DNA of 64,000 nt. Origin: Acidimicrobiia bacterium (lineage in GTDB: Bacteria; Actinomycetota; Acidimicrobiia; Spongiisociales; UBA5794). This document shows positions 1 to 64,000 of this stretch, one piece after another. Position 1 is the first letter of the stretch. Every line of letters begins with the position of its first letter. The stretch spans positions 1 to 64,000 of the forward strand of contig DASWKR010000002.1 in the NCBI GenBank assembly GCA_036396535.1, written 5' to 3'. The position numbers and the translations under genes are program-made. Under the pieces are notes generated by a model that was given only the letters and a program-made list of their open reading frames with translations, made no database searches and had not been told where the DNA came from.

Positions 1-22
1 GGGGCGGTCGTTCGACCGCCCC
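1..22. terminator. GC-rich hairpin downstream of the PilT-like gene
   Basis: A perfect 9-bp inverted repeat, GGGGCGGTC / GACCGCCCC, encloses a GTTC loop. It lies about 60 bases beyond the stop of the minus-strand ATPase gene, so it could end that transcript. No T-run is visible before the window ends. Confidence 0.4.
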
Positions 23-83
23 CGGCTCGAAGGTCGGACGCACCACCACCCATGAGCGTCCGACGAGGTTGGCGCCAGCCCTG

Positions 84-1172
84 CTACGTGGCGAGCCCCA
101 TTCGCTGGGCCGCCAGCTTGAAGTCGCTCGGATTCGTGGCATACGTCATGGCGTCCTGGAAGCTGATCGCCCCAACCTGGTACAGCTTCAAGATCGACCC
201 GTCGAATGCCTGCATCCCGTAGTACTCGCCCTCGATCATCAGCTCGAGGAGCGTGTGCGTCTTGTCGAGGTCGACGATTCGCTGGTATGCGCGTTCGGTG
301 TTGGCCAGCACCTCGACCGCCGGGATCCTGCCCTTGCCGTCGGCTCTCGGGACGAGCCGCTGGGCGATCACGCCGCGCAGGCTCGAGCCGAGGATGCTTC
401 GCATCTGCGGTTGCTGGCTCGGCTCGAAGAACTCGACGATCCTCGTGACCGTGTCGATGGCGTCGACTGCGTTGATCGTCGTGAGGATGAGCGTCCCGGT
501 CTCCGCGGCGCGGAGGGCGGCCTCCACCGTCTCGCGATCGCGCAGCTCGCCGATGTAGACGACGTCCGGGTCGGCCCGCAGCACCCGGCTCATACCGGAG
601 GCGAAGCTGTCCGTGTCGACCCCGACCTCGCGCTGGCTTACGATCGACATCTTGTCCGGGTGGAGCACTTCGATGGGATCCTCGATCGTGATGATGTTGG
701 CCCGGCGCGTCGAGTTGATCCTGTCGAGGATCGAGCCGAGCGTCGTCGTCTTGCCCGACCCGGCGGGACCGGCAACGACGAGCAGCCCGTGCGACTCGTT
801 GGCGAGTCGGGCGACCTGCTCCGGAAGCCCGAGCTCGTCGAACGACTCCGAGACAGGGGCGACGGCTCGCAGGACGAGGTTGATGGATCCACGTTGCCGG
901 TATGCGTTCACCCTGAAGCGGCCGATGTTCGACCGGCCGTATGCGAAGTCGATCTCCCCTGTGTTCTCGAACTCCACCCTGAAGCGCTCGGGGATTATGT
1001 CGAGCAGGATCTCGCTCGTGTTCTCCGGGCGGAGCTTCGGCAGGTTCGACAGGTGGAGGGCGCCGTCGATCCTGTATGCGGGGGGTGACCCGACCTTCAG
1101 GTGGAGGTCGGAGCCGCCAACGCTGTGCAGTTTCTGGAGGAGCTCGTCGAGACTCGGAAGCACTTCAGTCAA
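84..1172 (-). CDS. pilT: PilT-like type IV pilus retraction ATPase with degenerate His box
   Basis: A 362-residue secretion ATPase of the PilT/GspE superfamily, cytoplasmic, expected to power pilus retraction or a related traffic machine. The N-terminal PAS-like domain (about 1-110) has the family sequence SDLHLKVGSPP. Walker A is GPAGSGKTTT near residue 135-144, the Asp box is IITIEDPIEVLH near 160-171, and the Walker B region is DPDVVYIGELRD near 201-212. Length matches PilT (about 345-370 residues). The conserved His box that normally reads like TGHL...TLHT is here TGTLILTTINAVDA, with both histidines gone. That may lower ATPase activity or mark a divergent subfamily. The start is TTG at 1172. 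No other pilus genes lie nearby, so the role in twitching or DNA uptake is inferred from family only. Confidence 0.85.
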   Translation of the reverse strand: MTEVLPSLDELLQKLHSVGGSDLHLKVGSPPAYRIDGALHLSNLPKLRPENTSEILLDIIPERFRVEFENTGEIDFAYGRSNIGRFRVNAYRQRGSINLVLRAVAPVSESFDELGLPEQVARLANESHGLLVVAGPAGSGKTTTLGSILDRINSTRRANIITIEDPIEVLHPDKMSIVSQREVGVDTDSFASGMSRVLRADPDVVYIGELRDRETVEAALRAAETGTLILTTINAVDAIDTVTRIVEFFEPSQQPQMRSILGSSLRGVIAQRLVPRADGKGRIPAVEVLANTERAYQRIVDLDKTHTLLELMIEGEYYGMQAFDGSILKLYQVGAISFQDAMTYATNPSDFKLAAQRMGLAT

Positions 1173-1248
1173 GGGTGTTCTCCCAGGCGGAATCTTTGGA
1201 CGGTGACTGAGCGTGGTATCGGCCGCCGCCTGAGGGGACTTAAGAGGG

Positions 1249-2268
1249 TCAGGTGAGGTGCCAGAACTTGGATACTCGTGCGAGGGCCGCTCGGCCGACC
1301 GAGTCCGTCCTGTCGTCGAGCGTCGCGACCGGGGGACCGTTCAGAAACTCGTGAGCGCCTGCCAGACCCCGCACCGTCGCCTCAGCGGACCCTCTGATGG
1401 CGTCGAGGTCGTAGCCGCCCTCGAGCACCACCGTCCACTTGGCGTCCGGCACCGCCGCCGCGAACCGGGAGCCGAGAGCCGCATAGTCGTCCTCGACGAG
1501 GGCGAGACTGGCGAGTGGATCGGAGCGGTGGGCGTCGTACCCGGCGGAGACGATCACCCAATCCGGCGCGAACTGGGCCAGCACTGGGGCGACGACGTTC
1601 TCCGCCGCCCATTGGTATGCCGGTCCCGCGGTGCCGGCCGGCCACGGGAAGTTGACGATCGTCCCGCGTCCCTCGCCCTCACCGGACTCGTCGACGCGCC
1701 CGGTGCCCGGGTATTGGGGATGCTCGTGAAACGACACGTAGAGCACGTCCGGGTCCTCGTAGAAGATGTCCTGCGTGCCGTTGCCGTGATGGACGTCCCA
1801 GTCGACGATGGCAACACGCCGCCCGCCAAGCTTCAGCCACCTCGCGAGGATCGCCACGTTGTTGAAGAAACAGAATCCCATGGCTCGCGCCGCCAGCGCG
1901 TGATGCCCCGGCGGCCGCATGGCGACGAATGAGAAGTCGCACTCCCCCGCCTCGACCATCTGCGCTGCGGTGACGCTCCCACCGGCGGAGTCGAGGGCTG
2001 CGTCCCATGAATCCTCGCTGGCGATCGTGTCTGGATCGATCGCCCCTCCTCCGCTGGCGCAGAAGTCTTGGATGCCGCTCACGTACGCCTTCTGGTGCAC
2101 GAGCTCGACCAGGTCACGATCGGCGCGATCGGCCGTTCGTTCGACGACCTCGAGCCCGCTCCCCCGCACGCCACGTGCGGCCGCCTCGACTCGCGAAGGG
2201 CGCTCGGGGTGCCCGTAGCCGGTGTCGTGCAACAGGCTCGATTCGTGTGTCACCAACCCCACTCGCAT
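1249..2268 (-). CDS. Histone deacetylase-family (AcuC/HdaH-like) zinc hydrolase
   Basis: A cytoplasmic arginase/deacetylase-fold enzyme of 339 residues, expected to remove acyl groups from acetylated lysine, polyamines or related amines. The full motif set is visible: RPPGHHA (active-site His pair), GFCFFNNVAI, VDWDVHHGNGTQ (zinc Asp and His), VSFHEHPQYPGTG, VSAGYDAHRSDP (second zinc Asp) and VVLEGGYD. I chose the ATG at 2268 because homology begins at MRVGLVTHESSLLHD; a longer in-frame reading exists but its first 27 residues look non-coding. It is divergent from the GNAT gene, which begins about 100 bases away. An acetyltransferase beside a deacylase suggests, but does not prove, a matched acetylation pair. 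The natural substrate is unknown. Confidence 0.88.
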   Translation of the reverse strand: MRVGLVTHESSLLHDTGYGHPERPSRVEAAARGVRGSGLEVVERTADRADRDLVELVHQKAYVSGIQDFCASGGGAIDPDTIASEDSWDAALDSAGGSVTAAQMVEAGECDFSFVAMRPPGHHALAARAMGFCFFNNVAILARWLKLGGRRVAIVDWDVHHGNGTQDIFYEDPDVLYVSFHEHPQYPGTGRVDESGEGEGRGTIVNFPWPAGTAGPAYQWAAENVVAPVLAQFAPDWVIVSAGYDAHRSDPLASLALVEDDYAALGSRFAAAVPDAKWTVVLEGGYDLDAIRGSAEATVRGLAGAHEFLNGPPVATLDDRTDSVGRAALARVSKFWHLT

Positions 2269-2370
2269 GGCTCGATCGTACCGCCGCGATCTCGGCCGCC
2301 GCCGGGCGGTTACGCTGGCGGCGCGATCGTGAGGCTGCACCTCCTTCACGCAGCGGGATCAGGAGAGCAG

Positions 2371-3105
2371 ATGGCACTGGCGGAAGCGCCGTTCCGCGTC
2401 AACCACAGGGGGGAGTGGCCCGGTCCACTCACACTCAGGCGAGGCTGGGCGCGCGCAGAGGCCCGGCCCTGGAACGACACCGCCACCGACGCCAGCTTGC
2501 GCCTCGTCCGCGGTGGGTCCGGCTTCCTGGAGGCCTGCACCGAGCGCCTCGTCGAGCTCGGAGCTCCTGCGGTCATGTCGCCTCCCCTTCCGACCGGGGC
2601 CCGCCGGACGTGGGAGGCAGCCGGCTTCCACCATTTCCTCGACCTTGCGCTCATGCGGCTCTCGCTCGACGAACAGCCTCCGGCGCCCGACCACCTGGTC
2701 GTCGAGTGCACCTCCCCTCCGATGGAGCAACTGCTGGCGATCGACACTCGGGCGTTCTCGCCGTTCTGGCGCTTCGACACCCTCGGCCTGCGGGAAGCGA
2801 TCGAGGCGACCGGTGACTCGAGTGTCCTGATCATCCGCGACTCCGACGGCGATCCTGCTGCTTTCGCCGTCATCGGCTACGGCAGCGCCGTCTCCTACCT
2901 GCAGCGCGTCGCGGTGCACCCCGACTGGCAGGGGCAGGGCATGGGGCGCTCACTCGTTCGGGTGGCCGCCCGCAAGGCAAGGGCAGGCGGCGCCCACGTC
3001 ATGCTCCTCAACACTCAATACGACAACGCCGCCGCCATCTCGCTGTACGAGTCGGAGGGCTTCGTGCTGTTGCCGGAGCCGCTGTCTCTGCTGCGCAGCG
3101 AGTGA
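2371..3105 (+). CDS. GNAT-family N-acetyltransferase
   Basis: A 244-residue acetyl-CoA-dependent transferase. The C-terminal half carries the GNAT core: VAVHPDWQGQGMGRSLV (acetyl-CoA pyrophosphate loop Q-x-x-G-x-G, about residues 182-198), then NTQYDNAAAISLYESEGF, typical of RimI-like and mycothiol-synthase-like proteins. The N-terminal half is divergent and may be a second, degenerate GNAT lobe. I chose the ATG at 2371 because AGGAG lies 6 bases upstream; a GTG at 2329 is in frame but has no clear ribosome binding site. The following pseudokinase gene starts 29 bases later on the same strand, so the two may be cotranscribed. The substrate is unknown. Confidence 0.8.
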   Translation: MALAEAPFRVNHRGEWPGPLTLRRGWARAEARPWNDTATDASLRLVRGGSGFLEACTERLVELGAPAVMSPPLPTGARRTWEAAGFHHFLDLALMRLSLDEQPPAPDHLVVECTSPPMEQLLAIDTRAFSPFWRFDTLGLREAIEATGDSSVLIIRDSDGDPAAFAVIGYGSAVSYLQRVAVHPDWQGQGMGRSLVRVAARKARAGGAHVMLLNTQYDNAAAISLYESEGFVLLPEPLSLLRSE

Positions 3106-3134
3106 CGGACCGCTGAACGGCCCAAGGCCGCGAG

Positions 3135-4430
3135 ATGCCTCCGAAGCTCCCCCCTCGCTACCGGACCCAGGTGAGGCTTGGACGTGACCAAGACGTCGAG
3201 GAGTGGCTCGCCACCGACACCGCGCTCGACCGTCCCGTGCTGGTTCGAGCCCTCGCCCAGGGATCCGACGACTTGCGCGTCACCAGATTCGTTGCCGCTT
3301 CGAGGGCCGCCGCCTCGGTGAGTCACCCCCACCTCAGTGCCGTGTACGAAGTCGGCTCCGAAGACGGCACCGCCTTTGCGATCCTCGAGTGGAACGGCGG
3401 CGTCTCGGTTGCCGACCGGCTGCGGGCATCCGATCCGCTTCCCCCCGTCGAGTTCCTGCCGAATGCGGCTGGACTGGCCGGCGGCCTCGCCGCCCTCCAC
3501 GACATCGGCTCGGTTCACGGGGGAATCGATCCGAGCGCCATCGAGCTCTCGACGATCCATCCGGCCAAGCTCGGAGCGTACGGGCGGGTGACGCGGAACG
3601 GGATCGGCACCGCCCGCGATGACGTGAGCGCTCTGGGGCGGGCTTTGCGCGTCGCCGTGACGGGCTCCGAGGAGCCCGACGTGCGTCCCTCCCAGGTCGT
3701 CGAGGGCCTCCCGGCCCGTGTCGACGCGGTGCTGAGCGCCGCCGAAGCGGGAGAGCTCGACGCCGCCGGGCTCGCCGCGGCACTTCGGTCTGTGCCGGCC
3801 GAGCCGCGACACCGCGGTTCGCGCGGCTGGTCGTGGGGTTGGACGGTCCCGGCGGCCATGCTCATCGTCGCAATGGCCCTGCTCGGGCTGATCGGCTTGA
3901 CGATCGAAGTCGACCCGGACTCCCCGTTTCTCTTCCCTGCTTCTCCGTCGCCTGACCCGACCGCGGCCGCACCGGACGCGACGACCGTTCCTCCCGGCGG
4001 AGACCGGGCGACACTCGAGGCGGCCGGCAAGGTCTTCGACCCGTTCGGCGAGGGGACGGAGAACGACGATCTCGTGGCCGGCATGCTCGACGCAGACCCG
4101 GACACTGCCTGGTCGACGGAGCGCTATTTCACCCCACTCTCGTCGCTCAAGCCGGGTGTCGGCGTCAAGTTCGACGTCGATGGCGCTCCCGTCGCAGTTT
4201 CGGTGCGCGGGTCCGTCGGGACCCGCTTCGAGGTCCTGTGGTCGGACACCGACGCAGGCGATCTCGACGTGTACGAGCCGATCGCCGCAGCGACCATCGT
4301 GGCAGCGGGAGTCGACTTGCAGCTCCCGCCACGTCCCGACGGCACGTGGCTCCTCTGGCTCGTGGAACTGCCGGAGCAGTCGGAGGGCGTGTACTTCGCA
4401 GAGCTGCACACAGTCGCTTTCTCAGGTTGA
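3135..4430 (+). CDS. Membrane-anchored pseudokinase with extracytoplasmic domain (MurJ C-terminal-like)
   Basis: A 431-residue protein in three parts. Residues about 1-215 are a protein-kinase-like fold, 233-255 a single transmembrane helix, and 270-431 an outside domain resembling discoidin/carbohydrate-binding folds. The kinase part lacks catalysis: the beta-3 lysine motif reads PVLVRALAQ, the HRD loop reads VHGGIDPSAIEL, and DFG is replaced by KLGAYG. In mycobacteria the equivalent domains are the tail of MurJ/MviN, next to sigM, where the phosphorylated pseudokinase recruits FhaA to control peptidoglycan synthesis. Here no MurJ transporter part is present and the polypeptide begins at the pseudokinase. 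A role as a cell-wall regulatory scaffold is inferred from this conserved context. The sigma factor gene follows 51 bases later. Confidence 0.75.
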   Translation: MPPKLPPRYRTQVRLGRDQDVEEWLATDTALDRPVLVRALAQGSDDLRVTRFVAASRAAASVSHPHLSAVYEVGSEDGTAFAILEWNGGVSVADRLRASDPLPPVEFLPNAAGLAGGLAALHDIGSVHGGIDPSAIELSTIHPAKLGAYGRVTRNGIGTARDDVSALGRALRVAVTGSEEPDVRPSQVVEGLPARVDAVLSAAEAGELDAAGLAAALRSVPAEPRHRGSRGWSWGWTVPAAMLIVAMALLGLIGLTIEVDPDSPFLFPASPSPDPTAAAPDATTVPPGGDRATLEAAGKVFDPFGEGTENDDLVAGMLDADPDTAWSTERYFTPLSSLKPGVGVKFDVDGAPVAVSVRGSVGTRFEVLWSDTDAGDLDVYEPIAAATIVAAGVDLQLPPRPDGTWLLWLVELPEQSEGVYFAELHTVAFSG

Positions 4431-4481
4431 TCGTCGGCGGGTGATGACAGGACACGCCAGGTCGGGGAGAATCCGTCCGCG

Positions 4482-5054
4482 ATGACACACAGGGCAGCCG
4501 AAGACGTCGACCTCATCCAGCGGTACCTCGCCGGCGACGTCGCGGCGTTCGGCGAGCTCATGCGCGCCCATGAGGACCGAGTGTTCGCCGTCTGCCTTCG
4601 GATGCTGCGCAGCCGGGAGGCGGCACTCGACGCGACCCAGGAGACGTTCCTGACCGTGTTCAGGAAGGCGGACCGCTACAAGGCGGAGGCTGCCTTCTCG
4701 ACCTGGCTCTATCGGGTCGCGGTCAATACGTGCTACGACCAGCTGCGGCGGTCAAAGCGCAGGCACGCCGACAGCATGCCCGAGCACATCGACCCACCGG
4801 ATATCCGTGCCGGTGACGCCTTCGAGTCCGTCGAGGTTCGACCAGACATCGAGGCCGCCCTCCAGAAGATCGCTCCCGAATTTCGCGCCGCCGTCGTCCT
4901 CGTCGACCTCGAGGGGTTGTCCCTCGACACGACTGCCGACATGCTGGGTGTGCCGGTGGGGACGGTGAAGTCGCGTGTGTTCCGCGGCAGGCGCCAGCTC
5001 GCAGAGCAGCTCGGGAACCTCAGCGAGCGGCCGCGACATCAAAGGGACGAATGA
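4482..5054 (+). CDS. sigM: ECF RNA polymerase sigma factor (SigM-like)
   Basis: A 190-residue group-IV sigma factor that directs RNA polymerase to stress promoters. Region 2 spans about 10-80, with the core-binding and -10 recognition helices (DATQETFLTVFRKADRYK and FSTWLYRVAVNTCYDQLRR). Region 4 spans about 120-175 and ends in the -35 helix-turn-helix VPVGTVKSRVFRGRRQL. The stop codon overlaps the next gene by the ATGA arrangement, the usual coupling of an ECF sigma factor to its anti-sigma factor. The position between the pseudokinase and trxB matches mycobacterial sigM, hence the symbol. Family is certain; exact orthology is by synteny. Confidence 0.9.
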   Translation: MTHRAAEDVDLIQRYLAGDVAAFGELMRAHEDRVFAVCLRMLRSREAALDATQETFLTVFRKADRYKAEAAFSTWLYRVAVNTCYDQLRRSKRRHADSMPEHIDPPDIRAGDAFESVEVRPDIEAALQKIAPEFRAAVVLVDLEGLSLDTTADMLGVPVGTVKSRVFRGRRQLAEQLGNLSERPRHQRDE

Positions 5055-5824
5055 CGATGCACGACCACGACCCCGATCTGATCATGGCGCTGGCGGAAGA
5101 CACGCTGGCGCCGCTTTCGCGCGCCTCGGCTGAGGCCTCGGTTGCGGCGTGCTCCGAGTGCAGTGCCGCCCTCGCGATGCAGCGCGCCGGCCTGAGGTTT
5201 CTCAGAGAAGCGCCATCTGTCGGAATGACGGAGCTCGAGTCCACCCGGATGCATCGAGCGTTGGAGACCGAGCTGGGGCTCGCAACCGAGTCACGCCAGA
5301 TCGCCTCGCGGCGTGTCGTCAACTGGAATCGATGGCTGGCCGTCGGGGCGGCGGCCGCGGTGCTCGTCGGGGTCGTGGCGGTGGCGCCGAGTCTCGACCT
5401 CATCGGCAGCGGCGACTCGGGCGACACGGCTGCCCTGCAGGAGTCGTCGGCGGGAGCCGACGAGGAGACACCGGCCGGCGACACGGCGGACGCAGCCGTG
5501 ACCACCGCAGCACCTTCGATGGCGATGTCGACGGCTGTCGCTTACTCCTCGGACGACCTCCCCGAGCTGTGGGAGCGTCTCACCGAGCCTGCCGATCCAG
5601 AACCGGCAGGCGTCCAGAGCGCAGAGGACGGCGCCACCCCGGCGTGCGGCGACGCCCACCGCCGTTCGGTCGCCGACTCAGCCTTCGTCGTAGCGTCGCA
5701 AGCGGCTCGCTACGAGGATCAGGACGTGGAGCTCGTCGGCTATCAGACAGACGACGCCCCCGTCCTCGTCGTGTACGAGTCCGGGACCTGCAAGGTCATC
5801 ACGACGTACACCGACACAGACTGA
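5051..5824 (+). CDS. Membrane anti-sigma factor
   Basis: A 257-residue partner of the preceding sigma factor, translationally coupled through a 4-base overlap. The N-terminal part (about 1-85) is cytoplasmic and has a CSEC pair near residues 36-39 with an upstream histidine-rich stretch, which fits the zinc-binding anti-sigma fold. A single transmembrane helix lies near 92-112. The rest is an outside domain with a low-complexity, Asp/Ala/Thr-rich linker and two cysteines (ACGDAH and GTCKV) that could form a disulfide. By analogy with RsmA of mycobacteria it should hold the sigma factor at the membrane until a signal triggers release. The outside domain has no recognised family, and no release protease gene is visible here. 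Confidence 0.8.
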   Translation: MTMHDHDPDLIMALAEDTLAPLSRASAEASVAACSECSAALAMQRAGLRFLREAPSVGMTELESTRMHRALETELGLATESRQIASRRVVNWNRWLAVGAAAAVLVGVVAVAPSLDLIGSGDSGDTAALQESSAGADEETPAGDTADAAVTTAAPSMAMSTAVAYSSDDLPELWERLTEPADPEPAGVQSAEDGATPACGDAHRRSVADSAFVVASQAARYEDQDVELVGYQTDDAPVLVVYESGTCKVITTYTDTD

Positions 5825-5864
5825 CACGGCTCACCTCCGGCGGCGCGCCGCCGAGCGCACTTCT

Positions 5865-5918
5865 CTGCTCCTCGGCGACCCAACTAGGGACGGTTCCGAA
5901 CAAACACCACGGACCGAC
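5865..5918. repeat. 54-base tandem repeat, copy 1
   Basis: First of two adjacent 54-base units beginning CTGCTCCTCGGCGACCCAAC. It lies in the 340-base gap between the anti-sigma gene and the small membrane protein gene. The first 23 bases of this copy also belong to a 42-base direct repeat (5846-5887) that recurs at 6112-6153 with one mismatch. Confidence 0.9.
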
Positions 5919-5972
5919 CTGCTCCTCGGCGACCCAACTAGGGACGGTTCCGAACAAATACCACGGACCGAC
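5919..5972. repeat. 54-base tandem repeat, copy 2
   Basis: It differs from copy 1 by one base (ACAAAT instead of ACAAAC near its middle). No open reading frame of interest crosses the repeats. Confidence 0.9.
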
Positions 5973-6017
5973 CCGGCCACCACAAAGTCACAGCTCACAG
6001 CAAGGGCCGGCTCGATT

Positions 6018-6057
6018 GGCACTTGTTCGGCACCCCACGATTGGGTCACCGAGAAGC
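6018..6057 (-). repeat. Inverted, diverged copy of the 54-base unit
   Basis: Read on the minus strand this segment runs CTTCTCGGTGACCCAATC and then on to GCCGAACAAGTGCC, matching the body of the tandem units with several substitutions. With copy 2 it can form a long imperfect hairpin in DNA or RNA. Confidence 0.65.
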
Positions 6058-6111
6058 GGTACGACGCCCGCCGGCACCAGGACCCATCCCCCAACCAGCC
6101 CCCTCAGCCCA

Positions 6112-6153
6112 CGCCGCCGAGCGCGCTTCTCTGCTCCTCGGCGACCCAACTAG
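6112..6153. repeat. 42-base direct repeat, distal copy
   Basis: Identical to 5846-5887 except for one A-to-G change. The pair brackets the tandem and inverted copies. The distal copy ends 11 bases before the start codon at 6165. Confidence 0.85.
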
Positions 6154-6164
6154 TCTCCTCGGCC

Positions 6165-6446
6165 ATGGACGACTATCCGGTCAGGGTGGCTGATCTGCTC
6201 GAGCGGATCGCGGCGCGGATCAGGTCGATGACCGTCGACCGGGCGGTGCGCTGGGTGACGTGGGCGGCGCTCGGGATCCTCCTGGCGACCATGGTGGTCA
6301 TCGCCTTCGTGCTGCTCCTCGTATCGCTGCTGCGCTTCCTCGGTGAGCTGATCGGGTACGAGGTGGCGTACGCCGCTGTCGGAGGAATCTTCGTGTTGGT
6401 CGGCATGTTCCTGTGGAGCATGCGAAAGCCGAGGCCTGCTGAATGA
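6165..6446 (+). CDS. Small two-helix membrane protein (holin-like)
   Basis: A 93-residue inner-membrane protein. A charged N-terminus (about 1-30) is followed by two hydrophobic helices at about 33-55 and 66-86, and a short basic tail MRKPRPAE. Size and topology resemble small actinobacterial phage-holin-superfamily or DUF proteins, but no diagnostic motif is present. The stop is 6 bases before the trxB start, and GAGGAG at the junction serves trxB, so the two are probably one transcript. The function is not known. Confidence 0.7.
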   Translation: MDDYPVRVADLLERIAARIRSMTVDRAVRWVTWAALGILLATMVVIAFVLLLVSLLRFLGELIGYEVAYAAVGGIFVLVGMFLWSMRKPRPAE

Positions 6447-6452
6447 GGAGAG

Positions 6453-7376
6453 ATGTCTGAGAAGCTGGTGATCATCGGTTCGGGCCCAGCGGGGCTCACC
6501 GCGGCGGTGTACGCCGCCCGGGCGGACCTCTCTCCACTCATGATCGAGGGATTCGAACGCGGCGGGCAGCTCATGCTGACCACGGACGTCGAGAACTACC
6601 CCGGCTTCCCCGACGGGATCATGGGACCTGATCTGATGGACCACTTCCGCAAACAGGCGGAGCGCTTCGGGACGCGGATCCTCAGCTCCGACGTGACCCG
6701 CGTCGATTTCAGCGAGCACCCGTTCCGGGTCTGGGTCGGCGAGGACCTCCACGAAGCGGAGACGGTCGTGATCGCGACCGGCGCCTCGGCCAGATGGCTC
6801 GGGCTGCCCAACGAGACGAGGCTGCGTGGACACGGGGTGTCGGCGTGTGCCACGTGCGATGGGTTCTTCTTCCGCGACAAGCCCATCGCCGTCATCGGCG
6901 GCGGGGACAGCGCCATGGAAGAGGCGCTCTTCCTGACGAAGTTCGGATCACGGGTGACCGTCATCCACCGTCGCCACGAGTTCCGAGCCTCGAAGATCAT
7001 GGCGCATCGAGTGATGGACCACCCGAAGATCGACGTCATGTGGGACACGGTCGTCGAGGACGTCGAAGGCGAGCAGGCGGTCTCGGCTCTCATCCTGCGA
7101 GATGTGAGCTCCGGCGAGACGAGCAAGCTGGACGTCGAGGGCGTTTTCGTCGCCATCGGCCACGACCCGAACACGCAAGTCTTTCGGGGCCAACTCGAGC
7201 TCGACGCCGCCGGCTACATCGTCACAGCCCCCGGAACCACGCGCACGTCCGTCGAGGGCGTCTTCGCGGCAGGCGACGTCGTCGACCACATCTACCGCCA
7301 AGCGGTGACGGCGGCCGGAATGGGCTGCATGGCAGCGATCGACTCCGAGCGGTGGCTCGAAGCCAGACACGGCTGA
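6453..7376 (+). CDS. trxB: Thioredoxin-disulfide reductase
   Basis: A 307-residue homodimeric flavoenzyme that passes electrons from NADPH through FAD to thioredoxin. The FAD site [16 protein letters not shown] is at residues 8-23, the redox pair CATC near 132-135, the NADPH site [12 protein letters not shown] near 150-161, and the C-terminal FAD signature [15 protein letters not shown] near 268-282. Length is standard. The ATG at 6453 has GAGGAG just upstream. It precedes trxA, as in mycobacteria. Through TrxA it could supply reducing power to thioredoxin-dependent peroxidases, including the selenoprotein at 30324. Confidence 0.96.
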
Positions 7377-7440
7377 CCGGGGTCAGGAATGCCCATGTCT
7401 CGACGACGGTTGTGGCGGGCGAAACGACAGACCACAATCC

Positions 7441-7458
7441 AACGCTCTGCCGAGCGTT
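7441..7458 (+). other. Small hairpin in the trxB-trxA spacer
   Basis: A perfect 7-bp inverted repeat AACGCTC / GAGCGTT with a TGCC loop, followed by GAGGT and no T-run. It may stabilise the trxA 5' leader or act as a weak attenuator. Confidence 0.35.
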
Positions 7459-7497
7459 GAGGTATCCACAGGAGGTGGAGGCCGCCAGGCCGAGCTC

Positions 7498-7824
7498 ATG
7501 AGTGAGAACACGATCACGGCTCACGACCAGAACTTCGAAGATGTGATCGGGAGCGACACCCCGGTCCTCGTCGACTTCTGGGCCGAATGGTGCGGACCGT
7601 GCAAGATGATGAACGGGCCCCTCAACGACCTGGCCTCAGAGCAGGCCGGCAAGCTGTCCGTGGCCAAGCTCAACGTCGACGAGAACCAGCAGACCGCGAT
7701 GAACTACGACGTGATGAGCATCCCGACGATGATCGTGTTCCAAAAGGGCGAGATGAAGAAGCGTCTCGTCGGCGCCCGGTCGAAGCACCAGCTCGAGCAC
7801 GAGCTCGCCGAGTTCATCGGCTGA
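7498..7824 (+). CDS. trxA: Thioredoxin
   Basis: A 108-residue cytoplasmic dithiol carrier. The active site WCGPCK is at about residues 31-36, preceded by VLVDFWAE and followed by the cis-proline segment MSIPTMIVF near 74-82. Length and motif order are canonical. It is the natural substrate of the TrxB encoded 121 bases upstream. The ATG at 7498 is used; a purine-rich GGAGGTGGAGG lies about 17 bases upstream, rather far for an ideal ribosome binding site. Confidence 0.96.
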   Translation: MSENTITAHDQNFEDVIGSDTPVLVDFWAEWCGPCKMMNGPLNDLASEQAGKLSVAKLNVDENQQTAMNYDVMSIPTMIVFQKGEMKKRLVGARSKHQLEHELAEFIG

Positions 7825-7915
7825 TTCCTCGGCGGCTCGTCGAACAGCCTGCCCAACCCACACCGAGCGTAACGACGTCCGTGCCGATCGAGCCGAGGAA
7901 CGGCGATGTGGCACG

Positions 7916-8908
7916 ATGGTCCCCATGAGGCTCTACCGCTTCGGAGACGAGGGTGAGCCGGTCCGCGACATCCAGGACCGGCTCCTCGCGTTGGGCCACA
8001 ACGCAGCGTCCGACGCCGCCGGACTCTTCGACACGGCCACCGAACGGGCTGTCAAATCATTCCAGACAGCTCGCGGCTTGGCCGTGGACGGAATCGTCGG
8101 TCCCGACACCTGGAGGGCCCTCGTCGCAGCCGGGTACCGACTCGGCGACCGCATGTTGTATCGGCGCGTCCCGATGATGCGGGGCGACGACGTCGCCGAG
8201 TTGCAGAGGCGCCTCAACTCGCTCGGCTTCGAGTCCGGGAAGGTCGACGGGGTGTTCGGTTCCGAGACGCTACGTGCGGTGCTCGAGTTCCAGTCGAACC
8301 GAAGGCTCCCGGAGGACGGGATCGCCGGACGCGAGGTGGCCCTCGAGCTCGACTTGATGGTGAGGGCCACGAGAAAGCCGGGACGCGAGCTTGTCCGCGA
8401 GCGGCAGTGGCTGCTCGCGCTTCCCCACCATCTCGTCGGACAGCGGGTGTACGTCGACCCTGCCTGTCGTAACGACGAGGAGGCCGCGGCGACGTGGGAG
8501 GCGGCTCGATTCCTGGCGACGATCATCCAAGATCTAGGAGCCATCCCGGTTCTCTCGAGAAGCGTCGACACCCACCCACCCGATCGGGTCCGAGCAGGCC
8601 GGGCCAATCGACTCGGTGTCGACTTCGTCGTCGGTTTCGCGCTGGCGTCGGACGGAGCACCCGGCGTCTACCACTACGCCTCGGAGCACGGAGTGTCCAC
8701 CGGTGGGGCGGCTCTGGCCAGGGCAGTCGCCTCGGTCACCGGCCTCGCAGCCGCCGGAAGAGCAACCGCAATCCTCCGTGAAACCCGTAGCCCTGCAGTC
8801 GTGATCGCCAGCGACGAGATGGATGCCGCCCTCGGAGGAAAGGTGGCCCAGGCGCTCATCAATCTGTTCGCCGACCAGGAGCAGCGCGTGGAGCCGCCGG
8901 TCAGGTGA
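7916..8908 (+). CDS. cwlM: CwlM-like protein: two peptidoglycan-binding domains plus a degenerate amidase
   Basis: A 330-residue protein without a signal peptide. Two PG_binding_1 repeats span about 8-68 (GEPVRDIQDRLLALG, VDGIVGPDTW) and 85-145 (GDDVAELQRRLNSLG, VDGVFGSETL). An amidase_3-type domain spans about 170-320. In active amidase_3 enzymes the first zinc ligand sits in a DPGHGG-like motif; here it reads VDPACRNDEE, and the later SLHAN-type His motif reads VGFALASD. Catalysis is therefore unlikely. Mycobacterial CwlM, at the same locus, is a cytoplasmic regulator that activates MurA when phosphorylated, and a similar role fits. Alternative start ATG at 7925. The 3' end overlaps the convergent parB gene by 8 bases. 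Confidence 0.85.
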   Translation: MVPMRLYRFGDEGEPVRDIQDRLLALGHNAASDAAGLFDTATERAVKSFQTARGLAVDGIVGPDTWRALVAAGYRLGDRMLYRRVPMMRGDDVAELQRRLNSLGFESGKVDGVFGSETLRAVLEFQSNRRLPEDGIAGREVALELDLMVRATRKPGRELVRERQWLLALPHHLVGQRVYVDPACRNDEEAAATWEAARFLATIIQDLGAIPVLSRSVDTHPPDRVRAGRANRLGVDFVVGFALASDGAPGVYHYASEHGVSTGGAALARAVASVTGLAAAGRATAILRETRSPAVVIASDEMDAALGGKVAQALINLFADQEQRVEPPVR

Positions 8909-9746
8909 ACAGGTGGCGGTAGATCCGCTCGAGGTCGTCGAGCCCTGAGAACCTCACGACCACCTTGCCGCCCCGCGCGCCCACGTCGATCGACACCTTC
9001 GTGCTCAGCCGCTCGGCGAGACGCTGTTCGAGCTCGATGATCGCGGCAGGGCGGACCTCCTTGGGGCGGGTCGTCCTCGTCGCCGGTGTCCTGGCGCGCA
9101 CCGACTCCTCGATCTGGCGGACGGACCATCCCTCGGCCGCCGCCCTCTCCGCGAGGTGCACCGCGTACGCCTCGTCATCGAGGCCGAGGAGCGCCCTGAC
9201 GTGACCCGTGGAAAGCTCGCCGCGCTCGAGCATCCCTTGTAGAGGAGCCGGCAGCTGAAGGAGTCGAACCATGTTCGTGACGGCACTGCGGCTCTTCCCC
9301 ACCCTGGCGGCGACGTCCTCGTGGGTGAGCCCGTGGTCGTCGAGCAGTTGCTGGTACGCCGAGGCCTCCTCGAGCGGAGAGAGGTCCTCCCGCTGCAGGT
9401 TCTCGATGAGCGCCTCGGTGAGGTTCGACCCGCCGTCTCGCTGTTGGCGGACAACCATGGGAATCTCATCCAGGCCAGCCAATCGAGCCGCCCTGAGGCG
9501 CCTCTCCCCCGCCACCAGCACATAGGTTCCGCCCTCTTCCGGCCGGACCACGATCGGTTGAAGCACGCCCACCTCTCGGATCGAGGCGGCCAGCGCCATG
9601 AGGCCCTCCTCCGGCAATTGGCGCCTCGGCTGGTCGGGGTTCGGCAGGACGGCGTCGAGAGCCACCATGCTGTGGCCGTGATCGGTTCGATCGACGGGGA
9701 TGAGGGCATCGAGCCCACGCCCCAGACCGCTCTTACGTGGTGCCAT
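8901..9746 (-). CDS. parB: Chromosome-partitioning protein ParB
   Basis: A 281-residue CTP-dependent clamp that loads at parS and spreads to organise the origin. The N-terminal CTPase domain includes GERRLRAARLAG, the central helix-turn-helix includes GKSRSAVTNMVRLLQLP, and the C-terminus (last 50 residues) is the dimerisation domain. Start ATG at 9746, MAPRKSGLGRGLDALI, the classic ParB opening. It overlaps the end of parA by 14 bases, indicating coupled translation. A candidate target site lies 1.4 kb away at 11139-11154. Confidence 0.96.
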   Translation of the reverse strand: MAPRKSGLGRGLDALIPVDRTDHGHSMVALDAVLPNPDQPRRQLPEEGLMALAASIREVGVLQPIVVRPEEGGTYVLVAGERRLRAARLAGLDEIPMVVRQQRDGGSNLTEALIENLQREDLSPLEEASAYQQLLDDHGLTHEDVAARVGKSRSAVTNMVRLLQLPAPLQGMLERGELSTGHVRALLGLDDEAYAVHLAERAAAEGWSVRQIEESVRARTPATRTTRPKEVRPAAIIELEQRLAERLSTKVSIDVGARGGKVVVRFSGLDDLERIYRHLFT

Positions 9747-10524
9747 GCCGCCTCCTGAACTCTCGTGCCAGCTCACGGTACGCGATCGCGCCGCGAGACA
9801 TCGGATCGAAGGCCTCGATGGGCTCACCGTAGGACGGCGCCTCCGACAGCCTCACGGTCCGCGGAATGATCGTGCGGTACGTCATGTCTCCGAAGTGGTT
9901 GCGGACCTGTTCGACGACGTCCGACGACAGCGTCGTCCTGCCGTCGAACATCGTGAGGACCACTCCCTCGACCGTGAGCTTGGGATTGAGGTTCGAGGTC
10001 ACGAGTTGGATGTTGCGCATGAGTTGGCTGACCCCTTCGAGGGCGTAGTACTCGCACTGGATGGGGATGAGGACTTCCTCAGCCGCTGCCAGGCCGTTCA
10101 CTGTCAGTAGACCGAGGGATGGGGGACAGTCGACGAGAACGAAGTCGAAGTCGCCGCGGATCTTCTGCAGGGCGTTGGCGAGCCGCATCTCGCGAGAGAA
10201 CATCGAGACGAGCTCGATCTCGGCGCCGGCCAACTCGATCGTGGCCGGAACGAGGAGCAGGTCGCGCACCGAGGTGGGCTCGAGCACTTCGTCGACGGCG
10301 ATGCCGTCGACGAGAACCTCGTAGGTCGACGAGTTTATCGTGCTTCGATCGATGCCGAGGCCGGAGGTCGTGTTCCCTTGAGGGTCGAGATCCACGAGGA
10401 GCACGCGTTCGCCCTGGAAGGCGAGGCTGGCGCCGAGGTTGATCGTCGTCGTCGACTTTCCGACTCCGCCCTTCTGATTGGCGATGGCAACGATGCGCGT
10501 CGCTCGCTCGGGTTCACGTGTCAC
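9733..10524 (-). CDS. parA: Chromosome-partitioning ATPase ParA (Soj)
   Basis: A 263-residue Walker-type DNA-binding ATPase that moves ParB-parS complexes. The deviant Walker A KGGVGKSTT is near residues 17-25, Walker A' VDLDPQGN near 46-53, and Walker B VLVDCPPSLG near 121-130. I chose the GTG at 10524 because the ParA family begins shortly before RIVAIANQKGG and upstream codons look non-coding. The start lies inside the last codons of rsmG (11-base overlap), so rsmG-parA-parB form one minus-strand operon. Confidence 0.96.
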   Translation of the reverse strand: MTREPERATRIVAIANQKGGVGKSTTTINLGASLAFQGERVLLVDLDPQGNTTSGLGIDRSTINSSTYEVLVDGIAVDEVLEPTSVRDLLLVPATIELAGAEIELVSMFSREMRLANALQKIRGDFDFVLVDCPPSLGLLTVNGLAAAEEVLIPIQCEYYALEGVSQLMRNIQLVTSNLNPKLTVEGVVLTMFDGRTTLSSDVVEQVRNHFGDMTYRTIIPRTVRLSEAPSYGEPIEAFDPMSRGAIAYRELAREFRRRHGTT

Positions 10525-11155
10525 GGGATGCAATCCTAAGGAGCGTCGCTCCGCCGTCAAGTATCTCCTCCGGGATGGACACGATGTCGACGTCACCGTC
10601 GGCGGCGTCGCGGAACCCACCGGCGGCCGATACTCCGATCAATCCGACGCCGTCCGGCGAGAGCAGGCGCTGGACAAGGGGTTTTGCCTCGTCAGGGCTT
10701 CGCACGGCCCGCATGACCACTCGATCGTATGTCCCGTCGAGGCGGTCGATGTCTGCGATCACCGTCGTCACGTTGGCGAGCCCCAGAAGTCGGACGACCC
10801 GACGACAGAGGTCGATGCGTCGCTCGGATCGATCGACGAGGGTGACATGCCACCGGGGGAAGGCGACGGCGAGGGGCAGTCCGGGCAGGCCCGCCCCCGC
10901 TCCGAGGTCGATGACCTCAGACTCGCCCGCTGGGAAGACTCCGAACGTGAGGGCGTCGAGGATGTGCCGGCGCCAGAGTCGGCCTGTCTCGTCCGGGCCG
11001 ACGGCTCCGGCGACGGCGGCCTCTGATGCCAGCCAGTCGCGGTAGTCGGCGAGTTGGCGGCTCGCGGCTGGAGAGAGTGGAGAAGCCCCCAGCCACTCGA
11101 GTAGCCGATTCGCTGAGGCGATTTCGTCGCCTAGGTCATGTTTCACGGGAAACAT
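10514..11155 (-). CDS. rsmG: 16S rRNA (guanine-527-N7)-methyltransferase RsmG (GidB)
   Basis: A 213-residue SAM-dependent enzyme that methylates G527 of 16S rRNA; in other bacteria its loss causes low-level streptomycin resistance. The SAM-binding motif VIDLGAGAGLPGLPLAVAFP is near residues 86-105, with LVDRSERRIDLCRRV following. The first codons (MFPVKHD) are read from a ParB-binding palindrome, so this start region has a double function. The order rsmG-parA-parB is universal in this gene neighbourhood. Confidence 0.95.
   Translation of the reverse strand: MFPVKHDLGDEIASANRLLEWLGASPLSPAASRQLADYRDWLASEAAVAGAVGPDETGRLWRRHILDALTFGVFPAGESEVIDLGAGAGLPGLPLAVAFPRWHVTLVDRSERRIDLCRRVVRLLGLANVTTVIADIDRLDGTYDRVVMRAVRSPDEAKPLVQRLLSPDGVGLIGVSAAGGFRDAADGDVDIVSIPEEILDGGATLLRIASRDT
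11139..11154. promoter_or_regulatory. parS: parS centromere site overlapping the rsmG start
   Basis: The 16-mer TGTTTCACGGGAAACA matches the consensus parS palindrome TGTTTCACGTGAAACA at 15 of 16 positions. It encodes the first residues of RsmG on the minus strand. Location within 3 kb of dnaA and beside parAB is typical for parS. It is the only such site I found in the window. Confidence 0.85.
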
Positions 11156-11233
11156 GGTAACGGTCGACTATACGTTGAGGCTCGGCGACACGCGGTGTCT
11201 GTATTCTGTGCCGTGCCTCGGCAGCAATGCCCT

Positions 11234-12127
11234 TCAGCCTTCGGCGGCAACGATCACGCAGCGTTCGGGGTCCTCGCCCTCGGAATACGACCGGACTCCG
11301 TCGATCTCGGCGATGGCGTCGTGGACGACCTTGCGATCCGCTGGATTCATTGGCTCGAGCATGACCTCGCCGCCGTCGGCGAGCACCTTCTCCGCCAGTT
11401 TGGCGGCGTAGATCTTCAGGGCCTCACGCCTGCGCTCCGCATAGCCTGCGATGTCGAGGCGCATCCGCGGGGCTCCGAACGTCTTGCGCTGCACCACGGT
11501 GCGCGTCAGCTCGAGAACCGCATGCATGATGGATCCGCGGGCACCGACGAGCGCTTCGGTCTGATCGCCGCTCACGTCGATGTACAGCACGTCCTCGTCG
11601 ACTCTTGTCGTCACGGCGCCTTCGAGACCGAACGCGCTGAGCAGGCCTTCGACGAACTCGGACGCTACGGTCGCCTGGTCATCGATCGAGACCGTCGGCG
11701 TCTCGGTTCGCTCTCTCGGAGTGTCATCGTTGTCGTTCACCGGTCTCCTCCGCTGCTGCTGACTGGTCTGCTTGCTCGACGGCTTCCTGCCGGAGGACTG
11801 AGGGCGCTTCTGGGTCTGGCGCTGGCCGCTGCGCGGTTCGCCCTGCTGGCCGCCGCGGGATTCGCCTTGGGGCGTCTGGGTGGGCGCCCCGCCCTCCCGA
11901 GATGAGCCCCCCGATCGCCCGCGACGCCTCCGGCGCCTGCTCGGCGACGTCGTCGCCTTCGGGAGCACCTTGACGAGGGCATCCTGCGCACCCACACCCA
12001 GGAAGCCCTTCTTCGCCTCGCGGATGACCTCGACGTCCACGTCGTCTACCGACTGCAGACCCAGCTCCTTGACCGCCAGTTCGACTGCCTCTGTGACCGA
12101 CGGTGCCTCGACTTCGACCCACTCCAT
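11234..12127 (-). CDS. jag: Jag/KhpB RNA-binding protein
   Basis: A 297-residue cytoplasmic RNA-binding protein. The Jag-N domain is at about 1-55 (EVEAPSVTEAVELAVKELG, KKGFLGVG). A long basic, Gln/Arg/Ser-rich disordered linker spans about 60-145, the KH domain about 160-220, and the R3H domain about 225-295 (ADRKVVHDAI has the Arg-x-x-x-His). In other bacteria it partners KhpA and affects cell division and elongation. It follows yidC with a 6-base gap. The linker is unusually long and arginine-rich but fits high-GC relatives. Confidence 0.93.
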   Translation of the reverse strand: MEWVEVEAPSVTEAVELAVKELGLQSVDDVDVEVIREAKKGFLGVGAQDALVKVLPKATTSPSRRRRRRGRSGGSSREGGAPTQTPQGESRGGQQGEPRSGQRQTQKRPQSSGRKPSSKQTSQQQRRRPVNDNDDTPRERTETPTVSIDDQATVASEFVEGLLSAFGLEGAVTTRVDEDVLYIDVSGDQTEALVGARGSIMHAVLELTRTVVQRKTFGAPRMRLDIAGYAERRREALKIYAAKLAEKVLADGGEVMLEPMNPADRKVVHDAIAEIDGVRSYSEGEDPERCVIVAAEG

Positions 12128-12133
12128 CGCGGA

Positions 12134-12997
12134 TTACTTCCTCCTGCGCTTGTTGCGCTTCTTGCTTGCGTTGGGCGAAGGACCACTCCGGGACTCGCCT
12201 TCCTCCGGCGGCTGCGGGGGAGCGGCGGTCGCGTCTTTCGCCCGACCGGGACTCGGGCCGTCGAGGCCGAGAATCACGGCTTGTTGACCAATGCGGAAGA
12301 TATTGGAAGCTGCGAAGTACGTCACGAGTCCGGAGGGGAAGTTCCAGGAAAACACCCCGAACAGCAGTGGCATGAACTTCAGCGCGGTCTGCGCCCCTTG
12401 GGCCGCTTGATTCTGAACCTGCTCAGGCGCGTCCTTGCGCTTTCGAGTCGCCTGACGCTGCTGGTACACGCCGCTGAGGATCACGATGACGACGAGGACG
12501 ATGTAGGGGATGGCGTCTGCGGCCGATGCGGCAAACGCTTGGCTTGGAGATACTTCCAGATGCATGCCGAGGAAGTCGGTGTTGCCTGCCAGCAGGGCTC
12601 GACCGAGGTCGGACGACTCGGGGATCGCCGAACCCGTGAGTCGCCCGTCGACCGCTGAGATGCGGAGCACGCTGAACAGCGCGAACCACACGGGCATCTG
12701 CAGGATGAGCGGAAGGCACCCGGCGGCAGGATTGACGCCCCGCTCCCGGTAGAGCTCCATGAGCTGCTTCTGGAGCTCTTCTCGATCGGCCTTGTACTCC
12801 TTCTGGAGGCGCTTCACGTCCGGCTGGATCTCTTGCATGGCCCTCATGGAACGCGTCTGCTTGAGCGTGAGTGGGAAGAGGATGAGATTGACGACGATGG
12901 TGAGGAGGATGATGGCGACGCCGTAGTTCGGGATGAGCGAGTAGAAGAACGCAAGCGTGCCGCCCAGGGCGTTGAGGAGCACCTGCCACGGGTTCAT
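12134..12997 (-). CDS. yidC: Membrane protein insertase YidC
   Basis: A 287-residue polytopic insertase that works with or without SecYEG. TM1 is near residues 20-45, a cytoplasmic coiled-coil loop (QEIQPDVKRLQKEYKADREE) follows, then GCLPLILQMPVWFALFSVLR and further helices near 165-190 and 215-245. It ends in a basic ribosome-binding tail, SKKRNKRRRK. The hydrophilic-groove arginine normally found in TM1 is an asparagine here (TIVVNLILFPL). Start ATG at 12997, overlapping the yidD stop by ATGA; an in-frame upstream extension is yidD sequence in the wrong frame. Confidence 0.93.
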   Translation of the reverse strand: MNPWQVLLNALGGTLAFFYSLIPNYGVAIILLTIVVNLILFPLTLKQTRSMRAMQEIQPDVKRLQKEYKADREELQKQLMELYRERGVNPAAGCLPLILQMPVWFALFSVLRISAVDGRLTGSAIPESSDLGRALLAGNTDFLGMHLEVSPSQAFAASAADAIPYIVLVVIVILSGVYQQRQATRKRKDAPEQVQNQAAQGAQTALKFMPLLFGVFSWNFPSGLVTYFAASNIFRIGQQAVILGLDGPSPGRAKDATAAPPQPPEEGESRSGPSPNASKKRNKRRRK

Positions 12998-13251
12998 GCC
13001 GCAGTCCGATCTCTTTCGGGAACCGGATCGAAGCCACCGGCGGCGAAGGGGTGACAGCGGGCGATCCGGCGAAGCCCTAGCCCGACGCCGCGCATCGACC
13101 CGTGCTGCAGTATCGCTTCCCTGGTGTACGCCGAGCAGGTCGGCTGGTACCTGCAGCGGTTGCCGAGAGCGGGGGAGAGGAATTTGCGATAGGCGTCGAT
13201 GGCTCGGACGAGCCACCAGCCAACCTGGTATCGCTTCAACTCTCTCATCAC
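12994..13251 (-). CDS. yidD: Membrane protein insertion efficiency factor YidD
   Basis: An 85-residue membrane-associated protein that assists YidC-dependent insertion. Diagnostic sequence: AYRKFLSPALGNRCRYQPTCSAYTREAI with three conserved cysteine/proline positions, then GLGLRRIARCHPFAAGGFDPVP. The start ATG at 13251 overlaps the rnpA stop by 4 bases and the stop overlaps yidC by 4 bases, a fully coupled rnpA-yidD-yidC chain. Confidence 0.95.
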   Translation of the reverse strand: MMRELKRYQVGWWLVRAIDAYRKFLSPALGNRCRYQPTCSAYTREAILQHGSMRGVGLGLRRIARCHPFAAGGFDPVPERDRTAA

Positions 13252-13622
13252 GCTCCGCCCTCCGACGGTCGACGATCGGCTTCGACCGCTTGACCCATGC
13301 CGACCACGAGGTCCGCCAACCTCGACTCGGCCGCTCCTCGGTCGGCGATCACGATATACGCATTGCCCTCGCCGAGATCGACGAGAGCAGCCGCCTCCCG
13401 GAGGCGGCGCCTCACGCGATTGCGTACGACCGCTTTCCCGACACGCCGCCCGACGACGAATCCCACCTGCGCGGGGCCGGGGAGCCCGGCGGCTTCGATC
13501 ACCACGAGGTGGCGTACTCGGCTCCGCCGACCCTCTCGGTAGATCCGTTCGAACTCACTGCGTCCCCGCAGGGAGACATACCGCCTCCGGTCATGCCGTG
13601 AGACGGCTGCGTCCCTTGTCAC
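13248..13622 (-). CDS. rnpA: Ribonuclease P protein component
   Basis: A 124-residue basic protein that assists the RNase P RNA in trimming tRNA 5' leaders. The RNR signature is [14 protein letters not shown] near residues 65-78, and the N-terminal [16 protein letters not shown] fits the family. The first in-frame start is a GTG at 13622, which lies inside rpmH and gives a 32-base overlap; no later in-frame start precedes the conserved region. The gene for the RNA component is not in this window. Confidence 0.93.
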
Positions 13623-13725
13623 GGCGACGTTTGATCACTGCCCTACCGGCGCGCGTGCGCATCCTGGCCCGGAAGCCATGCTTGCGCTTGCGGCGGCGCA
13701 CGTTGGGTTGGTAGGTACGCTTCAC
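13591..13725 (-). CDS. rpmH: 50S ribosomal protein L34
   Basis: A 44-residue, highly basic ribosomal protein opening [18 protein letters not shown] from a GTG at 13725. Length is the family norm. An in-frame ATG exists at 13782, but it lies upstream of the candidate -10 element, so the short form is preferred. It is the first gene of the minus-strand rpmH-rnpA-yidD-yidC-jag-rsmG-parA-parB series. Confidence 0.96.
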
Positions 13726-13763
13726 GAGGGGGTATCCGAGGTGGATCGCGGTGTCGGACGGAT

Positions 13764-13792
13764 AGGTTACGAAGGCGCTCATACCTTGTCAA
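13764..13792 (-). promoter_or_regulatory. Promoter of rpmH
   Basis: On the minus strand TTGACA (13787-13792) and TAACCT (13764-13769) are separated by 17 bases. This is an excellent sigma-70-type match ending about 38 bases before the GTG of rpmH. Confidence 0.65.
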
Positions 13793-13976
13793 AGTTGCCG
13801 GTCGTTCCGGTACGTCGCGAAAACTCGACTGAGCACGCGAAACTTTGCTTAGGGGCGTCCTGGCGGCATCTGCGGCAGATCTGAGCCTTCCGGCCGTGAC
13901 AAAAGCCTTGTGCCACAAGGGCTCTGGGTCCACCGCACCACGCGCATTTCGCGACATACCGGCGGATTTGGCGTTC

Positions 13977-14006
13977 TTGAAGGCCCGAGAATTCGGTCCA
14001 TATACT
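13977..14006 (+). promoter_or_regulatory. Candidate promoter of dnaA
   Basis: TTGAAG (13977-13982), an 18-base spacer, then TATACT (14001-14006). DnaA boxes lie between this and the dnaA start, which would allow DnaA autorepression. Confidence 0.5.
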
Positions 14007-14083
14007 CGCCCGTCGCCGGGCTGGCCCGGGGGACTTCCCCAACAGAGAAGGGCATTGACACGCGAGGGTGTCGGCAGACCAGG

Positions 14084-14115
14084 TTTTCCACATCTGTGGA
14101 CAGGTGTGTGGACAG
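14084..14115. promoter_or_regulatory. Cluster of three DnaA boxes upstream of dnaA
   Basis: TTTTCCACA (14084-14092) on the plus strand and two copies of TGTGGACAG (14095-14103 and 14107-14115), the complement of CTGTCCACA. Each is one mismatch from the TTATCCACA/TTGTCCACA consensus. They may serve dnaA autoregulation and origin function. Confidence 0.75.
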
Positions 14116-14154
14116 TCCGAAGGCGTAGCCGAGCCGGGCGAGGAGCAACAGACG

Positions 14155-15537
14155 GTGGAACGACAGTCGACCACGTTGTGGCAGGAGTTCCAGCAGAGAG
14201 TCCAGGCACAGCTGCCCGCCACGGCGTACCAGACCTGGATCGATCCTCTCATTTCGCGCCTCGACGGGGATGTGCTCATGCTGGAGGCTCCGACCGTATT
14301 CCACCTCCGCTGGGTCAGGGACCGTTACCAGACGGCGGTGGAGGAGGCTGCCCTCGCCGTCTTCGGGCCGGAGGTCAAGGTCGAGTTCTCCACCATCGAC
14401 CCGGGAGATCGGGTCGGCGATGGCGAGGTCGACATCCGCATCGACATCACGGCGGAGAAACAGGCGGCCGATGCCCCACCGCGCCGGGAGCCGCCACCAC
14501 CGGCACAAGACCTCGAGTCGCGCCTCGTCGCCAAGTACACGTTCGACAACTTCGTCGTCGGCAAGTCGAATCACTTCGCCCAGGCCGCCGCCCTGGCGGT
14601 CGCCGAAGAAGCCGGCAGCCACTACAACCCGCTCTTCATCTACGGGGGAGCAGGGCTCGGCAAGACCCACCTACTCCACGCGGTCGGCCACCTGCGCCGC
14701 GAGCTGGCGCCCGGGACCCTCGTGCGCTACGTCTCGTCCGAACAGTTCTTCAACGAGTTCGTCAACGGGATCAGGCAGAAGCGCATGGACGAGTTCAAGG
14801 CCCGCTACCGGACGATCGACGTCCTGCTCCTCGACGACGTGCAGTTCTTCGAGGGCAAGGAGTTGATCCTCGAGGAGTTCTTCCACACGTTCAACAGTCT
14901 CTACGAGGCCGGCAAGCACCTCGTCATCTCGTCCGACCGGCCACCGCGAAACTTCTCGACCCTCGAGGATCGCCTCAGCAGCCGGTTCGCCTGGGGGCTG
15001 CAGACCGACATCCAGCCTCCCGACGTCGAGACGAGGCTCGCCATCCTCCGCAAGAACGCCGAGTTCGCTCCGATGGAAGTGCCGAAGACGGTGCTCGAGT
15101 TCATCGCAACCCACGTCGCCAACAACATCAGGGAGTTGGAGGGCGCCCTGACGAGGGTCACGGCATTCGCGGCGCTCACCCACGAGCGGATCACCCTCGA
15201 GATGGCCGAGCAGGTGTTGTCCGATCTCTTGGAGGACAACAAGACTCCGGTCACCGCCACATCGATCATCAACCTGACGGCGGCGAGGTACAGCCTGAGC
15301 GAGGCCGAGCTCACCGGCCCGAGCCGCAAGCAGCCGCTGGCCCGCTCCAGACAGATCGCCATGTACCTCTGCCGTGAGCTGACGGACCTCTCACTGCCCA
15401 AGATCGGTTCTGCGTTCGGGGGGCGGGATCACTCGACGGTGCTCCACGCCGTCGAGAAGATCAAGAACATGATGCAGAGCGACAAGCAGGTCTACGACGA
15501 GGTGTCGGACTTGTCCCAAAGGCTGCGGAGAAGCTGA
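14155..15537 (+). CDS. dnaA: Chromosomal replication initiator DnaA
   Basis: A 460-residue AAA+ initiator that binds DnaA boxes and melts the origin. Domain I is LWQEFQQRVQAQLPATAYQTWI near residues 6-27. A short Pro/Arg-rich domain II lies near 105-120. Domain III has Walker A GGAGLGKTH (about 165-173) and Walker B LLLDDVQFFEGKE (about 223-235). Domain IV carries the DNA-binding signature GGRDHSTVLHAVEKI near 422-436. I chose the GTG at 14155 because AGGAG lies 9 bases upstream and homology begins there; a GTG at 14068 would place the DnaA boxes inside the gene. Confidence 0.96.
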   Translation: MERQSTTLWQEFQQRVQAQLPATAYQTWIDPLISRLDGDVLMLEAPTVFHLRWVRDRYQTAVEEAALAVFGPEVKVEFSTIDPGDRVGDGEVDIRIDITAEKQAADAPPRREPPPPAQDLESRLVAKYTFDNFVVGKSNHFAQAAALAVAEEAGSHYNPLFIYGGAGLGKTHLLHAVGHLRRELAPGTLVRYVSSEQFFNEFVNGIRQKRMDEFKARYRTIDVLLLDDVQFFEGKELILEEFFHTFNSLYEAGKHLVISSDRPPRNFSTLEDRLSSRFAWGLQTDIQPPDVETRLAILRKNAEFAPMEVPKTVLEFIATHVANNIRELEGALTRVTAFAALTHERITLEMAEQVLSDLLEDNKTPVTATSIINLTAARYSLSEAELTGPSRKQPLARSRQIAMYLCRELTDLSLPKIGSAFGGRDHSTVLHAVEKIKNMMQSDKQVYDEVSDLSQRLRRS

Positions 15538-15728
15538 TGTCTTGTCACAAGCCGGCGGTCGGTCGTCTCACCTGTCGACAATCGCCGCGAATCGCCAACA
15601 CGACCTGTGAGCGATCCGGAGGCGTCGAGACCTGGGAGAATCAACACCTGTCAACAATCCACAGGCCCTACTACCACTACGAATGATTCTTTGAATCAAA
15701 TACAGTCGACGCAGAGGAACACCGAGCT
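15538..15728. other. oriC: Probable replication origin segment between dnaA and dnaN
   Basis: A 191-base gene-free spacer with several weak DnaA-box-like 9-mers: TTGTCACAA (15542), CTGTCGACA (15572), CTGTCAACA (15648) and CAATCCACA (15655). An AT-rich stretch (about 15678-15702) contains the perfect dyad TGATTC-TTT-GAATCA (15684-15698) and could be the unwinding element. Transcription diverges around this region, as expected at an origin. The three better boxes lie on the other side of dnaA, so the functional origin may use both spacers. Confidence 0.65.
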
Positions 15729-16808
15729 GTGCACATTCGAGCCGAAAGAGATGACCTGGCAGACGTCCTAGGACGGGCTGCTCGAGCGGTTGGCAGCCGA
15801 TCGCCGCTCCCGATCCTGCAGGGGGTGTTGTGTGAGGTCGTCGGCCAGACGCTGACGGTGACCGGCACGGACACCGAGACGACGATCCGGACGAATCTCG
15901 ACGTCGAGGTCCAGGAGCCGGGTAAGACGGTCATACCGGCCAAGCTGGCCGCCGACGCCGTACGGCGCCTCCCGGTCGGTGCCGTGTCGATGAAGGCCCG
16001 CGACGGTCAAGTCGAGATCACGGGCAACGGCCCGCGATTCGTCTTGCGGGAGCTCACCGTCGACGACTTCCCGAACCTCGGCGACGGCTCGGGATCCGGG
16101 GGCAGCGAGGTGGATGGCGAGCTGCTCACCAAGGCGCTCGCCCAAGTTGGCGTGGCGGCGTCGGCGGACGAGGCCCGCCCGACGCTCACCGGCGTGCTGT
16201 TCGAGACGGATGCGGATCACCTCCGCCTGGTGGCGACGGACTCGTACCGGCTGGCGGTCCGGGACCTTCCGGGTGTCGGCGGCACACCGACGACGCTCGT
16301 GCCCTATCGGGCTCTCCGAGAGGTCGGCAGGTCGATTGGTGCGCCGAAGATCACGGTCGAATTGGGGGAACGCGAGGCGGTGTTCGCCTCGGAACGCGGC
16401 CGGCTGACGGTGAGGGTGATCGAAGCGACCTTCCCGAATTACCGGACCCTGCTCCCGTCGGAGTACCCGAACAGGCTCGTCGTGGCGAAAGAGGCGCTCA
16501 TGGACGCCGTCGGCAGGGCTTCGCTGGTTGCCGAGGATCACATCCCGGTGCGGCTCGGCATGCACGAAGGCGGTGTCGAGCTGACGGTGACCCGGCAGGA
16601 GGTCGGCGAGGAGACCGAGCACATCGAGGGCGACTACAAGGGCGAAGAGATGACGATCGCCTTCAACACCAGGTACCTCACGGACGGGGTGGCGGCCATC
16701 GACTCGGAAGAGGTCGTCATCGAGTCCGTCGACCCGCTCAAACCGGGGCTCGTCACAGGTGTCGGCTCGCCGGACTTCCGGTACCTGCTGATGCCGGTAC
16801 GACTGTGA
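15729..16808 (+). CDS. dnaN: DNA polymerase III subunit beta (sliding clamp)
   Basis: A 359-residue ring-forming clamp that tethers the replicative polymerase. Three repeated clamp domains span about 1-118, 125-240 and 245-359. Typical segments are GSRSPLPILQGVLCE near the start, VATDSYRLAVRDLPG near 172-186, and the C-terminal PDFRYLLMPVRL, the clamp family ending. Start GTG at 15729, with GAGG about 13 bases upstream. Length is slightly shorter than most actinobacterial clamps (375-400). Confidence 0.96.
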   Translation: MHIRAERDDLADVLGRAARAVGSRSPLPILQGVLCEVVGQTLTVTGTDTETTIRTNLDVEVQEPGKTVIPAKLAADAVRRLPVGAVSMKARDGQVEITGNGPRFVLRELTVDDFPNLGDGSGSGGSEVDGELLTKALAQVGVAASADEARPTLTGVLFETDADHLRLVATDSYRLAVRDLPGVGGTPTTLVPYRALREVGRSIGAPKITVELGEREAVFASERGRLTVRVIEATFPNYRTLLPSEYPNRLVVAKEALMDAVGRASLVAEDHIPVRLGMHEGGVELTVTRQEVGEETEHIEGDYKGEEMTIAFNTRYLTDGVAAIDSEEVVIESVDPLKPGLVTGVGSPDFRYLLMPVRL

Positions 16809-16821
16809 CGGCGCAGCCCCC

Positions 16822-17928
16822 GTGCACCTCGCCTGGCTCGAGCTGACCGACTTCCGGTCGTACCCAGACCTGCGGTTCGATCCTGCTCCCGGGGTCAACG
16901 TCCTCGTCGGCGACAACGGAACCGGCAAGACCACCGTGCTCGAAGCGATCTCGTACCTCTCGGCGCTCAGGTCGTTCCGTGGGTCGCCGGACGCCGCCCT
17001 CATCCGAGCAGAGTCGCCTGAGGCGATCGTCAGGGGTGGTTTCGAGCGGGAGAGCGGCGAGCTCCGAGTGGAGATCGCCCTTCCCGTGGCGGCTCCCCGC
17101 CGGGTCATGGTCAACGGCAAGCGTCCGAGGCGTTACAGCGACGTGCGCTCCGAGGTTCCGGTGGTGGCTTTCCTCCCGGACGACCTCGATCTCGTCAAGC
17201 GTGGTCCGGCGATCAGGAGGGCCTACCTCGACGACTTGGCGGCGATGCTCTCGCCTTCGGCCGGAGCCGACCAGGCCGAGTACGACAAGGCCCTCAGGCA
17301 ACGCAACTCGCTCTTGCGCGCCGAGGGTCGTCATGTCGATCCTGTCGAGCTCGACGTCTGGGACGAACGGGTCGCCGAGAAGGGAAGCGAGGTCCTGGCG
17401 CATCGGCTCAGTCTTCTCGACAGGCTGGCGCCATCTCTCGAGGCCGCCTATCGCGACGTCGGAGGCGGCGAGGCTCTCCAGGCTACGTACGCCTCGAGAT
17501 GGGCCGGAGACGACTGGCGCGCCGCCTCGCGCCGGCCGGCCGATCATGCCCCGGCGTTGCGCGCCGCCCTCCTCGACCGACGGACCCGCGACCAGGAGCA
17601 GAGAACCACGACGGCCGGACCGCACAGGGACGAGCCGGGGCTCGTGCTCGGTGGCCGCGACGTGCGAACGATGGCGAGCCAGGGCGAGCAGCGGACGGCC
17701 GCTCTGGCGTTGCGCCTCTCCGCATACCGCCTCCTCGAGGAGCGACACGGCCGGCCGCCGCTCCTGCTGCTCGATGACGTGTTCTCCGAGCTCGACCCGC
17801 TCCGGGCGGAAGGCGTGATGCGCCTGCTGCCCCGCGGCCAGGTTTTTGTCACCAGCGCCAGAGAAGATGACGTTCCGGTCGCAGGAACACGGTGGCACGT
17901 CGAAGGAGGGGTGATCCGTGCAGGATGA
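16822..17928 (+). CDS. recF: DNA replication and repair protein RecF
   Basis: A 368-residue SMC-like ATPase that binds gapped DNA and helps load RecA through RecOR. It opens LAWLELTDFRSYPDL; Walker A GDNGTGKTT is near residues 31-39, the signature region is SQGEQRTAALALRL near 288-301, and Walker B LLLLDDVFSELDP near 312-324. Start GTG at 16822, 13 bases after the dnaN stop. The end overlaps the next gene by 11 bases. Confidence 0.95.
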   Translation: MHLAWLELTDFRSYPDLRFDPAPGVNVLVGDNGTGKTTVLEAISYLSALRSFRGSPDAALIRAESPEAIVRGGFERESGELRVEIALPVAAPRRVMVNGKRPRRYSDVRSEVPVVAFLPDDLDLVKRGPAIRRAYLDDLAAMLSPSAGADQAEYDKALRQRNSLLRAEGRHVDPVELDVWDERVAEKGSEVLAHRLSLLDRLAPSLEAAYRDVGGGEALQATYASRWAGDDWRAASRRPADHAPALRAALLDRRTRDQEQRTTTAGPHRDEPGLVLGGRDVRTMASQGEQRTAALALRLSAYRLLEERHGRPPLLLLDDVFSELDPLRAEGVMRLLPRGQVFVTSAREDDVPVAGTRWHVEGGVIRAG

Positions 17929-18262
17929 AGCGATGAAGGGGCGCAAAGAGCTGGCGAGCATCGGGGATCTCCTCGACGGCGTCATCGCCGGCATCGGAGG
18001 CGGCTCGATGAGCCCGATGCTCGTGGTCAGGCAGGTGTGGCACGAGGTGGCGGGGGAGGAGTGGGCCGACCGGGCTCGACCGGTGAGGTGCGACGGCGCC
18101 ACCGTCGTCGTCGAGGTGGCCGACGGTGCCGCCGCCTCGATGTTCCGGTACGAGACGCGGCGGATCGGACGCGCTCTGGCGGGTCCGCTCGGCGTCGTGG
18201 ATGCTCTCCGGGTGACGATTCGAGTCGCCAGGACGAGGGCGCCGTCGGGTCCCCGAGAGTGA
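17918..18262 (+). CDS. dciA: DciA-family replicative helicase loader (DUF721)
   Basis: A 114-residue protein of the DUF721/DciA family, the ancestral bacterial factor that delivers DnaB helicase to the origin. The conserved core is MLVVRQVWHEVAGEEWADRARPV near residues 34-56 followed by TVVVEVADGAAASMFRYE. GGAGG lies about 8 bases before the GTG at 17918. It overlaps recF, as in most Actinobacteria, and precedes gyrB. Confidence 0.9.
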   Translation: MQDEAMKGRKELASIGDLLDGVIAGIGGGSMSPMLVVRQVWHEVAGEEWADRARPVRCDGATVVVEVADGAAASMFRYETRRIGRALAGPLGVVDALRVTIRVARTRAPSGPRE

Positions 18263-18288
18263 GGGCTTCCAGGCCGTTCGGCTATAAT
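18260..18288 (+). promoter_or_regulatory. Candidate gyrBA promoter
   Basis: A perfect -10 element TATAAT at 18283-18288 lies 57 bases before the gyrB start. The sequence 17 bases upstream (TGAGGG, 18260-18265) is a poor -35. Confidence 0.5.
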
Positions 18289-18299
18289 CACAGTATTGA

Positions 18300-20270
<1,971 letters not shown>

Positions 20271-20288
20271 CGGAGACGAGAGAGACCA

Positions 20289-22724
20289 ATGCCACCCAAT
20301 GGAACCGACCGCGTCCAGCCGACCGAGCTCGAACGGGAGATGCAGGAGTCGTTCCTCGAGTACGCGATGTCGGTCATCGTGTCACGGGCGCTCCCGGACG
20401 TTCGCGACGGGCTGAAGCCCGTCCACCGTCGCATCCTCTACTCGATGTGGGACACCGGGATGCGTCCCGGGACGGCCTTCCGGAAGTCGGCCCGCGCCGT
20501 CGGCGACGTCGTCTCGCGGTTTCATCCCCACTCCAACGAGGCGATCTACGACGCCCTCGTACGCCTCGGCCAGGACTTCGCATCTCGTTACCCGCTGATC
20601 GAGCCGCAGGGGAACTTCGGCACCGTCGACGACCCGCCTGGTGCGATGCGCTACACGGAGTGTCGCCTCGCCCAACTGTCGGTGCACATGCTCGACGGCA
20701 TCGGCGAGGAGACGGTCGACTTCGTCGACAACTACGACGGTCAGGACGAGGAGCCCACGGTGCTCCCTTCCCGGTTCCCGAACCTGCTCATGAACGGGTC
20801 GACCGGCATCGCCGTCGGCATGGCGACGAACATCCCTCCGCACAACCTCGGTGAAGTCGTCGACGCCTGCCTCCACCTCATCGAGAACAGGGAGGCGACT
20901 TCCGAGGACCTGATGCAGTTCGTGAAGGGACCCGACTTCCCGACCGGCGCCTACATCGTCGGAAACAAGGGGATTCGCGACGCCCTACTCACGGGCCGCG
21001 GCTCGGTGAAGATGCGGGCCGTCACCGAGGTCGTCGAACTCAGGAAGCGGCCGGCCATCATCGTCACCGAGATCCCGTACCAGGTCTCGATCGACCGGAT
21101 CATGGAGAAGATCGCCGACCTGGTGAACAACAAGGTCGTGGCGGGCATCTCCGACATCCGCAACGAGACGAACCGTGACGGCATCCGCATCGTCATCGAG
21201 CTGAAACGGGACGCCAACCCGCAGGTCATCCTCAACCAGCTCTACAAGCAGACGCAGCTCGAGGAGAACTTCTCGGTCAACGCCGTCGCCCTCGTCGACG
21301 GGGTGCCGCGCACGCTCGGGCTGGCCGAGCTCGTCCGCTACTACGTGGAGCACCAGCTCGTCGTGATCGTACGGCGCAGCCAGTTCCGACTCCGCAAGGC
21401 GCAGGAGCGCGCCCACATCGTCGACGGACTCCTCATCGCACTCGACAACATCGACGAGGTCGTCCAGATCATCCGGGCGAGCGCAGACGTCGACGCAGCC
21501 AGGACGACCCTGATGGAGCGGTTCGAGCTCACCGAGATCCAGGCGAACCACATCCTCGACATGCCGCTGCGGCGCCTGACCGCCCTCGAGACATCGAAGC
21601 TGCGTGAGGAGCTGGCGGCCCTGCAGGAGACGATCGCCGAGCTCGAGGCGATCCTCGCCTCCGAGGCCCGCCAGGCAGAGGTCGTGGCCGAGGAGCTGCG
21701 GGAGATCAGGGCGAAGTTCGCCGATCACCGTAGGAGCCGGATCGTCCCAGACGAGGGAGATCTCTCGCTCGAGGACCTCATCGCCGACGAGGAGCTCGTG
21801 GTCACGATCAGCGCGGCGGGCTACGTGAAGTCCGTGCTCGCCAGCACGTACCGCACCCAGGGCAGGGGTGGCCGAGGGGTGCGGGGAGCGGCGCTGCGCG
21901 AGGACGACGTCATCACGCACGTGCTCCACACGAGTGCCCACTCCTACCTCCTGTTCTTCTCGAATCGGGGCAAGGTGTACCGGATCAGAGCCCACCAGCT
22001 ACCTCGCAAGGAGCGAACCGCCAAGGGCACGCTCGTCCAGTCGGTGCTCCCCATGGAGCCCGACGAACGGGTCGAGGCGATCATCGACACCAGGGACTAC
22101 GAGTCCTTCCGCTACCTGGTCGCCTTCACGAAGCTGGGGCTCGTCAAGAAGACCAAATTCTCCGACTACGACAGCCGCAACTCGGTGCTCGTCGCCATCA
22201 AGCTCCAGGAAGGCGACGAGGTGATGACGGTCCGGCCGACCACCGGGGACTACGACCTGCTGATGTTCACGACGAAGGGCCAAGGCATCCGCTTCTCGGA
22301 GACCGAGGTGCGCCCCATGGGTCGCGACACCCAAGGTGTCAGAGGCGTCAAGCTGCGTCAGGGCGACGCAGTCGTGGCGGGCGCCACCGCCGCCGAGGGC
22401 GACGACGTGCTGCTCCTGAGCAGCGGCGGCTACGGCAAGCGCACGAGGATGGGCGAGTTCCCGAAGCAGAAGCGGGGCGGCATCGGGGTCAAGGCGATGA
22501 AGTTGACTCGGGTGCGAGGCACTCTGATCACCGCGCGGGCCGTCGCCCAAGGCGACGACATCGTCATCACATCGAGCGACGGGATCGTCATCAGGCAGGG
22601 CGTAGACGAGATCAGCAGGCAGAAGCGCGACGCCACAGGGGTGCGCGTCATGAACCTCGACGACGGGGCGCAGCTCACCGCCGTCGCCCTGGTGCCGCGT
22701 GAGCAGGACGAGTCGGAGGACTGA
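20289..22724 (+). CDS. gyrA: DNA gyrase subunit A
   Basis: An 811-residue DNA-cutting subunit. The catalytic tyrosine is in [13 protein letters not shown] near residues 118-130. The winged helix and tower are present, and the C-terminal beta-pinwheel carries a GyrA box, KQKRGGIG, near residues 725-732. The quinolone-contact helix reads [19 protein letters not shown] where most gyrases have HPHGD(S/A)A(V/I)YD. The position equivalent to E. coli Ser83 is thus Glu, and the Gly-Asp before it is Ser-Asn. Start ATG at 20289. Confidence 0.97.
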
Positions 22725-22798
22725 CCGCTCCACCGCGTGCCGTCGGGTAGCGATCGACGCCGGGTACACTCGTCGCATCCCAAAGGAGCCCTAGCTTC

Positions 22799-23254
22799 AT
22801 GGCCGTTCGTCGAGTCCGCAGGGTCATACGCAGGATCGACCCGTGGACGGTCCTCAAGGTGTCGATCGTCTTCAACGCGATCTCCTCTCTCATGTTCGTC
22901 CTCGGGACGTGGGTGATCTGGTCGCTGGCTCTGCAGCGCGGCATACCGGAGCGGATAGTCGAGATCTTCGAGCGTGTCAGCCTCACGCTCACCATCGACG
23001 GCGAGTTGTATTTCAGGGTGATCGTCTTTCTCGCCGTCGTCGGGGCGATCATGGCCACCGGCTTCATGACGCTGGGAGCAGTCCTCTACAACCTGATCGC
23101 AGACGTTGTCGGAGGAGTCGAATTGGCGGTGCTCGAGGAGACGTACAACGTCGCTCCGATCACGACGACCCAGGCGAGGAGCCGCCCCGGTCAGACGCAG
23201 GGCAACGGGCACGCCACCACCCAGCAGCGGGCCCGCCCCCCCGCCCGGACCTGA
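22799..23254 (+). CDS. DUF3566 membrane protein
   Basis: A 151-residue membrane protein. A basic N-terminus (VRRVRRVIRRIDPWTVLKVS) is followed by hydrophobic helices near 24-46 and 74-106, and a Gln/Arg/Thr-rich tail. The family lies just after gyrA in many Actinobacteria (as with Rv0007) and is conserved but uncharacterised; a link to cell division or envelope has been proposed. AGGAG sits about 12 bases before the ATG. The usual tRNA genes after gyrA are not present here. Confidence 0.85.
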   Translation: MAVRRVRRVIRRIDPWTVLKVSIVFNAISSLMFVLGTWVIWSLALQRGIPERIVEIFERVSLTLTIDGELYFRVIVFLAVVGAIMATGFMTLGAVLYNLIADVVGGVELAVLEETYNVAPITTTQARSRPGQTQGNGHATTQQRARPPART

Positions 23255-23269
23255 CTGTTCCGTCGCGCC

Positions 23270-24025
23270 TCAGGCCGCCGCCGTGTGGGCGGCGACGTCG
23301 AGTCCGGCGCCGAGCGCAGCCATCAGATAGCGCTCGGCCGATGCTTCCGGCAGGTGAGCACCACTGGCGTACGAGTCGATGGCGATGGCGGCGCTCGCCA
23401 GCGCCAGCGCCTGGAGATGAGCGGACAGATCGGCGACTCCGACGACCCTCGAGACGACCCCCCCGTCGACCACCGACGTGACCGCCGCCGTGGCGGCAGC
23501 CCAATCGCCCTCGACCGGTGCGACGAGGTCGTGCTTGTCGCGACCGCGCCGCCGCTTCGCCCAGAGGGCGCCGACCGGGTCGGGGAAGGCGACCGGCTCA
23601 CCGCGCCGCAGCCGCGACCCGGGCTCGGTCCAGGCACACGTCACACCGAGAACCTCCCCGCCGCGTGCCGTCTCGTGCGCCGCCAGGCACCTTGCGATGC
23701 CGGTCGCCAGGTTGGCGCCCACGATCAGCGTCCTCCCGATCGAATCGAACTCGCTTCCGTAACGCTCACCGATATCGGGCCCTCCGGCGAAGAGCACACA
23801 CCCGATGCCGGCTTCGAGCGCCTCTTCGACGAGGCCGTCCATGTCTCGGTGGGCGTCGGTCACGAGCACGTCGTATCCGGCGAGGTCGTCGACTCTCTCG
23901 ATGCGGGGGTCGTGCGTCGTCGGATCGCGCTCGAGGAGCCCGAGGACCGTCAAGTCGCGTTCTGCCAGCAGGACCTGGCCCGCTCTGACGGCAACGGACG
24001 ACTCATCGTGCAGCGCGACTCGCAT
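23270..24025 (-). CDS. Hypothetical protein with Rossmann-like N-terminus
   Basis: A 251-residue protein of unknown function. Strand-helix alternation at the start (VRAGQVLLAERDLTVLGLLE, DVLVTDAHRDMDGLVEEALE, GIGCVLFAGGP) resembles a nucleotide-binding domain such as the dihydrodipicolinate-reductase fold, but the glycine-rich loop is not canonical. The last part is alanine-rich and helical. It begins 1 base after the stop of a 44-residue peptide gene and 177 bases after the VIT transporter gene, so the three may form one operon. It converges with the DUF3566 gene. Confidence 0.65.
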   Translation of the reverse strand: MRVALHDESSVAVRAGQVLLAERDLTVLGLLERDPTTHDPRIERVDDLAGYDVLVTDAHRDMDGLVEEALEAGIGCVLFAGGPDIGERYGSEFDSIGRTLIVGANLATGIARCLAAHETARGGEVLGVTCAWTEPGSRLRRGEPVAFPDPVGALWAKRRRGRDKHDLVAPVEGDWAAATAAVTSVVDGGVVSRVVGVADLSAHLQALALASAAIAIDSYASGAHLPEASAERYLMAALGAGLDVAAHTAAA

Positions 24026-24026
24026 C

Positions 24027-24161
24027 TCAGCGGGGAGCCCGCTCCTGGTCGGCAGGGTGCCACGTACCCTTGGTCTCGGGGGGTCGAACCGGGCGCCTGG
24101 CGTAGACCGCAGCCGCGAGGGCAGCGGCCGCGATCAAGACGAACTTGAGGCGCGGTTTCAC
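24027..24161 (-). CDS. Small membrane-anchored peptide
   Basis: A 44-residue reading frame from a GTG at 24161. A basic start (KPRLK), one hydrophobic segment (FVLIAAAALAAAVYA) and a hydrophilic tail containing TKGTWHPADQ. Its TGA is separated by one base from the ATG of the next gene, which points to translational coupling. Codon use fits the genome. No family is recognised. Confidence 0.5.
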   Translation of the reverse strand: MKPRLKFVLIAAAALAAAVYARRPVRPPETKGTWHPADQERAPR

Positions 24162-24202
24162 GCAACGAAGCGTAATCCGCTCTCGGGCTCGAGCAGGCGA
24201 GA

Positions 24203-24940
24203 TCACCCGATGGAGGTATCGAACCCGAGACCGATGACGTACGCCACTAACCCGCCGACGCCTGCGATGACGAGGTTTTGTGCCCCGGAAGCGATCGGGT
24301 TCGTCCCTGTGACCCTCGTCTTCATGGCGCCGACCGCGAAGAGGCCAACCGCCGTGAGGCCGCCGGCGATCGTGAATCCGGTGCTGACGCTGTCTGCGAT
24401 GAGGAAGGCCAGCACGGACGGAACGGATCCGACGAGAAACCAGATGCCGGACATGACCATGGCGAGATACGGAGAGCGGCGTTCCGAGTCGACGATCCCG
24501 AACTCGAGCACCTTCATGGCGTTCAACAAGACTTCCTCGTCCCTCGAGAAGGCGGCGATCGTGGCGTCGAGGTCCTCGGCATGCACCCCAAGGTCGATGA
24601 ACATGCCGCGCAACTGGTCGATCTCCATGTCGGTGTGGTTGCGGATGTGCTCTCGCTCGAGGGCGATCTCCCGGTCGAAGACCTCCTCCTGCGAGCGGGT
24701 CGCCAGGAACTCTCCGGCCGCCATCGAGATGGCGCCGGCGACCGCTCCGGCGATGGCGGTCAGCAGCACCTGGCTGGCGTCGAGGCCGCCACCGACGACG
24801 CCGGCAACCAGCAGGAACACGGAGACGAGCCCGTCGTTGACCCCGAGGATGATGTCCCGCCAGTACTGCCGCGTGTACCCGACGTGAGGCTCGTAGTCGT
24901 GGTGCCCCGAGAGGGCTGCGGCGGTCGTCTCCTGGTCCAT
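24203..24940 (-). CDS. VIT1/CCC1-family divalent metal transporter
   Basis: A 245-residue membrane protein of the vacuolar-iron-transporter family, expected to move Fe2+ or Mn2+ out of the cytoplasm. The N-terminal YWRDIILGVNDGLVSVFLLVAGV motif and the AAGEFLATRSQEEVFDREI segment (about 70-95), containing metal-binding glutamates, are diagnostic. A cytoplasmic metal-binding helical loop lies near 95-140, and three further helices follow to the C-terminus. It is divergent from the cyclic-nucleotide-binding gene 41 bases away, so the two may share a control region. Confidence 0.88.
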   Translation of the reverse strand: MDQETTAAALSGHHDYEPHVGYTRQYWRDIILGVNDGLVSVFLLVAGVVGGGLDASQVLLTAIAGAVAGAISMAAGEFLATRSQEEVFDREIALEREHIRNHTDMEIDQLRGMFIDLGVHAEDLDATIAAFSRDEEVLLNAMKVLEFGIVDSERRSPYLAMVMSGIWFLVGSVPSVLAFLIADSVSTGFTIAGGLTAVGLFAVGAMKTRVTGTNPIASGAQNLVIAGVGGLVAYVIGLGFDTSIG

Positions 24941-24981
24941 TCGGCGAGTGTACGCCTGGAGGCCCGGGGTAGATTGACGGC

Positions 24982-25455
24982 GTGACCGACGAGCACCGAG
25001 ACGAGTCGAGCGTCGTGCGCCAGTACGTTGCGGCCCATCCCTTCGTGAAGGGCATGGCCGACTCGGACGTCGCCATGCTCCAGGACCTGGGCCGGCTCGC
25101 CGAACACAACACGGGGGAGCGGATCTTCGAGGCCGGCGCTCCGGCAGATCGTTTCTTCCTCATCCGCACCGGGGTCGTCTCGCTGCAGCTCAGCTCGCCT
25201 GCGGGCGGGACTCCACGCCAGGTGCAGGCCGTCAAGGAGGGGAGTGCCCTCGGCTGGTCGTGGCTGTTCGAGCCGTACGTGTGGCAGTTCGACGCGGTGG
25301 CGGAGACGCCTGTACGGGCGATCGTGTACGACGCCTCCGAGCTGCGCAGCCGGCTCGAGGCCGACAAGGAGTGCGGCTACCGGGTCGTCATGCGGGTGGC
25401 CGAGGTCATGGCCGAGCGCCTCCACGCCACGAGGCTCGGCATGCTGTCGCGCTGA
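24982..25455 (+). CDS. Cyclic nucleotide-binding domain protein without DNA-binding domain
   Basis: A 157-residue single CAP_ED domain. Beta-roll segments NTGERIFEAGAPADRFFLIRTGVVSLQ and GSALGWSWLF are clear. No helix-turn-helix follows, so this is not a Crp-type activator. It could be a ligand sensor acting through protein contact. The phosphate-binding cassette is loose, so cAMP binding is uncertain. Start GTG at 24982; its stop is 3 bases from the end of the convergent hydrolase gene. Confidence 0.82.
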   Translation: MTDEHRDESSVVRQYVAAHPFVKGMADSDVAMLQDLGRLAEHNTGERIFEAGAPADRFFLIRTGVVSLQLSSPAGGTPRQVQAVKEGSALGWSWLFEPYVWQFDAVAETPVRAIVYDASELRSRLEADKECGYRVVMRVAEVMAERLHATRLGMLSR

Positions 25456-25458
25456 GAG

Positions 25459-27480
25459 TCAGCGGGTCTCGAACGCCTCGAGGGCAGGGACGAATACCTC
25501 TTCGAGGAGAGCGCTCCGCTCGGCGTCGTCGGACACGAGCATGACCACGGCGACGGTGCCGTCGACGTCGGCCGCCCCGATGTCGATCGGGAATCCGTCG
25601 ATCGTGGCGGTGAACAGCTGCCAGGTGCGGCCGCCTGCTTCGAGGGTCCCAGCCGCCTCAGGTGACGAGTCGAACCCCATCTGCTGGCTGAAGAGGTCGA
25701 CGACGAGCGACGGGTCTCCGAGACCGGGGATCGCCTGCTGCACGATGGCGGTCTGGTCGATGCCGGAGTCGCCCCGAATCCACGCTCCGGGTCCGATCTC
25801 GTCCCAGCCGTCGGGCCGGACGCCGGAGAAGCCGAACCCGAGGATGTCGACGTCGAATGCGACCAGCTCGACCTGGTCTCCCACCTGGCCCGGCACCTTG
25901 AAGGCGGGGGGGCCCATATCAGACATGCACCCCACGTCGGGAGTCGACGGCGGATCATCGAGGAACCCGAACATGATCTGTCGCGGGCAGTCCGCAGAGA
26001 CGGTGACCCCGTGCCCGACGCCCGGGAAGAGGAGGAACGTCGCCTCGGCGAGTTGGTCGGCTGCCAGTCTGCCCCAAGCGGGCGGCGTGATCGGGTCGTA
26101 TTCACCGGACAGGACGAGCGTCGGGATGGTGCTGGACACCGGCTCGTTCTCGATCGGGTCGGCATTCCCGGCCTGCCACACGTCACACAGGGCGAAGATC
26201 GGAGGACCGATGTTCGATGCGCCTTCGAAGAACTCGCCGTACCGTGGAAAGGCGTCGTCAGCCGCCTCGACGTCGGCCTTCGTCGAGAAAGGCACCTCCT
26301 CGTTGCACTGCACCGACAAGTGCATCCCGAGGCTGAAGAATGCGCCGTTGGCCAGGTCGTTCGTCACGAGGAGCCCGGCCGTCCTGGTGTCGCCACGCTC
26401 CAACTCGTCGATCATCTGCGGCAGGATCGGGATGACCTCGGCCGAGTAGAGACCCTGGAAGACCGTGCCGAGCAAGGCATAGCCGTCGAAGACGGCGTCG
26501 TAGCGTGCTTGGGTGAAGACGTCCCTGACGTCGAGTTGCAGAGGGGCGGCATTGAGGGCATCGACGAGGGAGAAGAGTCGGTTCTCGAGGTCCGGGTACG
26601 CCGCGGCGCAGTCCTGGCTGCCGGCGCACCCGTCGAGGAGTGTCTTGATCGCACGGTCCAGGTTCTCCGGCGCACCGGTGAGGAGGCTGACGTCCGGCGT
26701 GTACACCGAGTCGAGGATCACCGACCGGACGCCCTCCGGGTGATCGCGCATGATGGTCTGTGCGAGCCGGGTTCCGTATGAGATGCCGAAGAGGTTCCAC
26801 TCGTCATAGCCGAGCGCCTTCATGAGGTCGGCAACGTCGGCTGCGTTCTCCTTGCTGTTGTAGGCGGAGAGGTCGACGCGCCGCTCCGCGAGGCGCTGGC
26901 GACACCGGGTGACCGCCTCCCTTTCACGGGCCGAGTATTCGGCGGCATCGAGGTCGTCGTCGAGCAACTCGAAGGTGAGTTGGCGGTCCTCCTCACACTC
27001 GAGCGACGGCATCGAGTAGCCCGTGCCCCGCTGGTCGAACATGACGAGGTCCCGGGGACCGATGAACGGCTCCCAGACGGTCGAGAAGGTGAACTCGAGC
27101 GGTTCGAGGCTGAAGCCTCCCGGGCCTCCGTCGAGGTAGACGATCGGATCCGCCGCCGGGCTCGGGTCGGTGGCGGCGAAGACGGCGGCGTGGATCTCGA
27201 CGGTCCTCCCGTTGTCGACGTCCTCCCTGCTCTCGGGGACTCGCAGGAACCCGCAGGTGACGTCGACGCCGATGGGCTCCTGGAACTCACAGTCCGCCTC
27301 GATGAACGATGCCTCGTAGCCGGCCGGCGCATCCGTCGTCGTCTGAGCCGACGTCGTGGTGGTCGCCGCCTGCACAGCCGACGTCGTCGTGGCCGTCGGG
27401 GAGTCTCCAAGGAGGCGGAATGCGACGTAGCCGCCGCCGGCGACGAAGGCCACGGCGAGCAACAGGGAGATCTTCTTCAC
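25459..27480 (-). CDS. Secreted alpha/beta-hydrolase, TAP-like (S33) peptidase
   Basis: A 673-residue exported hydrolase. The signal or anchor helix SLLLAVAFVAGGGYVAFRLLG is at residues 4-24, followed by a Thr/Ala-rich linker to about 50. The catalytic fold includes the oxyanion segment YLDGGPGGFS, nucleophile GISYGTR near 229-235, acid SGEYDPITPP near 459-468, and histidine GVGHGV near 485-490, as in tripeptidyl aminopeptidases. About 160 extra C-terminal residues form an unrecognised domain. GTG at 27480 has AGGA 6 bases upstream; the in-frame region further upstream is not coding. Confidence 0.85.
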   Translation of the reverse strand: MKKISLLLAVAFVAGGGYVAFRLLGDSPTATTTSAVQAATTTTSAQTTTDAPAGYEASFIEADCEFQEPIGVDVTCGFLRVPESREDVDNGRTVEIHAAVFAATDPSPAADPIVYLDGGPGGFSLEPLEFTFSTVWEPFIGPRDLVMFDQRGTGYSMPSLECEEDRQLTFELLDDDLDAAEYSAREREAVTRCRQRLAERRVDLSAYNSKENAADVADLMKALGYDEWNLFGISYGTRLAQTIMRDHPEGVRSVILDSVYTPDVSLLTGAPENLDRAIKTLLDGCAGSQDCAAAYPDLENRLFSLVDALNAAPLQLDVRDVFTQARYDAVFDGYALLGTVFQGLYSAEVIPILPQMIDELERGDTRTAGLLVTNDLANGAFFSLGMHLSVQCNEEVPFSTKADVEAADDAFPRYGEFFEGASNIGPPIFALCDVWQAGNADPIENEPVSSTIPTLVLSGEYDPITPPAWGRLAADQLAEATFLLFPGVGHGVTVSADCPRQIMFGFLDDPPSTPDVGCMSDMGPPAFKVPGQVGDQVELVAFDVDILGFGFSGVRPDGWDEIGPGAWIRGDSGIDQTAIVQQAIPGLGDPSLVVDLFSQQMGFDSSPEAAGTLEAGGRTWQLFTATIDGFPIDIGAADVDGTVAVVMLVSDDAERSALLEEVFVPALEAFETR

Positions 27481-27581
27481 GTGAATCCTGGAGGGTCGGG
27501 TCCCGAAGGGTAAGACCCCTTCAGTCGTATGGGGCCTGACTGCAGGGATCGGCAGCTTCGGGTCTCGACCTGAGCGGCGGG

Positions 27582-28550
27582 TCAGGGGATGAGGAGCACC
27601 TTGCCTGTCGTGCGCCTGGCTGCCAGATCCTCCTGGGCCCGCCCCGCCTCCGAGAGAGGGTATCTGGCGGATATCGTCACCTCGAGGGCTCCCGTGGCGC
27701 ACATGCCGAGGACCGCCTCTGCTCGCGACTCCAGCTCCTGGCGGGTCGCGATGTAGTCGCCGAGCGTCGGGCGGGTCAGGAACACGGAACCGTTCCGGGA
27801 CAGGACGAGAGGGCTGATCGGCTCGACTGGGCCTCCCGCGTTGCCGAACGTGACCATCGTCCCGCGGCGCCGCAGCAGCGCCAGGCCGTCGTGGAACGTC
27901 GGCTGGCCGATACCGTCGTAGACCACGGCGAGGGGCCGCGGCCCGGCGATCGCTTCTATCGCCTCCCTGAACGGCGTCTCGTCGTAGCGGATGACGTGGT
28001 CAGCGCCCGCGCTCCGGGCCAGGCGGGCCTTCTCCTCATTCCCCGCAGTTCCGAAGACGACGGCTCCCTTGGCCTTGGCCATCTGAACGAGCAGCAGCCC
28101 GACTCCGCCCGCCGCAGCATGCACCAGGCACGTCTCGCCTGCTGCCAGCCGATGGGTGTCGTTCACGAGATAGTGGGCGGTGAGACCCTGCAGCATCATC
28201 GCCGCCGCCGTCTCGGCGGGCACCTCGTGGGGCACGACGACGGCGGCGGACGCCGGGACGACCACCCTGCTCGCATAGCTGCCGGCAACCTGGGCCCATG
28301 CGACGACGTCGCCGGTCGAGATTCCGGAGACGCCCTGCCCAGTGGCGCGGACGGTGCCTGCTCCCTCGACCCCGAGGACCCGCGGCAGGTCGACCTCGTA
28401 CAGCCCCGTCCTGTGGTAGACGTCGATGAAGTTGACCCCGGCAGCGGCGACATCGACGAGGACTTCGCCGTTGCCCGGCTCTGCGTCCGGCAGCTCGACG
28501 AGCCGCAGCACATCGGGGCCGCCATGTTCCGAGATCTGGATCGCCTGCAA
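27582..28550 (-). CDS. Quinone oxidoreductase / zinc-independent MDR dehydrogenase
   Basis: A 322-residue NADPH-dependent medium-chain reductase of the quinone oxidoreductase group. GroES-like part: GVNFIDVYHRTGLYEVDLP and LGVEGAGTV. Cofactor loop: HAAAGGVGLLLVQMAKAKGA near 142-161. Catalytic zinc ligands of alcohol dehydrogenases are absent, as expected for this subgroup. Start TTG at 28550 with GGAGG 8 bases upstream; the upstream extension in frame is antisense to the next gene. It probably reduces quinones or enones. Confidence 0.9.
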   Translation of the reverse strand: MQAIQISEHGGPDVLRLVELPDAEPGNGEVLVDVAAAGVNFIDVYHRTGLYEVDLPRVLGVEGAGTVRATGQGVSGISTGDVVAWAQVAGSYASRVVVPASAAVVVPHEVPAETAAAMMLQGLTAHYLVNDTHRLAAGETCLVHAAAGGVGLLLVQMAKAKGAVVFGTAGNEEKARLARSAGADHVIRYDETPFREAIEAIAGPRPLAVVYDGIGQPTFHDGLALLRRRGTMVTFGNAGGPVEPISPLVLSRNGSVFLTRPTLGDYIATRQELESRAEAVLGMCATGALEVTISARYPLSEAGRAQEDLAARRTTGKVLLIP

Positions 28551-28620
28551 CCCGTGCACCTCCGGCGCTGCAATCTCGCAGCACGCGGGGCTTCCGGCAA
28601 GGTCAGGTAGCGTGGCGGTC

Positions 28621-29046
28621 GTGCGCGAGATGAGCCGCCAGGAGGCGTACGAGTTCATGGCTGCCGGCGCCAGGACCGGCAAGCTCGCTGTCTCGAGAGA
28701 GGACGGCTCGCCCCACGTGACGCCGGTGTGGTTCATCGTCGACGGTGATGACCTCGTGTTCACGACGTGGCACGAGTCGGTGAAGTTCACGGCGATCGGC
28801 CGCGATCCCCGGGTGGCCCTCCTGGTCGAGGACGAGCGGCCGCCGTATGCGTTCGTGCTCGTCTCCGGAACGGTCTCCGTCTCGTCCGGTCTGGGAGAGC
28901 TCGTCGAGTACGCCACCCGGATCGGGGGGCGCTACATGGGAGAGAGCCTCGCTGAGGAGTTCGGGGCTCGCAACGGCGTCCCCGGCGAGCACCTCGTCAG
29001 GCTCTCACCGAGTCGGATCGTTGCCAGAGAGCGCATCGCCGAATGA
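28621..29046 (+). CDS. PPOX-class F420/FMN-dependent oxidoreductase
   Basis: A 141-residue split-barrel flavoprotein of the pyridoxamine-phosphate-oxidase-like superfamily. Core: GKLAVSREDGSPHVTPVWFIVDGDDLVFTT near 19-48 and KFTAIGRDPRVALLVEDERPPYAFVLVSG. Actinobacterial members commonly use F420. GTG at 28621 is chosen; GTG at 28612 and ATG at 28630 are also possible. It is divergent from the quinone oxidoreductase gene. Confidence 0.85.
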   Translation: MREMSRQEAYEFMAAGARTGKLAVSREDGSPHVTPVWFIVDGDDLVFTTWHESVKFTAIGRDPRVALLVEDERPPYAFVLVSGTVSVSSGLGELVEYATRIGGRYMGESLAEEFGARNGVPGEHLVRLSPSRIVARERIAE

Positions 29047-29106
29047 CGATGTCCGTGTCATGGAGCGGGGGGCGCTCGAACGCCCGCCGGCTCATCCCGC
29101 CGTTCG

Positions 29107-29265
29107 TCAGCTGCCGCTGCGGCCGAACGAGAGGTTGCGCAGGCGACGCTCGACCACCACCGGGTCGGACTCGCTGTGCGTCTTGGCGGCGCCGATCTGG
29201 CGGAGCCGCTCGCTCACGCGGCTCGTCTCTTCCGCCGCTTCTTTGGACCTACGGTTGCGCATCAT
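29107..29265 (-). CDS. Small charged protein, 52 residues
   Basis: An uncatalogued short reading frame beginning MMRNRRSKEAAEET and ending RRLRNLSFGRSGS. Third codon positions are strongly G/C, as in real genes of this genome, and AGGA lies about 8 bases before the ATG at 29265. The protein would be soluble, helical and rich in Arg, Ser and Glu. No family is recognised. Nothing else coding is seen in 29047-29480. Confidence 0.45.
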   Translation of the reverse strand: MMRNRRSKEAAEETSRVSERLRQIGAAKTHSESDPVVVERRLRNLSFGRSGS

Positions 29266-29418
29266 CTCTCGTTCCTGCCTGGTCGCTTCCTACCCAGCCC
29301 TATCTCGTCACCCGAACCGTCTCCCCCGATGGTCGCCCTATGACCAACCGTGAGTGATATCGGCAGAGGATGGCACATTCCGCAGTAGTCCGTCGTGGGG
29401 TTTTCCCTGTTCGCGCCG

Positions 29419-29436
29419 TGACTAGTCACCTAGTCA
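29419..29436. promoter_or_regulatory. Perfect dyad TGACTAG-TCAC-CTAGTCA
   Basis: A perfect 7-bp inverted repeat with a 4-base spacer in the gap between the ABC ATPase gene end (29481) and the 52-residue reading frame. It is only moderately GC-rich and has no T-run, so an operator is more likely than a terminator. The binding protein is unknown. Confidence 0.45.
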
Positions 29437-29480
29437 TGCCGGGCCGCGCCGCATGTTCGGTACGCTCGCACCGGCAGGGC

Positions 29481-30278
29481 TCACGGGCTCCAGGCATGGA
29501 ACCGTGAGTCCTCGCGCCGCATCTCGAGCCTGATGCCGAAAGCGTCGGAGAGCGCCTCCGTCGTGAGCGTCTCGTCGAGCGGCCCCGCCGAGACCACGGC
29601 TCCCGACGAGATGATGGCGACGTGTGAGAAGCCGGGAGGGATCTCTTCGACGTGGTGTGTCACCAGCACGCACGCCGGGCTCGCCTGGTCGCTGGCCATT
29701 GCGCCGAGCGACGCGACGAGGTGTTCCCTGGCTCCCAGGTCGAGGCCCGTGGTCGCTTCATCGAGAAGCAGGAGCTCCGGCTTCGTCATGAGGCTCCTGG
29801 CGATGAGTACGCGTTGCTTCTCGCCGGCTGAGAGGGTCCCGAACGTCCTGTCGGCGAGGTGCCCCGCCTCGAGCCGGTCCAGGTTCGCCCGCGCGCTGTC
29901 CCAATCGTCCGGCCGGTACTCGTGCCAGCGGGTGTCGACGAAGGCGGCGTGCTTGCCGGTGATGACGATCTCGATGGCGGGGAGCGTCACCCGTACCAGG
30001 GCGGCCGGGCCGGCCCCCGAGTACCCGACCCTCCTTCGAAGCTCACGAACATCGAAGGCGCCCCGCGCCTTCCCGAGCAGGCGAACGGTGCCCCGCGTCG
30101 GCGCCAGGTACATCGAGGCGACCTGCAGCATCGTCGTCTTGCCTGCGCCGTTCGGTCCGAGCACCACCCACCGATCGTGCGCCGCCACCCTCCAGTCGAC
30201 ATCGCGCAACAGGTGCCTGCCCTCGCGCACCACCGAGACGCCTTCGAGGGCGATGATCTCGGCGGGGTCATCCGGCAT
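29481..30278 (-). CDS. ABC transporter ATP-binding protein (orphan)
   Basis: A 265-residue ATPase. Walker A GPNGAGKTT near residues 40-48, signature LSAGEKQRVLIARSL near 149-163, Walker B LLLLDEATTGLD near 171-182, H-loop VLVTHHVEEIPPG near 209-221. It resembles YlmA/ModF-type ATPases that stand without a permease. None is adjacent here. ATG at 30278 is chosen because homology (IIALEGVSVVREGRHLLRD) begins there. Confidence 0.85.
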   Translation of the reverse strand: MPDDPAEIIALEGVSVVREGRHLLRDVDWRVAAHDRWVVLGPNGAGKTTMLQVASMYLAPTRGTVRLLGKARGAFDVRELRRRVGYSGAGPAALVRVTLPAIEIVITGKHAAFVDTRWHEYRPDDWDSARANLDRLEAGHLADRTFGTLSAGEKQRVLIARSLMTKPELLLLDEATTGLDLGAREHLVASLGAMASDQASPACVLVTHHVEEIPPGFSHVAIISSGAVVSAGPLDETLTTEALSDAFGIRLEMRREDSRFHAWSP

Positions 30279-30323
30279 GGGGCAGAAAGCTACTCGACTG
30301 GCCGGAGAGGCCATACTGTCCGC

Positions 30324-30851
30324 ATGACCCGCTTCACGTCCCCGATCCGTCCCGAGCCGCTGGCGGTCGGCGACCTCGCTCCTGATTGGCACCTGCGCCA
30401 CACGTTCGACGACTCGGTGTCGCTGGAACGGCTGTGCGAGAGCGGCCCCGTCGTTCTCGCCTTCTACGTCTTCGACTTCGGCGAGATATGAAGCCACGAG
30501 CTGTCCCAGTTGGGGGCACTCGCACCTGAGATCCGCGCCGCCGGGGCAGACATCGCTGCCATCGCCGTGACCGCGACGTTCTCACAGATGGCGTTCGCCA
30601 AGACGCTCCCGCTCGATTTCCCGCTGCTCTCCGACTGGGACGGCGAGGTGTGTGGCGCATACGGCGTGCGATACGAGATCTGGAAGGGCCACCGCGGCCT
30701 GGCGAAGCGATCTCTGTTCGTCGTGGACGAGGACCGGGTGGTTCGCTACGTCTGGTCGGAGGAGAACGCGCTCGAATTGCCCGACTTCGGGCCCGTCGTC
30801 GAGGCAGTCTCGTCGTTGCAGAAGGGCGACTCCCGGTCGTCGTCCTCGTGA
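30324..30851 (+). CDS. Selenocysteine-containing peroxiredoxin (AhpC/TSA family), in-frame TGA at codon 56
   Basis: A 175-residue thioredoxin-fold peroxidase read through an in-frame TGA at 30489-30491. Before it: DLAPDWHLRHTF and the core strand VVLAFYVFDFGEI. After it, in the same frame: SHELSQLGALAPEIRAAGAD, then FPLLSDWDGEVCGAYGVR and RSLFVVDEDRVVRYVW, all standard peroxiredoxin segments. The TGA falls exactly where the peroxidatic cysteine stands (FYPxxFTxxC-T/S-x-EL), at residue 56, a normal position. A SECIS-like hairpin follows (separate entry). The protein should reduce H2O2 or organic peroxides using thioredoxin or a similar donor. The usual Thr three residues before the active site is Gly. 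A further Cys in DGEVCGAYG could resolve. A single nonsense mutation is the main alternative. Start ATG at 30324. Confidence 0.82.
30498..30521 (+). promoter_or_regulatory. Bacterial SECIS-like hairpin for selenocysteine insertion
   Basis: The six-pair upper stem UGUCCC / GGGGCA (30502-30507 with 30513-30518, one G-U pair) closes the five-base loop AGUUG (30508-30512). GAG/CUC extends it below a single bulged C. The loop starts 16 bases after the TGA and has G in its second position. This meets the published bSECIS rules: loop 16-37 bases downstream and a G among its first two bases. Confidence 0.75.
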
Positions 30852-30875
30852 CGGCTCCCCGGTAGATTCCCCAGG

Positions 30876-32840
30876 ATGCCGATCGAGCCGAAACGCGACG
30901 ACCCAGTGTTCGACGTCGCAGACATGGATCTCACGACGAGCCCGGGCGACGACTTCTACCGGTACGCCAACGGCGGATGGATGGCCGCCAACCCCGTCCC
31001 ATCGGACCACTCTCGGTGGGCGGCGTTCGACGAGGTCCGCAAGGCGAACGAGGACATGCTCCACGAGTTGCTGCAAGCGGCCGCCGCCGGCGACGAGCCG
31101 TCCATCGATGGGCGCGTTGCGGCCTACTACCGGGCCGGGATGGACACTGAGCAGATCGAGCGCCACGGGCTGGCGCCGCTCGCCGAGCACTTGGCCGCCA
31201 TCGATGCCATCGAGGACGTCGCCGGTCTGCGCTCGGTCGCCGCCCGGCTGGCCGAGGTCGGCGTGAGTCTGCCCATCGACGCCGGCGTGCTGCCGGACTT
31301 CGACGACAGCACCACCCACCTCCTCTACCTCGACCAGGGCGGCCTCGGCCTTCCGGAGCGGGACTACTACTTCAGGGAGGACGAGCAGTCCTCCCTGCTG
31401 CGCAAGCAATACGTCCAGCACGTCGCGGCCATGCTCGAGCTCGGCGGGCACCCCGACCCGGGAGACTCCGCCGCGGCGATCCTCGACCTCGAGACGGCGC
31501 TCGCCGAGCCTTCGTACACGAACACCCAGCAACGCAACATGGATCTCGTCCTCAACCGGTTCGCAGCCACCGATCTCGAAGCGCTCATGCCGCGCTTTGG
31601 GCTCCCGGCGTTCCTCGACAGCGTCGGAGTCACCGGGATCGAGGCGGTCAACGTCGGCAACCCGGGGTTCTTCGGAGAGGTCGACGAGATCCTCACGAGC
31701 GCATCCGTCGAGACCCTGAGGGCCTACGCCACCTGGCACCTGCTCTCGGCAGCGGCGTCCTCGCTTCCGAAACGCTTCGAGGACGAGTCGTTCGACTTCT
31801 ACGGACGCATCCTCGGCGGCCAGCAGGAGCAAAAGGAGAGGTGGAAGAGGGTCCTGCGGGCCGCCACGGCCGAGATCGGCGAGCTGGTGGGCAAGGTGTA
31901 CGTGGCACACGCCTTCGGTCCCGAAGCCAAGGAGAGAGCTCAGCAGATGGTCGCCAACATCATCGAGGCCATGGCGGGTGCCATCCGCTCCCTCGAGTGG
32001 ATGGGGGACGAGACCAAGGTGGCGGCACTCGCCAAGCTCGACGGATTCTCGGCGAAGCTCGGGTATCCCGACGTGTGGCGGGACTACACGGCCCTCTCCT
32101 TCTCCGGGGGGCCGTGGGTGACGCTTCGCCTCGACGCCAAGAGCTTCGAGTTCCGGAGGCGGCTCGGTCAACTCCACGAGCCGGTCGACCCGAACGAGTG
32201 GTCGATGGCCCCCCACGAGGTCAACGCCTACTACCACCCCCTGCGCAACGAGATCGTCTTCCCGGCAGGCATCCTCCAGCCACCCTTCTTCGACGCCACG
32301 GCAGACGATCCGATCAACTACGGCGGCATCGGGGCGGTGATCGGCCACGAGATCACCCACGGCTTCGACGACATGGGGAGCCGATTCGACGCCTCAGGCA
32401 ACTTCGCCAACTGGTGGAGCGAGGAGGACAGGGCCGAGTTCGAGCGGCGAGCCGACGTGCTCGTCGACCAATACGACGGGTACCGCGTCGTCGGCGACCT
32501 GCCGGTCAACGGCCGCCTCACGCTGGGAGAGAACATCGCAGACCTCGGAGGCCTCACGATCGCCTTCGAAGCCCTGCGTGTGGCGATCGGCGACATGGTC
32601 GGCCCTCTCATCGGCCGGCTCACGCCCGCACAGCGGTTCTTCCTGTCGTTCGCCAGGGTGTGGCGCTCGAACGAGACGGACGAGTACCTACGACTCAACG
32701 TCCAAACCGATCCCCACTCACCGCCGATGTTCCGATGCAACGGGGCGCTCGGGAACCTCGACGAGTTCGCCCGAGCCTTCGATCTGGACGACGACGACCC
32801 CATGATGCGGGCACCGAACGTGCGCGCCAAGGTCTGGTGA
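30876..32840 (+). CDS. M13-family zinc metallopeptidase (neprilysin/PepO-like)
   Basis: A 654-residue endopeptidase. The N-terminal M13 domain (about 10-400) opens with DLTTSPGDDFYRYANGGWM. The catalytic domain has NAYYHPLRNEIVFPAGILQ near 451-469, the zinc motif GHEITHGFDD near 489-498, and the third-ligand motif ENIADLGG near 551-558. The C-terminus ends VRAKVW, the family's usual hydrophobic Trp ending. No signal peptide is visible, so it is probably cytoplasmic, as in lactic-acid-bacterial PepO. It degrades medium-size peptides. It starts 24 bases after the selenoprotein gene on the same strand. Confidence 0.94.
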   Translation: MPIEPKRDDPVFDVADMDLTTSPGDDFYRYANGGWMAANPVPSDHSRWAAFDEVRKANEDMLHELLQAAAAGDEPSIDGRVAAYYRAGMDTEQIERHGLAPLAEHLAAIDAIEDVAGLRSVAARLAEVGVSLPIDAGVLPDFDDSTTHLLYLDQGGLGLPERDYYFREDEQSSLLRKQYVQHVAAMLELGGHPDPGDSAAAILDLETALAEPSYTNTQQRNMDLVLNRFAATDLEALMPRFGLPAFLDSVGVTGIEAVNVGNPGFFGEVDEILTSASVETLRAYATWHLLSAAASSLPKRFEDESFDFYGRILGGQQEQKERWKRVLRAATAEIGELVGKVYVAHAFGPEAKERAQQMVANIIEAMAGAIRSLEWMGDETKVAALAKLDGFSAKLGYPDVWRDYTALSFSGGPWVTLRLDAKSFEFRRRLGQLHEPVDPNEWSMAPHEVNAYYHPLRNEIVFPAGILQPPFFDATADDPINYGGIGAVIGHEITHGFDDMGSRFDASGNFANWWSEEDRAEFERRADVLVDQYDGYRVVGDLPVNGRLTLGENIADLGGLTIAFEALRVAIGDMVGPLIGRLTPAQRFFLSFARVWRSNETDEYLRLNVQTDPHSPPMFRCNGALGNLDEFARAFDLDDDDPMMRAPNVRAKVW

Positions 32841-32858
32841 GCGGCGCCGAAGCGCCGC
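32841..32858 (+). terminator. Hairpin directly after the M13 peptidase gene
   Basis: The perfect 7-bp stem GCGGCGC / GCGCCGC with CGAA tetraloop begins at the base after the TGA. No T-run follows, common for high-GC terminators. Confidence 0.6.
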
Positions 32859-33142
32859 GTCGAACAGGTAACCGGCCTCCCGCTCGTGTTCGAGCTCGCC
32901 GTCGCATGTGAACTTGTGCACCTCGGCACGGATGAGCCGCTCGTTGGGGGCAGCAGCTGGGGGTCGGGGAGTGAGCCGCCGCAGCAGGCAGAGCCGATCG
33001 CTACGGTTGGACTCGGGTACAGAGGCGATCTGAGGGAGGTGGCAGACGACGGTTCTGATGGAGCGACGCGGTGGTACATGGCCGCAAACCAACACAATGA
33101 GGAGTGCATAAACCGCATTCACCAACCCAGGAGGAACAGAAT
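32859..33142. other. Gene-free spacer before the exported protein gene
   Basis: No convincing reading frame, RNA gene or strong promoter seen. Composition shifts toward lower GC near 33080-33142, and a strong ribosome binding site AGGAGG (33129-33134) precedes the next gene. Confidence 0.4.
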
Positions 33143-33778
33143 ATGAGACGCATCACCACTGTTCTCTCGGTGATTACCCTATTCCTGCTGGCGCTGCCAC
33201 AGGCAGCACTCGCTGGCTCCAAGGAGAAGCAGCCGATAATCGAGTTCGCCACGGAACAAGAGGTCACGGGGTCCTTCTCCATGCTCGATCGGCAATCGGA
33301 CGGGGTCGCCACAAAGATCCGCACTCGGGTAACCGGGGGAAATGCCTACACGGCTTGGTACGTCATTTTCAACAACCCTGATGATTGCAGCGGCGATTGC
33401 GGCGAGGACGACATATTCAACGCCGACGGCAGTCCCAACTTCGAAACCATCAATGCAGCGCGCATCTCGGTGGTGTGGACCAAGACCGGTGGGGTGGCCA
33501 ACCCCGCGGGACGGCTAGCACTCAACGGAGGCCTCGGCGTTGGCGAAGTTCCAAACGGCGGCCCCGGGATCAAGGTAGTGATCGGCCTACCGTCCGACGG
33601 CGCACTGGTGCCCAGTCCGGTGACCGGACTCGAGACCACAGCAGCCGAGATCCATCTGGTCATCCAAGACCACGGACCCGCCCATTCGGATCCAGCCCTT
33701 CTCGAGCTGCAGACTACGTCCTTCATGGGAGCGTGCAACCCGGACTGCGTCGACATCCAGTTCGCGGTCCACAAGTAA
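33143..33778 (+). CDS. Exported protein of unknown function
   Basis: A 211-residue protein with a clear signal peptide (MRRITTVLSVITLFLLALPQAALA, cleavage near 24). The mature part is rich in beta-strand, Gly and Asp, with cysteine pairs DDCSGDCGEDD near 86-96 and ACNPDC near 198-203 that suggest disulfides. No catalytic motif or membrane anchor. AGGAGG 8 bases before the ATG predicts strong translation. Local GC is visibly below that of neighbours, compatible with recent acquisition. The function is unknown. Confidence 0.75.
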   Translation: MRRITTVLSVITLFLLALPQAALAGSKEKQPIIEFATEQEVTGSFSMLDRQSDGVATKIRTRVTGGNAYTAWYVIFNNPDDCSGDCGEDDIFNADGSPNFETINAARISVVWTKTGGVANPAGRLALNGGLGVGEVPNGGPGIKVVIGLPSDGALVPSPVTGLETTAAEIHLVIQDHGPAHSDPALLELQTTSFMGACNPDCVDIQFAVHK

Positions 33779-34187
33779 CGACCTCTAGGAGACAACCCGC
33801 ATGTTCCGGGGAGCCGTGCCCCTGACGGGCGGGCTCCCGGGACCGCGGAGCCTGCGCCGGTCGGTGGGTGGTGAGGGCCTGGGAGACGTTCGGCCCCTGC
33901 GCAGGGTGCCAGTAGTTGATCGGTTGGAAGCTCGGTGGGTATTCAGTGGGTGTGGAAGCCGGTCGTAGCACGCGACCGAGACGTTGCTTCGGGTCGGGGC
34001 GGCGGCGGCGCTATTCGCTGCGGCTCTGCTCATCGATGGTGTGCTTCGGCCCGGAACGAATCGATCCACGAACGCCGTGGTTGTGCGAGCGAAGTTCGAG
34101 TCCTTGACGTCGAACAATTTGCGTCTCGATGTAGCTTGTATGCGCGGCTTCGCAGGTTGATGGAGGTAGAGGACTCATGACCGCTGA
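33779..34187. other. Spacer between two exported-protein genes
   Basis: Apart from the hairpin at 33806-33840 it holds no convincing gene. A 55-codon frame from 33801 crosses the hairpin and lacks coding character. TTGACG at 34104-34109 could be a -35 element for the next gene but no good -10 follows. Confidence 0.35.
33806..33840 (+). terminator. Long GC-rich hairpin after the exported protein gene
   Basis: CCGGGGAGCC (33806-33815) pairs with GGGCTCCCGG (33831-33840) with one bulged G. An inner stem GCCC/GGGC (33818-33821 with 33827-33830) closes the CTGAC loop. It lies 28 bases after the stop codon; no T-run. Confidence 0.6.
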
Positions 34188-35453
34188 GTGGTTGTGTTCG
34201 AGCGATGGAACGTACGGCCGTGGACGAGTGAAGTGGCAGCGGTGTTCCTTGGGCTGGTGTTCTCGATGCTGTCGGCGTGTGAGGAAGCGCCCATAGCCGA
34301 CGGTGTGCCGACATCGGCCGCGGGCCCGACAGTTGGATCATCGGTGGCGGCGTCGACCTCGGCTGTGATCGACGCGCCGACGGTTTCAACGATCGTGGTC
34401 GAGCCTGACGCCAAAGTGGTGGCGCCGGTCGTGGCGCTGTTGCCGCTGGTGGAGGGGATGATCGACCACGGCGGCGCCGTACTCTCGGCAGTTCGTGGGG
34501 ACGACGTGTTCGACCGTGAGGAGCACCAGGCGTTCCGGTTCTATGCGTCGATCGAGATTCGAGATGTCGACGTTCTGTGGGCGCCGTCGCCTTCGGCACG
34601 GGCGGACGCTGAATCTCTCACTGAGCTACGAATGCTGCTGGACGATGCAACGGAGAACTGGCTGCTCAGCGATGCGAGCGGAACCGAGATCGTTGCCCTC
34701 TGGAACCCCTTAGGGCAGGGGACGTCACTGGTGGCCCCCGTCGCCGACGACAGATCCGAGAACCCGGGAATGGTTGGTGTGCTCCACGACATGATGCGAT
34801 CCCTTCCGTCCGCCGAGTTCGCAGTGTCGCTCGACGACGAGCAAAGCTGCGGGCCTGCCGGCAAACCTGACCCGGGGCTGACCGAGTTGGAGGCACTCCT
34901 CCTCCATGTCCGGGCCGCCGAGAAGTCGATCGTCGGCCGAGAGCATGGAGCATGGATCATCCGAACCGCCGAGCGTCTGACCGAGGAGCTCGCCATGGAG
35001 GATCTATTGACCGGGATACGGGTGACGGCGGACATCAACGACATCGAGCGGCAGTTACAGAGCGGTGTCGCCGAGGGAGATGTGGTGGCATGGCCCGTCG
35101 TGCCGGCGCTGGTCGACACTCGGGCGTTCGACGGAGAACCGATGCAGACTTACCTGTTGGCCGAGGACGGAACGATCCTCGGTCACTTCCCGGTCTCTCG
35201 AGTCGACACGGAGTACATGATCTCGCTTCCGCTCCCACACGAGCCCGGACCGATCAGCGTCGTGTTCGCGCCAACCGGATTGCTCGCCTGTGAGCAGCTC
35301 CCCGACGACTTGATCGACGTCATGGCGCTGCCCTACGAAGCGGTCGGTGGCGACACGAGAGTCGTCATCGACTTCGGAACCGGCTCGTACACAGCGCTGA
35401 GCGGTCCCGAGTTCGTGGCGCTCATCGAAGCGCGCACAGCCATCGACCAATAG
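34188..35453 (+). CDS. Putative lipoprotein of unknown function
   Basis: A 421-residue protein with a lipoprotein signal ending LVFSMLSAC (Cys near residue 31), followed by a Thr/Ser/Ala-rich linker to about 75. The mature domain is acidic. Features include AEFAVSLDDEQSCGPAGKPDPG and a C-terminal part of short beta-like segments. No known domain recognised. The start is uncertain: GTG at 34188 or 34194, and no good ribosome binding site is visible. It lies in the same lower-GC segment as the preceding exported protein. It converges with the GntR regulator gene. Confidence 0.65.
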   Translation: MVVFERWNVRPWTSEVAAVFLGLVFSMLSACEEAPIADGVPTSAAGPTVGSSVAASTSAVIDAPTVSTIVVEPDAKVVAPVVALLPLVEGMIDHGGAVLSAVRGDDVFDREEHQAFRFYASIEIRDVDVLWAPSPSARADAESLTELRMLLDDATENWLLSDASGTEIVALWNPLGQGTSLVAPVADDRSENPGMVGVLHDMMRSLPSAEFAVSLDDEQSCGPAGKPDPGLTELEALLLHVRAAEKSIVGREHGAWIIRTAERLTEELAMEDLLTGIRVTADINDIERQLQSGVAEGDVVAWPVVPALVDTRAFDGEPMQTYLLAEDGTILGHFPVSRVDTEYMISLPLPHEPGPISVVFAPTGLLACEQLPDDLIDVMALPYEAVGGDTRVVIDFGTGSYTALSGPEFVALIEARTAIDQ

Positions 35454-35518
35454 CGATCGACGCGTCGCCGACCCCGAGCGAGAACACAAGCGGGCTCACC
35501 GTGATGGGTTTCGGAGAG

Positions 35519-35530
35519 GCGCCGAAGCGC
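35519..35530. terminator. Short hairpin GCGC-CGAA-GCGC between convergent genes
   Basis: Same CGAA-tetraloop core as the hairpin at 32841-32858, here with a 4-bp stem, between the lipoprotein stop (35453) and the regulator stop (35537). Weak alone. Confidence 0.3.
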
Positions 35531-35536
35531 TCGAGC

Positions 35537-36148
35537 TCACCGGCCTCGTAGGAACAGCTTTCCGAGCTCGAGGGTATGCTCGAGGTGGTCGCGGGTCACC
35601 TGCTCGGCGGTGGCGATGTCGCCCCTCTCGATGGCGTCGAGCAGTTGATCGTGCTCGGCGTTGCCTGCCTGGACTCGTTGCGGCGCCTCGTGGATCGAGG
35701 TCGCGACGTAGAGCGCCGAGAGGTTCCGGAGGTTCTCGAGGATCCGGGCGAGCCTGGGCCGCCGCGCCGCCTCAGCGAGGAGGCGGTGGAACTCGCCGTT
35801 GAGGGCGACCCAGCGCGCCGGGTCCGGCTCGGCCTTCATTGCCTCCGTCATCGCCCGTGCCTTCGCCAGGTCCTGCGGATCAGCGTTCCTGACGGTCGCC
35901 GCGGCGACCAGCGGCTCGAGTGCCATGCGGATCTCGTAGAGCTGCTCCAGTTCGTCCATGGTCGCCGGGTGGACTTGGACGCCCCGGTGCGGGTCCCCGT
36001 CGAGCAGGCCCTCGGCGACCAGTTGGCGGAGCGCTTCTCTCACCGGAGTCGTCGAGGTCTCGAAGCGTTCGGCGATCTCGTTCTGTAGGAGCCGGGTCCC
36101 CGGCTCGTATGCGCCCCGAAGGATGTCCGAGCGCAGGCGCGCCGCCAC
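35537..36148 (-). CDS. GntR-family transcriptional regulator, FadR/FCD subfamily
   Basis: A 203-residue repressor-type regulator. Winged helix near 1-65: LRSDILRGAYEPGTRLLQNE, then ETSTTPVREALRQLVAEGLL. The FCD ligand-binding domain covers about 75-195, with EFHRLLAEAARRP and EHDQLLDAIERGD; such domains often bind an organic acid through a metal. Similarity seems to continue upstream of the GTG at 36148 (EGDHIRHRTAQAA) with no normal start codon before the next stop, so the true N-terminus may be longer. It lies head-to-head with the first ABC operon and probably controls it and other units of the island. Confidence 0.88.
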   Translation of the reverse strand: MAARLRSDILRGAYEPGTRLLQNEIAERFETSTTPVREALRQLVAEGLLDGDPHRGVQVHPATMDELEQLYEIRMALEPLVAAATVRNADPQDLAKARAMTEAMKAEPDPARWVALNGEFHRLLAEAARRPRLARILENLRNLSALYVATSIHEAPQRVQAGNAEHDQLLDAIERGDIATAEQVTRDHLEHTLELGKLFLRGR

Positions 36149-36211
36149 CGCCGCCTGTGCGGTTCGATGCCTGATGTGGTCGCCTTCGGTGATGAGGCAC
36201 CCTCTCGGTCA

Positions 36212-36226
36212 GTGTGCAAAGTACAC
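36212..36226. promoter_or_regulatory. Inverted repeat near the gntR gene start
   Basis: GTGTGCAAAGTACAC has complementary arms GTGT / ACAC. It lies about 64 bases upstream of the regulator's GTG and may be an autoregulatory site. Confidence 0.35.
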
Positions 36227-36335
36227 GATCGCCACGGCCCTTTCTCGTCATGCGCGCCGCTCGCAGGCCACGGGCAGCTGGCCCGCGGGCGAATCCCCAC
36301 AGCCACACGCCATTCACGAGCGGCCCGGCTCCGTA

Positions 36336-36353
36336 CTGTATACAATCGATTGT
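36336..36353. promoter_or_regulatory. GntR/FCD-type operator upstream of ABC operon 1
   Basis: CTGTATACAA (36336-36345) fits the FadR-subfamily pattern TNGT-NN-ACNA at most positions, and overlaps the perfect palindrome ACAATCGATTGT (36342-36353). Similar sites precede other genes of the island. Confidence 0.55.
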
Positions 36354-36557
36354 GGAGGGTCATTGAAGGACCATCACGACGGCGGGGCAACCGGCAATAC
36401 CAGCTGCTGCGCCGCGGCCCGCACTGTTCCGAGGTAGTGATCGCGAGCCGCACCTGCGGTCCGTTCGGCGGTCGGCGGGCAACCCGCCGCTGCCGGGCAA
36501 CGCAGCAGGCATCGGCTCACGACCACTCGACGAGGGAGAAAAACGAGGAGGAAGGGC

Positions 36558-37616
36558 ATGACACGACGATGGATGTCCTTGCTGGCCATTTTCGCGGCGT
36601 TCGCGTTGTTCGCGGCGGCGTGTGGTGGTGACAGCTCGGATGGCGGGGACGACGGCTCGGACGGCGAGCCGTCTACTGGCCCGGCCAACATCATTCGCTT
36701 CACGTTCGCACCGGATCCGGTGTGGGACTTCATCAACGACAGCGGACTCAAGGAGGCGATGGAGGAAGAGTCCGGCGTGAGGATCCTCTCCCAGGTGACC
36801 TGGGACGAGTTCGGAATCTATGCCGGCGGCTTCGCCGACATCGTCTCCGTCGGCTCGTTCGAGGTGCCCGGCCTCGAGAAGGAAGCCAACCAGGACTCGG
36901 TGATCTTCGGCAAGTACAACATCGACCGGTCCGTCATCGCCGTCCCGTCTTCCGACACCACGAGCCAGACGCTCGAGGACCTCGTCGGCCAGCGGATCGC
37001 AGTGTGGGACTCGGTGTCGTCGACCCTCATCTGGGGCGTGATCGCCAAGCAGCTCCATGATCTCGACTTCCGGACGGGAGGAGGCGACTTCGAGCTCGTC
37101 CAGGTGGACATCACGAACACCGGACCCGTGACGGCGTCGGGCGACACCGAAGGCGGGATCGTGCTTCCCGACTTCGCGGTGCCGCAGCTCATGAACGGCG
37201 AGCTGCGGGTGCTGTACGACGGCCGCACGTCGGCCGAGATCTACGTGAACGACATCGCCAACACGCCCGACCACGAGGGACCGATGATCAACATCTTCCT
37301 CGCCAGGGGCGACTGGTACGACGAACACTTGACCGAGGTGGGGTTCTTCCTCGAGCTGTGGCAGGCAGGCATCGACGAGTGGCAGGCGAACAAGGCCGAG
37401 ATCATCTCGTCGTACCCCCAGCACTTCGCGGTTTCGAACGACGAAGAGCTGGCATTCATGCAGGACTGGCTGCAGCAGCACGACTGGTTCGTCGAGACGG
37501 TTTACATCGACGACGCCTGGATCGAGGTCGAGAGCAATCTGTTCGACACGATGCGCGAGTCCGAGTTCCTCGGTGAGGACGAGGAGGATCCACGGTTCGA
37601 GACGCCTGCTCCGTGA
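36558..37616 (+). CDS. ABC transporter substrate-binding lipoprotein, NMT1/SsuA-like (system 1)
   Basis: A 352-residue extracytoplasmic solute receptor. Lipobox FAAAC with Cys22, then a Gly/Asp/Ser-rich linker to about 45. Mature domain: RFTFAPDPVWDFINDSGLKE, VTWDEFGIYAGGFADIVSVG, and a central segment typical of NMT1/THI5-like receptors that bind aromatic, sulfonate or pyrimidine-like ligands. It is a close paralogue of the receptor at 43941. It is the first gene of an operon with two permeases and an ATPase. The ligand is unknown. Confidence 0.88.
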   Translation: MTRRWMSLLAIFAAFALFAAACGGDSSDGGDDGSDGEPSTGPANIIRFTFAPDPVWDFINDSGLKEAMEEESGVRILSQVTWDEFGIYAGGFADIVSVGSFEVPGLEKEANQDSVIFGKYNIDRSVIAVPSSDTTSQTLEDLVGQRIAVWDSVSSTLIWGVIAKQLHDLDFRTGGGDFELVQVDITNTGPVTASGDTEGGIVLPDFAVPQLMNGELRVLYDGRTSAEIYVNDIANTPDHEGPMINIFLARGDWYDEHLTEVGFFLELWQAGIDEWQANKAEIISSYPQHFAVSNDEELAFMQDWLQQHDWFVETVYIDDAWIEVESNLFDTMRESEFLGEDEEDPRFETPAP

Positions 37617-37622
37617 GCTGAG

Positions 37623-38450
37623 GTGGCGCGAACCGTCGTAGAGGAGACCCTCGAAGAGAGGGTGCTCGGTATCGCCGCCGGCGCGCGCCGGCGGCGATAC
37701 CTCGCCGTGGTGGTCGGCTGGGCCGGCTTCCTCGTCCTGTGGTACCTCGTCTCCGAGTTCCTCCTCAACTCGGTGCGGCTGCCGCAGCCTCAGAGGGTGG
37801 CTCGGGAGGCGTGGAACATCATCCGGGGCGTGGACGGCGCCTTCTTCCCCGAGTTCTGGGCGAGCATCGTTCGGGTGTTCGCCGGGTTCATCGCCGCCGC
37901 TTTGATCGGCACGCCGCTCGGCTTCCTCATGGGGCGCAGCGAGTACTGGCGGAACTTCTTCCAGGCACCGGTCGTCGTGGCAGGCTCGGTCCCGGGCATC
38001 ACCTACGCCGTGATGTCGCTCGTCATCTTCGGCATCTCGTTCTTCGGGCCCGTGCTGGCCGTCGGCCTCATCTCGATGCCGTACGTGGCGCTCAACGTGT
38101 CACAGGGGGTGGCGGGCGTCGACCGGCAGCTCGTGGCGATGAGCGTCGCCTACGGGCGCTCGGAGCGGCAGATCTTCCGAAACGTCCTGCTCCCTTCGGT
38201 GCTGCCGTTCATCTTCGCCGGTGTCCGACTGTCGTTCTCCCTGGCGTGGAAGGTCGGTCAACTCACTGAGGTGTTCGGGGCATCTCGCGGGATCGGATTC
38301 CAGATAAGGCGCAACTTCCAGCTGTTCCGGATGGCGGAGTTGCTGGCGTGGGTGTTCCTGTTCATCGCGTTCATGCTCGTGCTCGAGCGGCAGGTGCTGG
38401 TGCGGATCGAGCGCCGACTCTTCCGATGGCGTCAGTGGGACACACCGTGA
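37623..38450 (+). CDS. ABC transporter permease (system 1, first)
   Basis: A 275-residue inner-membrane permease of the SsuC/TauC type with about six helices. The binding-protein-dependent transport signature is near YGRSERQIFRNVLLPSVLPF (about 178-197), which docks the ATPase. Start GTG at 37623, 6 bases after the receptor gene; it overlaps the next permease gene by GTGA. Confidence 0.88.
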   Translation: MARTVVEETLEERVLGIAAGARRRRYLAVVVGWAGFLVLWYLVSEFLLNSVRLPQPQRVAREAWNIIRGVDGAFFPEFWASIVRVFAGFIAAALIGTPLGFLMGRSEYWRNFFQAPVVVAGSVPGITYAVMSLVIFGISFFGPVLAVGLISMPYVALNVSQGVAGVDRQLVAMSVAYGRSERQIFRNVLLPSVLPFIFAGVRLSFSLAWKVGQLTEVFGASRGIGFQIRRNFQLFRMAELLAWVFLFIAFMLVLERQVLVRIERRLFRWRQWDTP

Positions 38451-39295
38451 CGGCAACCGTCGCCGGCCCATCCCGCGTCGTTAAGAGGCTTCGCTCTCCG
38501 ATGGCGGCCCGCTGGACGTCAGCGATCGCCTTCCTGCTCGGGTGGCAGCTCGTCACGCTGGTCTCCACGAGGGTGCCCTCTCCCGTGCGGGTCCTCGAAT
38601 TCCTGTGGCTCGAGGTCTCGGGGGGGAGCCACGGCGGCGTCGTGCGCGGCGAGTTCATCGAGCACTTCCTCGGCACGCTGGGTCGCTACACGATCGGGCT
38701 GGTCATCGGCTTCACGGCCGGGCTGCTCATCGGGGTCCTCATCGGTTCGTCGAGCCTGGCGCGCGCCCTCGCCAGCGACTCGATCCTGGTCCTGCTCGCC
38801 CTTCCTGCGATCGTGTGGGCCTTCCTCACGACGATGTGGTTCGGCATCGACGTCAAGGCGCCGATCGTCACGGTCGCCCTCTCCGCCTTCCCGTTCGTCG
38901 TCGTCAACGTCGCCCAAGGTGTGCGCAGCATCACGCCGGATCTGAGGAGGATGACCGCTGCGTTCGGCGTCGAGCGGTGGAAACAGTTCCGATACCTGAC
39001 ACTCGGCGCCATCAGCGGCTACGTGTTCGCCGGGTTGAGGTTCGCGGTCATCATCGGCTGGAACGGGGTCCTGCTCTGGGAGTGGTTCGCCGGGCAGAAC
39101 GGCGTCGGGTTCCGGACTCGCTACTGGTACGACGCCAACCGCTACCAGGGGTTCGTCGGTTGGGTCGTGGCGTTCATCGTCTTCATCGTCCTGCTCGACC
39201 GGTTCGTCTTCGCCCGCCTGGAGCGGAGGGCGTTCCGCTGGCGCGACCGGGCAACGGATGTGGAGATCATCGAAGAGACGACCATGGGGCTCTGA
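38447..39295 (+). CDS. ABC transporter permease (system 1, second)
   Basis: A 282-residue permease, sister of the preceding gene product. Six predicted helices, with the ATPase-coupling loop near FGVERWKQFRYLTLGAISGY. Two different permeases imply a heterodimeric channel. GTG at 38447 overlaps the upstream stop by 4 bases; an ATG at 38426 is also in frame. Confidence 0.87.
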   Translation: MTATVAGPSRVVKRLRSPMAARWTSAIAFLLGWQLVTLVSTRVPSPVRVLEFLWLEVSGGSHGGVVRGEFIEHFLGTLGRYTIGLVIGFTAGLLIGVLIGSSSLARALASDSILVLLALPAIVWAFLTTMWFGIDVKAPIVTVALSAFPFVVVNVAQGVRSITPDLRRMTAAFGVERWKQFRYLTLGAISGYVFAGLRFAVIIGWNGVLLWEWFAGQNGVGFRTRYWYDANRYQGFVGWVVAFIVFIVLLDRFVFARLERRAFRWRDRATDVEIIEETTMGL

Positions 39296-39309
39296 GGAGG
39301 AACGATCGG

Positions 39310-40065
39310 ATGGCGACCCTCGAGGTGAAGGACCTCATCAAGATCTTCCCCGGCCCGTCCGCCGGGGCGCCGCCCGTTCGGGCCCTCAACGGCATCAGCT
39401 TCGACGTCTCCGGCAACGTCTTCGTCTCGATCGTCGGCCCGTCCGGGTGCGGCAAGAGCACGCTGCTCAACATCATCTCGGGGGTGGACAGCGCGACGGC
39501 CGGGGAGATCAGGCTCACCGAGGACGGCAAGCGGGCCCGCCTCGGCTACGTCTTCCAGGACCCCCGGCTCCTGCCATGGCGGACGGTCATGGACAACATG
39601 CTGTACGTCCGGGACGACGACTCCGAGACGGAAGCGGCCAGGTACCTCGACATGGTGGGCCTGGGCCACACGGTCGAGATGTTCCCGGGCCAGCTCTCCG
39701 GGGGCATGCAGCAGCGAGTCGGCATCGCCAGGGCGTTCTCGGTGGAACCCGACCTGCTGCTCATGGACGAGCCGTTCAGCCACCTCGATGCCATCACGGC
39801 TCGCTCGCTGCGTGACCACCTCCAAGAGATCTGGGCGAGGACCCGTAAGACGGTGGTGTTCGTGACCCACGACGTCATGGAGGCCGTCCAACTGTCGGAC
39901 AGGATCATCGTGCTGGCGGCGGGAGGCGTGATATTCGAGGACATCCCGATCGAGCTCCCGCACCCGCGCCGGTCCTCAGACCCCGCCGTCGCCACGCTCC
40001 AGGCGGAGATCCTCGGCCGGTTCGAGGTGATGGAGGCCGAGATGGCGAAGCGGCGGAGCGGCTGA
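39310..40065 (+). CDS. ABC transporter ATP-binding protein (system 1)
   Basis: A 251-residue SsuB/TauB-type ATPase. Walker A GPSGCGKST near 43-51, Q-loop FQDPRLLPWRTV near 84-95, signature LSGGMQQRVGIARAF near 131-145, Walker B LLLMDEPFSHLDA near 152-164, H-loop VFVTHDVMEAVQ near 185-196. ATG at 39310 preceded by GAGGAGGAA. It is about two-thirds identical by eye to the ATPase at 46767. Confidence 0.93.
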   Translation: MATLEVKDLIKIFPGPSAGAPPVRALNGISFDVSGNVFVSIVGPSGCGKSTLLNIISGVDSATAGEIRLTEDGKRARLGYVFQDPRLLPWRTVMDNMLYVRDDDSETEAARYLDMVGLGHTVEMFPGQLSGGMQQRVGIARAFSVEPDLLLMDEPFSHLDAITARSLRDHLQEIWARTRKTVVFVTHDVMEAVQLSDRIIVLAAGGVIFEDIPIELPHPRRSSDPAVATLQAEILGRFEVMEAEMAKRRSG

Positions 40066-40079
40066 GGCTCCGGTCGGTC

Positions 40080-41003
40080 GTGATCCCCCCCGCTCCTGAG
40101 GCGGTCCCGGCGAACCTCGGCGAAGCACAGCGCCCGCCGTGGCTGCTGCCGCTCCTGGCGGTGATGATCCTGGCGCTCGGCTTCAACTGGCCGCTCATCT
40201 CGCTCGGTGTCGATGCGATCGACCCGGTGTGGCTCGGAGCGCTGCGAGTGCTCGTGGCGGCGGTGCTCTCGCTCTTCTTCGGTGTGGCGACGGGCCGTCT
40301 GGGCCGTCCCCACAGGGGCGACTCGTCGATAATCCTCGGGGTTGCCGTTTTCCGGATCGCCCTGACGATCGCCATCGTCTTCACCGCCGTCCAGTTCGTC
40401 CCTGCCGGGCGCTCGTCGGTGCTCGTCTGGACCGCCAGCCTGTGGACGGTGCCGATGGCGGCGATCTTCGTGGGGGAGAGGATGACTCCCCTTCGCTGGC
40501 TGGGCCTGGCAATCGGCATCGCCGGGATCGTCTCGATCGTCGAACCATGGCGCCTCGACTGGACGGACGGCGGTGTCGTCGTCGGGCACGCCATGCTCCT
40601 GTTCGTCGCCCTGTTCACTGCAGGCGTGACGGTGCAGCTGCGGGGCCACCAGTGGGCGACGACCCCTCTCGACGTCCTGCCGCACCAACTCGGGCTGGCG
40701 GCGGCGCTGCTCGTCGGGTGCGCCTTGGCGGTGCACGGCTTCCCGCACATCGACTGGACGTGGGGGCTCGGCCTCAACGTCTTGTACCAGGGCGCCGCGG
40801 CGTCGATGTTCGCGACGTGGGCGCAGTCGACGGTCCTGCGGCACTACCCGGCGATCTCGACGCAGCTCGCCATGATGGCGGTGCCCGTCGTCGGGCTCTT
40901 CTCATCGGTGGCGATCCTCGACGAGGCGCTCACGTTGGCAGCCGTGGTGGGCGTCGCATGCATCGTCGCCGGCGTCGCGCTCGGGCTGTGGGACGGCGAG
41001 TGA
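40080..41003 (+). CDS. EamA/DMT-superfamily transporter
   Basis: A 307-residue polytopic protein with about ten helices arranged as two EamA repeats (about 15-145 and 165-305). Conserved features include VEPWRLDW after the first repeat and HYPAISTQLAMMAVPVVGLFSS in the second. Members export or import small metabolites. It starts 14 bases after the ATPase gene, so it is probably the last gene of ABC operon 1. Its stop is 4 bases from the end of the convergent M24 gene. Confidence 0.85.
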   Translation: MIPPAPEAVPANLGEAQRPPWLLPLLAVMILALGFNWPLISLGVDAIDPVWLGALRVLVAAVLSLFFGVATGRLGRPHRGDSSIILGVAVFRIALTIAIVFTAVQFVPAGRSSVLVWTASLWTVPMAAIFVGERMTPLRWLGLAIGIAGIVSIVEPWRLDWTDGGVVVGHAMLLFVALFTAGVTVQLRGHQWATTPLDVLPHQLGLAAALLVGCALAVHGFPHIDWTWGLGLNVLYQGAAASMFATWAQSTVLRHYPAISTQLAMMAVPVVGLFSSVAILDEALTLAAVVGVACIVAGVALGLWDGE

Positions 41004-41007
41004 CCCG

Positions 41008-42231
41008 TCAGATGAGCAGCTTGTCCTCGTACTCGACCCTCGAGAGGATCCGGGCGTCTCCCTCCGTGACCATGACCATGTCCTCGATGCGGACACCTCC
41101 ACCTCCCGGCACGTCCGGCACCCAGACGAGTGGCTCGACGGCGAAGACCATGTTCGGCACGAGCTCGAAGACTCCGGCACCCGGCAACGTCTCGCCGATG
41201 TAGGGCGGCTCGTTGGCTCCCATGCCGATTCCGTGCCCGATGAACAGGCTGAACAGCCTGTCGTCGAGGCCGTGGTCGGCGATCTTGGCGACGATGGCGT
41301 CGGAGACGTCGGCGTTCGTCTTTCCGGGCCGCATCGTTGCCACCCCGGCCATGAGGCCCTCGTACACCGCCGTGTAGATCTTCTGCTGGGTCTTGGTCGG
41401 CCTTCCGACGATGGTCGTCCGGCCGATGTCGGCGAAGTAGCCGTTCCACATCGCCCCGATGTCGATGAAGCACAGGTCGCCGTTGCGAACGATCTTGTCG
41501 GAGCAGATACGGTGCGGAGGCGACATGTGCTCACCGGTCGCCACGAACGGCGTGATGACGTGCGCCATCTCGCCCCCCAGCTGGTAGAGGGTCTGCATGG
41601 CGTCGCCGGCGATGTCCTGCTCGCGCCTCCCCGCCTTCGTCTCGTCGAGAGCCCGTTGCGTCACCGAATCGCCGATGGCGCAGCTCTCCTCGATGATGGC
41701 CAACTCTTCGTCGAGCTTCACCAGACGGGCGGCCTGCATGACGGCATCACCGTCGACGATCTCGACGTCCGGGAGGTGTCGCTCGAGCGCCCTGATGAAC
41801 GAGATGTTCGCCTGGTCCACCCCGATCTTGCCCGAGGCGAGCCCGGCGTCGGACACGAGCCCGCGCAGCGTTCCAGCCACGAAAGCGTCCACGAGCTCGG
41901 GCTGTTCCATGATCGGGACGGCGTGGATCGCCGAGAGCCACGGCATGCCGAAGCCCGCCTTGTCGACCTCGCCCCCTGATGCCAGCAGCACAGGATCGAC
42001 GGAGCCGGTGACGAACACCCCGTTCAGTGAGGTGCTCTTTCCTGCGATGATCTGGGCGCGCAGCGACGTCAGGTAGCGGACGTTCTCGTTCTTCCACATC
42101 ACGAGGCCGTCGACCTGCGCCTGCGCCAGGGCGTCGCGAACCGCCGCCAGCCTCTTCGCACGCAAGCCCGGGAAGTCGTAGCGCTCCTCCCAGTCGACGG
42201 CGAACGGTCCGAGGGCGTAGCGGGCGTGCAT
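41008..42231 (-). CDS. M24-family hydrolase (Xaa-Pro peptidase/creatinase-like), full metal site
   Basis: A 407-residue pita-bread hydrolase. The creatinase-N domain covers about 1-150. The catalytic domain keeps all five metal ligands: FIDIGAMWNGYFADIGRTT (two Asp, about 262-280), the HGIGMGANEPP histidine, AVEPLVW (Glu) and VRIEDMVMVTE (Glu). It can thus be a dinuclear-metal amidohydrolase or peptidase acting on dipeptides or small amides. ATG at 42231 has AGGAG 8 bases upstream. It is divergent from a dihydropyrimidinase-like gene, with a shared operator at 42258-42267. Confidence 0.88.
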   Translation of the reverse strand: MHARYALGPFAVDWEERYDFPGLRAKRLAAVRDALAQAQVDGLVMWKNENVRYLTSLRAQIIAGKSTSLNGVFVTGSVDPVLLASGGEVDKAGFGMPWLSAIHAVPIMEQPELVDAFVAGTLRGLVSDAGLASGKIGVDQANISFIRALERHLPDVEIVDGDAVMQAARLVKLDEELAIIEESCAIGDSVTQRALDETKAGRREQDIAGDAMQTLYQLGGEMAHVITPFVATGEHMSPPHRICSDKIVRNGDLCFIDIGAMWNGYFADIGRTTIVGRPTKTQQKIYTAVYEGLMAGVATMRPGKTNADVSDAIVAKIADHGLDDRLFSLFIGHGIGMGANEPPYIGETLPGAGVFELVPNMVFAVEPLVWVPDVPGGGGVRIEDMVMVTEGDARILSRVEYEDKLLI

Positions 42232-42257
42232 CTGTGGCTCTCCTGGTCGGGTCTGTT

Positions 42258-42267
42258 TTGTGCACAA
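42258..42267. promoter_or_regulatory. Operator-like palindrome TTGTGCACAA
   Basis: A perfect 10-bp palindrome fitting TNGT-NN-ACNA, in the 95-base region between the divergent M24 and dihydropyrimidinase-like genes. It lies 27 bases from the M24 start. Confidence 0.55.
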
Positions 42268-42326
42268 TACGGGTCGGAGTGTCAGACGAACTGCGTCTCC
42301 GGCTCCCCGGCGTGAAAGGATCGAGT

Positions 42327-43814
42327 ATGCGCTTCGATGTCGTCGTCAGAGGTGGACGGCTGGTGGTGCCGTACCAGGGCATCGTCGAAGCCGACATCGG
42401 CATCGTCGGCGGGACCATCTCCGCCGTCGCCCAAGGACTCGAAGGTGGCGAGGTCATCGACGCCACCGGGATGACCGTGTTCCCTGGGTGCGTCGACACC
42501 CACACTCACTACGGGCACTTCAACGAGTTCTATTCGGAGATGCATGCCGAGTCGGCGAACATGGCGGCCCTCGGCATCACCACGTCGATCGTCCTGCTCG
42601 ACCGGAGCGTCAAGAGCATGGACGGATGGCTCCACCGCAGGGACGACCCGGAGCTCTTCGCACTGCCGGAGACCGGCGAGAAGGGGATCGCCCATGCCAT
42701 GTTCCGGGGTTCGTATCACCTCGTGGTACCCGAGGCGATCGAGCGGTCTGCCGGGCATTCGTTCATGGACTACGGCTTCCACCTCGGCATGACGAATCTC
42801 GCCCAGGTCGGCGAGATCGTCGAGTACGTCGCCGAGTACGGGATCACCTCGTTCAAGGCGTGGCCCGGGTTGTACCAGTGGGCGGCGCTGGCGGGAGAAG
42901 ACCTGCGCTCGTTCCTCGTGGCGTGTCGCGACTCGGGGGCCCTGCCGTACGTGAACACCGTGAACTCCGCGCTGCAGCAGCAGATCGCCGCCGAGGTGTA
43001 CGCCTCGGCGGGCGTCGATCCGAGCGCCTCCCCTCCTGCCCTCCTCCGGAGAGCGAACGGCCACCCGCTGGTCGAGACGTACGACATGCAGACGACCCTC
43101 TGGCTGGCGAGGTCCGTCGGCTCTCCCCGCATCTGCATCGTCCACGTGACCTCGGCGGATGGCGTCGAGGTCATCCGCTCGTACAAGGAGTCTCACGGAC
43201 TCGACGTCGAGGGCGAAGTCGGTAGCGCATGGCTCGACCTGTCGTGGCCGGACGCCGAGCGCCTCGGACATCAGGCGACGTGCATCATCCCGCAGCTCGG
43301 CGACACCGTCGCGGTCGACGCCCTCTGGGACGGGATCCGGGCGGGCATCCTCACCGTGGCGGGAACCGACGGCGTCGTCTCGCCGACCCCGAGGTTCCCG
43401 GACGGCTCGCCGAACCCGATGTACGCGCCACCACCGACGAGGGAGCGCCGCGGGCTCGGCTTCCCGTGCCACATCGTGCATTTCCCGATCACGCTTGACA
43501 ACGCCATGTCCCGGGGCCTCGGAGAAGTCGCCGTCGCCGAGTTGTGCGCCGCCAATCCCGCCCGACTGCTCGACCTCTATCCGAGGAAGGGGACGATCGC
43601 GGCCGGTTCGGACGCCGACCTCGTCGTGGTCGACGTGCGATCCCCGCACACGATCCGGTCGTCCGAGTTGGCGACCACGGCTCCCTTCAACCCATGGGAG
43701 GGCAGGGAAGTTCGAGGCTGGCCGGCTCTCACCATGCTTCGCGGGAGTGTGATCGCCCGGGATGGGCGCCCCGTCGGGGTGCCCACCGGCGAGTACCTGC
43801 GTCGGAGCGTGTGA
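42327..43814 (+). CDS. Dihydropyrimidinase/hydantoinase-like amidohydrolase
   Basis: A 495-residue TIM-barrel amidohydrolase of the cyclic-amidase group. Visible metal-site elements are DTHTHYGHF (His-x-His, about 58-66), ITSFKAWPG (candidate carboxylated Lys near 173), CIVHVTSADG (His near 272) and GTDGVVSPTP (Asp near 351). The segment that normally supplies the bridging histidine (VHAEN-like) reads YVNTVNS, so the metal centre is altered. It should open a cyclic amide or ureide ring, but the substrate is unknown. ATG at 42327 with AAGGA upstream. Confidence 0.85.
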   Translation: MRFDVVVRGGRLVVPYQGIVEADIGIVGGTISAVAQGLEGGEVIDATGMTVFPGCVDTHTHYGHFNEFYSEMHAESANMAALGITTSIVLLDRSVKSMDGWLHRRDDPELFALPETGEKGIAHAMFRGSYHLVVPEAIERSAGHSFMDYGFHLGMTNLAQVGEIVEYVAEYGITSFKAWPGLYQWAALAGEDLRSFLVACRDSGALPYVNTVNSALQQQIAAEVYASAGVDPSASPPALLRRANGHPLVETYDMQTTLWLARSVGSPRICIVHVTSADGVEVIRSYKESHGLDVEGEVGSAWLDLSWPDAERLGHQATCIIPQLGDTVAVDALWDGIRAGILTVAGTDGVVSPTPRFPDGSPNPMYAPPPTRERRGLGFPCHIVHFPITLDNAMSRGLGEVAVAELCAANPARLLDLYPRKGTIAAGSDADLVVVDVRSPHTIRSSELATTAPFNPWEGREVRGWPALTMLRGSVIARDGRPVGVPTGEYLRRSV

Positions 43815-43865
43815 CTCCCCGGCAGCGCGAGCCGTGCTTCGCTACAGTCCGCTAGGGAGAGTGCA

Positions 43866-43875
43866 TTGTGCACAC
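43866..43875. promoter_or_regulatory. Operator-like site TTGTGCACAC upstream of ABC operon 2
   Basis: It matches the palindrome at 42258-42267 at 9 of 10 positions and lies 65 bases before the receptor gene start. Confidence 0.5.
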
Positions 43876-43940
43876 CCGTGCGCTCGGATTCGTGGGTCGT
43901 GTGTGCCCACAAACAGAGCGGCACCGAGGGAGGAGGGCTC

Positions 43941-45005
43941 GTGAAGAGTTTTCGCTATGCCAAGGTCATCCTGTTGCTCGTCGCCCTGGCTGTCGTAGCC
44001 TCCGCGTGCGGAGGCGATGATGGGGGAGGTTCTGACGGCGGGGAGGAGGGGATCGTGAGGTTCGCCTTCGCTCCGGACCCGGCTTGGGACTGGATCGTCG
44101 ACCAAGGCATCCTCGAGGCGATGGAGGCGGAGTCCGGTTTCCGCATCCTGCAGACGGTGACCTGGGACGAGATCGGGGTGTTCGCGGGCGGGCACGCGGA
44201 TGTCGTCTCGATCGGTAGTTACGAGACGCCGGTGATCGAGTCGGAGCAGGGCATCGACACCGTGACGATCGGCAAGTTCAACCTCGCCAAGGACGTCGTG
44301 ATCGTCACGACAGACAAGGACTGGGAGACGTTCGCCGACCTGCCGGAAGGCTGCGTGATCGGTGTCGAGAGCTTCGTCGGCGGATCGACGGTCTGGCAGG
44401 CACTCGCTGACGACCTGGAAGGCCGCGAGATCGCCGAAGGCTCCAGCGACCTGCCGATGGCGACGGCGGACTATCAGGTGATGCCGGATCTCGTGATCTC
44501 CGGTGACTTCTGCGCCGGGATCATCGACCCGACCCAGGCGATTCCCGAGTTCGCGACCGGCGCCATCAAGACCCTCTACGACGGCAAGTCGGGGTCGCAG
44601 ATGTACGCCGACGTGTACCAGCCGGGACACGCCGGCATGACGAGCAACAACTTCGTCACGCTCGAGAGTTGGTACGAGGACCACCCGGGCGAGGTCGCCT
44701 TCTTCCTGGAGGTGTGGCAGCGGGCACTCGACGAGTGGGCAGCCCACCGTGAGGAGATCATCGACACGTACCCGGAGCACTTCGCGGCCGAGGACGAGTC
44801 GCAGGTCCAGTTCATGAAGGATTACTTCGTCGACACCTTCGACTGGTTCGTGACGTCGCCCTACCTCGACGAGGCATGGATCCAAGGTGAGGAGGAGATC
44901 ACCGAGATACTGCGGCGAGCAGAGCTGATCTCCGACGACCTCGACATGCCGTTCCACGTGTGCATCGATCCGGCGAGCGGCGAGGAGACGTGCAAGCTGC
45001 CGTGA
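43941..45005 (+). CDS. ABC transporter substrate-binding lipoprotein, NMT1/SsuA-like (system 2)
   Basis: A 354-residue solute receptor, paralogue of the one at 36558. Lipobox VVASAC with Cys23. Shared sequence FAFAPDPAWDWIVDQG, VTWDEIGVFAGGHADVVSIG and QAFxxW-like segments near the C-terminus. GTG at 43941 with GGAGGAGGG upstream. Relative to system 1 it has an extra cysteine pair near CVIG and FCAGII and a C-terminal CIDPASGEETC. It is the first gene of the second importer operon. Confidence 0.88.
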   Translation: MKSFRYAKVILLLVALAVVASACGGDDGGGSDGGEEGIVRFAFAPDPAWDWIVDQGILEAMEAESGFRILQTVTWDEIGVFAGGHADVVSIGSYETPVIESEQGIDTVTIGKFNLAKDVVIVTTDKDWETFADLPEGCVIGVESFVGGSTVWQALADDLEGREIAEGSSDLPMATADYQVMPDLVISGDFCAGIIDPTQAIPEFATGAIKTLYDGKSGSQMYADVYQPGHAGMTSNNFVTLESWYEDHPGEVAFFLEVWQRALDEWAAHREEIIDTYPEHFAAEDESQVQFMKDYFVDTFDWFVTSPYLDEAWIQGEEEITEILRRAELISDDLDMPFHVCIDPASGEETCKLP

Positions 45006-45886
45006 CGGAGACGCGAGACGAGACGACGGCGCTTGCGGCCGGCTCGACACGGGAACGGGTTGCGCGCCAGGCGGCGAGTATCCGGCGGAAGGCCGTCGGG
45101 TACTCGCTGCTCGGCGCCCTCGCCTTTCTCGGGGTGTGGATGTTCGCCCACTTCGTCATCAGGTCTGAGGCGTTCGAATATGTGCCGAGCCCCTGGAAGG
45201 TCGGAGATCGGATGCTCGGGTTCATCTTCGGCGATCCCGACCGCAACGTCCCGGCGGGCAAGGTCTTCGAGAACTTCTGGGATACGCTCCGCAAGGTGCT
45301 GCTCGGTTGGGGAGGCGCTGTCGTGCTCGGCGTCCCGATCGGCGTGCTCATGGGGCGGTTCCGGTACGCCAGGGACTTCTTCTTCGACCTCGTCTACCTG
45401 GCCGCCAACGTGCCGCTCATCGTCTACGCAGTGCTCTCACTGCTGCTGTTCGGCGTTGGAGATACCGGCCCTGCCGTGGTCGTCGCCGTCCTGGTGCTCC
45501 CGATCATCGCCATCAACGTCGCTGAAGGAGTCGAGAGCGTCGACCCGAACCTCCTCGCCATGAGCAGGGCATACCGGCTCCCACCGCGAGAGGCGTTGCG
45601 ACACATCGTGTTCCCGTCGTTCTACCCGTTCCTGTTCGCAGGAGCACGAGTGTCGTTCGCCGACTCATGGAAGCTCGGAGCGCTCACCGAGACGTTCGGG
45701 GGGCAGACGGGCGTCGGCGTCCAACTCCGCAAGGCGTTCCAGATTTTCGCGGTTGCCGACCTGCTGGCGTGGATGATGTTCTTCGTGATCTTCGTACTGT
45801 TCATCGAACGGGTCGTGCTCATGCGCCTCGAGAGGTACGCCTTCCGCTACCGCCTCAAGCGAGGCGAGGACGTCCTGAGGTACTGA
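45002..45886 (+). CDS. ABC transporter permease (system 2, first)
   Basis: A 294-residue six-helix permease, equivalent to the gene at 37623. The ATPase-coupling segment is YRLPPREALRHIVFPSFYPF near 196-215. GTG at 45002 overlaps the receptor stop by GTGA. The next permease starts 1 base after its stop. Confidence 0.88.
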   Translation: MTETRDETTALAAGSTRERVARQAASIRRKAVGYSLLGALAFLGVWMFAHFVIRSEAFEYVPSPWKVGDRMLGFIFGDPDRNVPAGKVFENFWDTLRKVLLGWGGAVVLGVPIGVLMGRFRYARDFFFDLVYLAANVPLIVYAVLSLLLFGVGDTGPAVVVAVLVLPIIAINVAEGVESVDPNLLAMSRAYRLPPREALRHIVFPSFYPFLFAGARVSFADSWKLGALTETFGGQTGVGVQLRKAFQIFAVADLLAWMMFFVIFVLFIERVVLMRLERYAFRYRLKRGEDVLRY

Positions 45887-45887
45887 C

Positions 45888-46745
45888 GTGACGGCCGACA
45901 CCACCACCGTCCAGCGGCCCGACTCCCTCGTCGGGTTCCTCACGGCGCCCAAGACGGCGAGGTGGACGTCGCGCATTCTCCTGATCCTCCTCTGGCAGGT
46001 CGCCGGGGGCGTTGGCACCAGAGTGCCGACACCGCTCGGCACACTGCAGTTCCTCGCCGATGAGTGGTCCCGGCCGTACGAGAGGGCGGACTGGAGCGTC
46101 CTCAACAACGAGCTCGTCGCCAACCTGCTGGAGAGCCTTCGCAGGGCAGGCGTGGCGTTCAGCGCAGTGCTCATCGTCGGTCTCGTCGTCGGGTACGCCA
46201 TGGGTCGCTACTGGCGGGTCCAGGCGTTCTTGACCGATCTCGTGATCATCGGGATCGCCTTGCCGGCGTTCATCTGGGCGCTGCTGGCCGTCATGTGGTT
46301 CGGGTTCAGTTTCAGGGCTCCCGTGTTCGTCGGCTTCGTCTCGGCTACCCCGATGCTCATCGTCAATGTCTTCCAAGGCTCGCTTGCGGTGCCGCGCGAG
46401 TTGCGCGACATGTCGGACTCGTACGGCGTCCCGTTCCGCGACCAGCTCCGCCACCTGGTGCTTCCCTCGATGATGGGGTACGTCGTCGCCGGGTTCCGTG
46501 TCGCCGTCCTCGCCGGGTGGGGGGCGGTGTCGCTGGCGGAGTGGTTCGGTAACAACCAGGGCGCCGGGTACCGGGCCCACTATTGGTACGACACCGGGAA
46601 CTTCGAGGGGCTGATGGGCTGGGGGATCGTCATCCTGGCGGTCGTCATCACGGTCGACAGGACAGTTCTCGAGCGAATCGTCCGGGCCTCGTTCAAGTGG
46701 CGCTCGAACATCGGCGGACTCAGCGTCGCCGAGTCGCGCACGTGA
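45888..46745 (+). CDS. ABC transporter permease (system 2, second)
   Basis: A 285-residue permease, equivalent to the gene at 38447: both share AVLAGWGAVSLAEWF / IIGWNGVLLWEWF and a (T)RYWYD or AHYWYDT motif near the end. Start GTG at 45888. The coupling loop is near YGVPFRDQLRHLVLPSMMGY. Confidence 0.87.
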   Translation: MTADTTTVQRPDSLVGFLTAPKTARWTSRILLILLWQVAGGVGTRVPTPLGTLQFLADEWSRPYERADWSVLNNELVANLLESLRRAGVAFSAVLIVGLVVGYAMGRYWRVQAFLTDLVIIGIALPAFIWALLAVMWFGFSFRAPVFVGFVSATPMLIVNVFQGSLAVPRELRDMSDSYGVPFRDQLRHLVLPSMMGYVVAGFRVAVLAGWGAVSLAEWFGNNQGAGYRAHYWYDTGNFEGLMGWGIVILAVVITVDRTVLERIVRASFKWRSNIGGLSVAESRT

Positions 46746-46766
46746 CGGCGCGAGAGGAGGAGTGAC

Positions 46767-47597
46767 GTGGCAGTGTTGACGGCGACCAAGGTCGTGAAGG
46801 ACTTCCCGCCGCCGACGAAGAACCAGCCGACGGTGCGCGCCCTCGACGGCATCGACTTCGACATGCGGGGCCAGACCTTCGTCTCCATGGTCGGGCCGTC
46901 GGGGTGCGGCAAGTCGACGTTCCTGAACATCGTGTCCGGTATCGAAACGCCGACATCCGGTGCTGTTGCCGTCACCGCGGACGACGGCAGGCCGGCCAGG
47001 CTCGGCTACGTCTTCCAGGATCCGAGGCTCCTCCCATGGCGGACCGTGATCGACAACCTCATGTACGTCCACCTCGACAAGTCGGACGCCAACCGCAAGA
47101 GCATCGGCGAATTCATCGACCTGGTGGGCCTCAAGGGGTTCGAGCACATGTATCCCGCTCATCTCTCCGGAGGGATGCAGCAGCGGGTCGGCATCGCCCG
47201 GGCGTTCTCCGTCGAGCCCGATCTGCTTCTCATGGACGAGCCGTTCAGCCACCTCGACGCCATCACAGCCAGGTCGCTGCGGACCGAGCTGCAGCGGATC
47301 TGGGAGAAGACGAAAAAGACGGTGCTCTTCGTCACGCACGACGTGCTGGAAGCCGTGCAGCTCTCCGACCGGATCATCATCGTCGACTACGGCGGGAGGA
47401 ACTTCGCCGACATCCCGATCGACCTGCCGTACCCGAGGCTCCAGACCGATCCGGCCGTGGCGACGATGCAGGCCGAGATCCTCGCCGTGTTCGAGGACAT
47501 GGAGCAGCGCAGGGAGGAGCTCGACCCGAGGATCGCCGAAGAGGCGGAGGCGGACGTCGGCCGTCGAAGGCTGGGCAGCCGGGGCGAGTCGTCGTGA
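46767..47597 (+). CDS. ABC transporter ATP-binding protein (system 2)
   Basis: A 276-residue ATPase. Walker A GPSGCGKST near 47-55, Q-loop FQDPRLLPWRTV near 88-99, signature LSGGMQQRVGIARAF near 134-148, Walker B LLLMDEPFSHLDA near 155-167, H-loop LFVTHDVLEAVQ. Long identical stretches with the ATPase at 39310 indicate duplication. The C-terminal tail after about 240 is charged and unique. GTG start at 46767. Confidence 0.93.
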   Translation: MAVLTATKVVKDFPPPTKNQPTVRALDGIDFDMRGQTFVSMVGPSGCGKSTFLNIVSGIETPTSGAVAVTADDGRPARLGYVFQDPRLLPWRTVIDNLMYVHLDKSDANRKSIGEFIDLVGLKGFEHMYPAHLSGGMQQRVGIARAFSVEPDLLLMDEPFSHLDAITARSLRTELQRIWEKTKKTVLFVTHDVLEAVQLSDRIIIVDYGGRNFADIPIDLPYPRLQTDPAVATMQAEILAVFEDMEQRREELDPRIAEEAEADVGRRRLGSRGESS

Positions 47598-47604
47598 CAG
47601 AGGT

Positions 47605-47622
47605 CGGGGTTCGACGACCCCG
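47605..47622 (+). terminator. Hairpin after ABC operon 2
   Basis: CGGGGT / ACCCCG stem with TCGACG loop, 8 bases after the ATPase stop. No T-run. Confidence 0.45.
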
Positions 47623-47656
47623 TCTAGCCCGATAGCGAGATACCCGAGGAGGTAGC

Positions 47657-48349
47657 GTGCTGCGACACACGGCACTGTTCATATGGCGTGATTCGACGAC
47701 AGCCGAGCAGAAGCTCTTGACGAAGAAGGGCCTGGCGTACCTCAGCTACGGTTGCCCTTCCGTGCGGGCTGTCGACTTCGGCGTCGACCTCCTCGGGGGG
47801 AGCCAGCGGCTCCTCGACGTCAAGCCGTGGGAGAGGACGCCCATGTGGCGGGCCAGGACGGAGGGTCCGCCCACGAACTTCGACCTGTCACTCAACCTCG
47901 ACTTCGACGACGAGCAGGGTCTCGACGACTACAACCACGACGACGTCCATCACGAGGTCGGGGCCTGGGATGCCGCGGTGTGCCGGCCGGAGAGGACCGC
48001 CAGGGTCGACTGGTGGTACGACGGCCCTCCGAGGATCTCGAGGGGAGGCGTGCGCCACACCACCCTCTTCCTGTGGGACGAACAGGCAGCGGACTCGGCA
48101 AAGGCGGACGTGCGACAGGCCTTTCGCTCTCTGGACGGGGTTGGCGGGGTCGAATCGCTCCTGGTCGCAGACAACGTCGGCACGCTCAAGACGGACTATG
48201 ACCTCATCGTCGACGTGATGCTCGACGACGCCGAGTCGGCGAAGTCCTTCCTCGAGCACCCGGCTCACCTCGAGGCGGTCGGGCTGGCGGCAGGAGCGAC
48301 GCTCTTCGAGTGGACTGCCAGGATCACGCACACCATGGGCCTCGGATGA
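47657..48349 (+). CDS. Tandem Dabb (stress-response A/B barrel) domain protein
   Basis: A 230-residue soluble protein that appears to hold two Dabb-like ferredoxin-fold units: the first opens LRHTALFIWRDSTTAEQK and the second, near residue 131, opens VRHTTLFLWDEQAADSAK. Each contains a later His-rich or FLEHPAH segment. Dabb proteins act as small dimeric barrels, sometimes as enzymes on aromatic or polyketide substrates; a fused pair would form the barrel within one chain. GAGGAGG precedes the GTG. It is probably cotranscribed with the following amidohydrolase. The exact role is unknown. Confidence 0.75.
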   Translation: MLRHTALFIWRDSTTAEQKLLTKKGLAYLSYGCPSVRAVDFGVDLLGGSQRLLDVKPWERTPMWRARTEGPPTNFDLSLNLDFDDEQGLDDYNHDDVHHEVGAWDAAVCRPERTARVDWWYDGPPRISRGGVRHTTLFLWDEQAADSAKADVRQAFRSLDGVGGVESLLVADNVGTLKTDYDLIVDVMLDDAESAKSFLEHPAHLEAVGLAAGATLFEWTARITHTMGLG

Positions 48350-48393
48350 GGCGAGCTCTCCCAGGACGCCGTGTTTCGTCAGGGGGAGGTTGA

Positions 48394-49368
48394 ATGCGGG
48401 TCATCGACATCCATGCCCACGTCACCCCTCAGAGGTTCTCACGCGCCATTGCCGAGAAGGGATCCTGGCATGGCCTCGGGCCGGAGTTCGGTGAGTTGGA
48501 GAACCCCAAGAACCTCTGGGACCCGCAGAGACGCATCGCCGACATGGAGTCGCTGGGGGTGCACACCCAAGCCGTGTCGTCGACGGATTGCTTCTACCAA
48601 TACGACAACGAGCTGCCTGCTGCCATCGCCATCGCCAGGGACGCCAACGACGAGCTCGCCGAGATGCAGCGGAATCATCCGCAGAGCTTCACACCTCTCG
48701 GCACGGTGCCCATGCAGGACGTCCCGGCCGCGGTCGCCGAGCTGGAGCGGCTCATCGGCGAGCTCGGCCTCAAGGGCGTGATGATCAACGACCACGTCAA
48801 CGGGAGGACATACGAGCACGACGAGTTCTTGCCGTTTTGGGAGGCGGTCGAGGGCCTCGGGGCGGTCGTGCTCTTCCACCAGTACACGCCCACGATCGTG
48901 ATGTCGCGGACGACCAGGTGGTTCCTGCCGAACTCGATCGGGAACCTGGTCGATCGGGCGGTGACGTTCGGGACGCTCGTGTTCGGTGGTGTCATGGACC
49001 GGTTCCCCGACCTCGAGCTGGTGCTCGGCCATGCCGGTGGGTATACGGCGTTCGGCGTCGATCGCATGGACAAGGGGTGGGAGGCGGCGGCACTCGACTA
49101 CATGCCGAGTGAGCCCAGGATGCACATCCAGCGGCCCCCGAGCGAGTACCTGAGCCGTTTCTACTACGACAGCGTCACCTACAAGGAGACGTCGCTGCGA
49201 TTCCTCATCGACAGGGTCGGCATCGACCGGGTCGTGTTCGGCACGGACTATCCGGCGCCGATGGTCGTACCGGACGCGGTCAACTGGATCATGGGACTCG
49301 AGAGCCTCGGCGCCGACGAGAAGGAGGCGATCCTGTGGAAGAACCCGGAGCGCCTACTCGGCCTCTGA
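48394..49368 (+). CDS. Amidohydrolase_2-family metal hydrolase/decarboxylase (ACMSD-like)
   Basis: A 324-residue TIM-barrel protein. Metal motifs: DIHAHVTP (His-x-His, residues 5-12), VLFHQYTPT near 168 (His), VLGHAGGYTAFGVDR near 211-225 (His), FGTDYPAPM near 280-288 (Asp). The family contains aminocarboxymuconate-semialdehyde decarboxylase and gamma-resorcylate decarboxylase as well as lactonases, so decarboxylation or hydrolysis of a ring-derived acid is plausible in this catabolic island. A ribosome binding site GGGGGAGG precedes the ATG. Confidence 0.85.
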   Translation: MRVIDIHAHVTPQRFSRAIAEKGSWHGLGPEFGELENPKNLWDPQRRIADMESLGVHTQAVSSTDCFYQYDNELPAAIAIARDANDELAEMQRNHPQSFTPLGTVPMQDVPAAVAELERLIGELGLKGVMINDHVNGRTYEHDEFLPFWEAVEGLGAVVLFHQYTPTIVMSRTTRWFLPNSIGNLVDRAVTFGTLVFGGVMDRFPDLELVLGHAGGYTAFGVDRMDKGWEAAALDYMPSEPRMHIQRPPSEYLSRFYYDSVTYKETSLRFLIDRVGIDRVVFGTDYPAPMVVPDAVNWIMGLESLGADEKEAILWKNPERLLGL

Positions 49369-49379
49369 GCCCTGCCTGC

Positions 49380-49910
49380 TCACGTCGACAGCGCCCGTGC
49401 GACGTCGACGCAGTGCCGGACGACAGCGGCCACGTCTCCCGGTTCCGGCATGTCGAAGAGCGAGCGACGCTCCGATCCGTCGATCGTGCTGTCGGAGACG
49501 ACGAGGTTCGGGAGCCTGCCGGTCAGACCGACGATCGACTCCAGAGCCGCCAGGACGAGGGCCTCACCGTCCGCGTTGCCAGGTCGAGCCTTGGCGACCA
49601 GACGGCCCCTGACTGCGATCGTTGCTCGTCCCGGCGGCCAGACGTGGGCGGTGAGGACGGTCCTGCGACGGATGTCGAGCGCCATCCCGAGGTGCGGGAA
49701 CACTGCACCGTATATCAGCACGACCGACCGGCGCCCTCCGCTCACCCCCACCCGCACCGGAACCCCGTCGACACTGCCGGCGAGGCCCGCGGTCCACGAC
49801 ATGGCGGCTCCTCCGGTGATCGAGCCTCCGGCCTTCTCTAGTGGCCCGGCGACGTAGTCGATTCCGAGGAGGCGGGCCGCCTCCGGCATGGGGTTCAGCT
49901 CGGCATCCAT
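49380..49910 (-). CDS. Hypothetical protein, 176 residues
   Basis: No family recognised. Start ATG at 49910 (MDAELNPMPEAARLLGIDY). The central part has alternating beta-like segments (VPVRVGVSGGRRSVVLIYGAV, TVLTAHVWPPGRATIAVRG) and the C-terminus is helical. No signal peptide or membrane helix. Third-position GC supports this frame over the opposite strand. It is divergent from the membrane propeller gene, only about 27 bases away. Confidence 0.65.
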   Translation of the reverse strand: MDAELNPMPEAARLLGIDYVAGPLEKAGGSITGGAAMSWTAGLAGSVDGVPVRVGVSGGRRSVVLIYGAVFPHLGMALDIRRRTVLTAHVWPPGRATIAVRGRLVAKARPGNADGEALVLAALESIVGLTGRLPNLVVSDSTIDGSERRSLFDMPEPGDVAAVVRHCVDVARALST

Positions 49911-49939
49911 CTCGATGGGATTGTCGTCATCGCCGGGTG

Positions 49940-51040
49940 GTGCCGCGGCGGTGCGCCCGGAGGAGGCGGTCCACGGTTCGAGGTCCCGCAGGTCTGCTTG
50001 CGGTCTTGGCACTCACCTCGCTCGGATGGACCTCGGAGGAGGGAACCTTGGATCCGGGGTCTATCGTCGTCGGATCGCGTGGCGCCGAGCCGGGCGTCAT
50101 TGTTTCGAGCGGCTCAGGCGAACCCCTGGCCAGCCACCGCTGCGACGTCTGTGTCTCGATCACCGATGTCGAGGCAGATCAGAGCGCCATCTACGTCTTG
50201 GCGGAGCTCGACGCGGCGGGTGGCGCGGATGCGGCCGTGCTCTCCCTCGATCCCGCCTCAGGAGCGTGGTCGACGCTGACCGATGATCTGGCCGACCCGT
50301 CGGGGCTCGCACTCGCGGGCGGCGGCTCGCTGGCGATCGCGGACAACACGCCCGGTGGGGTCGTCATCGAGTTCGTCCATGCGGCGACCGGAGCGAGGTC
50401 GCGCCTCGCCGCCGGGCAGTCGATCGCGCGGGCATTCGGGCTCGACACCCGGCGAGGGGAGTTCGTCGTCGCCGGGCTGCTCGAAGAGGGTGGCAGGGGA
50501 GCGGTGTTCGAGATCGACGCCTTCGGGGCGGTGACCGTGCTCGCAGAGGCCGGGGAGGAGAGGACTGCCCTTGCCTCTCCGGTCGACGTCGCCGGGTCGG
50601 GCGACGTGCTCTATGTGCTCGACATGAGGAGCCGGGGCGTCGGCGTCCAGGACGAGGGCCGCATCTTCATGATCGACGGCACCGGAGAGGTCAGCCTGCG
50701 AAGCGTCGGTGTCGAGGGCGTCGTTCGAGTCGCCGGGTCGGAGCCCTTCCTCGGGATCGATGTCTCGGCGGGGCTCGTCTACGTCGTCGACCTTGCCACC
50801 GGCAGCGATCGCGGCGGCATCAACGCCTTCGACCCGGAGACGGGTACGTTCACCAGCATCACGGACGAGTCGCTCATCGACGACCCGACGGGACTCGCCG
50901 CGGTCCCGGGCGCAGCCGACGGCGACGTCGATCTGCGGGGCGAAGGCGGCCTCTCGTGGCGCCTGCTCGGCTTCCTGGGGCTCGCTTCGACCCTCATCGT
51001 GGCGGCGACGCTGCTCGGCGTGAGACGGCTCGCTCGGTGA
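49940..51040 (+). CDS. Exported beta-propeller-like protein with C-terminal membrane anchor
   Basis: A protein of about 366 residues with an arginine-rich start and a hydrophobic export segment (AGLLAVLALTSLGW). Repeated blades of the NHL/SMP-30 type follow, for example DPSGLALAGGGSLAIADNTPGG, SPVDVAGSGDVLYVLDMRSRG and VSAGLVYVVDLATGSDRGG. The C-terminal helix LLGFLGLASTLIVAATLLGVRR anchors it in the membrane, giving an outside, anchored propeller. The start is uncertain (GTG at 49937 or 49940; a strong AGGAGG at 49961 has no good in-frame start after it). Ligand or partner unknown. Confidence 0.65.
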   Translation: MPRRCARRRRSTVRGPAGLLAVLALTSLGWTSEEGTLDPGSIVVGSRGAEPGVIVSSGSGEPLASHRCDVCVSITDVEADQSAIYVLAELDAAGGADAAVLSLDPASGAWSTLTDDLADPSGLALAGGGSLAIADNTPGGVVIEFVHAATGARSRLAAGQSIARAFGLDTRRGEFVVAGLLEEGGRGAVFEIDAFGAVTVLAEAGEERTALASPVDVAGSGDVLYVLDMRSRGVGVQDEGRIFMIDGTGEVSLRSVGVEGVVRVAGSEPFLGIDVSAGLVYVVDLATGSDRGGINAFDPETGTFTSITDESLIDDPTGLAAVPGAADGDVDLRGEGGLSWRLLGFLGLASTLIVAATLLGVRRLAR

Positions 51041-51049
51041 TTCCGCTCT

Positions 51050-51087
51050 TGCGTCCCTGCATCGCACTACCGCGACGGAGGGACGCA
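51050..51087. terminator. Bidirectional hairpin between convergent genes
   Basis: A perfect 9-bp inverted repeat TGCGTCCCT / AGGGACGCA with a 20-base loop fills the 64-base gap between two convergent genes, so it can serve both. Confidence 0.55.
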
Positions 51088-51104
51088 GGAACGGATTCCG
51101 TTCG

Positions 51105-52064
51105 TCAGCCTGCCGCCATCAGAGAGATGATCTCGAACGCGACGTTGGCGGCCGCGATCGACGTGATGTCTGCGTGGTCGTAGGCAGGGGCGACCTCGAC
51201 GACGTCCGCTCCGACGAGATGGAGACCGGCGAGGCCGCGCAGGATGCCGAGCAGCTCACGGCTGCTGAAGCCTCCCGCCTCCGGCGTCCCCGTCGCAGGG
51301 GCGAAGGCCGGGTCGAGCACGTCGATGTCGATCGAGAGATACAGCGGCAGGTCGCCCACCCGGCTGCGGATCCGCTCGACGTACCCGTCGATCCCGATGG
51401 CTTCGATCTCCCACGTGCCGATGACCGAGAATCCGAAGCCGGCATCCTCCTGAAGGTCTTCCGGTCCGTACTTCGAGCCGCGGATGCCGACGTGTATCGA
51501 GTGTCCCGCCACGAACAGGCCCTCTTCGGCGGCGCGGCGGAACGGGGTCCCGTGGGTGTACGCAGCCCCCATGTACGTGTCGTACGTGTCGACGTGGGCG
51601 TCGAAGTGGACGAGAGCGACGGGTCCGTGGACACGGTGGACGGCTCGCAGGAGTGGGAAGGCGATCGTGTGATCCCCGCCGAGCGTGACGATGCGCCTCT
51701 CCCCGGACACGAGCTCGCCCGCCGCCGTTTCGATGGCCGCGATGGCGTCGTCGATCACGAACGTGCTGCAAGCGATGTCGCCGGCATCGACGACCTGCTG
51801 ATCGCCGAAGGGTCGCAACTCGAGGTCAGGGTGCCAGTTGCGCAGCGTCCTCGCTCCGTTCCTGATCCCGATCGGGCCGAATCGAGCGCCCGGCCGGTAG
51901 CTCGTCCCGATGTCGAACGGGGCACCGACGATCGCCACGTCCCACTCCGGCGCCTCGTCGATCCTCGGGAGCCTCGCAAACGTGTGCGGCCCCATGAACC
52001 GCGGGAACTGCCGCCCATCTGGGGGACCGAGCCTGCCGTTCTCGTCGGTGTACGAGATGTCCAT
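51105..52064 (-). CDS. Ureohydrolase (agmatinase/guanidino-acid hydrolase family)
   Basis: A 319-residue manganese enzyme of the arginase/agmatinase family that splits urea from a guanidino compound. Metal motifs: LGGDHTIAFPL near 126-136, FDAHVDTYD near 154-162, and SIDIDVLDPAFAPATGTPEAGG near 243-264. The neighbourhood of M24 creatinase-like and cyclic-amide hydrolases suggests a substrate such as guanidinobutyrate, guanidinopropionate or another guanidino acid; motifs alone do not decide. ATG at 52064. Confidence 0.9.
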   Translation of the reverse strand: MDISYTDENGRLGPPDGRQFPRFMGPHTFARLPRIDEAPEWDVAIVGAPFDIGTSYRPGARFGPIGIRNGARTLRNWHPDLELRPFGDQQVVDAGDIACSTFVIDDAIAAIETAAGELVSGERRIVTLGGDHTIAFPLLRAVHRVHGPVALVHFDAHVDTYDTYMGAAYTHGTPFRRAAEEGLFVAGHSIHVGIRGSKYGPEDLQEDAGFGFSVIGTWEIEAIGIDGYVERIRSRVGDLPLYLSIDIDVLDPAFAPATGTPEAGGFSSRELLGILRGLAGLHLVGADVVEVAPAYDHADITSIAAANVAFEIISLMAAG

Positions 52065-52226
52065 CGCAAGCGAGCCTAATGGGCGGCAGGTGTGGAATGG
52101 TGGGAGCCGGCGGCGGGGGCTACGCCCCGGAAGTGCGGCGTTAGGATCGGCGCCCGAGCCGAACATCCTGCGGCGGCCGTGCTCCTGCCGGGATTCGCTC
52201 GACCAGGTACCAGTTAGGAGGACTTC

Positions 52227-53222
52227 GTGGGTGATCCGGTACGCGTAGCGTCGATCGGACTCGGGTGGTGGGGCGGCAGGTTGGCTGCCGCGGCACCGGA
52301 AGCCGGTTTGGAGCTGACCTCCTGCTTCGCCCGCGACGCCGAAGCCAGGAAGGCATTCGCCGAATCCCACGGCTGTACCGCAGCAGAGTCGCTGGAGGCG
52401 CTTCTGGCGGATGATGCGGTCGAGGGGGTGCTGCTCGCTACACCGCACTCGACGCATGCGTCCCAGATCGAGCAAGCGGCCGCGGCGGGCAAGCACGTGT
52501 TCGTCGAGAAGCCGCTCGCCGTCTCGTACGCCGACGCAGCCAGGGCGGTCGCCGCCGCTCAACAGGCCGGGATCGTGCTGCAGGTCGGCCACAACCGGCG
52601 CCGCCAGCCCGCCAACCGGCGCATCAAGGAGCTGATCGACGACGGGACCCTCGGCCAGGTCCACTACTTGGAAGGAAACCTCTCCAACCCGCGCGGGCAG
52701 ACTCCCCGCGTCGGCTGGCGTTCCGAGCCGAGCGAGAGTCCCCTCGGTGGCATGGCGGGCCTCGGGGTGCACATGATCGACACCCTGCAGTATTTCGCAG
52801 GCCCGATCGCCGGCGTGGCAGCCATGAGCAAGCAGCTCATGGCGCCCTCGTCGCTCGACGACGTGACGGCGATGATCTTCGAGTTCACCGACGGACCGAT
52901 CGGCTGTCTCGGGACATCGATGGTGATCCCGGACAAGGCGTTCGTCGGGGCGTGGGGAACCAAGGCAGCGGCACACAACGATCTCGACGGCGAACGGGTT
53001 CGCCGCCAGGAGACGGGCGACCGGGACTGGAACGACGAGCCGGTGGCGGTCATCGACACCGTCGTCGACCAACTCGCCGAGTTCGGGCGCTGCATCCGTG
53101 ACGGCGGCGTGCCCGAGACCGACGGGGAGGTCGGCCTCGGCGTGGTTGCAGTGCTCGAGGCCGCCATGGAGAGCGTTCGATCGCGCCGGACCGTCGATGT
53201 GGCCGAGCTCACCTCCGGCTGA
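52227..53222 (+). CDS. Gfo/Idh/MocA-family NAD(P)-dependent oxidoreductase
   Basis: A 331-residue dehydrogenase. Rossmann part VRVASIGLGWWGGRLAAAAP at residues 4-23, and the family EKP motif HVFVEKPLAVSYADA near 90-104. The C-terminal alpha/beta domain begins near 125. Family members oxidise sugars, inositols or related alcohols. AGGAGG lies about 6 bases before the GTG. The catalytic lysine is the one in EKP. Confidence 0.88.
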   Translation: MGDPVRVASIGLGWWGGRLAAAAPEAGLELTSCFARDAEARKAFAESHGCTAAESLEALLADDAVEGVLLATPHSTHASQIEQAAAAGKHVFVEKPLAVSYADAARAVAAAQQAGIVLQVGHNRRRQPANRRIKELIDDGTLGQVHYLEGNLSNPRGQTPRVGWRSEPSESPLGGMAGLGVHMIDTLQYFAGPIAGVAAMSKQLMAPSSLDDVTAMIFEFTDGPIGCLGTSMVIPDKAFVGAWGTKAAAHNDLDGERVRRQETGDRDWNDEPVAVIDTVVDQLAEFGRCIRDGGVPETDGEVGLGVVAVLEAAMESVRSRRTVDVAELTSG

Positions 53223-53232
53223 GCGGGTCGAC

Positions 53233-54225
53233 GTGGCCTGGCGGGCGCCTGACGCGCCGCGGCGACTGCTCGCAGTCCTGGCAGCATCGGCAGCTTTGCT
53301 CGGGGCGTGCGGAGGGAGCTCGGTGATCGCTTCGGTGAACGGCCGCGAGCTGGAGGCGGTCGACGTCGAACAGCTCCACCCTTCGGGTTACGAACTCGAT
53401 CCGGGCGAGACGGCCCGCAGCCTGATGCTCATCATCGTGCACGACGAGTTCCTGGCCGGATCCCAAGCCCAATTCGGTATCGCGCCGAGCCCCGCCGCTG
53501 TCGCCGAGGCGTTCGACCGGCGCACCGCGGCCTTCGGCGACGAGATCGAGGAGCAGCTCGCCGCCATGGGCGTCACCACCACCAGGGTGATGTTCGAGTC
53601 GGAGCTCGACGTGCTGCGGACGCTCGTCGAGGCCGAACTGGTGCGCACCGAGTCCCCCGGCTTCGACATCGATCGGGCCTACCGGACGTACCTGATGAAC
53701 CACGCAACGGTGTGCCTCAAGATCATCAGGCTGGCGGAGCCGGATGACTTCGAGGAGGCGCAGGGTCGCATCGAGTCCGGGGAGGACTTCGCCGACGTGG
53801 CCGCCGAGATGTCGATCGACCCGAACGTCACGCGCCCGGAGGGCGAGGTCGGCTCCGGCGGCGACTACGGCTGCGGTGCCCCGGCCGCCAACCTGCCGGA
53901 GATCGCAAACGCATCGCTCGACGCGTCACTCGGCAGGCCGACGGGACCATTCGAGACCGCTTCGGGCAGCCATCTGCTCCTCGTGTACGAACGGGAGGAG
54001 CCCCGGTTCGACGAGGTGCGAGACGAGGCCGTCGAGCTGGCCATCGTCGACCAGGGACCCGACCTGTTCACGCAGTGGGGAGCCCGGCTTCTCCAGGCCG
54101 CCGAGGTGGTGATCGACGAGAGTTACGGTGTCTGGGGTTTCCTCCCCGAGTCCGGCGAGGTGCCCATGGTCGTGCCGACCGACCGCCAGCCGGTGGTGGT
54201 GCGCCAGCCCGTCGAGGAGGAGTGA
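53233..54225 (+). CDS. Parvulin-type peptidyl-prolyl isomerase lipoprotein (SurA/PrsA-like)
   Basis: A 330-residue predicted lipoprotein: lipobox LLGAC with Cys26, then VIASVNGRELEAVDVEQL, the typical SurA/PrsA N-terminal start. Helical chaperone region about 40-150. A rotamase-like domain near 155-260 (CLKIIRLAEPDDFEEAQGRI, EDFADVAAEMSIDP, GGDYGCGAP, SHLLLVYERE). It would assist folding of exported proteins. GTG at 53233, 10 bases after the dehydrogenase gene. Confidence 0.78.
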   Translation: MAWRAPDAPRRLLAVLAASAALLGACGGSSVIASVNGRELEAVDVEQLHPSGYELDPGETARSLMLIIVHDEFLAGSQAQFGIAPSPAAVAEAFDRRTAAFGDEIEEQLAAMGVTTTRVMFESELDVLRTLVEAELVRTESPGFDIDRAYRTYLMNHATVCLKIIRLAEPDDFEEAQGRIESGEDFADVAAEMSIDPNVTRPEGEVGSGGDYGCGAPAANLPEIANASLDASLGRPTGPFETASGSHLLLVYEREEPRFDEVRDEAVELAIVDQGPDLFTQWGARLLQAAEVVIDESYGVWGFLPESGEVPMVVPTDRQPVVVRQPVEEE

Positions 54226-54233
54226 GCGAGACC

Positions 54234-55145
54234 ATGACGACGGTTGGGATGATCGGGCTCGGGATCATGGGCAGCGCCCTCACGTCCAACCTGATCGAGG
54301 ACGGCTTCGACGTGATCGGCTTCGACATCGACGACGGTGCCGTCGAGGCGCTCGCCGCCCGAGGAGGGGGGGTTGCGCGGTCACCGGCCGATCTGGCTGC
54401 CGGTTGCGACGTCGTCCTCATCGCGATTGCCACCCTCGGCGTTCTCGCCGACATCGTCGGTGGTCCGGACGGGGTGATCGCAGGGGCGAGCCCGGGGACC
54501 CCTGTCGCCGACCTCGGCACGCTGCCACTCGAGGAGAAGCTGGCAGCGCGGGAGGTGTGTGCTGCGGCGGGCATCCCGTTCCTCGATTGCGCCATGAGCG
54601 GCACCGGTGCCCAGGCCGCCGACCGCGATCTGGTCTTCATGGCGAGCGGCGACCAGGACGCCATCGAGCGGATCCGGCCGGTCCTCGGGCGACTCGGCAC
54701 CGCGGTGCACGATGTCGGCGACTTCGGCAACGCCACGAAGATGAAGCTCGTGGCGAATCTCCTGGTCGCCGTGCACAACGCAGCCGCCGCCGAGGCGCTG
54801 CTTCTCGCCGAGAAGGCAGGCATCGATCCGCACCGGGCAATCGAGGTGTTGGCCGAGGGTGCCGGCGGGTCCCGCATGCTCGGAGTCCGCGGCCCCATGA
54901 TCGCCGACCGTTCGTACCACGAGGCGCCGACCGCCCGGGTGAGCATGTTCATGAAGGACCTCGGCCTGATCGAGGACCTGGCGCGCCGGGTCGGGGCACC
55001 TACGCCGCTCCTCGACGTCACGCACCGCCTGTACGAGGAGACGGCGGCACTCGGGTACACGGCAAGCGACGCCGCCGCGGTCCATGCCGCCATAGAGGCT
55101 CGGGCGGGAGAGCCGAAGGAGCACGAGGCACAATGGGAGAGCTGA
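54234..55145 (+). CDS. NAD-dependent beta-hydroxyacid dehydrogenase (HIBADH/6PGDH family)
   Basis: A 303-residue enzyme. Cofactor motif VGMIGLGIMGSALTSNLIEDG at residues 4-24, substrate loop LDCAMSGTGAQAADRDL near 120-136, catalytic-lysine helix GNATKMKLVANLLVAVHNAA near 164-183. Members oxidise 3-hydroxyisobutyrate, tartronate semialdehyde and related acids. It overlaps the following GlcG-like gene by 13 bases, an arrangement seen with glycolate/tartronate catabolism genes, which hints at a small hydroxy acid. Confidence 0.88.
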   Translation: MTTVGMIGLGIMGSALTSNLIEDGFDVIGFDIDDGAVEALAARGGGVARSPADLAAGCDVVLIAIATLGVLADIVGGPDGVIAGASPGTPVADLGTLPLEEKLAAREVCAAAGIPFLDCAMSGTGAQAADRDLVFMASGDQDAIERIRPVLGRLGTAVHDVGDFGNATKMKLVANLLVAVHNAAAAEALLLAEKAGIDPHRAIEVLAEGAGGSRMLGVRGPMIADRSYHEAPTARVSMFMKDLGLIEDLARRVGAPTPLLDVTHRLYEETAALGYTASDAAAVHAAIEARAGEPKEHEAQWES

Positions 55146-55588
55146 CCCTCGACGCCGCCAACCGGATCATCGCCGCCACCTTCTCCGCAGGAAGGCGGAT
55201 GGGGCTCGGGCGACTGACTGTCGCCGTGCTCGACTCCGGTGGCCACCTCGTCTCGCTGCAGCGCCAGGACGGATCGGAGTTCCTCAGGGCAGGTCTCGCA
55301 GTCGGGAAGGCATACGGGGCAATCGGCATGGGGCAGTCGAGCAGGAGCCTCCACGAGCGCTACCAGCGGGCGCCGGGCCTTTTTCAGCCGCTCTCCGACA
55401 TGACGGGCGGCAAGGTCGTCCCGGTCCCGGGCGGCGTGCTGATCCGAGACGACGACGGCGCCATCCTCGGAGGCGTTGGCGTGTCGGGAGACACGGCGAG
55501 CAACGACGAGGCGGCCGCCACGGCAGGAATCGAGGCCGCTGGGCTGCTCGCAGACCACGGGCAACGGGAAGAGTGGCGCCGCACCTGA
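55133..55588 (+). CDS. GlcG/HbpS-like protein (DUF336)
   Basis: A 151-residue protein of the GlcG/HbpS family. Core: LTVAVLDSGGHLVSLQRQDGSEF near 29-51, then VGKAYGAIGMG, PVPGGVLIRDDDGAILGGVGVSG near 98-120, and NDEAAATAGIEAAG. The family includes a heme-binding sensor protein and many members in glycolate, diol and aromatic catabolism clusters. It lacks a signal peptide, so it is cytoplasmic. Start ATG at 55133, inside the upstream gene end. Confidence 0.85.
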   Translation: MGELTLDAANRIIAATFSAGRRMGLGRLTVAVLDSGGHLVSLQRQDGSEFLRAGLAVGKAYGAIGMGQSSRSLHERYQRAPGLFQPLSDMTGGKVVPVPGGVLIRDDDGAILGGVGVSGDTASNDEAAATAGIEAAGLLADHGQREEWRRT

Positions 55589-55601
55589 TCGGGGGTCGCA
55601 C

Positions 55602-56957
55602 GTGACGTTCGATGTCGCCGTTCGGGGCGCCACCGTGATCTCAGCGTCGGAACGGCGCAACGCGACGGTCTGCATCGCCGACGGCCGGGTGGCATCGGTC
55701 GTCGAGGACGACGGAGCCGATATCGATGCGGTCACGGTGGTGGACGGCACCGGCTTGTGGCTCCTCCCTGGAATGGTCGACACCCATGTCCATCTCATGG
55801 ACCCCGGGCCCACGGACCGCGAGGACTTCCCGACGGGCACCCGCGCCGCCGCGGCGAGGGGAGTCACGACCATCGTCGAGCACACCCATGCGCGTCCGGT
55901 GCGCTCGGCCGCCGAACTGACCGAGAAGCGCCTGCACCTCGCGGGCCGGGCCAACGTCGACTACGGACTCGCCGCCCACGTCTGGCCGGACGACATCGAG
56001 AGGCTGGCGGACACGTGGCGGGCCGGCGTTGCCTTCTTCAAGATCTTCACCTGCACCACGCACGGAGTGCCAGCACTCGACGCCGCCCGGCTGCGCGGCG
56101 CCTTCGATGCCATCGCCCGGTTCGGCGGAGCGACACTCGTCCATTGCGAGGACGAGGAGCTCACGGCGTCGGCCGAGAGGGCGCTGCGTGCCGCCGGGCG
56201 TGATGACTTCGGCATCGTCATCGAGTGGCGGAACCGGCAGGCGGAGGCGGTGGCCGTCGCCGTCGCCGCCGCGCTGGCGCTCGAGACGGGTGTGCGGGCG
56301 ACCATCGCCCACGTGAGCTCGCCAGAGATCGTCTCCATCATCGGCGCCGCCCGGGCGGCCGGCGCAGATGTCGCCGCCGAGGCCTGCCCGCAGTACCTCG
56401 TCCTTCGGGAGGCCGAGGTGCTCACGGAGGGCCCGATGCGCAAGTTCACGCCGCCGGCGAGGGCGCGCAGCGACGACGAGGAAGAGGCGATGTGGGGGGC
56501 GCTGCGGCGCGGCGACCTGACCCACGTCTCCACGGACCACGCCCCGTCGACGAGGAGGCAGAAGCTGGCCGGGTCGATCTGGGAGGCGCCATTCGGTCTG
56601 CCGGGCCTCGACACGACGCTGCCGATCCTGCTCGACGCCGCCATCCGGGGAAGGATCCCACCCGAGGTCATCGTCCGAGCCTATGCCGAGATGCCGGCGC
56701 GTCGCTACGGGCTCCATCCCCGGAAGGGGAGCCTGATGGAGGGCGCAGACGGAGACTTCGTGCTCGTCGACCCAGCCGGGAGCTGGATCGTGACGGACGC
56801 CGAGGTGCTGTCGAAGGCCGGCTGGAGCCCGTACTCGGGACGGGCTCTGGGCGGTGCTCACGTGGCGACGTACCTGAGGGGCGTGATGGTTGCCGAGAAC
56901 GGCGCTCCGTTGGACGAACGCACAGGGCGCTTCCTGCCGGGACCCGGAGCCCGATGA
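55602..56957 (+). CDS. Dihydroorotase/allantoinase/dihydropyrimidinase-type amidohydrolase
   Basis: A 451-residue cyclic amidohydrolase with a complete metal site: VDTHVHLMDPG (His-x-His near 59-61), FFKIFTCTT (carboxylated Lys near 148), TLVHCEDEE (His), ATIAHVSSPE (His), STDHAPS (Asp near 308). The DPGPTDREDF and EACPQYL segments favour allantoinase or hydantoinase over dihydroorotase. It would open a cyclic ureide ring. GTG at 55602, 13 bases after the GlcG-like gene, so the same operon. Confidence 0.88.
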   Translation: MTFDVAVRGATVISASERRNATVCIADGRVASVVEDDGADIDAVTVVDGTGLWLLPGMVDTHVHLMDPGPTDREDFPTGTRAAAARGVTTIVEHTHARPVRSAAELTEKRLHLAGRANVDYGLAAHVWPDDIERLADTWRAGVAFFKIFTCTTHGVPALDAARLRGAFDAIARFGGATLVHCEDEELTASAERALRAAGRDDFGIVIEWRNRQAEAVAVAVAAALALETGVRATIAHVSSPEIVSIIGAARAAGADVAAEACPQYLVLREAEVLTEGPMRKFTPPARARSDDEEEAMWGALRRGDLTHVSTDHAPSTRRQKLAGSIWEAPFGLPGLDTTLPILLDAAIRGRIPPEVIVRAYAEMPARRYGLHPRKGSLMEGADGDFVLVDPAGSWIVTDAEVLSKAGWSPYSGRALGGAHVATYLRGVMVAENGAPLDERTGRFLPGPGAR

Positions 56958-56961
56958 CGCC

Positions 56962-56976
56962 ATACAATGCACAATC
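56962..56976. promoter_or_regulatory. Operator-like element upstream of the cyclase gene
   Basis: ATACAATGCACAATC contains TTGTGCA-type half sites on the minus strand like those at 36336, 42258 and 43866. Palindromy is imperfect. It lies 33 bases before the cyclase start. Confidence 0.4.
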
Positions 56977-57009
56977 GAGCCCTGTGGGAGCAGCTAGAAG
57001 GAGCGGCGG

Positions 57010-57699
57010 ATGACTCGACTGATCGACCTATCGCAGGAGATCTACACGGGGATGAAGGTCTATCCGGGCCATCTCAAGACGGTCGTCTTCCAGCACGCAA
57101 CCCACAAGGAGACAGCCCCCCGGTTCGAGGGTGGCTTCTCGTTCCAAACCCTCGGCTTCATGCTCAACGACAACGGCCCGACCCACGTCGACTCGTTCAG
57201 CCACCTCGACCCCGATTCGGAGGCCGAGACGATCGACCAGATGCCACTCGACCTCTTCTTCGGCCCGGCGATCTGCCTCGACGTGTCCCACGTGCCGGTC
57301 CACACGGACATCACCGCCGAGCACCTCGACGATGCGCTCGCCTCCTCGGGCCTCGAGTTGGCGCCGGGCGACATGCTCTTCTTCTACACGGGCACCTACG
57401 ACAAACACAAGGAAACCGACGAGTACCTGACCGAGTTCGCCGGGCTCGGTGAGTCGGCGGCCCAGTGGATCGTCGACAAGGGCGTCAAGACGTTCGGGGT
57501 CGACTCGCCGACCCCGGACAACCCCACGTCGCGGTCGTACCCGGTCCACATGATGTGCCGGGCGCAGCACATCACGCACTACGAGAACCTCGTCCTCACG
57601 GACGTCGTCGGCACGCGATTCACATTCGTCGGCTTCCCGTTGAAGGTAGTCGGTGCCCACGGGGGGCCGACGCGTGCGGTCGCCATCATCGACGGCTGA
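57010..57699 (+). CDS. Cyclase-family hydrolase (kynurenine formamidase-like)
   Basis: A 229-residue metal-dependent hydrolase of the cyclase/KynB family. The metal motif, usually H-x-G-T-H-x-D-x-P-x-H, appears as NDNGPTHVDSFSHLD near 53-67: the later Thr-His-x-Asp and His are kept but the leading His is replaced and a proline is inserted. A later conserved stretch is FGVDSPTPDNP. In relatives the reaction is amide or formamide hydrolysis. AGGAGCGG precedes the ATG. Confidence 0.82.
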   Translation: MTRLIDLSQEIYTGMKVYPGHLKTVVFQHATHKETAPRFEGGFSFQTLGFMLNDNGPTHVDSFSHLDPDSEAETIDQMPLDLFFGPAICLDVSHVPVHTDITAEHLDDALASSGLELAPGDMLFFYTGTYDKHKETDEYLTEFAGLGESAAQWIVDKGVKTFGVDSPTPDNPTSRSYPVHMMCRAQHITHYENLVLTDVVGTRFTFVGFPLKVVGAHGGPTRAVAIIDG

Positions 57700-57702
57700 G
57701 CG

Positions 57703-59946
57703 GTGCGACGCTTCGAAGACGAGCGCCTGATCACCGGCAACGGCCGGTATGTGGCCGACCTCGTGCCGGACGACGCTCTGCACCTCTGGTTCGTGCGCAG
57801 CCCCGTCGCCCACGGAGAGCTGCGATCGATCGACTCGGGAGCCGCACTCTCGATGCCGGGTGTCGTTGCCGTCTACACGGCCGCCGACCTCGCCCTCGAT
57901 CCCATCCCGGACAGATCGCCGCCGTGGTTCAAGTCGCACCAGATGCCGCGTCGGCCACTCGTCACCGACCGTGTCCGGTACGCCGGCGACCCGATTGCGG
58001 TCGTCGTGGCAGGGTCGTCCCGTCAGGCAGAGGACGCGGCGGAGATGGTCTGGCCGGAGATCGAGCAACTCCCCTCCGTGCTCACGTTCGACGACGCCGT
58101 GGCGGACGACGTCGTCCTCTTCCCGAACGCCGGCTCGAACGTCGTCGCCCAGGCGTCTCTCGAGGCGGGCGAGGAACCGGACCTCGGAGACCTCGTCGAG
58201 GTGGTCGTCGACGTCGAGCATCCCCGTCTCGCCCCGTCTCCCATCGAAGCCCTGACGATCCTGGCGACCCCCGTTGGAGACGGCCTCCACGTCCACGTCG
58301 GCCATCAAGCTCCACACGAGATGAGGGACGACGTCGTCGAGGCACTCGGCTTGGTCCGGGACCAGGTACGAGTCACCGTTCCCGACGTCGGGGGCGCCTT
58401 CGGGATGAAGCGGCTCTACCCGGAGTACCTCGTGGCGTGCAAGGTTGCGTTGCTGCAGCGTCGCCCAGTCGCATGGATCCAACCGCGCCGGGAGATCTTC
58501 GCCGGAGGGACTCACGGACGAGCGATGCGCCACCGGGTGTCGCTCTGGGCGGATGAGGCGGGCCGGGTCCACAAGGCCCACATGCGTCTCCAGACGGAGG
58601 CGGGGGCGTACCCGCAGCTCGGTTCGCGTATCGCCCTCTTCACCCGTCTCGTCGCCGCCGGCCAGTACGACATCCCCAGGTTCGTGTTCGAGCTGACGAG
58701 TGTCGTCACGAACAAGGCGCCGATCGCGCCCTATCGGGGCGCCGGCAGGCCCGAGGCGGCACTCGCCATCGAGCGCGCCATGGACGCCGTCGCCAGGGCG
58801 CTCCACCTCGACCCGGTCGATGTGCGCCGCGTCAACTTCATCACGAAGCTTCCGCACGAGACCCCGACGGGGGCGACGTACGACTCAGGCGACTACCGCG
58901 CTGCCCTCGATCGCGCTCTCGAGTTGCTCGACTACGAGGGCACCAGGGCCGAGCAGGCGAGGCGGCGAGCAGCCGGGGAGACGCCCATCGGCATCGGGAT
59001 CGCCTCCTTCATCGAGAGAGCGGGCGGGGCGATCGACTCCGGTGAGTACGCCTCGGCCGCCATCGCAGGCGACGGCACACTCGTCGTGAGGAGCGGCTCC
59101 GCCCCCTCCGGGCAGGGCCACGAGACGCTGTGGAGGAGCATCGCCGCCGGCGTGTTCGGCGTGGATCCCGCCACCGTCGCCCTCCACATGGGGGACACGG
59201 CCGAGGTACCACAAGGCACCGGCACGTACGCCAGCCGCTCGGTGCAGCTCGCCGGATCCTCGATACTCCGGATGGCGCGTCTCGTGCGCGGCCGAGCGGT
59301 CGCCGTAGCGGCCCGCATGCTCGAGGCAGCCGAGGCTGACGTCGAAGTGGCGAGCGGCGAGTTCCGGGTGGCAGGCGTCCCCGGAGCCGCGGTCACCCTC
59401 GCCCAGGTCGCCGCAGCGGCGGCGGGCACCGGGGAGAGTCTCTTCTCAGAGGAGCTCTACGTTCCGGGCGCTCAGACGTTCCCGTACGGCGTGCATGCCG
59501 CCGTGGTGGAGGTCGACATCGAGACCGGGCTGGTGACGATCGATCGCATGGTGGCGGTCGACGACGTCGGCAACGTCCTCGACCCGATGTCGATCGAGGG
59601 CCAACTCGTCGGCTCGATCGTGCAGGGCGTCGGCGCCGCCCTCTTCGAGGAGATGCGCTACGACGAGTCAGGCCAGCCCCTCACAGTGACGTTCATGGAC
59701 TACCTGATGCCTCAGGCCACTCTGCGGGTGGACGTCTCCTCTGATCGCATCGTCAGTCCGGCGCCTTCGAACGACCTCGGCGCCAAAGGAGCGGGTGAAG
59801 GCGGCTGCATCGGGATGCCGGCAGCCATCGTCAACGCAGCCATCGACGCGCTGACACCGTACGGCGTGACGGATCTCCAGATCCCCTTGCAGCCGCAGCG
59901 GGTGTGGGCGGCGCTGCAGGCCGCGGTCGGGAAGGGCCCACCCTGA
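57703..59946 (+). CDS. Xanthine dehydrogenase/CO dehydrogenase-family molybdenum-binding large subunit (solitary)
   Basis: A 747-residue molybdopterin-cytosine-dinucleotide hydroxylase subunit. Motifs: VGGAFGMKRLYPEYLVACK near 229-247, PYRGAGRPEAA near 342-352 (so not the AYxCSFR loop of true CO dehydrogenase), GSAPSGQGHET near 465-475, and GAKGAGEGGCIG near 692-703 with the catalytic glutamate. It would hydroxylate an N-heterocycle or aldehyde. The FAD and 2Fe-2S subunits that usually lie beside it are absent from this window. GTG at 57703, 3 bases after the cyclase gene. Confidence 0.9.
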   Translation: MRRFEDERLITGNGRYVADLVPDDALHLWFVRSPVAHGELRSIDSGAALSMPGVVAVYTAADLALDPIPDRSPPWFKSHQMPRRPLVTDRVRYAGDPIAVVVAGSSRQAEDAAEMVWPEIEQLPSVLTFDDAVADDVVLFPNAGSNVVAQASLEAGEEPDLGDLVEVVVDVEHPRLAPSPIEALTILATPVGDGLHVHVGHQAPHEMRDDVVEALGLVRDQVRVTVPDVGGAFGMKRLYPEYLVACKVALLQRRPVAWIQPRREIFAGGTHGRAMRHRVSLWADEAGRVHKAHMRLQTEAGAYPQLGSRIALFTRLVAAGQYDIPRFVFELTSVVTNKAPIAPYRGAGRPEAALAIERAMDAVARALHLDPVDVRRVNFITKLPHETPTGATYDSGDYRAALDRALELLDYEGTRAEQARRRAAGETPIGIGIASFIERAGGAIDSGEYASAAIAGDGTLVVRSGSAPSGQGHETLWRSIAAGVFGVDPATVALHMGDTAEVPQGTGTYASRSVQLAGSSILRMARLVRGRAVAVAARMLEAAEADVEVASGEFRVAGVPGAAVTLAQVAAAAAGTGESLFSEELYVPGAQTFPYGVHAAVVEVDIETGLVTIDRMVAVDDVGNVLDPMSIEGQLVGSIVQGVGAALFEEMRYDESGQPLTVTFMDYLMPQATLRVDVSSDRIVSPAPSNDLGAKGAGEGGCIGMPAAIVNAAIDALTPYGVTDLQIPLQPQRVWAALQAAVGKGPP

Positions 59947-60018
59947 CGGTCGCCTCGGGAACGGGCACCCGACCACGACCACGGGCGTGTCACCCGCCGG
60001 CCGCCGCCTGACACGACA

Positions 60019-61272
60019 TCAGTACTCGTTGGCGACGAGGAGCTCCTCGCACGGGAACAGGGTCGTGAGTTGAGGGCCGTCCTCGGTGACGATCATCATC
60101 TCCTCGATGCGGGCAGCCGACTTGCCGTCACCGGCAGGGGCGTACGTCTCGAGGGCGAAGTACATGCCCTCCTCGATCTCGATGGGGTCGTCCAGCGAAT
60201 TGAGCCGGGAGATGATCGGCCGCTCGTGGAGGCCCACTCCGACACCGTGACCGAACTGCAGCCCGAAGGCGTCCATCTCGTCGACGAACCCGAACTCTTC
60301 CGCCCGCGGCCACACCTTGGCGATCATGTCCGTCGTATTGCCCGGGCGCACGAGGTCGATGGCGGCGTCCATCCACTCGCGCGCCTGCTTGAAGGCATCT
60401 CGTTGCGAAATCGTCGCCCGGCCGACGGCGAACGTCCGGTAGTAGCACGTCCGGTAACCGTTGAAGGCGTGGATGATGTCGAAGTACGCCTGATCGCCCG
60501 GGCGGATGAGACGATCGGAGAAGACGTGCGGGTGAGGTGAGCACCGCTCGCCTGCGATCGAGTTGATCGCTTCCACGAACTCCGACCCCAATTCGAACAG
60601 CCTGGCGTGCGCCAGCGCCACGATGTCCGACTCGCGGATGCCCGGCTTGAGTGCTTCGAAGATGTCCTGATAGACGCCGTCCACCATCGCCGACGCCTGG
60701 GAGAGGAGCACGACCTCGTCCGGCGACTTGATCTCGCGGGCCCGCATCATCGCCTGCTGACCATCGACGACTTGGAGGCCTTCTGCCTGGAGCGCCAGGA
60801 ACACGGAGGTCTCTGCCATGTCGACACCCAGCGGCTCCGATGGGATTCCGGCATCGTGGAGGGCGGCCGCGATCTCCTTGGCGGCTCGCCCGTGGAGGCC
60901 CGCCTCGGGCCCGATCGCCCCTTGGAGGCCAGTGTTCCCCCCGACGGAGTTCGTCTCGTCGAACAGGTGGGGGAGTTGCAGCCGATGAGCCTTGGCCGCG
61001 GAGCCGAAGTCCCACACCTTCGGTCGCCCATCCCTCGTGACGAGCGCCCACCTCTCACCCTTGTTGAATGCCCAGTAGCCGATCTGGGTCGCCGTGGCGT
61101 AGCGGATGTTCGAGGTCTCGAAGAGCAGCAGGGCGCCGAGCCCCGAGGCTTCGAGTTGCTCACGAATCCGTCCCAGACGGAACGTCCTGAGCCGCTCGAA
61201 GTCGACTCGGACCTCCCAATCGACCCCCATGACGCCAGGTGCCGGCGTCGTCGCCGTCGGAAACTCATCCAT
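60019..61272 (-). CDS. M24-family creatinase/prolidase-like hydrolase with altered metal site
   Basis: A 417-residue pita-bread fold protein, diverged paralogue of the gene at 41008. Creatinase-N domain about 25-165. The catalytic region reads YFDIIHAFNGYRTCYYRTF near 284-302: the first metal Asp is present but the second is Cys. The histidine (FGHGVGVGLHERP) and both Glu (FALETYAP, ARIEEMMIVTE) remain. Loss of one ligand is seen in M24 members that are not peptidases, such as creatinase, so a C-N or other lyase/hydrolase activity on a small molecule is plausible. ATG at 61272 with GGAGGG 8 bases upstream. Confidence 0.85.
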   Translation of the reverse strand: MDEFPTATTPAPGVMGVDWEVRVDFERLRTFRLGRIREQLEASGLGALLLFETSNIRYATATQIGYWAFNKGERWALVTRDGRPKVWDFGSAAKAHRLQLPHLFDETNSVGGNTGLQGAIGPEAGLHGRAAKEIAAALHDAGIPSEPLGVDMAETSVFLALQAEGLQVVDGQQAMMRAREIKSPDEVVLLSQASAMVDGVYQDIFEALKPGIRESDIVALAHARLFELGSEFVEAINSIAGERCSPHPHVFSDRLIRPGDQAYFDIIHAFNGYRTCYYRTFAVGRATISQRDAFKQAREWMDAAIDLVRPGNTTDMIAKVWPRAEEFGFVDEMDAFGLQFGHGVGVGLHERPIISRLNSLDDPIEIEEGMYFALETYAPAGDGKSAARIEEMMIVTEDGPQLTTLFPCEELLVANEY

Positions 61273-61301
61273 GGTCCGGCCCTCCAGACTCTGATCTCTG
61301 G

Positions 61302-61313
61302 GCAAACGTTTGC
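61302..61313. promoter_or_regulatory. LacI-family operator, site 1
   Basis: Perfect palindrome GCAAACGTTTGC, the classic LacI/GalR-family operator with central CG. It lies 30 bases upstream of the M24 gene start. Confidence 0.75.
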
Positions 61314-61409
61314 ACGATGGAACGGTCCCCCATCGTATCAAGCCTCCGCCGCCCTCCATCCGCCGCTGTTGCGTGGTCCACAGCCCGATCCTAGGGTTGT
61401 CGAGAAGAG

Positions 61410-61423
61410 TGCAATCGTTTGAA
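61410..61423. promoter_or_regulatory. LacI-family operator, site 2
   Basis: TGCAATCGTTTGAA, a near-palindromic version of site 1 with the central CG kept, 46 bases before the amidohydrolase start. The spacing of about 108 bases between site centres could allow looping. Confidence 0.55.
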
Positions 61424-61468
61424 ATGAGATTGCCGTTCGTCACGGAGCGTCACCACGGGAGGGAGCCG

Positions 61469-62815
61469 ATGGCAGAAGATCGAACGTTGCTGAAGGGTGG
61501 GACCGTCCTCAGCCTCGATCCCGAGGTTGGCAACTTCCGCAAGGGAGACGTGCTGATCGAAGGGTCGAAGCTCACCGCAGTCGCGCCGGAGATCGAGGCG
61601 GGCGACGCCGAGGTCATCGACGCCTCGAACACCATCGTGATGCCCGGGTTCGTGGACACGCACCGGCACATCTGGGAGGGCATCCTCAGGAACATCGGGA
61701 CCGATGTCCCCCTCGAGGGCGACGTGAGCTACCTCGCCTTCATCCTCAACGTGCTCGCCCCGGTCTACAGGCCGGAGGACGCCTACGCCGGCGACCTGAT
61801 CAGCGCCCTCGGCGCCATCGACGCCGGGATCACCACCTTGCTCGACTGGTCGCACATCCAGGCGACCCCCGACCACTCGGAAGCTGTCATCCAGGCGCTC
61901 AAGGACTCGGGCTTGCGGGCCGTGTTCGCCTACGGGAACCCATGGTGGAAGGCCCCGGACGAGGAGCAGGACAACTGGTTCAGAGCGATCGCGGCCAACC
62001 ACTTCAGCTCGCAGGACCAGATGCTGACCCTCGCATACGCCACGCCCGGGCCGGAGTTCATACCGTTCGAGATGGCCCAGAGCCATTGGGAGCTCGCCAG
62101 GGAAGTGGGAGCACGCATCACCGCGCACGTCGGAGTCGGCTCCTTCGGCAAGTTCGACAAAGTCGGTGAGATGGGTCGGGCGGGGCTCCTCGGCCCAGAC
62201 ACGACGTACATCCACTGCACGACGCTCAACGACGACGAGGTGCAGATGATCGTCGACACGGGCGGGAGCGTCTCCCTGGCGTGCCCGGTCGAGATGATGA
62301 TGGGTCATGGGATGCCGCCGACCCAACGCTTCCTCGATCGCGGTCTCGAGCCGAGCCTGAGCGTCGACGTGGAGACCAACGTGCCCGCCGACTTCTTCAC
62401 CCAGATGCGTTCGGTCATCTCGCTGCAGCACGCTCTCCTGTTCGACGCCAAGCTCGGAGGCGCCGAGCACGTGCCCGAGCAGGTGACGACCAGGGACGTC
62501 ATCCGATGGGCGACGATCGAAGGCGCCAAGGCGAACGGGCTCGACCACAAGACGGGGACGCTCACACCGGGCAAGGAAGCGGACGTGATCATGCTGCGCA
62601 CCGACCGTATCAACGTTCTCCCGGTCAATGACCCGATCGGAGCCGTGGTCTGGGGAATGGACACGAGCAACGTCGACTCAGTCTTCATCGCAGGCAAGGC
62701 CAAGAAGCGCGCCGGGGAGCTCGTCGGTGTCGACGTCGCCAAGGTCGCAGAGCTTGCGCACGCTTCGAGAGACTACGTCGTGTCGACGTCCGGCTTCAAC
62801 CTCCCGGAGATCTGA
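61469..62815 (+). CDS. SsnA/TRZ-ATZ-type amidohydrolase (aminohydrolase)
   Basis: A 448-residue cytosine-deaminase-like metal hydrolase. Motifs: DTHRHIWEGILRN near 62-74 (His-x-His), ITAHVGVGS near 217-225 (His), YIHCTTLNDDE near 248-258 (His), SLSVDVETN near 295-303 (Asp). Members include guanine deaminase, 8-oxoguanine deaminase and triazine hydrolases, so deamination or dechlorination of a nitrogen heterocycle is the likely reaction type. ATG at 61469 with GGAGGGAG upstream. It is divergent from the second M24 gene. Confidence 0.88.
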   Translation: MAEDRTLLKGGTVLSLDPEVGNFRKGDVLIEGSKLTAVAPEIEAGDAEVIDASNTIVMPGFVDTHRHIWEGILRNIGTDVPLEGDVSYLAFILNVLAPVYRPEDAYAGDLISALGAIDAGITTLLDWSHIQATPDHSEAVIQALKDSGLRAVFAYGNPWWKAPDEEQDNWFRAIAANHFSSQDQMLTLAYATPGPEFIPFEMAQSHWELAREVGARITAHVGVGSFGKFDKVGEMGRAGLLGPDTTYIHCTTLNDDEVQMIVDTGGSVSLACPVEMMMGHGMPPTQRFLDRGLEPSLSVDVETNVPADFFTQMRSVISLQHALLFDAKLGGAEHVPEQVTTRDVIRWATIEGAKANGLDHKTGTLTPGKEADVIMLRTDRINVLPVNDPIGAVVWGMDTSNVDSVFIAGKAKKRAGELVGVDVAKVAELAHASRDYVVSTSGFNLPEI

Positions 62816-62818
62816 TCG

Positions 62819-63904
62819 TCACGAGCCAGGACCCGCACCGGCCACTCGCGTGAGCGAAGCCGAGCCGACGCGGCGTGTCGATTCCCGGACGACGAACGTC
62901 GGGGGGATGATGATGTCCTCGGCATCGTGACCCGCCAGCAACTGCAAGACGACCTCGCCGACGCGCTGGCCGACTTCGAGGCTCGGGTAGCGGACGGTCG
63001 TCAGCGGGGGAGAAAGCAGCCCGACCATCGGAAGGTCGTTGTAGCCGACGAGTGAGACGTCCCCCGGCACACGCAGGCCCGCCGAGCCGAAAACCGAGAG
63101 GGCCCCGATCGCCATCAGGTCGTTGTGGGCGAACACCGCCGTCGGGAGCTCGTCGACCCGGTCGACGAGCTGCTCCGTGAGGCGCTTGCCCTCCGAGATG
63201 ATCGGCCGGCGGGCCTGGTCGCCCAGCTCGATCTCGTCGACCCCGTGAGCTCGGCACACTCGCGAGAAGCCCATGGCGCGGCGGGCGAAGTTCGCCACGT
63301 CGTCGGGTCCCCGCAGTTGCGCCACCCGGCGGTGCCCCAACTCGACGAGGTGCTCGGCCGCCGACTCGCCTCCCATCACGTCGTCCTGCACGACCTGGCG
63401 CAGGACGGTCTCGTCGAGCGGCCGCGCTGCGATGACCACGGGAATGATCCTGCCAGCAGACTCGAGGATCTCCTGGTCGTCGGCGCGGGCCGATATCGCG
63501 ACAACCGCGTCGACCCTGCGGCTCAGCATGTGGTCGAGGATGTTCTTGAAGCGGGCGTGGTCGTCCAGGGTCTCCGCCACGATCGCCAGCATTCCCGCTC
63601 CTTCGATCGAGCCGGCGACGCCATGGATGATCGGGGTGACGAAGGTGTTCCCCAGGTCGGCGACGACGATGCCCACCGTGGCCGTGCGCCCGCTCTGGAG
63701 CCATCTCGCAACCATGTGGGGTCGGTATCCGAGGCGGCCGGCAACGTCGATGATGCGCTGCCGGGTCGACTCCTTGACCTTGAAGTCCCGGGCGGGGTCG
63801 AGTGCCCGAGAAACGGTCGACGCATGGACGCCGGCCTCTCGCGCCACGTCGTGCAACGTGACGGTGTCTTTCTTGCTGTGATCCTGTGACACGATCACCG
63901 CCAT
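62819..63904 (-). CDS. LacI-family transcriptional regulator
   Basis: A 361-residue repressor. Helix-turn-helix TLHDVAREAGVHASTVSRAL near 16-35, hinge helix VARWLQSGRTATVGIVVADLGN near 65-86, periplasmic-binding-protein-like ligand domain to about 335 (HNDLMAIGALSVFGSAGLRVPGDVSLVGYND). It ends 3 bases from the convergent amidohydrolase gene. The two LacI-type palindromes at 61302 and 61410 are its probable targets. The ligand is unknown. ATG at 63904; the 96 bases beyond show nothing recognisable. Confidence 0.92.
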   Translation of the reverse strand: MAVIVSQDHSKKDTVTLHDVAREAGVHASTVSRALDPARDFKVKESTRQRIIDVAGRLGYRPHMVARWLQSGRTATVGIVVADLGNTFVTPIIHGVAGSIEGAGMLAIVAETLDDHARFKNILDHMLSRRVDAVVAISARADDQEILESAGRIIPVVIAARPLDETVLRQVVQDDVMGGESAAEHLVELGHRRVAQLRGPDDVANFARRAMGFSRVCRAHGVDEIELGDQARRPIISEGKRLTEQLVDRVDELPTAVFAHNDLMAIGALSVFGSAGLRVPGDVSLVGYNDLPMVGLLSPPLTTVRYPSLEVGQRVGEVVLQLLAGHDAEDIIIPPTFVVRESTRRVGSASLTRVAGAGPGS

Positions 63905-64000
63905 ATGCTCGATCGCCGGTGAGTCCTCGCTCGTCGCCGGCTCTCCGGCTCAGCTGCGGCAGGAGTGACCTCGAGCCGCACGGACCGAAAGGCATCATAG

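Follow-up and report, generated by a model that had tools for sequence, protein, structure and literature searches.

Peroxiredoxins as a whole carry the sequence Pxxx(T/S)xxC, described as their "definitive" motif in a survey of the superfamily, together with a distant arginine (PMC5302317). In the selenocysteine-containing forms the reactive residue is selenocysteine (Sec, U), and a 2026 review gives these as Sec-Prx, with TxxU, and Prx-SUH, with CxxU; no GxxU peroxiredoxin is among the forms listed there (PMC13188914). According to the same review, the bacterial Sec insertion element (bSECIS) has a loop of 3-9 nt on a stem of 4-16 bp, a G in one of the first two loop positions, and a distance of 16-37 nt between UGA and loop (PMC13188914). 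The replacement of the catalytic Cys by Sec is already established, and the gene described here is of interest for a missing motif and an apparently Sec-only distribution.

Several described systems lie close to this gene, which is found in a 64,000-nucleotide stretch of Acidimicrobiia DNA (the window). The PrxU type (Eubacterium acidaminophilum; NF040737) is likewise an AhpC/TSA protein with a peroxidatic Sec, and represents the best NCBIfam match of the window protein, although the score of 40.3 bits falls below the cut-off of 270. The selenoprotein thiol peroxidase Prx-SUH (NF045827) is only weakly similar, scoring 15.3 bits where the cut-off is 298, and differs in having CxxU where the window protein and its orthologues have GxxU. 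The window protein stays below the cut-off of every NCBIfam equivalog. The peroxiredoxin-like thiol:disulfide oxidoreductase selenoproteins, or UxxC proteins, are also AhpC/TSA-like with an in-frame TGA, but their Sec lies three residues ahead of the Cys that aligns with the Sec of the window protein. Three peroxiredoxin-like loci (L031, L032 and L033, from Acidobacteriota and an Eremiobacterota bin), whose TGA lies within RGxW-U-PxC, resemble this known UxxC group. The closest solved sequences and folds, at about 31-33% identity, belong to the AhpE/BcpB/PrxQ group (M. tuberculosis Rv2238c; archaeal Bcp4). Within this group, AhpE is an actinobacterial enzyme of the one-Cys type.

The gene and its clade

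The reading frame runs from an ATG at 30324, through an in-frame TGA, to a terminal TGA at 30849-30851 (see table). When read through it encodes a protein of 175 residues, of which the 56th is Sec (MTRF...FYVFDFGEI-U-SHELSQLG...), and this product belongs to Pfam AhpC-TSA (PF00578; 2.3e-24). Among solved chains the product is most similar in sequence to archaeal Bcp/PrxQ and to mycobacterial BcpB and AhpE, and codon 56 falls on the peroxidatic Cys of the solved enzymes. An AlphaFold2 model, built from a five-sequence alignment with Cys in place of Sec (pLDDT 86.2, pTM 0.84), groups in Foldseek with Bcp4, PrxQ, Prx1, and AhpE, the best match being 3hjp (E 1.1e-14). The predicted fold is that of a peroxiredoxin, and the model says nothing about catalysis. 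By eye, the neighbouring genes are a divergent ABC-transporter ATPase upstream (29481-30497) and, downstream on the + strand (30876-32840), a long open reading frame resembling an M13-type metallopeptidase.

Features of the Sec-peroxiredoxin gene in window coordinates
Feature	Position	Strand	Evidence
Sec-peroxiredoxin CDS	30324..30851	+	Read-through translation; Pfam AhpC-TSA, 86.1 bits; 12 orthologues aligned full length
UGA read as Sec, peroxidatic position (very likely)	30489..30491	+	TGA in 13/13 of clade, TGC/TGT in Cys homologues; Sec machinery in genome
Codons V49-F50-D51-F52-G53, site of Pxxx(T/S) in other peroxiredoxins	30468..30482	+	V(-7) and G(-3) in 13/13
Putative bSECIS apical stem-loop, UGUCCC / loop AGUUG / GGGGCA	30502..30518	+	Loop fixed 16 nt past UGA; stem covariation across 13 genes
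Extended hairpin, lower stem CGAG/CUCG, one bulged C	30497..30522	+	RNA folding; lower stem not conserved in relatives
Arg129 codon, AKR segment	30708..30710	+	Aligned with AKR of solved PrxQ structures; Arg role from PMC5302317

A first survey of 99 genomes of relatives (E <= 1e-20) gave seven genomes with a match besides that of the window itself, all with TGA. Further scans of 395 genomes of the class, 138 of the order and 397 of the phylum, which partly overlap, together with searches of genome contigs, brought the clade to 13 members, namely the window gene and 12 orthologues of about 50-63% identity in other genomes of Actinomycetota, one of them named as an uncultured Acidimicrobiales bacterium. 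These form a single clade in a maximum-likelihood tree (support 100/99), and bit scores fall from 225 to about 110 just outside it. The first-pass annotation had placed an in-frame TGA at the peroxidatic Cys of a peroxiredoxin; its coordinates are right, and the alignments to solved chains and to Cys homologues agree with it. The comparison of homologues that it had proposed gives TGA at codon 56 in every clade member, a conservation far beyond chance, and Cys (TGC or TGT) in more distant homologues. A Cys member of the clade was not encountered in over 700 genomes scanned, and the clade is apparently a small, Sec-only branch. Within the window's own family the gene is found in only this genome of about 50, and its distribution is therefore patchy, as loss or transfer would explain. 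A separate peroxiredoxin match, G711:C9:205-654, has one internal TAG rather than TGA.

An altered active site

The motif of the clade is VxxxGxxU in all 13 members, and Pxxx(T/S)xxC/U is found in none. In contrast, the known Sec-peroxiredoxins are PxxxTxxU proteins (PMC13188914), and the AhpE/BcpB/PrxQ group keeps Cys, Pro, and Thr/Ser where the clade has Sec and neither of the other two. The initial proposal of a selenoprotein peroxiredoxin is supported by the conservation of TGA and by the machinery and hairpin described below, but the protein is no ordinary PxxxTxxU enzyme, since Pro and Thr/Ser are replaced clade-wide. Nothing relevant on this clade or on peroxiredoxins with GxxU turned up in literature searches that covered mainly openly accessible papers.

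The distant arginine is retained, in that Arg129 is invariant in an eight-member alignment and aligns with the catalytic Arg of solved enzymes. No Cys accompanies the Sec in ten of the 13 proteins, and position +5, which is Cys in L020 and L041 (both Cys homologues), is never Cys in the clade. As most members have no other Cys, the protein would be a one-Sec enzyme that requires an external reductant. L020, a paralogue in the same genome, was considered as a further TGA gene and rejected, as its TGA is a normal stop and it encodes an ordinary Cys-peroxiredoxin.

Outside the clade, the closest Sec-containing relatives, from other Actinomycetota (L047, L049, L052, and L057), have SxxU and no Pro at -7, whereas the Cys homologues examined keep both Pro(-7) and Thr/Ser(-3). 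This suggests that the loss of Pro preceded that of Thr/Ser, with the four SxxU proteins as possible intermediates; the branch that joins the clade to the SxxU groups is weak (84/84).

Because Pxxx(T/S)xxC is absent, peroxidase activity is less certain than the insertion of Sec. The protein may be a selenoprotein of peroxiredoxin fold whose main role is not that of a peroxidase, with a selenolate that acts on some other substrate, for instance in thiol-disulfide exchange. The loss in all 13 members of both motif residues, which are said to activate peroxide (PMC5302317), speaks for this, as do weak matches of clade members to SelL-related and deiodinase-related families. However, the catalytic Arg and the fold are kept, a second conserved Cys for disulfide exchange is lacking, and the better family matches are all peroxidases except one (ResA). 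We consider such a function unlikely, although it is the most probable of the alternatives. The clade is, with good probability, a 1-Sec peroxiredoxin subfamily with peroxidase function and an external thiol reductant. The more specific proposal, that this Sec-only VFD[F/Y]GxxU subfamily has dispensed with both defining residues and that its selenolate uses a different chemistry of peroxide activation or a different substrate, is tentative, with a little less than an even chance of being correct.

Decoding of the UGA

The genome is a draft in 94 contigs, about 96% complete. The search for selA, selB, selC, and selD that had been recommended with the initial description found all four, with tRNA-Sec, SelA, SelB, and SelD above their curated cut-offs. 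A single match to tRNA-Sec (selC) exceeds the cut-off, at 72.7 bits, and ARAGORN independently calls a tRNA-Sec with anticodon TCA. The selB gene (327.8 bits when joined, 293.6 for the main piece) directly adjoins selA (418 bits) on contig C22. The selD gene (393.5 bits; G000:C35:175508-176434, L018) has an in-frame TGA of its own, read as SHGAGUACKL, and the selenophosphate synthetase of this genome is probably also a selenoprotein. A match to the formate dehydrogenase alpha subunit, at 630.5 bits just below the cut-off, likewise contains one internal TGA (G000:C48:15153-17012, L063). Given tRNA-Sec, selA, selB, selD, and the TGA-bearing selD and formate dehydrogenase match, it is very probable that UGA is decoded as Sec in this organism. 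Although selA is present in all 12 clade genomes tested, it is also frequent in related genomes that are without the Sec-peroxiredoxin gene, so that its co-occurrence is necessary rather than diagnostic. One further genome (G482; 97% completeness) has a TGA-containing peroxiredoxin yet no selA match.

Near-cognate tRNAs can read through UGA, and the codon might in principle be decoded by such non-specific read-through, or by reassignment to Trp, rather than as Sec. This we regard as highly improbable, as the codon stands for Cys and not Trp, both this gene and the peroxiredoxin paralogues of the genome terminate at TGA, and the Sec system of the genome is complete.

The first-pass annotation had also described a SECIS hairpin downstream of the UGA, and its sequence, its 16-base spacing and the G at the second loop position are as claimed. 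With a loop of 5 nt and a stem of 6 bp, the hairpin satisfies the published bSECIS rules (PMC13188914), and in RNA folding the apical stem is extended by four base pairs below it. As lone evidence, however, this element is weak. It does not stand out significantly from shuffled sequences (z = -0.7), 24% of synonymous recodings (483 of 2000) reach its energy, and an Rfam search of the locus matched no family. The force of the SECIS claim therefore comes from comparison of the orthologues.

In all 13 genes the loop starts at +16 after the UGA and opens with AGUU, and the stem varies with its pairing retained. Counting from the loop, the third pair is C-G or T-A, the fourth T-G, T-A, G-C, A-T, or C-G, and the fifth G-C, G-T, or C-G. 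For nine of the 13 genes, the observed hairpin energy is attained by under 4% of recodings. The Leu codon of the loop is TTG in all 10 genes that have Leu there, while TTG makes up 9.8% of the Leu codons in the rest of these genes; as the clade sequences are related, these hairpin and codon counts do not represent independent events. Nothing comparable folds in the Cys homologues, whose best hairpin reaches -3.8 kcal/mol, compared with -7.5 or lower in the clade. Taken across the 13 genes, the sequence comparison makes a strong and convincing case for a bSECIS element.

The coding sequence on the far side of the TGA appears to be translated as well. Identity to the window protein is similar upstream and downstream of it in 12 comparisons, and the substitutions summed over these at codon positions 1/2/3 are 134/122/321 before the TGA and 411/297/704 after it. 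This excess at third positions on both sides is the pattern of a translated frame, under purifying selection throughout. A pseudogene or sequencing error, with the TGA either a true nonsense mutation or a misread TGC/TGT, is scarcely credible, since, although TGA is one base away from either codon and the genome is a draft in many contigs, the same TGA in 12 separate orthologues already refutes it, and both the downstream conservation and the hairpin persist. On this strong computational evidence, the locus is almost certainly a genuine selenoprotein gene, and insertion of Sec at the UGA is very likely.

Proposed mechanism and meaning

SelB bound to the apical hairpin would deliver Sec-tRNA(Sec) at the UGA, and the ribosome would then read on to the terminal stop. 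In the mature protein Sec56 would replace the peroxidatic Cys; its selenolate would attack the peroxide, assisted by Arg129, and become a selenenic acid, which an external thiol or a thioredoxin-type partner would reduce. Normally, Pro and Thr/Ser hold the thiolate and the peroxide in position and activate them; here, where Val and Gly stand instead, the higher reactivity of the selenolate may have made these residues less necessary. With respect to the reductant, the gene neighbourhood offers no candidate that is adjacent across families, and genes are shared only among close relatives; as the neighbours are not conserved across families, mycothiol/mycoredoxin or thioredoxin is only a guess.

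In the Sec-peroxiredoxins listed by the 2026 review, the third residue ahead of Sec is still Thr, or else Cys (PMC13188914). Ordinary gene calling would end the genes of the present clade at codon 55, and they would escape searches based on TxxU, so that the branch is easily overlooked. A clade that is conserved, apparently Sec-only and devoid of the motif's Pro and Thr/Ser poses the question of whether selenium removes the need for the classical peroxide-activating residues.
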